Virus record (IMG/VR): IMGVR_UViG_3300050190_000047
Span: 1-38,480 of that record
Reading direction: 5' to 3' (one strand)
DNA length: 38,480 bases
Origin: a virus
A model generated the notes under the pieces. It was not told the origin of the DNA and ran no database searches. It saw only the letters and a program-made list of their open reading frames with translations. A program made the position numbers and the translations under genes. Positions within the stretch are counted from its first letter, which is position 1. Every line of letters starts with the position of its first letter. Below are positions 1 through 38,480 of the stretch, piece by piece.

Positions 1-104
1 AAATTTTCAAATATCAATTTGCGTAAAAAAATCTTATCTTTAGTAGTTGGAATATGTGTTGTTGGTACAGTTTCAGCCGCAGGAATAGCAATAAATGTAG
101 CTTC
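1..104. repeat. Terminal direct repeat, left copy
   Basis: The first 104 bases are identical, base for base by eye, to the last 104 bases of the window (38377-38480). This is the signature of a circular or terminally redundant molecule written out with overlap. The unique unit is 38,376 bp. The repeat lies inside a coding sequence, so it is more likely an assembly overlap of a circular or circularly permuted genome than a functional long terminal repeat. Confidence 0.95.
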
Positions 105-444
105 TAAACCAAATCAATCTAATCATATTTCAACTGCAAGCACTTCTACAATAACGGCTAAGGGGGAAAATCAATTGACAACTTTAGACACAACTACTGA
201 GTCGACATCATCCGAAATAAGCTCATCTTCTAGCACACCTTCATCTAGTTCTAGTGAATCTTCTAGTACTCCTGCAAGTTCATCAAGTAATAATTCCGAA
301 TCTACTACAAGTCTCGGAAATGGAATAATTCAGCAAAACAAAGTGCAGCAAGACCAGCCTACTTATACTACGCATCCTGTGCAAGGCCCGAATGTGCCAA
401 TCCCACACGGTAACCCTTATCCAGACGCCAAAGCCGGAAACTAA
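1..444 (+). CDS. Secreted Ser/Thr-rich protein (3' part of a gene split by the window ends)
   Basis: The gene really starts at ATG 38374 at the far end of the window and continues in frame across the circular junction into base 1, giving a protein of about 148 residues beginning MKFSNINLRKK. A TTG at 19 in the same frame is only an internal Leu codon. The N-terminus is basic and followed by a hydrophobic stretch ending near VSAAG, a signal peptide or membrane anchor. The middle (about residues 45-105) is almost only Ser, Thr, Glu and Asn, a flexible stalk, and the C-terminus is Pro/Gln/Asn-rich. It has its own promoter upstream (38316-38344) and a terminator downstream, so it is probably an independently expressed cargo gene in the tail-fibre locus. 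The family is not recognised; a surface-exposed or secreted role is inferred. Confidence 0.8.
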   Translation, partial: KFSNINLRKKILSLVVGICVVGTVSAAGIAINVASKPNQSNHISTASTSTITAKGENQLTTLDTTTESTSSEISSSSSTPSSSSSESSSTPASSSSNNSESTTSLGNGIIQQNKVQQDQPTYTTHPVQGPNVPIPHGNPYPDAKAGN

Positions 445-462
445 ACTCAAATAGCGCTTTTT

Positions 463-489
463 AAGCCTCCCCTCATCGGGAGGCTTTAC
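463..489 (+). terminator. Rho-independent terminator, first of an identical pair
   Basis: A 9-bp stem AAGCCTCCC / GGGAGGCTT with loop CTCATC, followed by a short T-containing tract. It lies just after the Ser-rich gene. An almost identical hairpin with the same loop occurs at 631-660. Confidence 0.75.
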
Positions 490-520
490 TTATGTAGATT
501 TAGTAAAGGGAGGGATACAA

Positions 521-607
521 ATGTCCAGTATAATTACACTCGGAAATGGAACTGTTCTTACATTCGAGAATGGAATATTGGTTGACATTGAAAATTCTAA
601 AGAATAA
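521..607 (+). CDS. 28-residue tail-fibre-locus mini-protein
   Basis: ATG 521 follows an SD-like AAAGGGAGGG with about 7 bases spacing, and the frame closes at TAA 605. The product contains ITLGNGTVLTFENGILVDIE. The 'NGILVDI' ending resembles the short beta-strand repeats at the C-terminus of the 36806-38299 tail protein (DGLVTGW, EGLITGW). It is flanked on both sides by the same terminator hairpin, so it could be an autonomous mini-gene or a remnant of a fibre C-terminus left after cassette exchange. No family recognised. Confidence 0.55.
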   Translation: MSSIITLGNGTVLTFENGILVDIENSKE

Positions 608-630
608 TTGAAACGGTATGAATACTTAAT

Positions 631-660
631 AGCCTCCCCTCATCGGGAGGTTTTACTTTT
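631..660 (+). terminator. Rho-independent terminator, second of an identical pair
   Basis: The stem AGCCTCCC / GGGAGGTT with loop CTCATC is followed by TTTTACTTTT. It matches the hairpin at 463-489 over the whole stem-loop and the following TTTACTT. Confidence 0.8.
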
Positions 661-684
661 GCTCATTTTTAAGGAGGCAATTTT

Positions 685-1197
685 ATGGCAGTAATACAAC
701 TCGCACTTACAGATCAATTACCGGATGTGGTAGCAAAACAAAATAGCAACAACAACTTTTTGAATACCGCTAAAGCCCCTTTAGTCTCTCCTGCACTAAC
801 TGGCAGTCCCACAGCTCCAACTCAATCAGCAAACGATAATTCAATTAAAATAGCCACTACCGCTTATGTTGACCGCAGTCGATCGATCACTGAAGTCCTA
901 TTAGGCACAGGCACTATATCTATAATTGCGGTAAAAGACACCCTGTACTATCAAAATGCCAGTAATGTCACGGTGGTTGGATCGGTTGATATCAGCGGCT
1001 TAAACAGCGGAGATCATTTTTATTTTGCGTTAAAAACAGGCGTGGGGGTTGCATCCATTACATTATCGACCACTATGAGCGCCGGAAGCGTTTTTGTACC
1101 AGGTGATGTGAATTATGTAATGAGTGTGGCAAACAAAACAAGCAACGCAATCATCGAATATATAAAAGTCGGTACAGAGGCACGAATGGTTTTATAA
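685..1197 (+). CDS. Tail fibre / baseplate appendage protein
   Basis: This 170-residue protein starts at ATG 685 after the SD AAGGAGG. Residues 30-65 carry the common phage fibre linker pattern 'APLVSPALTGSPTAP ... IATTAYVDRS', seen upstream of receptor-binding or trimerisation domains. The C-terminal 100 residues are rich in Val, Ser, Gly and Thr and look all-beta. The gene lies between two terminators and the endolysin and ends 9 bp before it, so it probably belongs to the end of the tail module and shares a transcript with the lysis genes. Receptor binding is inferred from the linker and position. Confidence 0.7.
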   Translation: MAVIQLALTDQLPDVVAKQNSNNNFLNTAKAPLVSPALTGSPTAPTQSANDNSIKIATTAYVDRSRSITEVLLGTGTISIIAVKDTLYYQNASNVTVVGSVDISGLNSGDHFYFALKTGVGVASITLSTTMSAGSVFVPGDVNYVMSVANKTSNAIIEYIKVGTEARMVL

Positions 1198-1206
1198 GGA
1201 GGAACT

Positions 1207-2163
1207 ATGAATATTAGAGACATATCACATTACGACTTTGACAATGGAGCAACGGTAGACTTTTCACAGTATGACGGATTTATGATTAAAGCAACAGAGG
1301 GCGGCGATTATGTTGACCCACACTTTGAGCAGAGCGTTGCAATGGCTAAGGCGGCAGGGAAACCATATGGATTTTATCATTATTTTAGTTTTGTGACAGA
1401 TGTCGCCGCGCAAATCAGCAACTTTATATCTCACACCGCACCGTATCAAGCCAACTACCGCCCCTCGCTCGATGTAGAGCAGGACAAGCGTAATAACACC
1501 GATTATCCTATAAACCACAAGGAGCGTGTACTACAGGCTCTCACAGGCATCCCTAATGTCATGTTGTATACCAACCTTGACGGATTAAATCATCTTGATA
1601 CAAGTCACGGAGCATATCCGCTATGGTTGGCTGAGTATGGAGTAGCGCAACCAAAAGATGTAGTTGGATTTAGCCGCGTCGGATGGCAGTACCAAGAGAG
1701 CCCCGACCTTAATGATTTTACTGATGCTATTTATACGGTCAATCCAGTAAACATAGTAGCCACCGTTGCACCCACTGTTGCACCGGCCGGTGACCCTGCT
1801 GTCAAAACTGTTCAGCAAAAGCTTAACAGGTTGCATATTGGCGCGCCACTTGTGACTGACGGTGTTAGAGGTCCGATAACAATCAACGCGGTCAAACTGT
1901 TTCAGTCTGCGGTGGGTATCACCGTGGATGGCGTGTACGGCTCACAGAGCGATGGAGCGTATCAGGCTATAGTATCTAAGCCCACGCTCAAACAAGGCTC
2001 TACAGGCATAGCAGTGCGCTACATACAGTATCGGCTCGGTGCTGGTATTGATGGGCAGTTCGGAGCAAAAACGGCGGCGGCAGTAAAAGCCTTTCAGTCT
2101 CAAAACGGTCTATCAAGTGATGGAATTATAGGCCCTGCGAGTTGGGGCAAATTAATCGGATAG
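1207..2163 (+). CDS. Endolysin: GH25 lysozyme with two peptidoglycan-binding domains
   Basis: Hydrolyses the MurNAc-GlcNAc bond of the host wall at the end of infection. The 318-residue protein has an N-terminal GH25 (Chalaropsis-type) muramidase domain at about residues 1-180: DISHYD at 5-10 gives the first conserved Asp, and LDVEQD around 88-93 contains the catalytic D-x-E pair. Two tandem PG_binding_1 repeats follow at about 196-255 (KTVQQKLNRL ... DGVYG) and 262-317 (IRYIQYRLG-like ... DGIIGPASWGKL). There is no signal peptide, consistent with holin-dependent release. The SD AGGAGG lies 6 bases before ATG 1207. It is the first gene of a lysis operon with the two genes downstream. Confidence 0.93.
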   Translation: MNIRDISHYDFDNGATVDFSQYDGFMIKATEGGDYVDPHFEQSVAMAKAAGKPYGFYHYFSFVTDVAAQISNFISHTAPYQANYRPSLDVEQDKRNNTDYPINHKERVLQALTGIPNVMLYTNLDGLNHLDTSHGAYPLWLAEYGVAQPKDVVGFSRVGWQYQESPDLNDFTDAIYTVNPVNIVATVAPTVAPAGDPAVKTVQQKLNRLHIGAPLVTDGVRGPITINAVKLFQSAVGITVDGVYGSQSDGAYQAIVSKPTLKQGSTGIAVRYIQYRLGAGIDGQFGAKTAAAVKAFQSQNGLSSDGIIGPASWGKLIG

Positions 2164-2175
2164 GGGGTATGACAT

Positions 2176-2520
2176 ATGGAGCCGATAGTAGAAACACAGG
2201 CACAGATAACAGCTACCGCGGTAGCGGCGGCCGTTAGAGAAACAGCGGCCGCGGTAGCAGTGGCCGTCAGAGAAACAGCAACAGCAGCAGCAACGGTCAA
2301 GGAAAACGAAAGCAACTCGGCATTAACCGCAATCGAAGTTTTGAAATCAGAAATGAAAGAATTAAAAGGCCAGTTGTCCGAATTGAAAGATACGTTCAAA
2401 GAAATTTTTGCAAAACTCGATGAAATAAACAAAGGGCGCCCGTCTTGGGCAGTGACAGTGATTATAACCATTTTGTCAACTTTGTGCGGTAGTTTAATCG
2501 TATATTCGGTTTTACGCTAA
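2176..2520 (+). CDS. XhlA-like lysis accessory membrane protein
   Basis: The 114-residue protein has an Ala/Val-rich helical N-terminus built from repeated RETAAA units, a coiled coil at about 45-85 (LKSEMKELKGQLSELKDTF), and one C-terminal membrane helix at about 93-112 followed by a basic residue. This layout is that of the hemolysin XhlA family, small C-tail-anchored proteins that work with the holin in Firmicute phages. It sits between endolysin and holin, which supports a role in lysis. The N-terminal repeat comes from a 33-bp tandem DNA duplication. Confidence 0.65.
   Translation: MEPIVETQAQITATAVAAAVRETAAAVAVAVRETATAAATVKENESNSALTAIEVLKSEMKELKGQLSELKDTFKEIFAKLDEINKGRPSWAVTVIITILSTLCGSLIVYSVLR
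2218..2283 (+). repeat. 33-bp tandem coding repeat
   Basis: Two adjacent 33-bp units starting GCGGTAGC at 2218 and 2251, both ending in AGAGAAACAGC, encode 11-residue units of type AVAxAVRETAx. A third, more diverged unit (AAATVKENES) may follow. The repeat is in frame and lengthens the N-terminal helix of the XhlA-like protein. Confidence 0.7.
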
Positions 2521-2551
2521 AAAATACTTAATTTAAAAAAGGAGAAAAATC

Positions 2552-2983
2552 ATGTTAAACATAATTTTAAACGCATTAGCAACTGCATTTGTAGCCATTC
2601 TTTTGGCGGTCATATCCTTTGTCGGAGCAAAGACGGTTTCCTTTATTGAGCAGAAGAAAGAGGCTCTAACCGTCAAAATCGGAGCAGATACATACAATAA
2701 AAACCTTGCCTTTGCAAAGTCAGCATGGAATATTGTTGATGAGTATTTCCGCATTACCCCCACGGCCGAGAAAACGCTTGATAGTACTGCAAAAATGTTT
2801 ACAGATGAAATGAAAAAGTTTGTACCACAGATTACGGACGCGGATATTGAACAATTAAGACAGGCAATCGCAGGAGAAGTTAATCAGGGGAAATCCATCA
2901 TAGTAACCGGTTTCACAGCTCCGGCAGTCGCGTCCCCTGCACAGGTCGTTCCGGCAGAAACCGTTACCACACCTGCACAGTAA
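2552..2983 (+). CDS. Holin, LL-H type
   Basis: Forms the membrane lesion that releases the endolysin. The 143-residue protein has one N-terminal membrane helix (about 3-28, NIILNALATAFVAILLAVIS), a charged amphipathic stretch and a 'VPQITDADIEQLRQAIAGEVN' region near 95-115. This matches the layout of Phage_holin_6_1 (Lactobacillus phage LL-H holin family). The tail is Pro/Ala/Thr-rich. ATG 2552 has the SD AAAAGGAG. It is the last gene of the lysis operon, directly before a terminator. Confidence 0.8.
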   Translation: MLNIILNALATAFVAILLAVISFVGAKTVSFIEQKKEALTVKIGADTYNKNLAFAKSAWNIVDEYFRITPTAEKTLDSTAKMFTDEMKKFVPQITDADIEQLRQAIAGEVNQGKSIIVTGFTAPAVASPAQVVPAETVTTPAQ

Positions 2984-3011
2984 TTTCGGCCACAAAACAC
3001 GCCATACTTAA

Positions 3012-3047
3012 AGCCCCGCTTCCGTTTGGAGGTGGGGCTTATTTTTT
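3012..3047 (+). terminator. Terminator of the late/lysis operon
   Basis: A stem AGCCCCGC / GTGGGGCT with an internal loop, followed by ATTTTTT. It lies between the rightward lysis genes and the leftward lysogeny genes. Confidence 0.8.
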
Positions 3048-3054
3048 ATGTTGC

Positions 3055-3462
3055 CTAACTCTTTTGTTCTCTCACTAGTTTTCTTTCAGCTTTTTTTATC
3101 TGCCAGGGCAATTCTCCCGCTTTTCTTTTTCTAATCGTTTCAGCGGTTCTTGCTTTTGCAATTTCATAATTTGTTTTAGATTTCTCATGCATTGCCTTTG
3201 CTCTTATATTCATTTCTTCCATATCTTTAGAAAATTGCTCCGATTTAGATAATACTGGCACAATACTATCGGAATTTATAATATCGTCTTGCTTGCTTTG
3301 CAATTGGTTATTGCCGCATATAGGGCATGATTTTTTCTTCATAATAAAATAAATAACGTAAACTATGCCGCCGACAAGCCAAAGACAATTAATTATAAAC
3401 CAAACAATGCTGAATTTTTTAGTAGGCATAACGTTTTGATGGCACGCTGCACAATATTTCAT
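3055..3462 (-). CDS. Membrane protein with split zinc ribbon
   Basis: The 135-residue protein has a CAACH motif at residues 4-8 and a second CPICG near 46-50, with a hydrophobic helix at about 19-40 between them. The two zinc knuckles are therefore separated by a membrane segment. The C-terminal half is a basic helix rich in Lys, Arg and Glu. ATG 3462 has an SD-like AGAGGG. It has a good promoter of its own (3487-3514), lies downstream of the integrase and is expressed away from the lytic genes, as expected for a gene active in the lysogen. No specific family or function is recognised. Confidence 0.7.
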   Translation of the reverse strand: MKYCAACHQNVMPTKKFSIVWFIINCLWLVGGIVYVIYFIMKKKSCPICGNNQLQSKQDDIINSDSIVPVLSKSEQFSKDMEEMNIRAKAMHEKSKTNYEIAKARTAETIRKRKAGELPWQIKKAERKLVREQKS

Positions 3463-3486
3463 AAATTTTCCCTCTTTCTTAATACC

Positions 3487-3514
3487 ATTATATATCGGCG
3501 GTTTTGTTTGTAAA
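3487..3514 (-). promoter_or_regulatory. Promoter of the leftward zinc-ribbon gene
   Basis: On the minus strand, TTTACA (3514-3509), 16 bases, then TATAAT (3492-3487). The -10 is perfect and lies about 25 bases from the start codon. This gives the gene an expression unit separate from the integrase. Confidence 0.65.
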
Positions 3515-3582
3515 GAGATATTTAAAATTATAGCATTACTTTAATGTCCAACGATGACACGTTAGATATAAAAATAATCCGG

Positions 3583-5052
3583 TTAAACTGCGGGTTCGAT
3601 AATCGGGGGCTTATCATTTACGAGTAATACTTTTTTTATAAGCAATCGAGCGATTTCTTTTTTCTTTTCGAAACTGAGATTGTCGAAATCCTCACTTGGC
3701 ACTTGCATAATTTGGGAAACCTTATTATCTGACATATCTTTTAAAATCTGTTTTTTTCGTTCATCAAGTTTTAATATGCGTTCGTTAATGTAAGCTGCAG
3801 AAGTTATCCCAACATCTTCAATGCTGTCTAAGAGATTTGATATTTTCCCCTCTACGGATAATAATTCTGATTTTAAACTATTATCTTCCTGCTTAATTTC
3901 AATGGGATGCTCCCTTAATTCAACCAACTTATTTTGGATATATTCAGCAACAAAAGGCTCGATATCCGAAACATGAACATCTTTGTGTTTTGCTGTACAT
4001 ATCTTTAAATTGCTTTTACCGGTACAATTAAAAAATATATATTTACCGCCGTCCGAATTAATTACTCTCATTGAATAACCGCAATATCCGCATTTGACAA
4101 GACCGGTGAGCCACGAGTATTGACCGGTTCCTGAGTTTTTAACCTGCTTGTTGCTATCGAGTTTTTCCTGACATAGCAAGAACATATCGGCGGCTATAAT
4201 CCCGTCGTGATGGGCGACTGCGACCAAATGTTCTCCAAGGTTCGTATATTTATTTAGGTTGCGGTCACGCTTTCCAAAAAGCCACAGTCCCTTTACGCCA
4301 ACAAATTCTTCGACTTCATTGTACATAATTAGACCTTTAGTTTTGTAAAAGAAGTAAACATCTGCATTTGCCTTGACATATAACGGATTGTGAAGAATGC
4401 GGCTTATGGAAACACTGTCCCATGTTTTGCGCTGAATTCCAGGTATATTCTCTTTAACCAGACATTCGGCTATTTTCCCCAAAGACATGCTAGTATAGGC
4501 ATACTTTTCAAACATATCCCTAACAATCTGTATGTTTTCATTCGGCGTAAGCATAGACGCAATTTTGCCCTCTATGGTTGTTTTAATTATATCGAAGCCA
4601 AAGGGCGCGGGGCCTCCTAAAAATGCGCCCCTTTTTGCCCTTTGATGATAATTGTCTTTTACACGTTCTGCTATTGTTTCTCTTTCCAACTGCGCAAAAA
4701 CCATAATAATGTATATCATTGCTCTGCCGACTGGGGATGATGTATCAAACTTTTCGTTGACTGAAATAAACTCAACGTGATTCTTATTTAGCATGTCCCA
4801 TATGCGCCCGAAATCGTTTATACTGCGGCTTATTCTGTCAAGGCGGTAAACTATGACCCTGCTGATCTCTGCACTCTCTACGGCTTGCATGAGGGCTTTA
4901 AAAGCAGGGCGGTCAATGTTCTTACCTGAATACCCTTTATCTTGAAATATTTTTGGCTCTTCGTTACATTCTTTGCGGCATAAATCAATTTGCCCCTCTA
5001 TACTTATGCTGTCCTTTTTATCAATTGACTGCCGGGCATAAATAGCGTCCAA
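3583..5052 (-). CDS. int: Large serine recombinase (phage integrase)
   Basis: Catalyses site-specific integration by double-strand cleavage with a serine nucleophile. In the 489-residue protein the N-terminal resolvase domain (about 1-140) has YARQS with catalytic Ser9, the conserved YRLDRISR around 69-76, and the long helix E region QLERETIAERV at 121-131. The recombinase domain follows (about 145-290). A zinc ribbon has Cys 321, 324, 343 and 352, and a coiled-coil segment lies near 395-440, as in the large serine integrase class. Translation starts at TTG 5052, preceded by AGGGGTGAT. attP is normally next to such genes, so 3463-3582 and 5053-5277 are the candidate intervals. Excision would need a directionality factor, not identified with certainty. 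Confidence 0.93.
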   Translation of the reverse strand: MDAIYARQSIDKKDSISIEGQIDLCRKECNEEPKIFQDKGYSGKNIDRPAFKALMQAVESAEISRVIVYRLDRISRSINDFGRIWDMLNKNHVEFISVNEKFDTSSPVGRAMIYIIMVFAQLERETIAERVKDNYHQRAKRGAFLGGPAPFGFDIIKTTIEGKIASMLTPNENIQIVRDMFEKYAYTSMSLGKIAECLVKENIPGIQRKTWDSVSISRILHNPLYVKANADVYFFYKTKGLIMYNEVEEFVGVKGLWLFGKRDRNLNKYTNLGEHLVAVAHHDGIIAADMFLLCQEKLDSNKQVKNSGTGQYSWLTGLVKCGYCGYSMRVINSDGGKYIFFNCTGKSNLKICTAKHKDVHVSDIEPFVAEYIQNKLVELREHPIEIKQEDNSLKSELLSVEGKISNLLDSIEDVGITSAAYINERILKLDERKKQILKDMSDNKVSQIMQVPSEDFDNLSFEKKKEIARLLIKKVLLVNDKPPIIEPAV

Positions 5053-5093
5053 AATATCACCCCTATTTACTGTATGAAAAATAGAAAATTCTC

Positions 5094-5122
5094 TTGAAAT
5101 TGGCTTTTAAAAAGAATATAAT
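5094..5122 (+). promoter_or_regulatory. Rightward promoter between integrase and repressor
   Basis: TTGAAA (5094-5099), exactly 17 bases, then perfect TATAAT (5117-5122). It points right, opposite to the flanking integrase and repressor genes, towards a 58-codon reading frame at 5172. This is one of the best sigma-A-type promoters in the window. Confidence 0.65.
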
Positions 5123-5136
5123 GGCAATAATAAATA

Positions 5137-5149
5137 GGAACATCGTTCC
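5137..5149. promoter_or_regulatory. Short dyad just downstream of the 5094-5122 promoter
   Basis: GGAAC-ATC-GTTCC, a perfect 5-bp dyad with a 3-base centre, 14 bases after the -10. Its position around +8 to +20 suits an operator. A role in the attachment site cannot be excluded. Confidence 0.4.
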
Positions 5150-5171
5150 CTAAGAAAGAAGAGCAAAAATA

Positions 5172-5348
5172 ATGGGCAATACCGCGCGACCACTAAAACA
5201 TATTACATATTGGGAATTTCCGGACAGATTTAAATTAGTCAAATTAATTACCGAAGGGGGAATTGAGTATATAAACACTAACTTTGCTTTTTATGTTCCT
5301 CAATCATCTGGCGAAGAATTTCAGCATCTTCCTTTGACAGCCCTGTAA
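5172..5348 (+). CDS. Putative 58-residue protein antisense to the repressor 3' end
   Basis: ATG 5172 to TAA 5348, product beginning MGNTARPLKHITYWEF, with a modest purine-rich SD (AGAAGAG). It is supported mainly by the strong promoter 50 bases upstream, and is weakened by a 71-bp antisense overlap with the repressor gene. Its position next to a large serine integrase makes a recombination directionality factor one possibility; a repressor antagonist or simply an antisense transcript are others. No family recognised. Confidence 0.35.
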   Translation: MGNTARPLKHITYWEFPDRFKLVKLITEGGIEYINTNFAFYVPQSSGEEFQHLPLTAL

Positions 5349-5598
5349 AACCTTCCATAACTTCTGCTGTAGCTGTTTCCGACAATTCGGGGATGGCTAC
5401 TTTTTTTATGCCCAAAATCCAATCAGCGGAAATGTGAAAAAATTCTGAATATTTTACAACGGTATCGGTATCGGGCGTGTTCAAATCTTTCTCGTAAAAG
5501 CTTATCATTCGCGCACTTTTCCCGATTTTACCACTTAATTCAGTTTGAGAAAGTTTTTGACTTTCCCTTAATTCTTTTAATCTTAGTCCGATTTTCAT
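5278..5598 (-). CDS. cI-like repressor, XRE-family HTH
   Basis: Maintains lysogeny by binding operators at the divergent early promoter. This 106-residue protein has an HTH_3 domain at about residues 3-60 (LRLKELRESQKLSQTELSG ... SARMISFYEKDLNTPDTDTVVKYSEF) and a short C-terminal part, with no LexA-type Ser/Lys peptidase domain, so induction is not by RecA-stimulated self-cleavage. The start at 5598 is preferred to the ATG three codons upstream because the SD AGGAGA is 9 bases from 5598 but touches 5607. It is divergent from the Cro-like gene. Confidence 0.85.
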   Translation of the reverse strand: MKIGLRLKELRESQKLSQTELSGKIGKSARMISFYEKDLNTPDTDTVVKYSEFFHISADWILGIKKVAIPELSETATAEVMEGFTGLSKEDAEILRQMIEEHKKQS

Positions 5599-5615
5599 GT
5601 TTTTCATTCTCCTAC

Positions 5616-5701
5616 AATAATACTACTAAAAATTTAATAAATGATGTAAAACCACTTGACTTCGTTAAAATATAGTAGTAACATTGTACTTGTTAGTAAT
5701 A
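5616..5701. promoter_or_regulatory. Lysogeny-switch promoter and repeated operator-like motifs
   Basis: A rightward promoter TTGACT (5656-5661), 17 bases, TAACAT (5679-5684) reads into the Cro-like gene. Copies of a TAGTA(G/A)TA motif lie at 5616-5628 (minus strand, TAGTAGTATTATT), 5673-5681 (TAGTAGTAA, overlapping the -10) and 5694-5701 (TAGTAATA). Their spread over the divergent intergenic region is as expected for shared cI/Cro operators. The repressor's own leftward promoter could not be assigned clearly. Confidence 0.5.
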
Positions 5702-5737
5702 CAGTTACCAAAATATCAAAAAGTCAGGAGGGATAAT

Positions 5738-5932
5738 ATGGAGTTTTTGAACAATATCAAGCAATGCCGGCTCGAGGCAAGGAAGACGCAAAAGCAATGT
5801 GCAGATTATTTGGGCGTCACACAAAAGGGCTACGCATGGTATGAAACGGCAGACAGAATTTATTACGATGTACTCGCAAGATTATCACCATTTTTTAACG
5901 TTAGTATCGACCACCTCATCATTACTAAATAG
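5738..5932 (+). CDS. Cro-like XRE-family HTH protein
   Basis: The 64-residue DNA-binding protein consists almost only of an HTH_3 domain: IKQCRLEARKTQKQCADYLG, then VTQKGYAWYETADRIYYDVLARLSPFF. The start ATG 5738 is chosen over upstream in-frame codons because the SD CAGGAGGG precedes it with good spacing and the domain begins right after it. It is divergent from the repressor and first in the rightward early operon, the classical Cro position. Confidence 0.82.
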   Translation: MEFLNNIKQCRLEARKTQKQCADYLGVTQKGYAWYETADRIYYDVLARLSPFFNVSIDHLIITK

Positions 5933-5949
5933 TGATTTGTTTGCAATAT

Positions 5950-5961
5950 AGTAATAATACT
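5950..5961. promoter_or_regulatory. Further operator-like motif after the Cro-like gene
   Basis: AGTAATAATACT at 5950-5961 has AGTA/TACT ends and matches the TAGTAATA motif seen three times upstream of the Cro-like gene. It may be a distal operator for the early region (5933-6116 contains no other convincing gene). Confidence 0.35.
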
Positions 5962-6116
5962 TCTAATGCAAGACATTGTCAACAGTCCAAGGTGAAATAA
6001 TCCAAAATATGTCACAATACATCAAAACAGGAGAATTCGGTAGTAAATTTTGGCTATATCGTTGAATCCAACAACAAGTACAAACCGTCATGCATACACA
6101 TTAACGAGGTGATTTC

Positions 6117-6224
6117 ATGAGAGAGGGCAAAGCAATAATTCTACCGCTTAAAATGACGGCGAAAGAAAAAGAGGCAAAAGAAAAAGAAGTAATCCGCAAA
6201 CTGTATGAAATTATGAAGAAATAA
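6117..6224 (+). CDS. 35-residue Lys/Glu-rich early protein
   Basis: ATG 6117 has AGGTG 7 bases upstream. The product begins MREGKAIILPLKMTAKEKEA and is otherwise one highly charged helix. Such short peptides are common after Cro-type genes in Firmicute prophages. Function unknown. Confidence 0.6.
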   Translation: MREGKAIILPLKMTAKEKEAKEKEVIRKLYEIMKK

Positions 6225-6273
6225 AATCAAGCGCCTAACCATACATAGACAAATAGGAAAGGAAATAAAAACA

Positions 6274-6576
6274 ATGGCAAAAGAATTAGAAATTAACATT
6301 GATGGCACAGATCTAAAATTTCAATTAAACGATATCGAGTCTCAACTCATACGCATAAAAGACCTTTGCGGAGAAATCGAAGATGCGCCATTGATGGTTC
6401 AAAGACTTGATGTTAAACCCGGAGATAAGGTTATATTTCAAATTGATCAAGTGCTATCTGAACAAGCTTACAAAAAGGTGAAGGAATCCTTGAAAAGGTT
6501 CCTTGGTGAAGGCATAACGCCAATTTTACTTGAGGATGGCATGCATATTAAAACCGTCCTATCGCAGTTTGAATAA
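6274..6576 (+). CDS. Early phage protein of unknown function
   Basis: The 100-residue protein starts at ATG 6274 with SD AGGAAAGGA. It looks mixed alpha/beta: a beta-rich N-terminus (LEINIDGTDLKFQLND), a central 'VKPGDKVIFQIDQVLSEQAYKKVKESL' and a short C-terminal strand. No motif that assigns a function is seen. It is followed by a small coiled-coil gene in the same transcript. Confidence 0.65.
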   Translation: MAKELEINIDGTDLKFQLNDIESQLIRIKDLCGEIEDAPLMVQRLDVKPGDKVIFQIDQVLSEQAYKKVKESLKRFLGEGITPILLEDGMHIKTVLSQFE

Positions 6577-6622
6577 TTTTCACAATTTCCCCTCGCAACA
6601 AATCAGAAAGGAGGTGGAAAAG

Positions 6623-6805
6623 ATGGGAGCAATAGAAAAAAAGTTTGAACGGCTTGAAAAAGAAATAGCCGAGTTACAAGCAGCAACTCGGCCAGAGAAG
6701 ATTAGAAGAATTGCAAACGAAGAAATCGGAGATTTGCTTAGTTGGATTGCTGAAAAGGCCGCAATAGACGTATACGAAGAAAAGATTGAAAAATTAGAAC
6801 TTTAA
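6623..6805 (+). CDS. 60-residue coiled-coil protein
   Basis: The start ATG 6623 is chosen because an almost perfect SD AAAGGAGGTGG lies directly upstream. The product is MGAIEKKFERLEKEIAELQ followed by a second amphipathic helix, mostly charged and helical. Its last 4 bases overlap the end of the convergent gene 6802-7041. Function unknown. Confidence 0.7.
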   Translation: MGAIEKKFERLEKEIAELQAATRPEKIRRIANEEIGDLLSWIAEKAAIDVYEEKIEKLEL

Positions 6806-7041
6806 ATCTTCTTCGCCGTAAATGCCGCCCTGTGTCTTTGGTCTGATGCCAGTTTTTCGCTTAATGACTTTCGTGACCCGGTATCTTGCTCCAAGTTTTT
6901 AACGGTTACATTTGAAGCGGTAGCGATTGCTGATGCTATAACATCAAGTAATTGCTGATTGGTAAGTTTTTCTTTGTCTAAACATCCGAATTTTCTCATT
7001 CCATCAGTTATGTAACCGTCAACATCTTCTTTTTTAATCAA
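6802..7041 (-). CDS. Leftward mini-gene A, 79-residue acidic/helical protein
   Basis: The start TTG 7041 is preferred because the SD AAAGGAGGGG lies 6-8 bases upstream; longer upstream extensions have no SD and contain low-quality sequence. The protein begins (M)IKKEDVDGYITDGMRK and appears all-helical, with QQLLDVIASAIATASN in the middle and a basic C-terminus. It is transcribed against the early operon from its own promoter (7065-7093), whose sequence and layout match that of leftward gene 8365-8526. Independent expression inside an early operon is typical of cargo genes. Family not recognised. Confidence 0.7.
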   Translation of the reverse strand: MIKKEDVDGYITDGMRKFGCLDKEKLTNQQLLDVIASAIATASNVTVKNLEQDTGSRKSLSEKLASDQRHRAAFTAKKI

Positions 7042-7064
7042 AAATATCCCCTCCTTTCGCCAAC

Positions 7065-7093
7065 ATTTTACATCATTCTGGCGAAAAGCACAA
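7065..7093 (-). promoter_or_regulatory. Promoter of leftward mini-gene A
   Basis: On the minus strand, TTGTGC (7093-7088), 17 bases, TAAAAT (7070-7065), then the SD almost at once. An 8-bp inverted repeat TTTCGCCA (7055-7062) / TGGCGAAA (7079-7086) brackets the -10. The -10-to-SD segment is nearly the same as at 8534-8554. Confidence 0.6.
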
Positions 7094-7119
7094 TAAAAAA
7101 AGCACCGCGCTAACGGTGC
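7094..7119 (-). terminator. Leftward terminator upstream of mini-gene A promoter
   Basis: On the minus strand GCACCG / CGGTGC with a 6-base loop is followed by TTTTTTT. It stops leftward transcription directly before the mini-gene A promoter and so insulates it. Confidence 0.65.
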
Positions 7120-7150
7120 AAGCAAAGAACTTAGTACAAAAATCCTAACA

Positions 7151-7183
7151 TCAAATCTACACCGCTATTATAAGCGGATTTGA
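7151..7183 (+). promoter_or_regulatory. Nested inverted repeat before the Rha gene
   Basis: Outer arms TCAAATC (7151-7157) / GATTTGA (7177-7183) enclose inner arms CCGCT (7162-7166) / AGCGG (7173-7177). It ends where the SD of the Rha gene begins, so it could be an operator or an RNA hairpin controlling translation. Confidence 0.4.
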
Positions 7184-7197
7184 AAGGAATGTCAATA

Positions 7198-7833
7198 ATG
7201 AACGAATTAGTTTTTGAAAAACAGGACAAGCCAATGACCGACAGTTTGAAAGTGGCTGAGTATTTCGGGAAACAACATAAGCGTGTTTTACAGGATGTCA
7301 GGGAGCTTGAATGTTCAGAGGAATTTAGAGAGCACGGTTTCGTGCCGTCGAATTATTTGAGTGAGCAACACCACAAAGTTTTTAAATTTAATATTACCTT
7401 CGATGCGTTCATGTTCCTTGCAATGGGATATCACGGGAAGAAAGCGGCGGCACTCAAAGAAGCGTACATAAAAGAGTTTAACCACATGGGCGACTTCATC
7501 CATCAACTCGATACTGCCCGTCTTGAATTCCATGACTTGGCCGACGCAATAAAAGAAGCCCATAAAGACGATTATCACAATTATCACTTTTCTAACGAAC
7601 TGGATTTGATAAACCGTATTGTCCTCGGAACATCAACGCGCAAGTTTAAAAAGGAACACGGAATTGAAGCAAACACCATCAGGCCGGAACTGACACCTGA
7701 TCAACTTTCAGGGGTAATTAAATTACAAAGGCTTGACATTGGATTGCTTATAACTACTCCGGAATACGAAGACCGCAAGCAGATATTGAGTAAATATTAT
7801 GGGCGTATCCGGCAACTGGCAATAAAGGGGTGA
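7198..7833 (+). CDS. Rha-family phage regulatory protein
   Basis: The 211-residue protein has the Rha signature (PF09669) at about residues 10-100: DSLKVAEYFGKQHKRVLQDVREL ... FRFNIT-type 'FKFNITFDAFMFLAMGYHGKKAAALKEAYIKEFN'. Rha proteins are DNA-binding regulators of temperate phages, and lambdoid versions interfere with growth in hosts lacking IHF. The C-terminal 100 residues are helical and less typical. ATG 7198 is selected by the SD AAAGGA at 7183-7188. It is preceded by a nested inverted repeat that may be its control site. Confidence 0.85.
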   Translation: MNELVFEKQDKPMTDSLKVAEYFGKQHKRVLQDVRELECSEEFREHGFVPSNYLSEQHHKVFKFNITFDAFMFLAMGYHGKKAAALKEAYIKEFNHMGDFIHQLDTARLEFHDLADAIKEAHKDDYHNYHFSNELDLINRIVLGTSTRKFKKEHGIEANTIRPELTPDQLSGVIKLQRLDIGLLITTPEYEDRKQILSKYYGRIRQLAIKG

Positions 7834-7840
7834 GATTGTG

Positions 7841-8041
7841 ATGGACACCCTCATTAGTGTAAAGGACGCAGCTGTGCAGATGGGAATTGCGTTTCAGACC
7901 CTGCAAATGGCTCTAAAAGCAAAGCTGTACCCTTTTGGAGAGGCAATACCTTGCAAAAACAGATACAGGTACATCATCATCCGCACCCGCTTTGAAGCCT
8001 ACATGTCAGCGCAGGATATGCTGCCGGTCAGGATGGTATAG
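7841..8041 (+). CDS. Small HTH (excisionase/MerR-like) DNA-binding protein
   Basis: 66 residues: TLISVKDAAVQMGIAFQTLQMAL is a MerR-like helix-turn-helix, followed by a short wing 'YRYIIIRTRFEAYM'. This is the pattern of small phage HTH_17/excisionase-like proteins. ATG 7841 is preferred over GTG 7838 by spacing from GGGGTGAG. It ends 16 bp before the next start. Confidence 0.65.
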   Translation: MDTLISVKDAAVQMGIAFQTLQMALKAKLYPFGEAIPCKNRYRYIIIRTRFEAYMSAQDMLPVRMV

Positions 8042-8057
8042 GACAAGCAGTAAGAAG

Positions 8058-8357
8058 GTGAAAAATATAGAGACGAAAGAATATTCCCCACCACTTGATA
8101 AAGGAATTAAGCATGAGGTCGAAATTCTTGTTGAGGGCGGGATTGAAACTTACGAATCATGTGAGGGCGGTAAGGGGCATTGTTATCCAGAACCTACAGT
8201 AAGATTTTACGGGCCAAGAAGCGAGGGCTTCAAAGCGCTTGCAATTGCACTGCAAAACGATTTAAAACCCTCTGCTCTCAGGCGCTTCTGGAACATCATT
8301 GATGGCGAACCAGATGGCCCTACTTGGGAAATGACATTTACCCACCTTGACGGTTAG
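8058..8357 (+). CDS. Conserved phage protein with EYSPPLDKGI start
   Basis: 99 residues from GTG 8058. The region KEYSPPLDKGIKHEVEIL and 'GGIETYESCEGGKGHCYPEPTVRF' is a recurring early-gene protein of Firmicute prophages with no known function. The Gly/Cys/His-rich loop near 35-48 could bind a metal. The start is uncertain: the only purine-rich tract, AAGAAGG, touches the GTG, and no better in-frame start is present before the conserved region. Confidence 0.7.
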   Translation: MKNIETKEYSPPLDKGIKHEVEILVEGGIETYESCEGGKGHCYPEPTVRFYGPRSEGFKALAIALQNDLKPSALRRFWNIIDGEPDGPTWEMTFTHLDG

Positions 8358-8364
8358 ATAATAA

Positions 8365-8526
8365 TTATTTCCCCGCTTTGTCTAGTCCTGCGCATTCATC
8401 ACATAGCTTTTTGTTACCGGTTCCTTGCCTTAGGTTTTCTTTTTCGATGTTGTTTCCGGTATTGCAATTAGTGTTGTCATGATGCACGTTTTCCTTTATG
8501 GAATACCAAGGTGATTTTTTAGGCAT
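8365..8526 (-). CDS. Leftward mini-gene B, small Cys/His metal-binding protein
   Basis: This 53-residue protein begins MPKKSPWYSIKENVHHDNTN. A pattern H-H-D-N-x-x-C ... K-x-L-C-x-x-C at residues 15-45, with a central 'TGNNIEKENLRQGTGNKK', is a recurrent small prophage protein with one probable zinc site. ATG 8526 has the SD GAAAGGAGG. It is convergent with the early operon and expressed from its own promoter, which matches mini-gene A. Confidence 0.75.
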   Translation of the reverse strand: MPKKSPWYSIKENVHHDNTNCNTGNNIEKENLRQGTGNKKLCDECAGLDKAGK

Positions 8527-8548
8527 AATTACGCCTCCTTTCGACACC

Positions 8549-8577
8549 ATTCTACATCGAAAGGGAAAATAAAACAA
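8549..8577 (-). promoter_or_regulatory. Promoter of leftward mini-gene B
   Basis: On the minus strand, TTGTTT (8577-8572), 17 bases, TAGAAT (8554-8549). A 7-bp inverted repeat CCTTTCG (8537-8543) / CGAAAGG (8558-8564) brackets the -10, as at mini-gene A. Confidence 0.6.
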
Positions 8578-8623
8578 TAAGGACAAGCAACACAGCGGCG
8601 AGAATTTGAAAGGAGAGATTTAA

Positions 8624-8785
8624 TTGTATCACGGTCAAGGAGCGGCAAACGCAAAAAAGGGATACGAACGGTATACGAGCGAGCACCGCAGAAACGTAAA
8701 CAAAGCGAGACATATTGAAAAGCAACTGAAATTTACGCTTAAACAGCAGGCAAAACGCGCCGTAAGATTAGCGGCGGCGAGATAG
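8624..8785 (+). CDS. 53-residue very basic protein
   Basis: TTG 8624 is preceded by AAAGGAGAG with 6-7 bases spacing. The product begins MYHGQGAANAKKGYERYTSE and is rich in Arg and Lys to the end, so it probably binds nucleic acid. Similar small proteins starting 'YHGQGAANAKK' recur in Firmicute phage early regions. Function unknown. Confidence 0.7.
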   Translation: MYHGQGAANAKKGYERYTSEHRRNVNKARHIEKQLKFTLKQQAKRAVRLAAAR

Positions 8786-8792
8786 GAGAAAT

Positions 8793-9206
8793 ATGAGAGA
8801 TATTAGATTTCGTGGTAAAAAACTTGATAATGGGGAATGGGTTTATGGCGATTATTGTGATTGCAGAAAACTTGATAACACCGTTCAGATCAGATGCTGG
8901 GTTGCTAAACCTGAAAACTATTATGCGAGTTACGACGTTGACCCCTCCACAGTCGGGCAGTATACAGGCCTCAAGGGCAAAAACGGCAAGGAGATTTATG
9001 AGGGGGATATTATAAACGGTTTTGACCACGAGCCGACGCCGTACCTCATAAAATACGGCGACGACGCTGGTTTTTATGGCGAAACCGCTCCTTACAATGG
9101 GATACTAGGAGCAGGAACGCAAACAGTTTCATTGCTCAATGCTCCCGATTGGGTGAATATCTTAGGCAACATCCACTCGAACCCCGAACTTTTAAAGGAG
9201 GAATAA
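8793..9206 (+). CDS. YopX-family protein
   Basis: 137 residues. The N-terminus RDIRFRGKKLDNGEWVYGDY, the central 'VDPSTVGQYTGLKGKNGKEIYEGDII' and the C-terminal 'NILGNIHSNPELL' are the defining parts of the YopX family (PF09643), beta-rich phage proteins of unknown function. ATG 8793 has the SD AGGAGA and follows the previous stop by 7 bases. Confidence 0.92.
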   Translation: MRDIRFRGKKLDNGEWVYGDYCDCRKLDNTVQIRCWVAKPENYYASYDVDPSTVGQYTGLKGKNGKEIYEGDIINGFDHEPTPYLIKYGDDAGFYGETAPYNGILGAGTQTVSLLNAPDWVNILGNIHSNPELLKEE

Positions 9207-9208
9207 AA

Positions 9209-9376
9209 ATGTTTGAAAAAGAAGAGTTTGAACCCGACGACCCTAAAACATACGAGCACCTCTACACGGTGAGCGGCGTGCAGATTGAGGCAGTAAAGCG
9301 AGCAATGGAGAGACATTCCGAAATAGCCAAATCTGCTATGCAATATGCGCTTGAATTGCTGAGGTTGCCGTCATGA
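9209..9376 (+). CDS. 55-residue acidic early protein
   Basis: The start ATG 9209 is set by the SD AAAGGAGGAAT. The product is MFEKEEFEPDDPKTYEHLY followed by one amphipathic helix. Its stop overlaps the methyltransferase start in the ATGA arrangement, so the two are translationally coupled. Function unknown. Confidence 0.7.
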   Translation: MFEKEEFEPDDPKTYEHLYTVSGVQIEAVKRAMERHSEIAKSAMQYALELLRLPS

Positions 9377-9921
9377 TACCGTTCCCTGATAAAAAGTACA
9401 GCATCATTTATGCTGACCCACCGTGGTCTTACAGGGTTTGGTCTAAAAAGGGCGAGGGCCGGTCAGCGGAAAGTCATTACCATACCATGCGCAAAGAGGA
9501 CATTTTTAATTTACCCATGTTGGACATAACTGATAAGGATTGTGTTTTATTTCTTTGGGTGACATGTCCGTGTTTAGAGCAAGGGCTTGAAACCATAAGG
9601 CACTGGGGGTTTACATATAAAACAGTCGCTTTTACATGGGTCAAGCGCAATAAAAAGGCTTTGAGTTGGTTTTGGGGCATGGGGTACTGGACGAGGGCAA
9701 ACACAGAATTATGCCTGCTTGCAACAAGAGGACATCCAAAACGCGTGTCCGCCGCAGTGCATCAAGTCATAGATACTCCGGTTGAAATCCACAGCAAGAA
9801 GCCCGACGAGGCAAGAGAACGCATCATAAGGCTCATGGGAGATATTCCACGCATAGAACTATTTGCTCGGCAACGTGTAGATGGTTGGGATGCGTGGGGA
9901 AATGAGGCAGACAAATGTTAA
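9373..9921 (+). CDS. MT-A70-family adenine-N6 DNA methyltransferase
   Basis: Transfers a methyl group from S-adenosylmethionine to N6 of adenine. The 182-residue protein has the catalytic motif ADPPWSYR near residues 14-21, followed by the MT-A70 features 'LFLWVTCPCLEQGLETIRHWGFTYK' and 'WTRANTELCLLATRGHP'. The last gives the SAM-binding strand order expected for the family. No restriction endonuclease is next to it, so it acts as a solitary phage modification enzyme, probably for protection from host restriction or for regulation. Coupled by ATGA to the gene before. Confidence 0.93.
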   Translation: MIPFPDKKYSIIYADPPWSYRVWSKKGEGRSAESHYHTMRKEDIFNLPMLDITDKDCVLFLWVTCPCLEQGLETIRHWGFTYKTVAFTWVKRNKKALSWFWGMGYWTRANTELCLLATRGHPKRVSAAVHQVIDTPVEIHSKKPDEARERIIRLMGDIPRIELFARQRVDGWDAWGNEADKC

Positions 9922-10070
9922 CCGCAGTAATTCGCATCCTGCTCATGTTCGGCATACCGTTTACAGCGCTATCTTTTGGCGGCTACATAATTCAAAACCC
10001 CAAAAGCAAAGCCGCACAAGCCCTGCAAAGGCTCGTACGGCGCATAAGAAAAATACTGTTTATATTTTAA
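9915..10070 (+). CDS. 51-residue membrane protein
   Basis: ATG 9915 overlaps the end of the methyltransferase by 7 bases. A membrane helix occupies residues 4-25 (AVIRILLMFGIPFTALSFGG) and the rest is strongly basic (RLVRRIRK). The overlap and an SD-like GAGGC support translation. Function unknown. Confidence 0.6.
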   Translation: MLTAVIRILLMFGIPFTALSFGGYIIQNPKSKAAQALQRLVRRIRKILFIF

Positions 10071-10103
10071 GTCAAAAAATCAAAAATGTAAAGGGGAATT
10101 AAA

Positions 10104-10349
10104 ATGAACAAATGTTATGACTGCATATATCGTGGCAATGTTTCTGGGGATGCTCATTCTTGTTGTCGTTATCCTAAAAATGAAACCGGAATGTTTGACT
10201 TATTTAGTGCTCAAAATATGAAAAATTCAAGGAAATTAAATATCAAAGGTGACCCTCACGGTGTACGCATGGGTTGGTTTATGTGGCCTACTAATTTTGA
10301 CCCAACATGGCTGATAAACTGTGACGGATTTAAAGCGAAGGAGAATTAG
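10104..10349 (+). CDS. Small Cys-rich conserved phage protein
   Basis: 81 residues beginning MNKCYDCIYRGNVSGDAHSC. Four to five Cys residues (4, 7, 20, 21 and near 74) suggest a zinc site. Proteins starting 'CYDCKYRG' recur in Clostridia phages. The SD AAGGGGAA precedes ATG 10104. Function unknown. Confidence 0.75.
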   Translation: MNKCYDCIYRGNVSGDAHSCCRYPKNETGMFDLFSAQNMKNSRKLNIKGDPHGVRMGWFMWPTNFDPTWLINCDGFKAKEN

Positions 10350-10350
10350 A

Positions 10351-11076
10351 ATGTTAGAAAAAGATGTAAAGATAGGCGATAGGGTTGTGCCGCATTCAAA
10401 GACGGCTTGTGGAAGTAACAATTTATCTGAAAGTAATGCGTGGAATCACCATGGAGGAAAGGAGCAGGGGTTTCTTTATGTTTCGGTTCGTTGCTACCCA
10501 CATGGTGAATTTACATTATCTGTTGAGCAATATAATTCCGGCGATTTCTTTAACGCCTCTGACTTCGAGCCCTACATAGAACCAGCCAAAGACAACGACT
10601 TTCAAGCTATGTTCGTCAATGGCAACAAAACAATCGTATATCTCGCCGGAAAGCGCAAAGGCGTTTCAACCTGTTCCCCCTCAGATACATTCGACCCCGT
10701 GAAAGGCGTTGCACTGGCTTACATGCGGGCTTTAGGTCAGACGGTGGATGATATCCGCATTGAGATTAACCCCGCTAAAACGGAGGACACGGCGCAGGAG
10801 AGCAAGCCTACAGAGGACAAGCCCTTGACGTTTGAGGTGGGGGAGATGGTAAAATTCCGTGAGGATTTAATTGACGGCAAAAGGTATGATGGCATAACTT
10901 ATTTTGACAAAATGAAAAACGATTTGCCTAAAACCTTTGCTTTACCGAAGTTTAATGCCGTAAGAGACTGCCGTCTTAATGGTTGGGTCTTTCCCTTATG
11001 CGTGCTCGAAAAAGTCCCACAACCCACAAACCTTGAGGTTATCATCAACGGCAAAGAATGGATGCCCAAACCATGA
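10351..11076 (+). CDS. Early protein with two SH3-like beta segments
   Basis: 241 residues from ATG 10351, selected by the SD AAGGAGAA. Two regions start with a similar pattern: VKIGDRVVPHSKTACG at about 6-21 and FEVGEMVKFREDLIDGKRYDG near 163-183. Both resemble small SH3-like barrels as found in phage 'YopX/SH3' accessory proteins. The linker between them is Glu/Thr/Pro-rich. It is coupled to the next gene by ATGA. Function unknown. Confidence 0.65.
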   Translation: MLEKDVKIGDRVVPHSKTACGSNNLSESNAWNHHGGKEQGFLYVSVRCYPHGEFTLSVEQYNSGDFFNASDFEPYIEPAKDNDFQAMFVNGNKTIVYLAGKRKGVSTCSPSDTFDPVKGVALAYMRALGQTVDDIRIEINPAKTEDTAQESKPTEDKPLTFEVGEMVKFREDLIDGKRYDGITYFDKMKNDLPKTFALPKFNAVRDCRLNGWVFPLCVLEKVPQPTNLEVIINGKEWMPKP

Positions 11077-11312
11077 GTCAGGACTTTAACCGCGCGCAAT
11101 CCACCTACGAGAACACAATGCCGCCCCCTGCACGTTGTTTATACGGATTTTACATAGGAGACAGGGTAGCAGTGATAAAAAGAAACTTTTCCGATTTTGG
11201 CTTTGAGGGCGTTATCAAGGGGTTTGACGAGGGAGTTTTAAAAGTTGAGATTGAGGGCGACACCATGAAATGGGTTGATTGGTTGTCGCCAGAAGATTTG
11301 AGGAAGGTGTGA
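11073..11312 (+). CDS. Small SH3-like early protein
   Basis: 79 residues. ATG 11073 forms an ATGA overlap with the stop before it. After a polar N-terminus, FYIGDRVAVIKRNFSDFGFEGVIKGFD resembles a KOW/SH3-like barrel, related in style to the segments of the preceding protein. Nucleic-acid binding is possible. Function unknown. Confidence 0.65.
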   Translation: MSQDFNRAQSTYENTMPPPARCLYGFYIGDRVAVIKRNFSDFGFEGVIKGFDEGVLKVEIEGDTMKWVDWLSPEDLRKV

Positions 11313-11313
11313 A

Positions 11314-11529
11314 ATGGCTAAGAACGGCGTTGACTATTACACAGATGGCACAGCAACCGTCACGGTGCATTTCCCGGAGGACAGAACGGTATGCCAGTAT
11401 TGCCCCTACTGTAGAAATGAGGACAGTCTGAAACGTTGGAAGTGCTTACTGACGGATGAATATGTTTTATATCCGTTTGTGAGTGTTGGGAACAAATGTC
11501 CTATTATTTTTGAGGAGGTAAAAAATTAA
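11314..11529 (+). CDS. Small Cys-rich (zinc-finger-like) protein
   Basis: 71 residues. Beta-rich N-terminus, then CQYCPYC at about 27-33 and two further Cys (44 and about 62), enough for a structural zinc site. It ends directly before the P-loop ATPase (stop and start are adjacent), in the recombination part of the operon, where such small proteins are often conserved. Confidence 0.7.
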   Translation: MAKNGVDYYTDGTATVTVHFPEDRTVCQYCPYCRNEDSLKRWKCLLTDEYVLYPFVSVGNKCPIIFEEVKN

Positions 11530-12180
11530 ATGGCAATACCAGTTTTAATTATTGGAAAGTCGGGTTCGGGCAAAAGCGCAAGTTTAAGAAATTGCACAGA
11601 GGGCTTTAATTTAATAAAGGTTTTAGATAAACCCTTACCGTTCAAAGGAACAATACCAAACGGAGTATCTGATAACTACATAACGATTATGAAGTGGCTT
11701 AATGGAGCAAAAGAAAAGTCTTTAGTGATAGATGATGCAGGGTATTTAATCACTAACCATTTTATGAGGGAACATGCAAGCACTGGCAAGGGCAACGGAG
11801 TATTTGCCCTTTATAACGACATAGGGGATAGTTTCTGGAATTTAATTCAATTCGTCACCACTAAACTTCCTCCTGATAAAATCGTTTATTTGATGATGCA
11901 CGAAGAAATAAATGATTTCGGAGATATAAAACCTAAAACAATAGGAAAAATGCTTGATGAAAAAGTGTGCGTTGAGGGGATGTTTACAATCGTTTTAAGA
12001 TGCACAAGCGACAGTAGCAAGCATAAATTTATCACTCAATCAGAGGGTGGAGCGGTTAGCAAATCACCTATTGATATGTTTCCTTTAGAGATAGACAACG
12101 ACCTTAAATTTGTTGATACAACAATTAGAGAATATTGGAATTTAAACAACACAAAAAATGAAGGAGAAAAACAATTATGA
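11530..12180 (+). CDS. P-loop ATPase, probable Sak4-like recombination protein
   Basis: 216 residues. Walker A GKSGSGKS at 9-16, Walker B-like KSLVIDDAGY near 63-72, and the 'NLIQFVTTKLPPDKIVYLMMHEE' helix-strand unit are typical of the short RecA-core ATPases that phages encode directly before an SSB-type gene. The Sak4-like group helps annealing of single-stranded DNA. It overlaps the next gene by ATGA, and the DUF669/SSB-like partner strongly supports a role in replication-linked recombination. Confidence 0.75.
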   Translation: MAIPVLIIGKSGSGKSASLRNCTEGFNLIKVLDKPLPFKGTIPNGVSDNYITIMKWLNGAKEKSLVIDDAGYLITNHFMREHASTGKGNGVFALYNDIGDSFWNLIQFVTTKLPPDKIVYLMMHEEINDFGDIKPKTIGKMLDEKVCVEGMFTIVLRCTSDSSKHKFITQSEGGAVSKSPIDMFPLEIDNDLKFVDTTIREYWNLNNTKNEGEKQL

Positions 12181-12749
12181 ACGAACCTAAAGGATATAAA
12201 GAAGCACAGGCATACGGAGATTATACGCCGCTTGAACTTGGCGGACATGTCTGCAAGATTATGAGCGTTGAGGAAACAACATCATCCACCGACAAAGAAA
12301 TGCTAAAAATTAGCCTTGATATTGCGGAGGGCCCACAAAAAGGTTACTACTCGGAGCAGTACAGAACCAGCACATTTGAAAATAAAAAATGGGGTTGCAT
12401 CGTCTATCAGCTTGCCTATGACAACGAGGGAAACACCAACAAGGGGCTGAAAACGTTTATCACGAGCGTTGAAGAATCTAATGCAGGGTACAAGGTAGTT
12501 TGGGGAAATACATTCTGCCAATCACTTAAAAACAAACTTGTCGGCGGCATATTTGGCAGAGAGCAGTACAAGAACAGGGACGGCGATCTCAAATGGCCAA
12601 CCAAGTGCAGCCAGTTCCGCAGTGTTGAAACTATAAATAAAGGCGTTGAGATACCGGAGGACAAGCCTTTAAAAGGCGCAGCCAAACAACCAGAGGGGTT
12701 GCCGGAGGGATATACAGAGATAGGGTTGGATTCTGATCTCCCTTTCTAA
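12177..12749 (+). CDS. DUF669-type single-strand DNA-binding protein
   Basis: 190 residues. Central region 'KMLKIS'-type strands and SEQYRTSTFENKKWGCIVYQ fit the DUF669 family found next to phage recombination ATPases. The C-terminus is DSDLPF, the acidic, Phe-ending tip that bacterial and phage SSBs use to recruit partners. The coupled P-loop ATPase upstream and replication genes downstream support an SSB role. Family assignment is from memory of the gene pair; the tip is directly visible. Confidence 0.75.
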   Translation: MNEPKGYKEAQAYGDYTPLELGGHVCKIMSVEETTSSTDKEMLKISLDIAEGPQKGYYSEQYRTSTFENKKWGCIVYQLAYDNEGNTNKGLKTFITSVEESNAGYKVVWGNTFCQSLKNKLVGGIFGREQYKNRDGDLKWPTKCSQFRSVETINKGVEIPEDKPLKGAAKQPEGLPEGYTEIGLDSDLPF

Positions 12750-12761
12750 ATCAAACGCTAT

Positions 12762-12779
12762 GGGCGGCTAATCCCGCCC
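12762..12779 (+). promoter_or_regulatory. GC-rich hairpin between SSB-like gene and replication gene
   Basis: GGGCGG / CCGCCC with loop CTAATC, in the 93-bp gap before the replication initiator. There is no T-tract, so it may be a processing or attenuation element rather than a full terminator. Confidence 0.4.
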
Positions 12780-12842
12780 GCAACAAGCCCAATAAATAAT
12801 ACAATACGTATAAATATGGTGGAGGAATGGGGGTGAACAACT

Positions 12843-13652
12843 ACGGCAAGACCTAAGAAAAGCGGAGTAGATTATTTTTCACATGACACTTCAAGCGGCA
12901 AAACAATATTTACGCTCGAAAGTCAATACGGCAATGATGGTTATGCTTTTTGGTTTAAACTGCTTGAAATTATAGGCACTCAAAGCGAACATTATTACGA
13001 TTGCCGCAACCCTGCTGACTGGTTATTCCTGATAGCCAAAACTCGTGTGAGCGAAGTTACTGCGACGGAAATACTAAATACACTGTCACAAGTCGACGCG
13101 ATTGATAGTGAACTATGGCAGCAAAAAGTGATATGGATACAAAAGTTTGTTGACCGTTTGTGCGAAGTTTATCGCAAAAGAGGGTTAAATATCCCTCAAA
13201 AGCCGAGTATCTGCGACAGTAATGACAGCAGTGCTGATGTTTCCGTTGCAGAAAGTACACAAAGTAAAGTAAAGGAACTAAAGGAAGTAAAGGAAGCACC
13301 TATATCTGAAGATATATCGTGTCCGAACTTAAATTCGGACGTTCCTAAAAAGTTAAAATCTAAACCTGTTTTTGAACATGAGAGCAAACCCTACAGATTG
13401 GCTGCCGAACTTTTTAAGATGATATTGGTTAATAACCCTGATGCTCAAAAAAAGACGGAGGCACAATTACAATCATGGGCATACACTTTCGATTTGATGA
13501 TACGGATTGACAGCCGAAAACCAAGACAGATTTACGATGTTATGTTTTATTCCCAGAATAGCGAGTTTTGGCGGTCAAACATTTTATCAGCTTCAAAACT
13601 TAGAGAACAGTATGACAAACTTAAAATGCAAATGGAGGACGGGCGCAAATGA
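12843..13652 (+). CDS. Replication initiator with Lin1244/DUF4373-type N-terminus, apparent ACG start
   Basis: 269 residues if read from ACG 12843: ARPKKSGVDYFSHDT, then an N-terminal winged-helix region to about residue 100 (YGNDGYAFWFKLLEII ... WLFLIAKTRVSEVTA). This is the Lin1244/Lin1753-like (DUF4373) domain of phage replisome organisers. A low-complexity linker follows, then a C-terminal DnaD-like helical part (SEFWRSNILSASKLREQYDKL). No ATG, GTG or TTG exists in frame before GTG 13047, which would cut the domain in half. The SD-like GGGGGTGA lies 6 bases before ACG, the position where family members have ATG. It overlaps the helicase by ATGA, so it probably loads it at the origin. Confidence 0.8.
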   Translation, partial: TARPKKSGVDYFSHDTSSGKTIFTLESQYGNDGYAFWFKLLEIIGTQSEHYYDCRNPADWLFLIAKTRVSEVTATEILNTLSQVDAIDSELWQQKVIWIQKFVDRLCEVYRKRGLNIPQKPSICDSNDSSADVSVAESTQSKVKELKEVKEAPISEDISCPNLNSDVPKKLKSKPVFEHESKPYRLAAELFKMILVNNPDAQKKTEAQLQSWAYTFDLMIRIDSRKPRQIYDVMFYSQNSEFWRSNILSASKLREQYDKLKMQMEDGRK

Positions 13653-14989
13653 TTTATAATCTCGAAGCCGAGCAGTCTGTTTTAGGGTCAATCCTCATGG
13701 ACGCGACCGGAGCATTGCCAAAAGTCATTGACGTTATTACCGCCGAGGATTTTTACATAGTGCCGCACAGGAAAATTTATACCGCAATGCTTGAAATGTA
13801 TGCCTCGTCAAGTGCTATTGATTTTGTGACACTTTCCGGCAAACTCGGCAGTATCGACGGTGAAACGGCCGACAAATATCTTTTAACAATTTCTCAAATG
13901 GTTCCCTCAATCGCAAATGCCGGAGCTTATGCGGATATAGTAGCAAAATCGGCCAAGGTGAGAAAAGTACAAAGAATTTTCTCTGAGGCGGAATATGAGC
14001 CATTAACCATTGAAAATGTGGATGAAGTCGCTGAAAAAGTTATGAGTGGCTTGCATGATGAAACTACAAAACGCAGGACAGGTCTACAGTCCGTGAAATC
14101 TATGGCCACAGACTGGTACACCAATTTATTCAAAACCCGCGCGCAGAATCGCATAGATACCGGTTACGGTGACCTTGACGCAATCTTAAAAGGTATGTGG
14201 GACGGAAATCTTATTCTTTTGGCTGCGCGCCCCGGGATTGGAAAATCTGCTTTTGCGAGTGAAATAGCTAAGAATGCCGCGAAGAAAGGCAAAACAGTAG
14301 ACTTTTATTCCCTTGAAATGGAAGAGGACGAACTTTTAGAACGCATGGTATCGGCCGAGAGCAGTGTTGACATGGACATCTTGATTGAGGGGGATTTAAA
14401 AAATCAACAGGATATAGCCGCAGTCGCGCAGGGCATAGACAGCATTTATAAACTGCCCTTGAATATATCGGACGATGCAAGTATCACGCCGTCACGAATT
14501 AGAGCGCAGTCACGCATGACGAAAAATCTCGGCTTGATAGTGGTTGACTATCTGCAGCTTATTCAAAGTGCAAAAAAAACCGAAAATCGCAATCAGGAAG
14601 TCGGAGCCATAAGCAGAGAGTTAAAACTCATAGCCAACGATTTAAAGGTTCCGATCCTTGCCCTGTCCCAACTCAACCGTGACATTGAAAAGCGCGGCAA
14701 CAAGCAGCCGACAATAGCAGACCTGCGGGACAGTGGGGAGCTGGAGCAGAACGCAAATAAGGTGATGCTCATGTGGGAGATAAGCCCTGGCATTATCGCC
14801 GTGGATGTCGCCAAGAACCGGCGCGGGAGATTAGGGCAAGCGCAACTCATTTTTGATGGCTCACATATGAGATATAGCCAACTTGTCAAAAGCGATTACG
14901 TCAAACCAAAAAGGAGCGGCAAAATAAATTATGAAAACGAATTTGAGGACAAACCCGACAAAAAAGGAGCGTGGGAACACGATAGTTGA
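13649..14989 (+). CDS. dnaB: Replicative DNA helicase, DnaB family
   Basis: Hexameric 5'-3' helicase that unwinds DNA at the phage fork. The 446-residue protein has a DnaB N-terminal domain at about 1-100 (NLEAEQSVLGSILMDATG) and a RecA-like C-terminal ATPase with Walker A ARPGIGKSAF at 193-202 and Walker B LGLIVVDYLQLI near 295-306, followed by 'ALSQLNRDIEKRG' and the DnaB-typical 'RDSGELEQNANKVMLMW'. Start ATG 13649 overlaps the initiator stop (ATGA), a coupled initiator-helicase pair. Length is normal for the family. Confidence 0.95.
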   Translation: MIYNLEAEQSVLGSILMDATGALPKVIDVITAEDFYIVPHRKIYTAMLEMYASSSAIDFVTLSGKLGSIDGETADKYLLTISQMVPSIANAGAYADIVAKSAKVRKVQRIFSEAEYEPLTIENVDEVAEKVMSGLHDETTKRRTGLQSVKSMATDWYTNLFKTRAQNRIDTGYGDLDAILKGMWDGNLILLAARPGIGKSAFASEIAKNAAKKGKTVDFYSLEMEEDELLERMVSAESSVDMDILIEGDLKNQQDIAAVAQGIDSIYKLPLNISDDASITPSRIRAQSRMTKNLGLIVVDYLQLIQSAKKTENRNQEVGAISRELKLIANDLKVPILALSQLNRDIEKRGNKQPTIADLRDSGELEQNANKVMLMWEISPGIIAVDVAKNRRGRLGQAQLIFDGSHMRYSQLVKSDYVKPKRSGKINYENEFEDKPDKKGAWEHDS

Positions 14990-15146
14990 AAACTCTGCCT
15001 ACATCCTCGAAGATGCCCGACTGCATGGCAAGCAAGGCGACTACAAAAACTACACTCAATATCGGTTTAGGATTTGCCTTTTAAACCTGCCAGCCAAAGA
15101 ATACGAGCAAAACATTAAAAAACTTTGTGAGGTATTGGAACTATGA
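14931..15146 (+). CDS. Small phage protein after the helicase
   Basis: About 71 residues from ATG 14931, overlapping the helicase end by 59 bases. The part from ENSAYILEDARLHGKQGDY onward is the likely conserved core; the first 20 residues lie over the helicase gene and may not be translated. An AAAAAGGAG at 14959-14967 would fit a start near 14979-14982, but only ACG and ATA codons are found there, so the start is uncertain. The stop is coupled by ATGA to a 13-codon leader. Confidence 0.55.
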   Translation: MKTNLRTNPTKKERGNTIVENSAYILEDARLHGKQGDYKNYTQYRFRICLLNLPAKEYEQNIKKLCEVLEL

Positions 15147-15184
15147 GGATTGCGGCAGAAAAGGCGAGAGGTGAGGGGAACTGA
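15143..15184 (+). CDS. 13-codon coupling leader before the cytosine methyltransferase
   Basis: MRIAAEKARGEGN. Its ATG overlaps the previous stop (ATGA at 15143-15146) and its TGA overlaps the CTG start of the methyltransferase (CTGA at 15181-15184). The double overlap suggests ribosomes pass from one frame to the next, with the peptide acting as a translational relay. Confidence 0.45.
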   Translation: MRIAAEKARGEGN

Positions 15185-16356
15185 AATTCATTGACATGTT
15201 CTGCGGCATGGGGACAATTCGCATGGGGTTTGAACAAGCCGGTCATACATGTGTTTACTCCATTGAGTGGGACAAGCACAAAAGAAAAATATATGAGGTG
15301 ATATTTGGGAATGAACCAGAGGCAAGCGATATTAGAGCAATTAGAGGGTCAGACTTACCTATTTCCGATTGCTGGACTTTCGGCGCACCTTGCCAGGATT
15401 TCAGCATCGCTGGACAGCGTTCAGGGCTTGACGGTGATAGAAGTTCCCTTGTCAGGGAAGTTTTTAGACTTGTCAGGGAGGTTGAAGAAAAATATCGACC
15501 CGAATGGCTGCTCTATGAAAATGTTAAGGGAATGCTGTCAAGCAATAAAGGACTTGACTACCTCAAAATACTCTATGAAATGGCCTCACTCGGGTACGAT
15601 ATTGAGTATGAACTTCTCAACAGCAAAGACTTTGGAGTGCCGCAAAATAGGGAAAGGGTCTACACTCTCGGGCATTCTCGAAGATACGGTGAGCGAAAAA
15701 TATTTCCTATCTCCAGACAAAGCAATGAATATTCTACAATCGGCAAGTCAGCAGAAACCGCAGTTGCTCGAACTTTAATGGCTGGAGGACATAGTGGGGG
15801 AAATCATAGCGGGATGACAATATTAAGACAGCCTATTGCAATGTCACAAAACGATTGTATGCCCATTGACACAGCACGAACGCTCTGCGCGGCAGGGCCG
15901 TCTAAAGGCAGAGGGAAAAATCAGTATGTAAATGGTGTTTGCGAAATGGTTGAGCCACAAGTTAAACAAATAGGCAACGTAATGCCTACTGCAACCCGTG
16001 ACAATCCGAATCAAGGCAGAGTTTACGACCCTGACGGATTGGCACCGTGCCTTAACAAGATGGAGGGCGGAGGCAGAGAGCCGCTGATACTGCAAACCGC
16101 TCACGGATATAACAAAGGCGGAATAAAAGACATAGCGCCATCGCTTACAAAAAGTAGCTGGCAAGATAATAATCACTTATTGCGAAATTCTCGCATCCGC
16201 CGCCTAACCCCAAAAGAGTGCGGAAGATTGCAGGGAGTTTCAGACTACATAACAGATAAATTAATTGAGGCAGGTATATCAGATACACAATTATATCGCG
16301 CATTTGGTGATGCATGCACGGTCAATGTTATCTATGAGGTTGCAAAGCGTATGTGA
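15181..16356 (+). CDS. C5-cytosine DNA methyltransferase, apparent CTG start
   Basis: Methylates C5 of cytosine using SAM. Read from CTG 15181, 391 residues begin (M)KFIDMFCGMGTIRMGFEQAG, the full SAM-binding motif I. The ATG at 15196 would remove its start. Motif IV GAPCQDFS holds the catalytic Cys at about 71, motif VI ENVKG is at 113-117, motif VIII QNRERVY at about 155-161, and motifs IX-X are RRLTPKECGRLQG and YRAFGDACTVNVI. The target-recognition region (about 185-325) contains several similar short segments (ARTLMAGGHSGG, ARTLCAAGPSKG, APCLNKMEGGG). No partner nuclease is present: a solitary phage enzyme, probably for protection from host restriction. Confidence 0.9.
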   Translation: MKFIDMFCGMGTIRMGFEQAGHTCVYSIEWDKHKRKIYEVIFGNEPEASDIRAIRGSDLPISDCWTFGAPCQDFSIAGQRSGLDGDRSSLVREVFRLVREVEEKYRPEWLLYENVKGMLSSNKGLDYLKILYEMASLGYDIEYELLNSKDFGVPQNRERVYTLGHSRRYGERKIFPISRQSNEYSTIGKSAETAVARTLMAGGHSGGNHSGMTILRQPIAMSQNDCMPIDTARTLCAAGPSKGRGKNQYVNGVCEMVEPQVKQIGNVMPTATRDNPNQGRVYDPDGLAPCLNKMEGGGREPLILQTAHGYNKGGIKDIAPSLTKSSWQDNNHLLRNSRIRRLTPKECGRLQGVSDYITDKLIEAGISDTQLYRAFGDACTVNVIYEVAKRM

Positions 16357-16461
16357 CCCCTCCACAAGCCCCACCACCATCCCAGCAAGATAAAAGCATG
16401 GAACTACACGTTTGGAAAAGGACAAGGCTGTAGCGCCCCACAGAGGGCAGAGAGGAAAGAT

Positions 16462-16683
16462 ATGAAAAAGGTCTTAAACATCAGAAGGATATCAAGGGGC
16501 AGAGCATTAAGAATAGCATGGGAGTTTGTAAAACTGGCGTTTTACCCAATGATGGGCATAGTCAGGCTTGAAACCAACGACAATTTCGACGAGGCAATCT
16601 TTACATGTAGCGATGAATTTATTAAGCACATAGAAAAAATCAAATTGGAGGCTGAGCAGGATGGAAACAATAACAGCTTTTAA
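16462..16683 (+). CDS. Small basic phage protein of unknown function
   Basis: 73 residues, ATG 16462 with SD AGAGGAAAG. Basic N-terminus (MKKVLNIRRISRGRALR), a hydrophobic middle (WEFVKLAFYPMMGIV) too short and mixed for a certain membrane helix, and an acidic C-terminus. Overlaps the next gene by 23 bases. Function unknown. Confidence 0.65.
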   Translation: MKKVLNIRRISRGRALRIAWEFVKLAFYPMMGIVRLETNDNFDEAIFTCSDEFIKHIEKIKLEAEQDGNNNSF

Positions 16684-16957
16684 ATGCGATTACTGCGGCA
16701 AAATCCGAAGAACATTAAAAGGCATTATAAATCATGAAACTCAATGCTATAAAAATCCGAATTCATTGAATTGCTATTTATGCGCAAGTGCCGACATTGA
16801 TGACGGACCATATTGCAAATGCACCGAAAAAGACATAACTGAAAACATAGCATCTAAATGTGCTGAATACATTAACTGCCATAAAACCATTTTTGAGAGG
16901 TTACGAAACGAGGTAGATGCAAAGTATGAAATAGATTTGGGGGGACTTTTGGAATGA
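16661..16957 (+). CDS. Zinc-finger-like protein
   Basis: 98 residues. CDYCGKIRRTLKGIINHETQC at about 9-29 is a C2HC finger, and CYLCASADIDDGPYCKC near 38-54 has four more Cys, so two metal sites are likely. ATG 16661 has GGAGG nearby within the preceding gene, and its stop is ATGA-coupled to the next. Nucleic-acid binding is likely; exact function unknown. Confidence 0.7.
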   Translation: METITAFKCDYCGKIRRTLKGIINHETQCYKNPNSLNCYLCASADIDDGPYCKCTEKDITENIASKCAEYINCHKTIFERLRNEVDAKYEIDLGGLLE

Positions 16958-17091
16958 CTAATTTTGAGGTAATAACTGAAAGCCCTGATATATTAGCGCG
17001 AGAAGTCAATCTCATGCATCATTGCGACCCGGTATGGCAAAAGGATTTTTTAGATTGGCTCAAAAGTGAAAGGAAGAATGAGGATGAATGA
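16954..17091 (+). CDS. 45-residue early protein
   Basis: ATG 16954 forms ATGA with the stop before it. The product MTNFEVITESPDILAREV ... WQKDFLDWLKSE resembles the small 'TNFEVLTESP' proteins that precede Lar-type genes in Firmicute prophages, but lacks the usual Cys-rich tail. Overlaps the following Lar gene by 14 bases. Function unknown. Confidence 0.65.
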   Translation: MTNFEVITESPDILAREVNLMHHCDPVWQKDFLDWLKSERKNEDE

Positions 17092-17263
17092 GGAACTTAA
17101 AAGGTGTCCCTTTTGCGGAGGAAAGGCTGAACTGAACCATTATCCAGACGATGGTTATCTGCCATTATGCACGTCATGTGATGGCATGATAGAAAAATGG
17201 TTTGAAACAAAAGCCGAGGCCATTGCCGCATGGAACCGCAGAACGAAGGAGGGCACAAATTGA
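17078..17263 (+). CDS. Lar-family restriction-alleviation-like protein
   Basis: 61 residues. ELKRCPFCGGKAEL and a second CTSCDGM knuckle, followed by FETKAEAIAAWNRR, is the full Lar-like pattern (PF14354): a zinc ribbon plus the 'A+AWN+R' ending. The founding Rac prophage Lar modulates type I restriction; whether this homologue does so is inferred. ATG 17078 has better spacing from AAAGGA than ATG 17084. Its TGA overlaps the TTG start of the next gene. Confidence 0.88.
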   Translation: MRMNEELKRCPFCGGKAELNHYPDDGYLPLCTSCDGMIEKWFETKAEAIAAWNRRTKEGTN

Positions 17264-17583
17264 CCTATAGCAAATATCACGCAAAAAAGACCGAGATTGA
17301 CGGGATTGTGTTCGACAGCAAAGCAGAATCAGCACGGTATCAGGAATTGAAACTGCTGGAACGAGCGCACCAAATCAAGAATTTACAGTTACAAATACCG
17401 TTTGAATTGGTACCGAAGCAGTCAGGCGAACGGGCGGTTAAATACATAGCAGATTTTGTATATTCTGAGAGTGGCGAAACCGTCGTTGAAGACTGCAAGG
17501 GCATGAAAACTAAAGAATATATCATCAAGCGGAAGTTGTTCAAACAAAAATACCCTGAGTATATATTTAGGGAATCGAAATAG
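17260..17583 (+). CDS. DUF1064 predicted endonuclease
   Basis: 107 residues from TTG 17260, which overlaps the Lar stop (TTGA) and has the SD GAAGGAGGG. SKYHAKKTEIDGIVFDSKAE, then YQELKLLERAHQIKNLQLQ, YIADFVY and VVEDCKGMKTKEYIIKRKLF define DUF1064 (PF06356). The E...D...E-x-K-like residues (Glu in the first helix, Asp of ADF, ExDxKG) are those of a PD-(D/E)XK nuclease fold. A junction-resolving or nicking role in replication is an inference. Confidence 0.85.
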   Translation: MTYSKYHAKKTEIDGIVFDSKAESARYQELKLLERAHQIKNLQLQIPFELVPKQSGERAVKYIADFVYSESGETVVEDCKGMKTKEYIIKRKLFKQKYPEYIFRESK

Positions 17584-17598
17584 GGGGGAAAAAGCAGA

Positions 17599-18117
17599 AT
17601 GACGGAAAGACTTGACGAAATCCGCGAGAAGTCGGAAAAAAGTGAACCATTTTCATTTGAACATTGCGATGATTGGGCGGACATTGCTTACTTGTTGGAG
17701 CAACTCACCGCCATGCAGGAGGAAAACGCCGAGTTAAAAAAAGACAATCAAAGGGTAAAGGACGTGTATGGGGATGAAGTTAAATCTCATAGCCAATATA
17801 CAGCTGAACTTACCACAAGACTTTCCACAGCAATAATTGAGTGCGCCGAGTCGAAAGAAGATGCAGAGCGAGATTATGACACCTATACTAACATGGTAAT
17901 CAAATTGGCAGAAGAAAAGCAGCACAACGCCACCCTCACAAAGGCGCTGGAGATGATGCTAAAACCACAAATAGAAAATTCTTGCCCGTCAAAAGATTTC
18001 AAAGTGGCGGTTGGATGCCCTCAAAATTACGACCTTGAAATGTGCAATAAATGCTGGATGGACTATACACTCAGCCAAACCCTCGCCATCAACAGCAAGG
18101 AGGGGGAACAGGGATGA
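17599..18117 (+). CDS. Coiled-coil protein with C-terminal Cys cluster
   Basis: 172 residues. Residues about 30-115 are a long coiled coil (LLEQLTAMQEENAELKKDNQ). The C-terminus has CPSKDF ... VGCPQNYDLEMCNKCW with four Cys at about 133, 143, 152 and 155, a likely zinc site. SD AGGGGGGAA. Such proteins are frequent in phage early regions and of unknown role. Confidence 0.65.
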   Translation: MTERLDEIREKSEKSEPFSFEHCDDWADIAYLLEQLTAMQEENAELKKDNQRVKDVYGDEVKSHSQYTAELTTRLSTAIIECAESKEDAERDYDTYTNMVIKLAEEKQHNATLTKALEMMLKPQIENSCPSKDFKVAVGCPQNYDLEMCNKCWMDYTLSQTLAINSKEGEQG

Positions 18118-18203
18118 GAGAAGTCAGATATTTTTGCTATGGTATTATTGCAATGGGAATTTTAACTATTTTAACTATATTAGCCAATCATTTTTTTAAG
18201 TAG
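18114..18203 (+). CDS. 29-residue membrane peptide
   Basis: ATG 18114 in an ATGA overlap. MREVRYFCYGIIAMGILTI... is a short basic N-terminus followed by one membrane helix ending ANHFFK. The translational coupling and the clear helix support expression. Function unknown. Confidence 0.55.
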   Translation: MREVRYFCYGIIAMGILTILTILANHFFK

Positions 18204-18213
18204 GAGGCCGACC

Positions 18214-18477
18214 ATGGATAAAATGCAACCAAGCGAGATTGCAAAAATATTGGGTGAGATGCTTGAAGCCATACGATTAACAGTCAAGGAAAAGAACGCT
18301 CTCCGCGCTGCCACTGAGATAGTCAGAAATCATGATGTTGTGCATGCGGAGTGGATTAAAGCGGGCAAAATATCGTGCAGATGCGGTGCATGTAATTACC
18401 TTCCTATCGAAAATGAAAATTATTGCCCGAACTGCGGCGCAAAAATGGGCGAACGAAAGGACGGTATTGAAAAGTGA
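18214..18477 (+). CDS. Small C-terminal zinc-ribbon protein
   Basis: 87 residues. A helical N-terminus (about 1-40), then AEWIKAGKISCRCGACNYLP and YCPNCGAKM, a four-Cys zinc ribbon very common in phage early genes. SD TAGGAGG. Overlaps the next gene by GTGA. Confidence 0.75.
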   Translation: MDKMQPSEIAKILGEMLEAIRLTVKEKNALRAATEIVRNHDVVHAEWIKAGKISCRCGACNYLPIENENYCPNCGAKMGERKDGIEK

Positions 18478-18647
18478 TTAATATATTTTGGCTTATTGCA
18501 GATATCCTTTGCGCTGCTAGTTATTTAGCATGGGCAATTATTCTCATGTTGCAAAATAAGCGGCTCAAAGAGCAAAACGCCACCTTGCAAAAGTTACTAA
18601 ATGAAATAGTGGGGATGGGTAAAAAGGACGGTGACCCCAATGTCTGA
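18474..18647 (+). CDS. 57-residue membrane protein with short coiled coil
   Basis: GTG 18474 overlaps the stop before it (GTGA). One N-terminal membrane helix (IFWLIADILCAASYLAWAII) and a cytoplasmic helix KRLKEQNATLQKLLNEI. This topology resembles small phage Rz- or XhlA-like membrane peptides, but its place in the early operon argues against lysis. Function unknown. Confidence 0.6.
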   Translation: MINIFWLIADILCAASYLAWAIILMLQNKRLKEQNATLQKLLNEIVGMGKKDGDPNV

Positions 18648-19026
18648 CATCCTATCCCGCCTACAATCAGCCTACCAGCGCAATCCTGCCGAGGTGCTTA
18701 ATTTATTGCCTGAGTTTTTTGACAGCGTGGGGAAAATGGTGTTTGAGTTGCCGTGCGAGGTGGGAGATACCATCTATGAGATAGACATGCCTGAGTATGG
18801 AGTAATTGAGTGCGAGGTTACACACGTGTCGGCATTTAGCGGATATTTATGCGGAGTAAAGCAAAATGGAAAGGCGCAAGGCATAGTTGTAAATGTAACG
18901 GTTATAAAAGGCCACGGCATAAGCTCAACATATTACTTTGAACTAAATGACTTTGGCAAAACCGTCTTTCTCACCGAGCAAGCCGCAAAAGATGCGCTGG
19001 AAAGGGGCAAAGGAAATGACAATTGA
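18640..19026 (+). CDS. Conserved early phage protein, SH3-like
   Basis: 128 residues from ATG 18640. N-terminal helices, then 'LPCEVGDTIYEI ... YGVIECEVTHVSAF' and a C-terminal 'FELNDFGKTVFLTEQAAKDALE'. This arrangement (a beta-barrel with the GKTVFLT ending) recurs in Clostridia and Bacilli phages. Overlaps both neighbours. Function unknown. Confidence 0.7.
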   Translation: MSDILSRLQSAYQRNPAEVLNLLPEFFDSVGKMVFELPCEVGDTIYEIDMPEYGVIECEVTHVSAFSGYLCGVKQNGKAQGIVVNVTVIKGHGISSTYYFELNDFGKTVFLTEQAAKDALERGKGNDN

Positions 19027-19297
19027 AAAGGCGATAGACACGCTTAATAAATATTACGATAGCGTGTTGCTGAAAATACACATTGATTTCTTGCAAAATC
19101 CTAAGAAATATCAAAACGATGGAGTGCCTAACAGCTTTATTCGTGAGGCGGAGAGTGTAAGACTTGCGCTGGATGATGCTATTCAGGCCATGATAGAAAA
19201 ATCAGAACGTGAGAAAAACGGATATGACACATGCACATTGCAAGGCCCTTGCGAATATCAAATTTGCGGTCGAAAATTGGAGGCACCGAATGAGTGA
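19016..19297 (+). CDS. Small helical early protein
   Basis: 93 residues from ATG 19016, chosen by the SD AAAGGAAA and because it starts the helical region MTIEKAIDTLNKYYDS. Contains CTLQGPCEYQICGRK near the end. Overlaps the gene before by 11 bases and the gene after by 8. Function unknown. Confidence 0.6.
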   Translation: MTIEKAIDTLNKYYDSVLLKIHIDFLQNPKKYQNDGVPNSFIREAESVRLALDDAIQAMIEKSEREKNGYDTCTLQGPCEYQICGRKLEAPNE

Positions 19298-19628
19298 AAT
19301 TACAGCGAAACAAGCTAAAGCAATCATAGAAAGCAACTGGCCTCCTGAAAGTTATACGATGCTGCGTGAAGCTTTAAACCTTGCCCTCACAGCCCTCGAC
19401 CAGCTGAGGTGGAGGGACGCGGAAAAAGAGCCGCCAAAGTATACCGGCGATTATAATGTGGTTTGCAATGTGGGAAGCATGCTCGGCGGATACACAACGG
19501 TACGCACATATAGATTTGAGCGAATTCCCGGGAGAGAACCAAAATGGTACATACCAAATCGACCCGATGAAGTTGTGACAATCACCCATTGGCTTCCTCT
19601 TCCCACGTCGCCGGAGGTGAGAGAATGA
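19290..19628 (+). CDS. DUF551-containing protein
   Basis: 112 residues from ATG 19290. A helical N-terminus, then 'RWRDAEKEPPKYTGDYNVVCNVG' and the ending VVTITHWLPLPTSPE, the hallmark of DUF551 (PF04448), a phage-associated domain of unknown function. SD TGGAGGC. ATGA-coupled to the metallophosphoesterase. Confidence 0.85.
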   Translation: MSEITAKQAKAIIESNWPPESYTMLREALNLALTALDQLRWRDAEKEPPKYTGDYNVVCNVGSMLGGYTTVRTYRFERIPGREPKWYIPNRPDEVVTITHWLPLPTSPEVRE

Positions 19629-20665
19629 CAGAAGATGTTAAAAACGGATTAATTGAGGCAGTAACCAGACACACTTCAACAATCAGAAAAGGATGCGTAC
19701 ACTGGGCAGGAGTAGCGCATGAAATGACTTTATGCGGTTTAAGTTTAACGCCTAATCAATGGAAATCACGGTATAGAAGCATGGTGGGTTTAGCTCATAA
19801 GGCAAGAGCAGAAAAACGGAGGGATGCTAAAACGGTGAGCGAAATTAGCACAAGTGAAAAACCTATAGAAAAGCCTGAAAAAATTGAAGTGGTGCAGAAT
19901 TTTGAACCGACAGAACATAGCGCAATTTGGAAAGGTAATCAGCGGATCCGCTTCGGGCTGATGGGCGACACCCACATAAATAGCAAATTCACACAGATTA
20001 CATATCTGCATCAGTTTTATGATGAGTGCAAGCGTCAGGGAATAACGCATGTCTACCACACAGGCGATATTGACGAGGGCGAGCAGATGCGGCCAGGGCA
20101 TCAATACGAGTGCTACACGCAGGGAGCGGACGACCACGTAAAAGAAATATGCCGAGTATACCCGCAGATCGACGGCATAAAAACGCACTTTATCATAGGC
20201 AACCACGACAGCTCAATAATTAAAAGATGCGGATACAACATCGGGCTGACAATAGCAGACCGCCGCCCAGACATGGAGTATTTAGGGCAGGACTGCGCAA
20301 TCGTCAAGCTTACGCCTAACTGTTTGTTGGAGCTGCGTCACCCCTGGGACGGAAGCGCCTATGCAATTTCATATAAGCCTCAAAAAATCATGGATGCAAT
20401 GGCCGGAGGCGAGAAAAGTAATATCTTAGCAATCGGGCATTATCACAAAGCCGAGTATATATTTTATCGCAATATCCATTGTTTTCAAACCGGTACTTTT
20501 TGTGCTCAAACTCCATTTATGCGCGGGAAAGGTTTGGCGGCTCACATGGGCGGCTGGATAATAGATATTGATGTTGACGAGCGCGGATTTATACAAAAAA
20601 TCATACCACAGTTTATACCGTTTTATGTGGCTATTGCGGATGATTACTTAAATTGGAGGGCGTAA
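19625..20665 (+). CDS. Calcineurin-like metallophosphoesterase with N-terminal DNA-binding-like region
   Basis: 346 residues. Residues 1-60 contain a Myb/SANT-like helical region (VHWAGVAHEMTL ... TPNQWKSRYRSM) and are followed by a charged linker. The catalytic domain has the five metallophosphoesterase blocks in order: GDTH at 114-117, GDIDEG at 147-152, GNHDSS at 192-197, an H near 239, and GHYHKAE at 271-277. These bind two metal ions and cleave phosphodiesters. Similar phage proteins are often annotated as DNA repair exonuclease-like, but the substrate is not known. Start ATG 19625 is ATGA-coupled and has SD GGAGGTGAG. Confidence 0.85.
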   Translation: MTEDVKNGLIEAVTRHTSTIRKGCVHWAGVAHEMTLCGLSLTPNQWKSRYRSMVGLAHKARAEKRRDAKTVSEISTSEKPIEKPEKIEVVQNFEPTEHSAIWKGNQRIRFGLMGDTHINSKFTQITYLHQFYDECKRQGITHVYHTGDIDEGEQMRPGHQYECYTQGADDHVKEICRVYPQIDGIKTHFIIGNHDSSIIKRCGYNIGLTIADRRPDMEYLGQDCAIVKLTPNCLLELRHPWDGSAYAISYKPQKIMDAMAGGEKSNILAIGHYHKAEYIFYRNIHCFQTGTFCAQTPFMRGKGLAAHMGGWIIDIDVDERGFIQKIIPQFIPFYVAIADDYLNWRA

Positions 20666-20988
20666 TGGAATTAAGTCGTGAATTAGTAAAAGACAAGTTA
20701 TATTTTATCAGTCACCCACTTTTTACATTTGGCGATCCTGACAAAAACAGGAAAGATGCAAGGCTGGTAGAGTTGCAATTGGACAACATGGGGATATATA
20801 CCATCAATCCACTATCGATAATCCCGCCGAACACGCCGGAACCAAAGGCAATGGAAAAGTGCGGCTATCTGTTAAGGGCCTGCGATGGGATAATCCTTTG
20901 TCAGGAATGGCGAGAATCAACGGGTTGCCGGCATGAAAAAATATTAGCTGAAAAGTGGGAACTTGAAATTATAGAAGTGGAGGGCTGA
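20665..20988 (+). CDS. DUF4406-type, nucleoside deoxyribosyltransferase-like protein
   Basis: 107 residues, TAATG-coupled to the gene before. KLYFISHPLFTFGDPDKN, then YTINPLSIIPPN, RACDGIILCQEWRESTGCRHEKILAEKWELEII follow the DUF4406 (PF14359) layout, related in fold to nucleoside 2-deoxyribosyltransferases: 'ACDGI..L..W..S.G...E...A'. The N-terminal 'SHPLFTFGDP' replaces the usual 'SGP', so the assignment is at superfamily level. A role in nucleotide metabolism is inferred. Confidence 0.72.
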   Translation: MELSRELVKDKLYFISHPLFTFGDPDKNRKDARLVELQLDNMGIYTINPLSIIPPNTPEPKAMEKCGYLLRACDGIILCQEWRESTGCRHEKILAEKWELEIIEVEG

Positions 20989-20991
20989 ACC

Positions 20992-21204
20992 ATGACAGAC
21001 ATTCAAGCCTATAAATGTGAACTCAAAACAGGTGCTAAAATCATTGACTCGGCTGTATTTAACAACGTTACATATCACATCAAGGACAATCTGATTGGCA
21101 TTGACGCAGGTAAAAACGGGCGGTTGGCAATACCTGAAAATCAGTTAAAAAAGCTGCTGGATGAATGGAGCGAAGTTTACCAAGTGCATTGTGAGGTGGA
21201 TTGA
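20992..21204 (+). CDS. Small early protein of unknown function
   Basis: 70 residues with mixed beta strands (FNNVTYHIKDNLIGIDAGK) and a C-terminal helix. ATG 20992 has GGAGGGC upstream. Its TGA (21202-21204) overlaps the next ATG at 21204 by one base. Function unknown. Confidence 0.6.
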   Translation: MTDIQAYKCELKTGAKIIDSAVFNNVTYHIKDNLIGIDAGKNGRLAIPENQLKKLLDEWSEVYQVHCEVD

Positions 21205-21620
21205 TGCCAAATAAACGTGACATAAAACTTGACGAATACAATATCTCAAAATGGGCCTACCGCGAGCTATCTAATTTCTGCCTCCAATATCCCGAGAAAA
21301 AGCAAAAGCTTTTAGATATGCGCAACCCTTTAAAAGCTCAGCAATACTCGGACATGCCACATGGCAGCGGCGTGAGTGACCCCACGGCAGCGGCGGCCAT
21401 AAGGGCGGCGGCATTAGCCAAAGATACAGAGATAATAGAGCAGACGGCGATAGAGGCGGATGTGGGGATATATCAGTACATAATCTTAGCGGTAACTCAG
21501 CAGGGTATCAACTATGAGATTTTAAGGGCTTGCAAAGACATCCCATGTGGCAGACGATATTTTTATTTACGCCGCAGATTATTTTTCTATCTGCTGGCGA
21601 AGAAAAGAGGGATGATTTAA
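21204..21620 (+). CDS. ArpU/late-regulator-like protein
   Basis: 138 residues from ATG 21204. LDEYNISKWAYRELSNFCLQYPEKKQKL, a central Ala-rich helix, and the ending IPCGRRYFYLRRRLFFYLLAKKRG fit the ArpU/RinA-type group of Firmicute phage regulators, which lie at the end of the early operon and activate late transcription. The gene is just before the small terminase region, the position expected for such an activator. The C-terminal Arg-rich helix may bind DNA. Confidence 0.7.
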   Translation: MPNKRDIKLDEYNISKWAYRELSNFCLQYPEKKQKLLDMRNPLKAQQYSDMPHGSGVSDPTAAAAIRAAALAKDTEIIEQTAIEADVGIYQYIILAVTQQGINYEILRACKDIPCGRRYFYLRRRLFFYLLAKKRGMI

Positions 21621-21621
21621 A

Positions 21622-21798
21622 TTGGAAAAGCTTACATGCTCTATTGAGGAAATGGCTGAGTTGTTAGGCATTTCAAAGCCCACGGCGTACAAACTTGCAA
21701 ATTCAGAAGGCTTTCCCTTATTAAAAATAGGAAAACGCAAATTAATTCCTTTACAACGTTTTTTAGAGTGGGTCGACAAAAATAGTAAGGATAATTAA
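21622..21798 (+). CDS. Excisionase-family HTH protein
   Basis: 58 residues from TTG 21622: TCSIEEMAELLGISKPTAYKLANSEGFPLLKIGKRKLIPLQRFLEW. This is a complete MerR-like HTH_17 domain of the excisionase family: helix-turn-helix, wing and the 'KIGKRKLIP...F..W' ending. With a serine integrase in this genome it may act as a directionality factor or, by position, as a regulator at the early-late boundary. A strong terminator follows. Confidence 0.78.
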   Translation: MEKLTCSIEEMAELLGISKPTAYKLANSEGFPLLKIGKRKLIPLQRFLEWVDKNSKDN

Positions 21799-21845
21799 AA
21801 GGGTAACCGCAAGGACACACAAAGGGTATAAAATACTATTATTAA

Positions 21846-21876
21846 AAGCGTTCGAGAAATCGGGCGCTTATTTTTA
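21846..21876 (+). terminator. Terminator at the end of the early operon
   Basis: A 10-bp stem AAGCGTTCGA / TCGGGCGCTT (two G-U pairs) closed by a GAAA loop and followed by ATTTTT. It divides early genes from the packaging module. Confidence 0.8.
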
Positions 21877-21896
21877 TACCAAAAGAGGGCGCCGCA

Positions 21897-22082
21897 ATGA
21901 AACCGTTTTCTCCCTGCGAATTATGCGAACCGGCTGAAAAACCGTTATGCTTATGTCAAGACGAATGCCATTTAAAGCGGAGGCATTGCGATAACGTGGA
22001 ATGCTTTAATAACACGAAGAGCCATTGTAACAACCTAAACATAGAGGTTGTGAAATGCAAGTGGTATAAAAATGGACAGTAA
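21897..22082 (+). CDS. Small Cys-rich protein
   Basis: 61 residues with ten Cys: CELCEPAEKPLCLCQDEC, then CDNVECF and further Cys near 44 and 54. Several zinc sites are possible. It is the first gene after the early terminator and overlaps the next by 11 bases. The family is not recognised. Confidence 0.65.
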   Translation: MKPFSPCELCEPAEKPLCLCQDECHLKRRHCDNVECFNNTKSHCNNLNIEVVKCKWYKNGQ

Positions 22083-22233
22083 ACATCCGCATTATAAGCC
22101 TGTTTGGGACGAGTATCTATTTGACATGATTTGCAGGGATGCTGATAAGTACTGGAGAGAGTGGCGGAAAAGGAGAAATCTTTATGATAACCGAGCAAAA
22201 AGAGAAAGCAATAACGCGCCTTTTAAAAGGTGA
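22072..22233 (+). CDS. 53-residue basic Trp/Tyr-rich protein
   Basis: ATG 22072 to TGA 22233, beginning MDSKHPHYKPVWDEYLFDMI, then YWREWRKRRNLYDNR. The part past residue 38 lies over the small terminase gene in another frame. Coupling to its neighbours by overlap supports it. Function unknown. Confidence 0.55.
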   Translation: MDSKHPHYKPVWDEYLFDMICRDADKYWREWRKRRNLYDNRAKRESNNAPFKR

Positions 22234-22606
22234 TTATATAACAGATATTTGTAAGGATGTCTGTGTTTCAAGGGTGACGCTTTACGCATGGAGAAAAGAC
22301 CCTGAATTTATCGCAGAACTCGAAGCACGGCGTAAGGATATAGTTAAAAGTGGTAATGATTTTATAGTAGCCAGAACTAACGGCTATCTCGAACAGTTAA
22401 ATGAGTTAGCAATGCAAAGTGCAGATGCACGCACAAAGGCGTCTGTGCTGATGTATTTAGTAGATAGGTCGTTAGGCAAGACCGCACAGAGGTTAGAGTT
22501 AGAACCTATTGATTTAGCAAAGGTACCCACAAGGCAAGAGTTAGAAAGTGAGTTTGCAGACTTTAAGAATAAAATTATTATAGAAGATGATAACCCGCAG
22601 GAATAA
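22184..22606 (+). CDS. Terminase small subunit, phBC6A51-type HTH
   Basis: Recognises the packaging site and guides the large subunit. 140 residues from ATG 22184 (SD AAAAGGAGAAA). The N-terminal HTH is EKAITRLLKGDYITDICKDVCVSRVTLYAWRKDPEF, typical of the phBC6A51-like small terminases, followed by a helical oligomerisation region (QLNELAMQSADARTKASVLMYLVDR) and an acidic tail. The large subunit is 1.4 kb downstream, unusually far, with a long non-coding region and two other genes between. Confidence 0.8.
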   Translation: MITEQKEKAITRLLKGDYITDICKDVCVSRVTLYAWRKDPEFIAELEARRKDIVKSGNDFIVARTNGYLEQLNELAMQSADARTKASVLMYLVDRSLGKTAQRLELEPIDLAKVPTRQELESEFADFKNKIIIEDDNPQE

Positions 22607-23261
22607 TGTGTAAAGGTGTTAATGGATGTCCCTATATAGAGTTAATACCCATATATAAATAAAGTTAAATATTATCTTCTAATTAATACGGATGGATGAT
22701 GTAGAAGGTTTGTAACGGTAAATATGTGAGGGTAAAGTGGCTGAGGCAGACCTGAGTGCATACTCTCTACCCATCACCTATATAATGCATATATATACAC
22801 TAATACTGCATACTTATACATGTATATATACAGATATAATTACAGTTAATCTTTATCTACTCTTAGCAACCGCATACCTATGCGATTAGTTGACTGTTTA
22901 CTGACCTTATCTGATTTAGACAAAAGAACTATTTTGTATAGTACGATTGTATTTTTATCATAGGGGGCTCCTTCTTTTTGGGAGGTGGTGGGAATGCCCA
23001 CATTCACCCCCATAATTATTTACAACAATTTCACAACTCATTAGTAATATATGCCAACACTCAACGGTACTTAAAACACCATTCTTACAATTTTTTATAA
23101 TAAATTTTCAAAGCCTTTGCCCTTACGTAACTGGTTCTACTACGTATAGATAGGCCAAAACGGATATAACAGGTCGCAAAGCCTTATGCCGTAATGGTTT
23201 AGGGCTATTTTGACGTGGGACAAGAATGTCCAAAACTTTATCTAAGTAAAGCAGGTGGAAT
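22607..23261 (+). other. 655-bp non-coding region, palindrome-rich; candidate origin or packaging site
   Basis: No convincing gene on either strand. The first half is very AT-rich, with runs such as GCATATATATAC and GTATATATAC. Perfect or near-perfect dyads: TATACATGTATA at 22815-22826, CGCATA-CC-TATGCG at 22871-22884 (with outer CAAC/GTTG arms), ACAAAA-N6-TTTTGT at 22920-22937, GTGGG-N4-CCCAC at 22988-23001, two TACGTA sites at 23124-23129 and 23141-23146, and GGACA-AGAA-TGTCC at 23218-23231. AAAGCCTT occurs twice in direct orientation (23110, 23178), each followed by TGCC and GTAA. It lies between the small terminase and a RepL-like gene, so a replication origin and a cos/pac site are both possible. 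A 16-codon frame at 22994 with a good SD has no support. Confidence 0.6.
23218..23231. promoter_or_regulatory. Dyad before the RepL-like gene
   Basis: GGACA-AGAA-TGTCC, 30 bases before ATG 23262 and just after a TTGACG (23210-23215) that could be a -35 box. A convincing -10 is not seen. Candidate operator for autoregulation. Confidence 0.4.
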
Positions 23262-23765
23262 ATGGAACAGGATAGTCATTTAATTGTAGATAGAGAAACA
23301 GGAGATTGCATCGGGGAGTTAAATCCAGGCGATAGGATTATCAGAAAAAAGATAATAGATGAGTTGCCCGACGACCCTGGCAAGATGCCTTTTTCAAATG
23401 GCGAATGGGGAAAGACTTATAATTCATCCTTGAATAAACTTGCACGACTTAATCTCACAGCAGCCGAATATAAGACCATCCTGCTATTTTTAACGCTTGT
23501 GCGGTTTGGCAGCGGCCTTGTGGCCTACGGTAATTATAAGCCGGTAAATATAGAATGGCTCGAAACTGAATTAAACATGTCAAACAAAACAACCTGCCGG
23601 ACACTTCAAAAACTTTTAGGCCACCGCATTATCGCGCAGAGTTATTCAGGTGGGGAACGAATATATTTCTTCAACCCTTATATTTATCAAAAGGGCAGAT
23701 ACATAAACAAAACACTTTTCGAGATGTTTAAAAAATCTGAATGGGCAAAGGAGCTTAGAAAATGA
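23262..23765 (+). CDS. RepL-like winged-helix replication/maintenance protein
   Basis: 167 residues. IVDRETGDCIGELNPGDRIIRKK at the N-terminus, a winged-helix centre (LTAAEYKTILLFLTLV ... NIEWLETELNMSNKTTCRTLQKLLGHRII) and the ending FFNPYIYQKGRYINKTLFEMFK resemble the Firmicute RepL family (PF05732), initiators of small plasmids that also occur in some phages. Placement between small and large terminase, next to a palindrome-rich region, is unusual. It could initiate a plasmid-like replication mode or be a repurposed regulator. SD GCAGGTGG. ATGA-coupled to the next gene. Confidence 0.6.
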   Translation: MEQDSHLIVDRETGDCIGELNPGDRIIRKKIIDELPDDPGKMPFSNGEWGKTYNSSLNKLARLNLTAAEYKTILLFLTLVRFGSGLVAYGNYKPVNIEWLETELNMSNKTTCRTLQKLLGHRIIAQSYSGGERIYFFNPYIYQKGRYINKTLFEMFKKSEWAKELRK

Positions 23766-24049
23766 ACATACCAAACAAAGTAAAAATAGGCGGTTTGATA
23801 TATGATGTGTCATCGTCAGACACTCTTTGCAGAGATAGCGATGCTTTAGGTTCAAGCTCCGGAAACAGGCAGAGTATTTTAATCGACTCAACGGTATCAA
23901 ATCAGCTTCAAGAGTCCACTTTTATTCATGAGGTTATACATCAACTTTCATTTGTGCACCATTTGGAAATAGATGAAGATGGAACAGCGAGGTTGGAATC
24001 TGCTATTTACGCGTTCATCAAGGACAACCCCAACATATTCAAGGAGTAG
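23762..24049 (+). CDS. Small HExxH zinc-metallopeptidase-like protein
   Basis: 95 residues. STFIHEVIHQLSFVHHL carries an HExxH motif at about 57-61 in a helix, with a Glu near 77 (ARLESAIYAFIKDN) able to be the third ligand. The N-terminus is a short beta region (VKIGGLIYDVSSSD) and SILIDSTV precedes the helix. The plan is a minimal ImmA/SprT-like zincin. It is ATGA-coupled to the RepL-like gene and two bases before the large terminase. The substrate is unknown; an inactive structural role is also possible. Confidence 0.7.
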   Translation: MNIPNKVKIGGLIYDVSSSDTLCRDSDALGSSSGNRQSILIDSTVSNQLQESTFIHEVIHQLSFVHHLEIDEDGTARLESAIYAFIKDNPNIFKE

Positions 24050-24051
24050 AT

Positions 24052-25773
24052 ATGAACGAAGAGGATAAAAATAACCGCCAACTATTATATGCGGCGGTTT
24101 ATCAGAGATATATAGAGGCAGGCGCCAACCCAATAGAAGCAACCACAGCTACTGAGGGAATGATATTCAAACACATCAATAATCTATTTGGATTTCAAGG
24201 TCTTGCTTATCAGATGGGCGAAATAAGTTTTCCATTTTTCTGCAAATACTTTCTTCAGGACACTTTCATCCCAAAGCCGAACAATGCCGCGCGCGAACTT
24301 GCGCCGGTGCACCTTGAGGTGTGGGACGAGCTCGACAGGATGTTTCTACAAGACGAATTCGACAAAGAAGAGTTTATACTCCCCAGGGGATGTGCCAAAA
24401 CAACAATAGTTGACTTTGCGTTATCCGTGTGGCTGCACTGCTATAAAAAATCAACTTATACTTTAGTTTGCGGACGCACGGAGCAGGACAGCACAGAATT
24501 TCTTGCACAAACAAGACAAGCTTTTGAGGAGAATAAATATATCCTTGATGCTTTTGGGAAATTGGTAAATACAAAATTAACCGTCAACAAATTGGAACTT
24601 GAACTTTCCAACAAAACAAAAATACAGGCAATATCCTCCACCTCTTCAATGCGTGGTAAAAAGTATGACGGATGCAGGCCCAGCGTCATCATTGCGGATG
24701 ATTACCAAGGCAGAATTGATATTATCACGCAAGAGGCAAGGGATAAAAAATATAACACCTGGATGGAAGACAGCGGCTACGCAGGAGATAAAGCGGTCTA
24801 CCGTAAAAAGGTAAAGATTAAACAGGCAACAAAGTTTATTGTTTGCGGCACAATCTTGCACCGCGACTGTTTCATGAGTCGGCTTCTACTCAACAAAGAT
24901 TATAAGCACATTTTGAAAAGGGCGGTTGATTTTGATGCAGACGACTTCTTCCACGCCGGACAGTGGGAAGAATTTCGTCTTATTTATTTTAACGATAAAC
25001 TTCAAGACAGCGTTTCAGCCGCTAAAGAGTTTTACTTTCAGCACGAGCCAGACATGCAGTATAAAACCATCTGGGAAGATAAGTTTGACTGTTTAGATCT
25101 GGCGATAGATTACTACACCAACCCGCAGGCCTTTAAGCAGGAAATGATGAACGATGCTTCGAAGATTGGCGAGAAGTGGTTTAAAAGTAGCCGAGTTGAT
25201 GATGATATTGAAAATCACACCTTTGCTAAAACAATGCTCTGCGTGGATCCGGCTTCAACGTCAACCCGCAATTCAGATAGTTTCGCTTTCCTTGTTGGCT
25301 CGCTTGCCGACAACGACTTTAAGTATGTCCGCAAGGGTGAACTCCTGAAAATGGACGCGAGAACTGAGTTTGACAAGTACATCGAACATATCATCAAACT
25401 TTTAAGGGATTATTCAGACATTACCTGCGTCTACATCGAAAAGAACACCTTCAACGGCTCTGATGCTAACCGTTTAGAGCAGTTTATAGAGGCCGACCCA
25501 ATGTTAAGGGGCAGGGATTTAACCATCATCAATGAACCCACAAGGGCGAACAAAGACGACAAAATCGCAAGTTGCGTCGCGGATGTGAACAATGGCAGGA
25601 TTATCTTTAATGCAGAGGACACAGATTTCATTCAACAGGTTATGGACTTTGCCGGGCAGGACTTTTCGCAGCACGATGACGCTCCCGACATTGTATCGGA
25701 GTTTGCAAATCGGATAAACGACATTGTTGTTATAGGGACAATTACATTCATGGAAAAGAAATTACTATTTTAA
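24052..25773 (+). CDS. terL: Terminase large subunit
   Basis: ATP-driven motor and nuclease that packages DNA through the portal. In the 573-residue protein the N-terminal ATPase has the Walker A variant LPRGCAKTT at about 110-118, Walker B VIIADDYQG at 212-220, and a following coupling region FIVCGTILHRD. The RNase H-like nuclease starts at MLCVDPAS (Asp near 399), with VYIEKNTFN around 465 and DAPDIVSEFANRI near the end supplying the other acidic residues. Length is normal. SD AAGGAG before ATG 24052. Confidence 0.95.
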   Translation: MNEEDKNNRQLLYAAVYQRYIEAGANPIEATTATEGMIFKHINNLFGFQGLAYQMGEISFPFFCKYFLQDTFIPKPNNAARELAPVHLEVWDELDRMFLQDEFDKEEFILPRGCAKTTIVDFALSVWLHCYKKSTYTLVCGRTEQDSTEFLAQTRQAFEENKYILDAFGKLVNTKLTVNKLELELSNKTKIQAISSTSSMRGKKYDGCRPSVIIADDYQGRIDIITQEARDKKYNTWMEDSGYAGDKAVYRKKVKIKQATKFIVCGTILHRDCFMSRLLLNKDYKHILKRAVDFDADDFFHAGQWEEFRLIYFNDKLQDSVSAAKEFYFQHEPDMQYKTIWEDKFDCLDLAIDYYTNPQAFKQEMMNDASKIGEKWFKSSRVDDDIENHTFAKTMLCVDPASTSTRNSDSFAFLVGSLADNDFKYVRKGELLKMDARTEFDKYIEHIIKLLRDYSDITCVYIEKNTFNGSDANRLEQFIEADPMLRGRDLTIINEPTRANKDDKIASCVADVNNGRIIFNAEDTDFIQQVMDFAGQDFSQHDDAPDIVSEFANRINDIVVIGTITFMEKKLLF

Positions 25774-25787
25774 GGAGATGCAAGTAT

Positions 25788-26162
25788 ATGGATGAGCAAT
25801 TGAACAATTTAAAATCCGGTGATGAAATTAAGTTTTCAGAAGATAGGCTATGGTTCAAAGTAGTTGGTAAAAATGAGCGATTTGTTATTGCAATTACCAA
25901 AAAGGTCTATAACGCGAATATCAGAAATAAGACGTGGTATTACACAATCATAGATACTGTTGAAAATATTCGTGGACGCGTAAACCTTATTTTTGAACTG
26001 TATGACTTTGAAAAGCAGAGTGATATTGATAAGGTTCTTTCTGAACTCGGCCCGCAAGGATGCCATGAAAATAAAGAAAAGGGATATTGGGAAGAAAGCG
26101 AACTGGCTATATCTTCTCGGAATTGCATATCAGCAAATATTTTAAAAATAAAAGCCGCTTAA
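25788..26162 (+). CDS. Protein of unknown function between terminase and portal
   Basis: 124 residues from ATG 25788 (SD AAGGAG). Beta-rich: LKSGDEIKFSEDRLWFKVVGKNERFVIAI, then TWYYTIIDTVENIRGRVNLIFELYDFEKQSDIDKVLSEL. A similar 'YYTIID ... N.IF.LYDY' plan occurs in small accessory proteins of phages and plasmids. Its stop codon lies inside a terminator hairpin. No function recognised. Confidence 0.7.
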   Translation: MDEQLNNLKSGDEIKFSEDRLWFKVVGKNERFVIAITKKVYNANIRNKTWYYTIIDTVENIRGRVNLIFELYDFEKQSDIDKVLSELGPQGCHENKEKGYWEESELAISSRNCISANILKIKAA

Positions 26163-26175
26163 AGCGGTTATTTTT
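26151..26175 (+). terminator. Terminator overlapping the stop of the 25788-26162 gene
   Basis: CCGCT-TAA-AGCGG with flanking pairs, followed by TTATTTTT. The stop codon TAA is the loop of the hairpin. Confidence 0.65.
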
Positions 26176-26198
26176 ATGCCGTTTAGGAGGCGAACCGC

Positions 26199-26258
26199 TT
26201 GTTTGATGTAAACGCAAACCGAGAGATATTGACAAAGGTAAAGCCTACTTTTCAGTAG
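26199..26258 (+). pseudogene. Remnant of the portal gene start
   Basis: From TTG 26199, with a strong SD TAGGAGG 8 bases upstream, the frame reads LFDVNANREILTKVKPTFQ then TAG. This matches the N-terminus of the intact portal protein, IFDINKNKELLTKVKSNFELQ, at 27280. At DNA level GACAAAGGTAAA is shared while codons around it differ, so it is a diverged homologous copy and not a recent exact duplication. It appears to be the original start of the portal gene, cut off by the endonuclease cassette. Homology ends at 26252, where the cassette begins. Confidence 0.75.
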
Positions 26259-26263
26259 GCTTT
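26240..26263. terminator. Bidirectional terminator at the left edge of the cassette
   Basis: Arms AAAGCCTAC / GTAGGCTTT with loop TTTTCA. It contains the stop codon of the portal remnant (plus strand) and of the RHH gene (minus strand). The core TACTTTTCAGTAGG recurs at 27239-27252. Confidence 0.65.
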
Positions 26264-26382
26264 AGATAGTCTTTCAATATTTTATTTATCTGGCTGCTTA
26301 TACTTCTCCCTTCTTCTACTGCAAACACTTTCAATCTTTCCAGTACTTCTTCATCAAGAGTTATCGCTATTTTGTTTTTCAT
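26245..26382 (-). CDS. Ribbon-helix-helix (Arc/CopG-like) repressor
   Basis: 45 residues: MKNKIAITLDEEVLERLKVF, then AVEEGRSISSQINKILKDYLKPTEK. This is a complete ribbon-helix-helix domain: strand KIAITLD, helix EEVLERLKVFAVEE, turn GRS, helix ISSQINKILKDYL. SD GAGGTGAT before ATG 26382. It is divergent from the HNH gene, and its probable operator is the tandem repeat AAAGT(G/A)TGAT in the HNH promoter, so it likely represses both itself and the endonuclease. Confidence 0.8.
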   Translation of the reverse strand: MKNKIAITLDEEVLERLKVFAVEEGRSISSQINKILKDYLKPTEK

Positions 26383-26399
26383 ATTATCACCTCAACGGT

Positions 26400-26450
26400 A
26401 GTATAACATATAATTAATGTATTGTAAAGTGTGATAAAGTATGATATAAT
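26400..26450. promoter_or_regulatory. Back-to-back divergent promoters with overlapping -35 boxes
   Basis: Rightward: TTGTAA (26422-26427), 17 bases, TATAAT (26445-26450). Leftward: TTTACA (26428-26423), 17 bases, TATACT (26405-26400). The two -35 boxes occupy the same bases on opposite strands. A tandem direct repeat AAAGTGTGAT / AAAGTATGAT (26426-26445) fills the spacer of the rightward promoter, a good RHH operator candidate. Confidence 0.7.
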
Positions 26451-26468
26451 ATATATGAGGTGATGGAG

Positions 26469-27227
26469 ATGGAAACAAAAGTATGTATAAGATGTGGAAA
26501 AGAGCTTCCAAAGACGGACGAATACTTTCAATCTACAAAATCTAATAAAGACGGGCTCCGTGGAGAATGTAAAGAATGCACTAAAGAACGGATGAAACAG
26601 TATTATGCAAAACATCAAGAGCTTTTAACTGAAAAAGCTAAGCAATACCGTAAAGATAACAAAGAGTATATATCCGAATGGAAAAAGGAATACGGAAAAA
26701 ACAATGAGCAGTTAGTTGAGCATAAAAAACAATATTATCAAAACAATAAGAAAAAAATTCACGAACATAATAGTCGATACTATCAAGCCAATAAAGAAGC
26801 AACAATTTTGCGGAGCAAACAATATTATGAAACCAATAAAGAAAATATTATCAAATCAAACACAGAATATCACAAGCAATATCGGCAAGAGAATTCAGAA
26901 AAATATCGTATTCATTGCCAAAAACGTAGAGCAAAAATTCGCAAATTGCCCTACACTTTAACTCTTATACAATGGGAAGAAACCAAACTACATTTTGATA
27001 ATAAATGCGCTTATTGTGGTAAAGAAGTGCCTTTGGTTCAGGAACATTTTATAGCACTTTCTAAGGGTGGAGAGTATACTCACAATAACATCTTGCCCGC
27101 TTGCAAAAATTGTAACAGTAGTAAAAACAATAAAGACTTTTTTCAATGGTATCTAAAATATAAATATTTCTCAAAGAAAAGAGAAAGATACATACTCGAA
27201 TTTCTAAATTATAAAAATAAAATATAA
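26469..27227 (+). CDS. HNH homing endonuclease
   Basis: 252 residues from ATG 26469 (SD GAGGTGAT, 8 bases upstream). N-terminal zinc knuckles CIRCGKELP and CKECTKERM at about 6-40; a long basic helical middle (about 40-160) made of loose 16-residue repeats around QYY-x2-NKE; then the nuclease domain, CAYCGKEVPLVQEHFIALSKG and NNILPACKNCNSSKNNKDF, where His of EHF, Asn of NNIL and the two CxxC pairs form the HNH/beta-beta-alpha metal site. The repeated helix probably lies along DNA for target recognition. Its promoter faces the RHH repressor and it ends in its own terminator. Confidence 0.88.
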   Translation: METKVCIRCGKELPKTDEYFQSTKSNKDGLRGECKECTKERMKQYYAKHQELLTEKAKQYRKDNKEYISEWKKEYGKNNEQLVEHKKQYYQNNKKKIHEHNSRYYQANKEATILRSKQYYETNKENIIKSNTEYHKQYRQENSEKYRIHCQKRRAKIRKLPYTLTLIQWEETKLHFDNKCAYCGKEVPLVQEHFIALSKGGEYTHNNILPACKNCNSSKNNKDFFQWYLKYKYFSKKRERYILEFLNYKNKI

Positions 27228-27232
27228 CAATT

Positions 27233-27260
27233 AGCACTTACTTTTCAGTAGGTGCTTTTT
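27233..27260 (+). terminator. Terminator of the HNH gene
   Basis: Arms AGCACTTAC / GTAGGTGCT (one G-U pair) with loop TTTTCA, followed by TTTTATTTG. Its loop and inner stem are the same as those of the hairpin at 26240-26263. Confidence 0.8.
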
Positions 27261-27270
27261 ATTTGAGAGG

Positions 27271-28692
27271 GTGGTTGTCATTTTTGATATTAACAAGAAC
27301 AAAGAGTTGCTGACAAAGGTAAAATCAAATTTTGAACTTCAATACCACGTAAACGTTAAGATGTACCTATATTACATGGGATTGACAGATACTGGAAGTA
27401 ACTTTAATGCTTCATCTAATGGAAGTTATGACGACATCTATATAAACGAATTCAATTTGGATGCCGAGGGCGCGGGCAATTACAATTATGTGAACGACCG
27501 TTACGACCATCGCATCAACACGAATTTCATAAAAAAGTTTGTCAAAGAGGAAGTCAGTTACAGCGTCGGCAATGATATCACCTATACGAGCCATAAAGGT
27601 GACGACAAAATAATTGACCTGCTTAGAATATCAACCGCTCACTGGAAAGCCGATCACGACGCAACACTGGCAAAAAATATGCTAATATATTCAAACGCTT
27701 ACGAGCTTTATTACATCGACAAGGATGCTCAATTCTGCGCGCGGGTTATTTCTCCCCGGCATGGTATTGCTTATGTCGACCCGTTCGATAATGTCATATT
27801 TTTTATGCATATTTTCAGAAAAGCCTACGAAGCCACAAAGCAATATATCGACATTTATACCGATAGTGAGATTATCCACTGCGATGATGTGTTTACGGAA
27901 ATAAGCAGAACGTCCCACCCCTTTGGCTGCGTCCCTGTTGGCGTGGCTAATTTATCAGAAGAGGGATGGCTCGACAGCCTTTATAAAGACCTCAAGACCT
28001 TGCAGGATGCCTATGAAACCAATTTGAGCGACATATCCAGCGAGATTACCGAGTTTAGGAACGCTTATTTAATCCTCAATAACCTCGACTTGCAAGACGG
28101 TGACCTTGCATGGATGAAAAAAAATGGCATCATGAAAACTAAAAGTAAAGATGGTTCTGCTTCATGGCTTATCAAAACCATCAACGACACTTTCATCCAA
28201 AACACCCTCACAACCCTTGAAGATAAGATGTTTCAGATCTCTTGCCATATAAACAGCAACGAGAAAATGAGTGCCAACACTTCAAGCCTTGCATTGAGGG
28301 CCCGCCTCATATCCCTTGAAGAAAAATGCAAACTTAATCAAAAAGCCCTTGCGAATTGCGTGAAAACAAGACTGCAAATGCTCTTGATTTACATGAATGG
28401 CTTGAAAAACACATCTTACGATTATAGGGACATCAAAGTCAAGTTTACACCCAATATTCCGAGTGACGACCTGACAAATAGCACGGTTGTCACCGCTTTA
28501 GGCGATAAATTAAGCACCGAAACTGCCTTATCCCTATTCAGTTTCATCGACAACCCCGCAAATGAGGTCAAGAAAGCCCAAGCGGAGGCAAAGGCTAATA
28601 GCATAGGGGCAGGGCTTTTGAATCCTGCTCAGCCTCCTGCAAGCTCTCCGGCTATGCCGGATAAGGCAGCCATGATGGGGGCTAAGATGTGA
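27271..28692 (+). CDS. Portal protein, SPP1 gp6-like
   Basis: Dodecameric ring at the capsid vertex through which DNA is packaged and ejected. 473 residues from GTG 27271, or 470 from ATT 27280. Typical SPP1-family features are YDHRINTNFIKKFVKEEVSYSVGN near 70-93 and the C-terminal stem-crown region SSLALRARLISLEEKCKLNQKAL. By alignment with the upstream remnant the native start is at the codon before TTTGAT, which here is ATT (27280); GAGAGGG is well spaced from it but touches the GTG. The gene is intact despite the cassette upstream, and overlaps the next by GTGA. Confidence 0.92.
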   Translation: MVVIFDINKNKELLTKVKSNFELQYHVNVKMYLYYMGLTDTGSNFNASSNGSYDDIYINEFNLDAEGAGNYNYVNDRYDHRINTNFIKKFVKEEVSYSVGNDITYTSHKGDDKIIDLLRISTAHWKADHDATLAKNMLIYSNAYELYYIDKDAQFCARVISPRHGIAYVDPFDNVIFFMHIFRKAYEATKQYIDIYTDSEIIHCDDVFTEISRTSHPFGCVPVGVANLSEEGWLDSLYKDLKTLQDAYETNLSDISSEITEFRNAYLILNNLDLQDGDLAWMKKNGIMKTKSKDGSASWLIKTINDTFIQNTLTTLEDKMFQISCHINSNEKMSANTSSLALRARLISLEEKCKLNQKALANCVKTRLQMLLIYMNGLKNTSYDYRDIKVKFTPNIPSDDLTNSTVVTALGDKLSTETALSLFSFIDNPANEVKKAQAEAKANSIGAGLLNPAQPPASSPAMPDKAAMMGAKM

Positions 28693-29567
28693 ATAAAGAA
28701 TACCAATCATCCGTCGAACAAATTAAAATTGACGGAGAAAATTACGCAAACGAGGGAATGAAAGGCGTTTATCTGGAACAGGCGGCGGCACTTGCTGAGC
28801 TCCATAAAATCATAGGCAAAGTTTACATCGACTATGCCAAAGACGGTATGCTATCGCTGACAACAGCCGAAAAGGCCACAATCACTGCAAAGACCACTAA
28901 AACTCTAAAGGATATGGGGCTCACTCTGGGCAAGGGTGAGGTTGATGCGGTCAAAGGGATACTTGCCAATGTCTTTACGGACACATATTACAAGAATATT
29001 TACACCCTCGAAAGCGGCATGACTGTCAATCTAAAATTCAATATCCTCAAAAAAGAGTTTGTCGATGCTGCGGTCAATGCAAAATACAAAGGTGAATTGT
29101 TTAGTGACCGTATTTGGCTGAGTAAAGCCGATATGATTGACGCTCTACAAAAAAACATTACCGACGCTATGAAAGGTGACGTCACCATTGACAAAATTGG
29201 GCGACAAATACGAGATACTTTTAATGTGACCGCCTATGATAGTCAGCGGCTTGTGAATACGGAAGTTGCCCGTGTGCAGACGCAAGCAAGCGAAGACATG
29301 GGCAGAGATACGGGCGTTGTAGAGGTCATGTGGTCGGCAACGCTCGAAAATAACACATGCGACGAGTGCGCGGAGCTGGACGGGCAGACGTATCCTATTG
29401 ACGACGCGCCGGACTGCCCTGAGCATCCGGAATGTAGGTGCTGCTTAATTAACGTGCCATATGAGGGGTGGAACCCCACAAGTCGAAAAGATAACGAAAC
29501 CGGCGACATAATAGATTACAAAGATTATTCGCAATGGGCAACCGACAAAGGAATATCAAATGATTAA
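28689..29567 (+). CDS. Head morphogenesis / minor capsid protein, SPP1 gp7-like
   Basis: 292 residues from GTG 28689, overlapping the portal stop. The domain near 170-255 ends in ENNTCDECAELDGQTYPIDDAPDCPEHPECRC, the Cys-rich signature of Phage_Mu_F / SPP1 gp7 head morphogenesis proteins, which bind the portal and enter the capsid with it. 'VNTEVARVQTQAS' is also typical. The gene follows the portal as in SPP1. Confidence 0.9.
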   Translation: MNKEYQSSVEQIKIDGENYANEGMKGVYLEQAAALAELHKIIGKVYIDYAKDGMLSLTTAEKATITAKTTKTLKDMGLTLGKGEVDAVKGILANVFTDTYYKNIYTLESGMTVNLKFNILKKEFVDAAVNAKYKGELFSDRIWLSKADMIDALQKNITDAMKGDVTIDKIGRQIRDTFNVTAYDSQRLVNTEVARVQTQASEDMGRDTGVVEVMWSATLENNTCDECAELDGQTYPIDDAPDCPEHPECRCCLINVPYEGWNPTSRKDNETGDIIDYKDYSQWATDKGISND

Positions 29568-29592
29568 TCGCTCCAATAGGGGCGATTTTTTA
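29566..29592 (+). terminator. Hairpin terminator/attenuator after the head morphogenesis gene
   Basis: AATCGCTCC / GGGGCGATT with loop AATA, then TTTTT. It overlaps the stop region of the gene and may lower expression before the scaffold and capsid genes, or precede a new promoter not identified. Confidence 0.7.
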
Positions 29593-29653
29593 TATCAAAA
29601 ATTAATTATGCACCTCACAGGTTACGACATGTGCGGGGCGGAGGAGTAACAAA

Positions 29654-30220
29654 ATGGATATCGCAGAAGTACAAGCATTTTTAGACACCAACAAGGACTT
29701 GCCCGAGGTTAAAAATTATGTCAACGGTTTTTTAACAGTTGATAGAGTTAATGGCTATTTGGAGGGCGAGGACGGCAAGAAAATTCTTCAACCGAGGCTT
29801 GACACATACCACAACAAAGGCCTTGAAACTTGGAAAACCAACAACCTATCAAAAATGGTTGACGAGGAAGTCACTAAACGCTTCCCGAAAGCTGATCCGC
29901 GTGATGTGGAACTCGGCCAGGTTAAGTCTGACCTTGCAGCCATAAAACTGGATGCATTGAGAAAAGACCTGACGAACAAGGCTTTGAAAACGGCGCAGGA
30001 TAAAAAACTTCCGACAGATTTGATTGACTTTTTTGTGGGAAATGATGAGGAAACCACAAGCAAAAACCTTGAAAAGTTTATCGCAACGATGGCTGCTCAT
30101 GATGAGGCCATTAAGACCGAGTTTGCAAAGGGCAATTCATATGTACCCCCGGCAGGCGACAAATCAGCCCTTAACGGTGATGAAAAAGCAAGGGCAGAAA
30201 TCGCAAAATACATGAAATAA
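29654..30220 (+). CDS. Scaffold protein (DUF4355 / GP20 type)
   Basis: 188 residues, strongly helical and charged: LDTYHNKGLETWKTNNL followed by KMVDEEVTKRFPKADPRDVE and a long coiled-coil region, then a Gly/Ala-rich C-terminus ending DEKARAEIAKYMK. This is the layout of DUF4355 phage scaffolds, encoded directly before the capsid gene. It organises procapsid assembly and is removed at maturation. Confidence 0.85.
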   Translation: MDIAEVQAFLDTNKDLPEVKNYVNGFLTVDRVNGYLEGEDGKKILQPRLDTYHNKGLETWKTNNLSKMVDEEVTKRFPKADPRDVELGQVKSDLAAIKLDALRKDLTNKALKTAQDKKLPTDLIDFFVGNDEETTSKNLEKFIATMAAHDEAIKTEFAKGNSYVPPAGDKSALNGDEKARAEIAKYMK

Positions 30221-30242
30221 AAAACGAAAGAGGTATTAAATT

Positions 30243-31166
30243 ATGGCTATCAACACATTGGCATATGCAACCCTATTTATGCAGGAACTTGACAAGCAGG
30301 TCGTCGCGGCCGCTACATCCGGTTGGATGGAAGGAAACGCAGGACTTGTAATTTACAACGGCGGCAATACCGTTAAAATCCCGAAGATCAGCATGGACGG
30401 CCTCGGCAACTATGACCGCTCCGCAGGATTTACTCAGGGCGCGGCTACTCTTGCCTATGAAACCAAAACCATGGGGCAGGACAGGGGCCGTACTTTCATG
30501 CTTGACAGCATGGACGTAAACGAAACGAACTTTGTCGCAAATGCTTCTAACCTCATGGGCGAGTTTCAGCGCACTCTCGTTATCCCTGAGATCGACGCTT
30601 ATCGCTACAGCGCAATCGCTACGCAGGCCATTGCAGGCAGCAGAGCATCAGGAGGTTATACTCCTATTGTGGCTGACATTTACAGCAAAATTAAAGCCGA
30701 CATCACCGCTATTCAGGACATTGTCGGCGCTATCCCGCTGAAAATTACCATGAGCACCGCAACACTGAATATTCTGGAGAGTTCCACCGAAATGGTGCGC
30801 CAACTCCAGGTAAATAATTTCAACGGTGCCATTCAGTCCGAAGTCCACCAGATAGACGAATGCCCGATTACGGAAGTTCCGAGTGCAAGACTCAAAACTG
30901 CCTATGTATTCAACGACGGCAAGACCACAGGGCAGACCGGCGGCGGCTTTACTCCGGCTGCGCTAGCTAAATCCATCAACTGGATTATCTGCGCTGCAAC
31001 TGCGCCTATTGCTATCAGCAAGACCGACAACATGCGTATCTTTGCGCCTGATGTCAACCAGGTTGCTGATGCGTGGAAACTTGACTATCGCAAGTATCAC
31101 GATCTTTGGATTATGGACAACAAAATGGCAACCGTTTTCGTGAACATCAAAGAAGCGCTCGTCTAA
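30243..31166 (+). CDS. Major capsid protein (HK97 fold)
   Basis: 307 residues. The N-terminus MAINTLAYATLFMQELDKQVV, VKIPKISMDGLGNYDRSAGF and IPEIDAYRYSAIA are typical of the Clostridia phage coat proteins that follow a DUF4355 scaffold. Position and size agree. SD AAAGAGG. No long N-terminal delta domain is present, consistent with a separate scaffold gene. Confidence 0.9.
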   Translation: MAINTLAYATLFMQELDKQVVAAATSGWMEGNAGLVIYNGGNTVKIPKISMDGLGNYDRSAGFTQGAATLAYETKTMGQDRGRTFMLDSMDVNETNFVANASNLMGEFQRTLVIPEIDAYRYSAIATQAIAGSRASGGYTPIVADIYSKIKADITAIQDIVGAIPLKITMSTATLNILESSTEMVRQLQVNNFNGAIQSEVHQIDECPITEVPSARLKTAYVFNDGKTTGQTGGGFTPAALAKSINWIICAATAPIAISKTDNMRIFAPDVNQVADAWKLDYRKYHDLWIMDNKMATVFVNIKEALV

Positions 31167-31303
31167 TGTTTGAACTTAAAAAGTTGAATGTTCACAGGCT
31201 TGTGGAAACTGAGCAGGAAAAAGTAAAACTCTTGAAAGAGGGCTTTATCGAGGTCTTGCAAAAAGTCGAACAGGAAGTTAAAGAAAAAAGGGGTAAGGCG
31301 TAA
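31166..31303 (+). CDS. 45-residue helical protein after the capsid gene
   Basis: ATG 31166 overlaps the capsid stop by one base (TAATG). MFELKKLNVHRLVETEQEKV and a basic helical tail. Small proteins with 'LNVHRLVETE...L...GF' commonly sit between capsid and connector genes. Function unknown. Confidence 0.65.
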   Translation: MFELKKLNVHRLVETEQEKVKLLKEGFIEVLQKVEQEVKEKRGKA

Positions 31304-31334
31304 AACCTGCCCCTCCCTTTTTAGGAGGTGCGCT

Positions 31335-31688
31335 ATGGCAGCACTTGACGATGTTAAAACAATTTTAAACATATCCGACACAACGAAAGATGATTTGCTG
31401 ACCCTTTATGTCCGTAAGGGCGTTACCCTTATCACCGCATATATGAACGTTCCTGACCCACCCGTCACAGACCCCGTCACATTGCCCGTAGACGTTGCTA
31501 CAATCTATGCCGACGCTCTAATCGAGTACGTAGTCTTATGTTACCACAGGCGCGGAAACGAGGGCATAAAGCAGTATATGCAAGGTTCGCGCAGCGGAAC
31601 ATATGAGGATGGACTTTCAGCAAGCGTTAAGAACCTGCTGCCCTCTCCTTTTATCCGCATGGCAAGCGTGTGCAACGATGTTTACTAA
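31335..31688 (+). CDS. Head-tail connector (adaptor) protein, gp15/gp6-like
   Basis: 117 residues: DDVKTILNISDTTKDDLLTLYVRKGVTLITAYMN, then VATIYADALIEYVVLCYHRRGNEGIKQ and the ending EDGLSASVKNLLPSPFIR, the helical plan of the Phage_connect_1 / gp6-like family. It attaches below the portal. SD TAGGAGGTG. Confidence 0.85.
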   Translation: MAALDDVKTILNISDTTKDDLLTLYVRKGVTLITAYMNVPDPPVTDPVTLPVDVATIYADALIEYVVLCYHRRGNEGIKQYMQGSRSGTYEDGLSASVKNLLPSPFIRMASVCNDVY

Positions 31689-31980
31689 TTATACGGTGGG
31701 CGTGTGGAATAGGGTGGCAAGCACAAAGGTAAACGGCGTTACCATCCCCGGGGCGTTATCACTCTTAAAAACCATCTCATGCGACATGCAGCCATACAGC
31801 CAAGAACTTTTAATTAAGTCTTATGGCTATGACATTCCCGTCACAAAGCGGTTTTTTATCGAGGATATCGCTGATATAGCAATCGGCACAATCTTGAAAT
31901 ACGGCACAGACAGTCACGAAGTGAAAAAGATCATCGCGTGGGATAACTATTATGACATTATGACCTTAGAGGTGACCTAA
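31678..31980 (+). CDS. Head completion / stopper-type protein
   Basis: 100 residues from ATG 31678, overlapping the connector gene by 11 bases. Beta-rich (VGVWNRVASTKVNGVTIPGALSLLKTISCD ... KRFFIEDIADIAIGTILKYG). In order and size it corresponds to the head completion proteins (SPP1 gp16-like) that plug the portal after packaging. Confidence 0.7.
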   Translation: MFTNYTVGVWNRVASTKVNGVTIPGALSLLKTISCDMQPYSQELLIKSYGYDIPVTKRFFIEDIADIAIGTILKYGTDSHEVKKIIAWDNYYDIMTLEVT

Positions 31981-32309
31981 TGGAATACAAGAGTTATAGA
32001 GCCGAAGTTTTAGCCGCCCTGAAACTCCATAAAAAAGAGTTTTGCGAAGCAGTGGGGACTTTGGTTGTGGCAGAAGCGCAGGGGCTTACTCCTGTTTTGT
32101 CAGGTAATCTGAAACGTTCGGAAACCTACGAGGTTATGCCGGACAATGCGGGCGTTACCGTTGGCGTAACCCCTGCTGCTCCATATGGTTTATATGTTGA
32201 AAAGGGCATGGGGCAAAAAGCACAACCGTTTTTGGAGCCTGGCGCTATGAACGCTATACCTAAAATTACAGCCGTTGCCGAACGAGTTTATAAGCAGATG
32301 GGAGGCTAA
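31980..32309 (+). CDS. HK97 gp10-like tail completion protein
   Basis: 109 residues. EAQGLTPVLSGNLKRSETYEVMPDNAGVTVGVTPAAPYGLYVEKG ... AQPFLEPGAM is the signature of the HK97-gp10_like family: the 'TG.L..S' and 'YA.YVE.G....PFL.P' motifs. It takes part in joining head and tail. Its ATG overlaps the preceding stop by one base. Confidence 0.88.
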   Translation: MEYKSYRAEVLAALKLHKKEFCEAVGTLVVAEAQGLTPVLSGNLKRSETYEVMPDNAGVTVGVTPAAPYGLYVEKGMGQKAQPFLEPGAMNAIPKITAVAERVYKQMGG

Positions 32310-32311
32310 AA

Positions 32312-32686
32312 ATGTTAGAACTTTACACGCTAATTTATAACATAATTAATCCCATTTGTACGGCTTTTGCAGATCACTACCCAGAGGAAGATACAAAAAT
32401 TTACCCTTATGCTGAGATAAAATTTTCGAATGTTTTATTGAACAATGAGTTTTCCGATAAAAACCTTTTAGAAATCGACATTTGGAACGATAAAGATCCA
32501 GACATCAGGGAGATTGAGGGCATAGCGGATGCAATCCACAAGGCACTAAACCGCTTGCAGTATAACGATGCAATCATGAATGTGTCTATCAATCGAAACA
32601 CCCCTTACAGGCTTGTTTTGCCTGACCCCGTTATCCATATACAGCGCAGGGAATTGCGTTACGTTGTCACAATTTACATGAAATAG
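32312..32686 (+). CDS. Tail terminator / completion protein
   Basis: 124 residues: YPYAEIKFSNVLLNNEFSDKNLLEIDIWNDKDPDIREIEGIADAIHKALNRLQYN is the usual strand-strand-helix plan of DUF3168/gp17-type tail completion proteins that cap the tail tube. SD GGGAGG. It lies between gp10-like and major tail protein, as expected. Confidence 0.78.
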   Translation: MLELYTLIYNIINPICTAFADHYPEEDTKIYPYAEIKFSNVLLNNEFSDKNLLEIDIWNDKDPDIREIEGIADAIHKALNRLQYNDAIMNVSINRNTPYRLVLPDPVIHIQRRELRYVVTIYMK

Positions 32687-32697
32687 GAGGGCTTTAA

Positions 32698-33579
32698 ATG
32701 AATAGCACAAATACAATAGGCTTTACCACAAATACGCCGAATAATCTGATGCTTGATGCCGGAGCAGTCTATAAAAATTACGGCGAAGCAACTGAGGCGC
32801 TTATCGGCGCGACTTCCGGCGGCAATGAATTTGCCGTAGCCATAAAAACCCGTGATGTAAAAGTTGATGGGCTTAAAGGTACGGTCAAAGGGTGCACAAG
32901 GATTATCAGCACCGATGTCACTTTAAAGGTCAACATGCTTGAGATTACCACAAATATATTACAGATGGCGCTCATGGCGAGCGTTGACACAGTTACCAAC
33001 TCCGGCTTTGACACCATCACAGGAAAAACCGAGATAGCACTATCCGATTACATCGACAATATCGCCATAGTCGGCAGGTTAAGCGGCAGTTTACAGCCGG
33101 TTATAATTATTCTCAAGAACGCTCTGTCGAGCGATGGCATAAAATTCAGCAACAAAGATGCGGTTGACAACATTCTACCGGTCACTTTCACGGCGAGCAT
33201 TGACCCGAGCAATCCGACTGTAAGCCCCTACGAGATTAGATACCCGCAGGTTGGAGCATTGGCGGCATTCTATATGCTGGCAACCCCGATTATAAACGGC
33301 GGTAAAATCCGCATGGACTTTAGCGACATAGTTGCGACAGGCGCAATTCCATTCACTGGATTTACAGCGAGTTTGCTTGGCGTAGGTGATACAGTCACGG
33401 CAGCAATCCGCGACCCGAACGATCTGTCCGTGATTATCCTCACCCTCACCACAGCCCCCACAGCAGGGCAGGCGGTCACAATCTCGTATGCTCAGCCTAC
33501 CATTGACGGCAACAGAGTTAAGTCTTTGGCAGGTGGTTTGCTTGCAACATTCCCGATACTCAACGTGGTCAACAACTAA
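32698..33579 (+). CDS. Major tail protein with C-terminal SwmB/Ig-like domain
   Basis: Forms the tail tube. 293 residues: the N-terminal 190 (LDAGAVYKNYGEATEALIGATSGG ... VKVDGLKGTVKGC ... EITTNILQMAL) are the tube domain. From about 200 (GGKIRMDFSDIVATGAIPFTGFTAS ... TTAPTAGQAVTISYAQPTIDGN) a beta-sandwich of the SwmB/Ig-like type follows, which would decorate the tail surface and may help weak binding to carbohydrates or cells. Followed by a terminator. Confidence 0.83.
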   Translation: MNSTNTIGFTTNTPNNLMLDAGAVYKNYGEATEALIGATSGGNEFAVAIKTRDVKVDGLKGTVKGCTRIISTDVTLKVNMLEITTNILQMALMASVDTVTNSGFDTITGKTEIALSDYIDNIAIVGRLSGSLQPVIIILKNALSSDGIKFSNKDAVDNILPVTFTASIDPSNPTVSPYEIRYPQVGALAAFYMLATPIINGGKIRMDFSDIVATGAIPFTGFTASLLGVGDTVTAAIRDPNDLSVIILTLTTAPTAGQAVTISYAQPTIDGNRVKSLAGGLLATFPILNVVNN

Positions 33580-33584
33580 GATAT

Positions 33585-33611
33585 GCCGCCTTAACTGGCG
33601 GCTTTTCTTTT
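33585..33611 (+). terminator. Terminator after the major tail gene
   Basis: GCCGCC / GGCGGC with loop TTAACT, then TTTTCTTTT. It probably reduces read-through from the highly expressed tube gene into the chaperone and tape-measure genes. Confidence 0.8.
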
Positions 33612-33628
33612 AAAAATGGAGGATTTTT

Positions 33629-33958
33629 ATGATTAGTACAGAGCGAGTATTTGATATGCTCCCCAGCGTGGTGGTTTTATACGACAAACTCGATATCGAC
33701 GGCTACAGGAAGAAATTAGCCGAGAAAAACAAGGGGAAAACAGGCATGGACGCTGAAAAAATAGGCATTGACCTGTTTAAATATATTCTCAAAAATTCAG
33801 CAAAAGTCAAGCAGGAAGTATTTGAAATCGTAGCGACTTTTGAGGGGAAAACGGCTGAGGAAATCTCGGCGCAGAGTTTTATGGTAACTATAAATTCCCT
33901 GAAAGATATATTTTCGGATAAAGAAACAATGGATTTTTTCAAACAAGCTATGGGGTAG
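33629..33958 (+). CDS. Tail assembly chaperone, unshifted product (G-type)
   Basis: 109 residues, ATG 33629 with SD TGGAGGA. Helical: MISTERVFDMLPSVVVLYDK ... KIGIDLFKYILKNSAKVKQEVFEIVATFEGKTAEEI. Its place before the tape measure gene and the frameshift near its end identify it as the short partner of the lambda G/GT-type chaperone pair, which coats the tape measure during tail assembly. Confidence 0.85.
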   Translation: MISTERVFDMLPSVVVLYDKLDIDGYRKKLAEKNKGKTGMDAEKIGIDLFKYILKNSAKVKQEVFEIVATFEGKTAEEISAQSFMVTINSLKDIFSDKETMDFFKQAMG

Positions 33959-34251
33959 GATTTGCACAAACCCTTTACCTGCTCCATAGCCATTATGGGA
34001 TAGACCCTACTTCGAAAATTCGGCCTAAAACGATAACGAAGTTACTTATTGATGCATATAAAAAAGATGCAGAGGATAAGCTCTGGCAGCAATGGTTAGT
34101 TCTCTTCTCGGGCATGGATAGAGATAATTTTATCAGTTACGAAAAATATAAGAGCGAATTTTTCAAGCCGGAATTAAAAAAGGTTGATGCGGAAACCATC
34201 TTAAAAGATGCGGAAGAAATTAAGATGGCAGACCAGAGGGGAGGGACATAA
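33629..34251 (+). CDS. Tail assembly chaperone, -1 frameshift product (GT-type)
   Basis: The heptamer T-TTT-TTC at 33934-33940 is in the correct phase (GAT TTT TTC) for -1 slippage, five codons before the TAG at 33956. After slipping, the frame reads QTSYGVGFAQTLYLLHSHYG and stays open to TAA 34249, directly before the tape measure ATG. The fused protein has about 207 residues (33629-33940 joined to 33940-34251). The downstream frame has no start or SD of its own, and without the frameshift this 290-base stretch would be empty. Confidence 0.87.
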
Positions 34252-35958
34252 ATGAACATTTTCAGTCTTTCGGGTGAGATATTACTCAAAGATAATGGAG
34301 TAAGTTCTAAGCTTGATGAAATAGATAAAAAAGGTCAATCTACCAGTAAAAGCATGGGCTTATCTTTTGGAAATATAGCAAGTGCAGCATTGAAAGTCGC
34401 CTCTGCTATTGGCTTAGGCATGGGTATAAAAGGCATGGTAGATGCTGCGAGTTTAGCAGAGGATAGGCTCGCCCAGATGGATGCTGTCCTAAAGTCCACA
34501 GGCGGCGCGGCAGGAATGACAAAAGATCAATTGATAGCCTTAGCCGATGCTCAGGGCAAAGTAACAACTTATTCCAAAGGTGCGAACGAGGAAACTGAAA
34601 ATTTACTCCTGACCTTTACGAGCATAGGTAAAAAAGTATTCCCCGATGCCTTGAAAGTTGTCAACGACATGTCAACCGCTTTAGGGCAGGACACAAAATC
34701 AAGCGCTATACAGTTAGGCAAGGCTTTAAATGACCCAATAAACGGCATGACAGCTTTAAAACGTGTGGGCGTACAGTTTACGGATTCGCAAAAAGAGCAG
34801 ATCACGACCTTGCAAAAGTCAGGTGACCTTATGGGCGCGCAGTCTGTAATTTTAAAAGAATTGCAGAAAGAGTTTGGCGGCAGCGCAGAGGCGGCAGGGG
34901 CAACTTTCGGCGGTCAACTTGCAATACTTAAAAATCAGCTAACCGGTGTCGGCACATCAATAATGTCAAATGTTATGCCGTATTTAAGCGGCTTTGTAAA
35001 AATGATAACCGACAACATGCCGAAAATAAAACAGACCATAACGGACACTATTAATTTTATAGTTCCACTATTTCAGACTTGGATGAAACTAATTGGGCAA
35101 ATTGTGTCTGAATTATTCCCCAATTTCGGCAAACAGGTTGATGGAGTTAAAGACAAGACAAACATATTTAAAGATGCGTTAAATGTTATTACAGGCGTAC
35201 TAACATTTGTAAAAGATAATATAGAAATTTTAAGAATAGGGTTGATAGCATTAGGCGTTATTTGGGTAATACAGACAGGTTTTGTAGTTGCTCACAATAT
35301 TGCGTTAGTGGCTCATAACGTGGCAACAATCGCAGGGGGTATTGCTGTTGGCGCATTAGCCATTGCTCATGGAGTGCATTCAGCAGCTTTAGGCGTAGCG
35401 ACAGCCGCACAATGGCTATTTAATGCCGCAATGTCAGCTAACCCAATAGGGTTAATCGTGCTCGGGATTGTTGCACTTGTGGCCGCATTTGTAATATTGT
35501 GGAATAAAAGTGATGCCTTCCGAGGATTTTGGAAAACTTTGTGGGCAGATATAAAAACTGGTTTTTCGGATGTCGTTAATTTTATGATTGGCGGGATTAA
35601 TGGTCTTATAAAAGTCTTTTTGTCTCCATTTAATCTATTAATAAAAGGGTTGGATTTAATCCCGGGTGTACATTTGCCCGAGTTATCAATAGCAATCCCA
35701 AACATCCCGCGCTTTGATGTTGGAACTCGCTATTTACCGGAGGACACGCTCATTCAAGCTCACAAGGGCGAAATGATAGTGCCAAAGTCCGAAAACCCTT
35801 ATGCCAATAGTGGAAACGGTACAATGCCGCAGGGCGGCGGGGATATAGTCATCCCGATATATATTGATAACAAACTTAAAGAAACAAGAATTATTACGTC
35901 ACAAGAGCAAGCGTATGCACAACGTCATAGAACTAAATTTAAGGCGGTGACGGTTTAA
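34252..35958 (+). CDS. Tail tape measure protein
   Basis: Sets tail length and is ejected ahead of the DNA. 568 residues: an N-terminal region with GFQFTDSQ-like 'TALGQDTKSSAIQLGKALNDPINGMTALKRVGVQFTDSQKEQI' of the tape measure core domain, hydrophobic segments at about 325-420 (GLIALGVIWVIQTGFVV ... IGLIVLGIVALVAAFVILW), and a C-terminal region ending in charged beta segments. ATG 34252 follows the chaperone stop without gap. It is short; at about 1.5 angstrom per residue the tail would be near 85 nm. Confidence 0.93.
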   Translation: MNIFSLSGEILLKDNGVSSKLDEIDKKGQSTSKSMGLSFGNIASAALKVASAIGLGMGIKGMVDAASLAEDRLAQMDAVLKSTGGAAGMTKDQLIALADAQGKVTTYSKGANEETENLLLTFTSIGKKVFPDALKVVNDMSTALGQDTKSSAIQLGKALNDPINGMTALKRVGVQFTDSQKEQITTLQKSGDLMGAQSVILKELQKEFGGSAEAAGATFGGQLAILKNQLTGVGTSIMSNVMPYLSGFVKMITDNMPKIKQTITDTINFIVPLFQTWMKLIGQIVSELFPNFGKQVDGVKDKTNIFKDALNVITGVLTFVKDNIEILRIGLIALGVIWVIQTGFVVAHNIALVAHNVATIAGGIAVGALAIAHGVHSAALGVATAAQWLFNAAMSANPIGLIVLGIVALVAAFVILWNKSDAFRGFWKTLWADIKTGFSDVVNFMIGGINGLIKVFLSPFNLLIKGLDLIPGVHLPELSIAIPNIPRFDVGTRYLPEDTLIQAHKGEMIVPKSENPYANSGNGTMPQGGGDIVIPIYIDNKLKETRIITSQEQAYAQRHRTKFKAVTV

Positions 35959-36794
35959 TGTATGGACTGACCTATAAGGGCATATCGAGCAGCACGTTCA
36001 GCCTTGCTCTGCTCTCCGACAATCGTCAAGTGCTGGCCGACGTTGTACGTCAAACAAAGTTTGTACCTAATTATGGCACGGTGGACTTCGGCAATGATAC
36101 CTACAATGAAAAAGCTTTGACGGTGACCTTGACCTATTGTGCCTTAACTCTTGAGGCCATGCAAACACAGATGGAGCAGATCGGCGGTTGGCTTTATAAT
36201 GATGGGCTTTATCACGATCTGATTTTTGATGATGCACCGCTGCGAAAGTATCATGTTAAAGTCACAAGCAAAATTAATCTCAGTCAGGGCGATTTAATTG
36301 GGGAACTTTCGGTTGAATTTACCTGTAACCCCCCGTACCCTTTCGCCCTCGACAACAGCACTGTCAGCCCTGCAGATGTAGCGGCCCGGCTCCTTTGGGA
36401 TAATGCGGCAAATATTGGGGGAATTGAGTACATCAAAGATATAGTTGCTGATGGAGCGTTTAAATTCACGGTCGGAGGCACTCATAATGTCCTGCCAAAA
36501 ATCACTTTGATTGGCAATATCCCCTCCGGCCTACAGTTTGCCTATACGTACGGCATAACGACGTACTACTGGCAATATAACGCCGTCTTGCAATATGACG
36601 GCATACTCATTGATTGCGCAGCGCAGACCGTCACGCGCATGTCTGACGGTGCAAATCTTTATCCAAATGTAGATAGTGTAAATAAAGCATATTTCTCGCT
36701 TGCGGCAGGTCAGGTCGAGATCGACATAATCGGAACGGGCGGAGTTTGGCCGCTTGATGTGGTTATGGCCGTTGCCTTTATTCCTATACCTTAG
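35958..36794 (+). CDS. Distal tail protein (Dit, SPP1 gp19.1-like)
   Basis: 278 residues, TAATG-coupled to the tape measure. The N-terminus LTYKGISSSTFSLALLSDNRQVLADVVRQ and VDFGNDTYNEKALTVTLTY with 'LIFDDAPLRKYHVKVTSKINL...GELSVEFTCNPPYPFAL' is the Dit/sipho_tail plan: N-terminal ring domain and C-terminal galectin-like domain. It forms the hub joining tail tube and tip. Confidence 0.9.
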   Translation: MYGLTYKGISSSTFSLALLSDNRQVLADVVRQTKFVPNYGTVDFGNDTYNEKALTVTLTYCALTLEAMQTQMEQIGGWLYNDGLYHDLIFDDAPLRKYHVKVTSKINLSQGDLIGELSVEFTCNPPYPFALDNSTVSPADVAARLLWDNAANIGGIEYIKDIVADGAFKFTVGGTHNVLPKITLIGNIPSGLQFAYTYGITTYYWQYNAVLQYDGILIDCAAQTVTRMSDGANLYPNVDSVNKAYFSLAAGQVEIDIIGTGGVWPLDVVMAVAFIPIP

Positions 36795-36805
36795 GAGGTT
36801 TTTTT

Positions 36806-38299
36806 ATGGGAGCTACAATTACAGTTTTGAACAATGGGCAGCGCATGGCCACAACAGACCGAGCTTTTGCCGCAGTAGTAACAAAAGAGTTGATGCGTGA
36901 CTGGGCGCTTAGTTTTAACGTTACAAACCGCGACAATGCGCGGCAGTATGCCATTGACCCGAATGCTCAGTTTATAGTTGAGGGACAAATATACGACACC
37001 GAAAAGTATAAACAGAGTAGCGGCACTGATAACGCAACAGAAGTTTCGGCCTCCCACGTTTTAGCCCGCATGAATAACTATATGATACCGGCAGGATATG
37101 CTTTTGTCGGGACTATAGCCGCACTCATTCAGGACATTTTGACGCAGTCCGGTGCGTCGGCAGAGTTTACCGTCGGCACATGCGCCTCCGTGAGCGGCTC
37201 CTACAGCCCCGGCAATACTCAGCCTATAAACGCATACTCGGCTATCATGGGGCTTACCGCGCTTGGTGTAGAGCCGGACTATGACAATTTTACAATCAAT
37301 GCGCCTGTGAGGTGGGGAGCAGACACGGGCAAAGTCTTTAAATTCGGGCGTGACCTTTGCAGTTTAGAGCGCACGTTTGACAAAACCACAACCCCGACAA
37401 CACAATCATACGGCATAGATATTGCCAACTTACAAAGGTTGCCTGGGGGCTCTGCTGACGCTTTTGTTACCGGCGACACCGTGGGCATACAGGATGCTTT
37501 AATCGGTGACAGTATTATAGGCCAGCGCATAATCTCCTATGAAAAGTGCCTTGACGACCCCACGCAGGACAAAGTGACAATAGGCATGTTTATTTCTGAT
37601 ATGGCAGATACAACGATTGCCATGCAGGTGGATATTTCAGCAACAACCGCCGTGTCAGGTAATAGCGTGCAGCAAGGGGCGCAGTACAGCAACGTCAGCA
37701 TAGACCATCAAAACGGATTTATGGCGATTAACACAGCCAGAACATTAGCAGTCAGAATGAACGCAACCGATTGTTTTTCGATTTATAGCGGCGACGGTAA
37801 TAACAACTGGACGTTAATGGGCGAACTTGATGCCAACGGATTACAAGCCGGTACCCTTACAATGCCTGGATATCCTAATTTTAAAGTCATTGTCGGTAAA
37901 GGGCCTAACTCAGGGGATGGCTTGGGATTGTTTATCATTGATACAAATATCAGTGCTGTGCCATTTTTAAAGTTTTGGCTCGATTCTGGCGGTAACGTAG
38001 TAATCCAAAAAACACGGGGAAATTTGAAGTTTGTGGATGAAAATGGAAATGAAATTGGAACAACCGCAACGTTAAGCGTATCAGCTGCATTTACCGTTAA
38101 AGATGGACTTGTAACAGGTTGGAGTTATCCGATTGCAGCCGCCTCAGGAACAATAGGCCCTGGAAACATTGGCATAAATGTAAGCGAGGGATTAATTACC
38201 GGGTGGAACTATCCTGCAACATGGAGTGGAACAGTCCCTATTAATTCTGGAGCAAACACATTACATTTTACTTATGGAGTATTAACAAGCGTCACATAA
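36806..38299 (+). CDS. Tail tip protein (Tal/tail-associated) with fibre-like C-terminus
   Basis: 497 residues after the Dit gene, SD TTAGGAGG. Residues about 1-250 (VTKELMRDWALSFNVTNRDNARQYAIDPNAQFIVEGQIYD ... VEPDYDNFTINAPVRWG) match the gp27-like hub fold of Tal/prophage tail proteins. There is no peptidase signature. Residues 260-500 are beta-rich, with an LamG/jelly-roll-like stretch and three short repeats at the end: FTVKDGLVTGWSYP, INVSEGLITGWNYP and FTYGVLTSVT, likely fibre tips. It probably contacts the host receptor. Confidence 0.82.
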   Translation: MGATITVLNNGQRMATTDRAFAAVVTKELMRDWALSFNVTNRDNARQYAIDPNAQFIVEGQIYDTEKYKQSSGTDNATEVSASHVLARMNNYMIPAGYAFVGTIAALIQDILTQSGASAEFTVGTCASVSGSYSPGNTQPINAYSAIMGLTALGVEPDYDNFTINAPVRWGADTGKVFKFGRDLCSLERTFDKTTTPTTQSYGIDIANLQRLPGGSADAFVTGDTVGIQDALIGDSIIGQRIISYEKCLDDPTQDKVTIGMFISDMADTTIAMQVDISATTAVSGNSVQQGAQYSNVSIDHQNGFMAINTARTLAVRMNATDCFSIYSGDGNNNWTLMGELDANGLQAGTLTMPGYPNFKVIVGKGPNSGDGLGLFIIDTNISAVPFLKFWLDSGGNVVIQKTRGNLKFVDENGNEIGTTATLSVSAAFTVKDGLVTGWSYPIAAASGTIGPGNIGINVSEGLITGWNYPATWSGTVPINSGANTLHFTYGVLTSVT

Positions 38300-38315
38300 A
38301 TATTTAAAAAATATA

Positions 38316-38344
38316 TTGACTTTTCAATCCAACAATGCTACAAC
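38316..38344 (+). promoter_or_regulatory. Promoter of the secreted Ser-rich gene
   Basis: TTGACT (38316-38321), 17 bases, TACAAC (38339-38344). It lies between the tail tip gene stop and the ATG at 38374, which has the SD AGAGGAG. An independent promoter within the tail locus supports expression in the lysogen. Confidence 0.5.
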
Positions 38345-38373
38345 AAAGATAACTGAAAGAGGAGTTGACAGAT

Positions 38374-38480
38374 ATGAAATTTTCAAATATCAATTTGCGT
38401 AAAAAAATCTTATCTTTAGTAGTTGGAATATGTGTTGTTGGTACAGTTTCAGCCGCAGGAATAGCAATAAATGTAGCTTC
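38374..38480 (+). CDS. Secreted Ser/Thr-rich protein (5' part of the gene split by the window ends)
   Basis: ATG 38374, SD AGAGGAG 8 bases upstream, starts MKFSNINLRKKILSLVVG. The frame runs off the window end and continues at base 2-3 of the window start in the circular molecule, ending at 444. Only the signal-peptide region is encoded here; see the entry at 1-444 for the whole protein. Confidence 0.85.
   Translation, partial: MKFSNINLRKKILSLVVGICVVGTVSAAGIAINVA
38377..38480. repeat. Terminal direct repeat, right copy
   Basis: Identical to bases 1-104. The repeat begins one codon after the ATG of the secreted Ser-rich protein, so the overlap point has no obvious functional meaning. Confidence 0.95.

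Follow-up and report, generated by a model that had tools for sequence, protein, structure and literature searches.

The window analysed here, a stretch of 38,480 nucleotides, is an IMG/VR record, and all the sequences that we compared with it are metagenome contigs. It comes from a tailed phage, which carries genes for a serine recombinase, lysin, DnaB helicase, DNA methylase, terminase, SPP1-type portal, minor head and tail proteins; the large serine recombinase (3583-5052, minus strand) suggests that the phage is temperate. The gene of the terminase large subunit (24052-25773, plus strand; PHROG 38, E 5e-82, also matched by tblastn) is native, with 95% amino acid identity to contig L002, and its 3' end, which forms the left flank of the region studied, shows no divergence from L002. 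From the terminase to the portal gene we found, in this order, a small ORF, a leftover portal start, a ribbon-helix-helix (RHH) gene on the minus strand and an HNH nuclease gene on the plus strand. The small ORF (25788-26162, plus strand) is missing from the sister phages and had no Pfam, no significant PHROG and no PADLOC match, nor any relatives among the searched viral contigs. With its own terminator-like hairpin (26153-26176, plus strand), it is a second insertion at the terminase-portal junction. Terminator-like hairpins are abundant in the region (5 found vs 0.7 expected). Three of them, oriented in the sense direction, separate terminase and portal (26153-26176, 26239-26264 and 27233-27256), and late transcription must therefore pass through them or start anew.

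The leftover portal start is preceded by a Shine-Dalgarno sequence of the old portal gene, AGGAGG (26185-26190, plus strand), for which the sister phages have AGGAGG or AAGGCGG at the same place. Eight bases downstream, a frame opens with TTG at 26199, reads LFDVNANREILTKVKPTFQ and stops at 26256-26258, as the earlier note on this DNA had described. The native part of it (TTG FDVNANREILTKV; 26199-26242, plus strand) is a remnant of a portal 5' end. Its resemblance to a portal gene is not due to chance, because positions 26200-26242 equal the portal start of the cassette-free L002 at 42 of 43 nucleotides. Over the 41 coding nucleotides the remnant agrees with L002 at 40 positions, with the next closest relatives at 33 and with the window's own downstream portal copy at only 31, and the statement that the two portal starts are homologous yet diverged is thereby borne out. 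The upstream peptide had been read as portal over its whole length, which is right up to 26242 but not for its last residues, since the PTFQ/TAG end of the apparent frame is encoded by the terminator hairpin of the RHH gene (TAAAGCCTACTTTTCAGTAGGCTTTA, 26239-26264). Such a remnant beside a cassette was seen only in the window among some 40 HNH relatives tested. A candidate duplicated start at a second HNH locus, L159 from a cyanobacterium, turned out to be a spurious overlapping frame.

The same bidirectional hairpin (26239-26264, minus strand) terminates the RHH gene, forms the left edge of the cassette and encodes PTFQ and the stop codon. Its core CCTACTTTTCAGTAGGCTT also terminates a related cassette in L103, at an unrelated site between two other genes, and left-edge hairpins resembling that of the window exist in L007, L010/L012 and L197. 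The RHH protein (26245-26382, minus strand; 45 aa) is encoded divergently to the nuclease and matches PF07878 (E 1e-9) and the Arc-like PHROG 3180; it is presumed to be an autorepressor. A predicted divergent promoter region (26400-26450) contains a -10 element TATAAT directly before GAGGTGATGG of the nuclease, where the best consensus matches reach 10/12 on each strand with a match count not above that of shuffles, and the sequence around TATAATATATATGAGGTG in this region is common to L007 and L103. The HNH nuclease (26469-27227, start approximate, plus strand; 252 aa from ATG) matches PF01844 (E 3e-8), the HNH/endonuclease VII families PHROG 1035 and 2214, and the PDB HNH structure 4h9d (E 5e-7), and the family alignment has invariant C-x2-C, H and N positions. 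The earlier note had spoken of an HNH/RHH pair; both genes are identified, RHH on the minus strand and HNH on the plus strand. The HNH gene has its own start and stop codons and its own terminator (27233-27256, plus strand), it lies outside any intron or intein, and a search for intron-like RNA in the region gave no match to an Rfam intron family. Behind the terminator, the right edge of the cassette, TTATTTGAGAGGGTGGTTGTC (27259-27279, plus strand), supplies a ribosome-binding site to the downstream gene, and similar edges are found in L009, L012 and L103.

The intact portal gene is of the SPP1 type (27271-28692, plus strand; PF05133, E 1e-87) and its product starts ..IFDINKNKELLTKVKSNFELQ. 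GTG at 27271 is the first canonical start codon, while ATT at 27280 is also possible. In this phage group ATT could serve as portal start in L020/L021, L006 and L016 as well as at 27280 of the window; in L021, an in-frame TGA stands directly before ATT TTT GAT, which lies behind AGGAAGGTGAT, and more than 20 codons pass before the next ATG. The 5' tract of the portal (27283-27459, plus strand; about 177 nt, end estimated) is foreign. Compared with L002, the identity is about 73% over the codons of the remnant, 68% over the first ~177 nt and 87% thereafter, and the changepoint at about nt 177 has an LR of 35.4, whereas 100 codon-block permutations gave at most 21.6. In the tree of the sequence past nt ~180, the window joins L002, L003 and L004 (support 99/99). 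Over the first 174 nt it falls outside these three, in a stretch so short that a native clade is not rejected (p 0.36). The length of the tract in the window is uncertain, because the first ~140 nt of the portal vary even between empty sisters (L002 vs L003, LR 16 vs 13). With the first 66 residues as query, no close donor of the portal start was found, the best match reaching 74% over the 5' tract. On these comparisons, the downstream portal start appears to be of another lineage than L002.

To look at the uninterrupted state, we used relatives without the cassette. A first contig scan with the portal matched no relatives. L002, whose terminase and portal are 95% and 90% identical to those of the window, has no cassette, and the same is true of L003 and L004; with terminases 91-95% identical, these three phages make the cassette optional between conserved genes. 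In them, as in most of about 65 terminase-portal junctions, the terminase stop is followed by some 15-75 bases and the portal start with nothing between, and nearly all of these junctions are without any nuclease. As predicted, the uninterrupted allele in L002, L003 and L004 runs from the upstream frame straight into the portal. Two observations had been named in advance as speaking against an insertion, namely a cassette-free phage with both frames, or a cassette-free portal start that resembles the downstream copy only. Neither was encountered, because none of the ~65 surveyed junctions has the short upstream copy and the full portal together, and it is the remnant that fits the L002 start.

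The cassette belongs to a wider family. A divergent RHH gene lies less than 90 bases upstream in 15 of 41 HNH relatives (14 by script count plus L102, whose read-through frame overlaps). Small divergent RHH genes directly upstream of HNH or GIY-YIG genes were noticed in L007, L070, L103/L104, L102, L096, L106, L110, L111, L114, L115, L118, L120, L123, L158, L197, L198, L263 and L268 (in the last, the partner is an ORF with no type assigned). RHH proteins of this family also face GIY-YIG nucleases at terminase-portal, portal-minor head and scaffold-capsid junctions. Since the RHH proteins of L103 (with HNH) and L198 (with GIY-YIG) are close relatives, the regulator is exchanged between nuclease classes. 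The cassette is a modular one in which a divergent RHH gene faces either an HNH or a GIY-YIG nuclease. The left edges of the cassettes are RHH terminator hairpins, and at the right edge of several HNH cassettes a terminator precedes TTTATTTGAGAGG, which resembles a ribosome-binding site serving the gene behind. In the open full-text literature we found nothing that joins RHH regulators and homing endonucleases. Generally, the HNH relatives are intergenic and occupy many sites. The earlier claim that the cassette targets the first codons of a gene was therefore overstated, with the window as the only remnant-bearing case.

Flanking-sequence changepoints exist beside the cassettes of the window, L007, L009/L010 and L010/L012, and in three of these other cases (L007, the L010 portal and the L010/L012 minor head gene) the downstream gene has a foreign 5' end. 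For example, L007/L022, with a terminase 94% identical to that of the window, carry an RHH and GIY-YIG cassette at the terminase-portal junction; the portal is foreign for 732 nt (LR 66.7 vs 14.4), and the last ~120 nt of the terminase are also diverged, giving a two-sided tract. L009 and L010 are identical from the left end of their shared stretch, across an HNH cassette, to about nt 506 of the portal, after which the identity drops to 81%. In L010/L012, a further RHH and GIY-YIG cassette joins the portal gene precisely at its stop codon. The 600 nt to its left are 99.7% identical to the empty L011, while the minor head gene behind it is 62% identical to L011 over its first 408 nt and 96% beyond (LR 174 vs 25), and the first 100 residues of its product are 69% identical to a distant phage group vs 46% to L011. 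Thus an abrupt left edge and a foreign start of the right-hand gene are not peculiar to the window; the scrap of the old gene is. Replacement of the start is not universal either, because the gene downstream of the HNH and RHH cassette in L103 shows no 5' jump relative to L009. Besides, at L011 8308 (L106 3704), the scaffold gene behind an HNH and RHH cassette has a 5' end unlike that of L009/L010/L012 and is 88% identical in the rest, where either allele could be the native one.

That a nuclease cassette was inserted in the portal start together with a donor start is well supported. In our reading, intronless homing probably carried the RHH and HNH cassette from a diverged phage to an L002-like one. 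A freestanding, self-regulated cassette, consisting of divergent RHH and HNH genes with their own promoters and terminators, would have entered from the diverged phage, and its HNH nuclease would have broken the cassette-free portal gene near the 5' end. The right-hand end would then have been repaired by homologous recombination on the donor portal, by which the donor start (about 180 nt) and the cassette were copied, while the left-hand end, having no good homology, would have been joined to the left edge of the cassette through a few shared bases (TAAA). Of the old portal start a 43-nt scrap would remain, and the portal gene would now begin with donor codons behind a ribosome-binding site from the cassette edge; the breakpoint at 26242 may be at or near the nuclease cut.

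Homing is favoured because the cassette-free sisters read through, the remnant fits L002 and the downstream start does not. It is also favoured by the portal changepoint at ~177 nt together with the parallel cases L007/L022, L009/L010 and L010/L012, by the same hairpin and edge motifs at cassette edges at other sites, and by the lack of intron-like RNA in the region. What counts against it is that only one genome bears a remnant, that the portal start varies even among empty sisters, and that the portal is mosaic also between genomes with like cassette content (L010 vs L012). The proposal that a homing cassette entered the portal 5' end and brought a donor start is partly supported, by the remnant, the read-through sisters and the jump in identity; no close donor was found.

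A serious rival is plain mosaicism without the nuclease, in which a random illegitimate crossover joined an L002-like phage to a phage with the cassette and its portal, and selection kept the working portal. The few bases of homology at the left junction would suit it, and portal and minor head genes are mosaic even between L010 and L012, which are alike in cassette content. However, the left junction lies exactly at the hairpin edge of the cassette, as it does in L010/L012 and L103, and several different nuclease cassettes adjoin foreign 5' tracts, so we consider this explanation unlikely. An assembler could also have fused two strains, one supplying the terminase side up to 26242 and the other the cassette and portal, as metagenome contigs are used throughout and the sample series evidently contains mixed strains. 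Such a chimera is improbable, since there is almost no shared sequence at the join, the portal is L002-like again beyond ~177 nt, and comparable cassette structures occur in contigs from separate samples (L007/L022 and L009/L010/L025).

Two further explanations are very improbable. The gene sits between terminase and portal, where the packaging HNH genes of Skunavirus are located (PMC12724721), and it might belong to the terminase/portal module as a packaging HNH of the kind known from HK97-like and Skunavirus phages, with the short frame as a leader peptide. Yet it is missing from sisters with a 95% identical terminase and is not conserved at the ~65 junctions, its relatives occupy many sites with RHH partners, and the short frame is a portal fragment for which no relative has a comparable leader. 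Equally hard to credit are a group I intron, an intein and a transposon that duplicated a 13-bp target site. The direct repeat flanking the insert (TGACAAAGGTAAA at 26230 and 27311) would point to the last of these, but its two occurrences are corresponding codons of homologous copies, aligned in register, and what comes after the second occurrence does not resemble L002. Group I and group II introns were rejected on the Rfam result, and the nuclease is out of frame with the portal.

Integrative elements like SXT in prfC sit in the start of a gene and provide a substitute start. Elements of this type have a site-specific recombinase and attachment sites, whereas the window cassette has none. 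Integration in prfC is the documented site of SXT (PMC3715440). In T-even phages, the freestanding homing endonucleases seg and mob spread by intronless homing with co-conversion (PMC2988022), and the window likewise has an optional gene of a homing nuclease family, co-conversion of a flank and no intron or intein. The T4 seg and mob genes are optional HNH or GIY-YIG genes between conserved genes, which act on the neighbour and co-convert flanking markers (PMC2988022). The T4 cases described there are intergenic, unlike the window, where the left junction falls within the target gene and part of the old start survives as a scrap; the regulation described for T4 involves promoters, terminators and RNA structure, with no RHH partner mentioned (PMC2988022).

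Mobile ORF elements of fungal mitochondria, known from Allomyces atp6 and from Glomus atp6, atp9, cox2 and nad3 (PMC3630166), are similar in that an endonuclease element lies in an essential gene, supplies a diverged gene end and leaves a native remnant nearly identical to the sister species. The window shares the pattern of a native end kept as a sister-matching remnant (42/43) beside a foreign functional start (about 73%). The fungal elements replace the carboxy-terminal end in mitochondria (PMC3630166), whereas here the amino-terminal end of a phage gene is replaced. In Tremella, mitochondrial introns carry an N-terminal duplication and partial gene replacement was proposed (PMC7315562); there, too, foreign and native copies of a gene segment flank a mobile element. 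Those elements are annotated introns of fungal genes with copies of about exon size, while the window cassette is freestanding, has its own regulator and left 43 nt. What sets the phage case apart from the fungal examples is that it is freestanding, amino-terminal and, apparently, self-regulated.

Replacement of the downstream start recurs beside other cassettes, though it may merely accompany homing into the neighbourhood of a gene start rather than serve specifically to rescue the gene. It is possible, and we suggest it only tentatively, that the mobile unit comprises the RHH-controlled cassette with its interchangeable HNH or GIY-YIG enzyme, the replacement ribosome-binding site and the 5' segment of the downstream essential gene, and that it spreads between diverged phages one-sidedly at gene starts, with homology on the right only and the gene kept alive without splicing. 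Because the remnant, a sister without the cassette and the foreign start can all be compared, the insertion point can be read almost to the base and the cut site predicted. By homing of this kind, an essential gene in a compact phage genome could take in a selfish nuclease gene and survive, and the mosaic amino termini of capsid genes near such cassettes would be explained. The paired RHH gene suggests that the homing cassette is under repressor control and that its nucleases can be exchanged.
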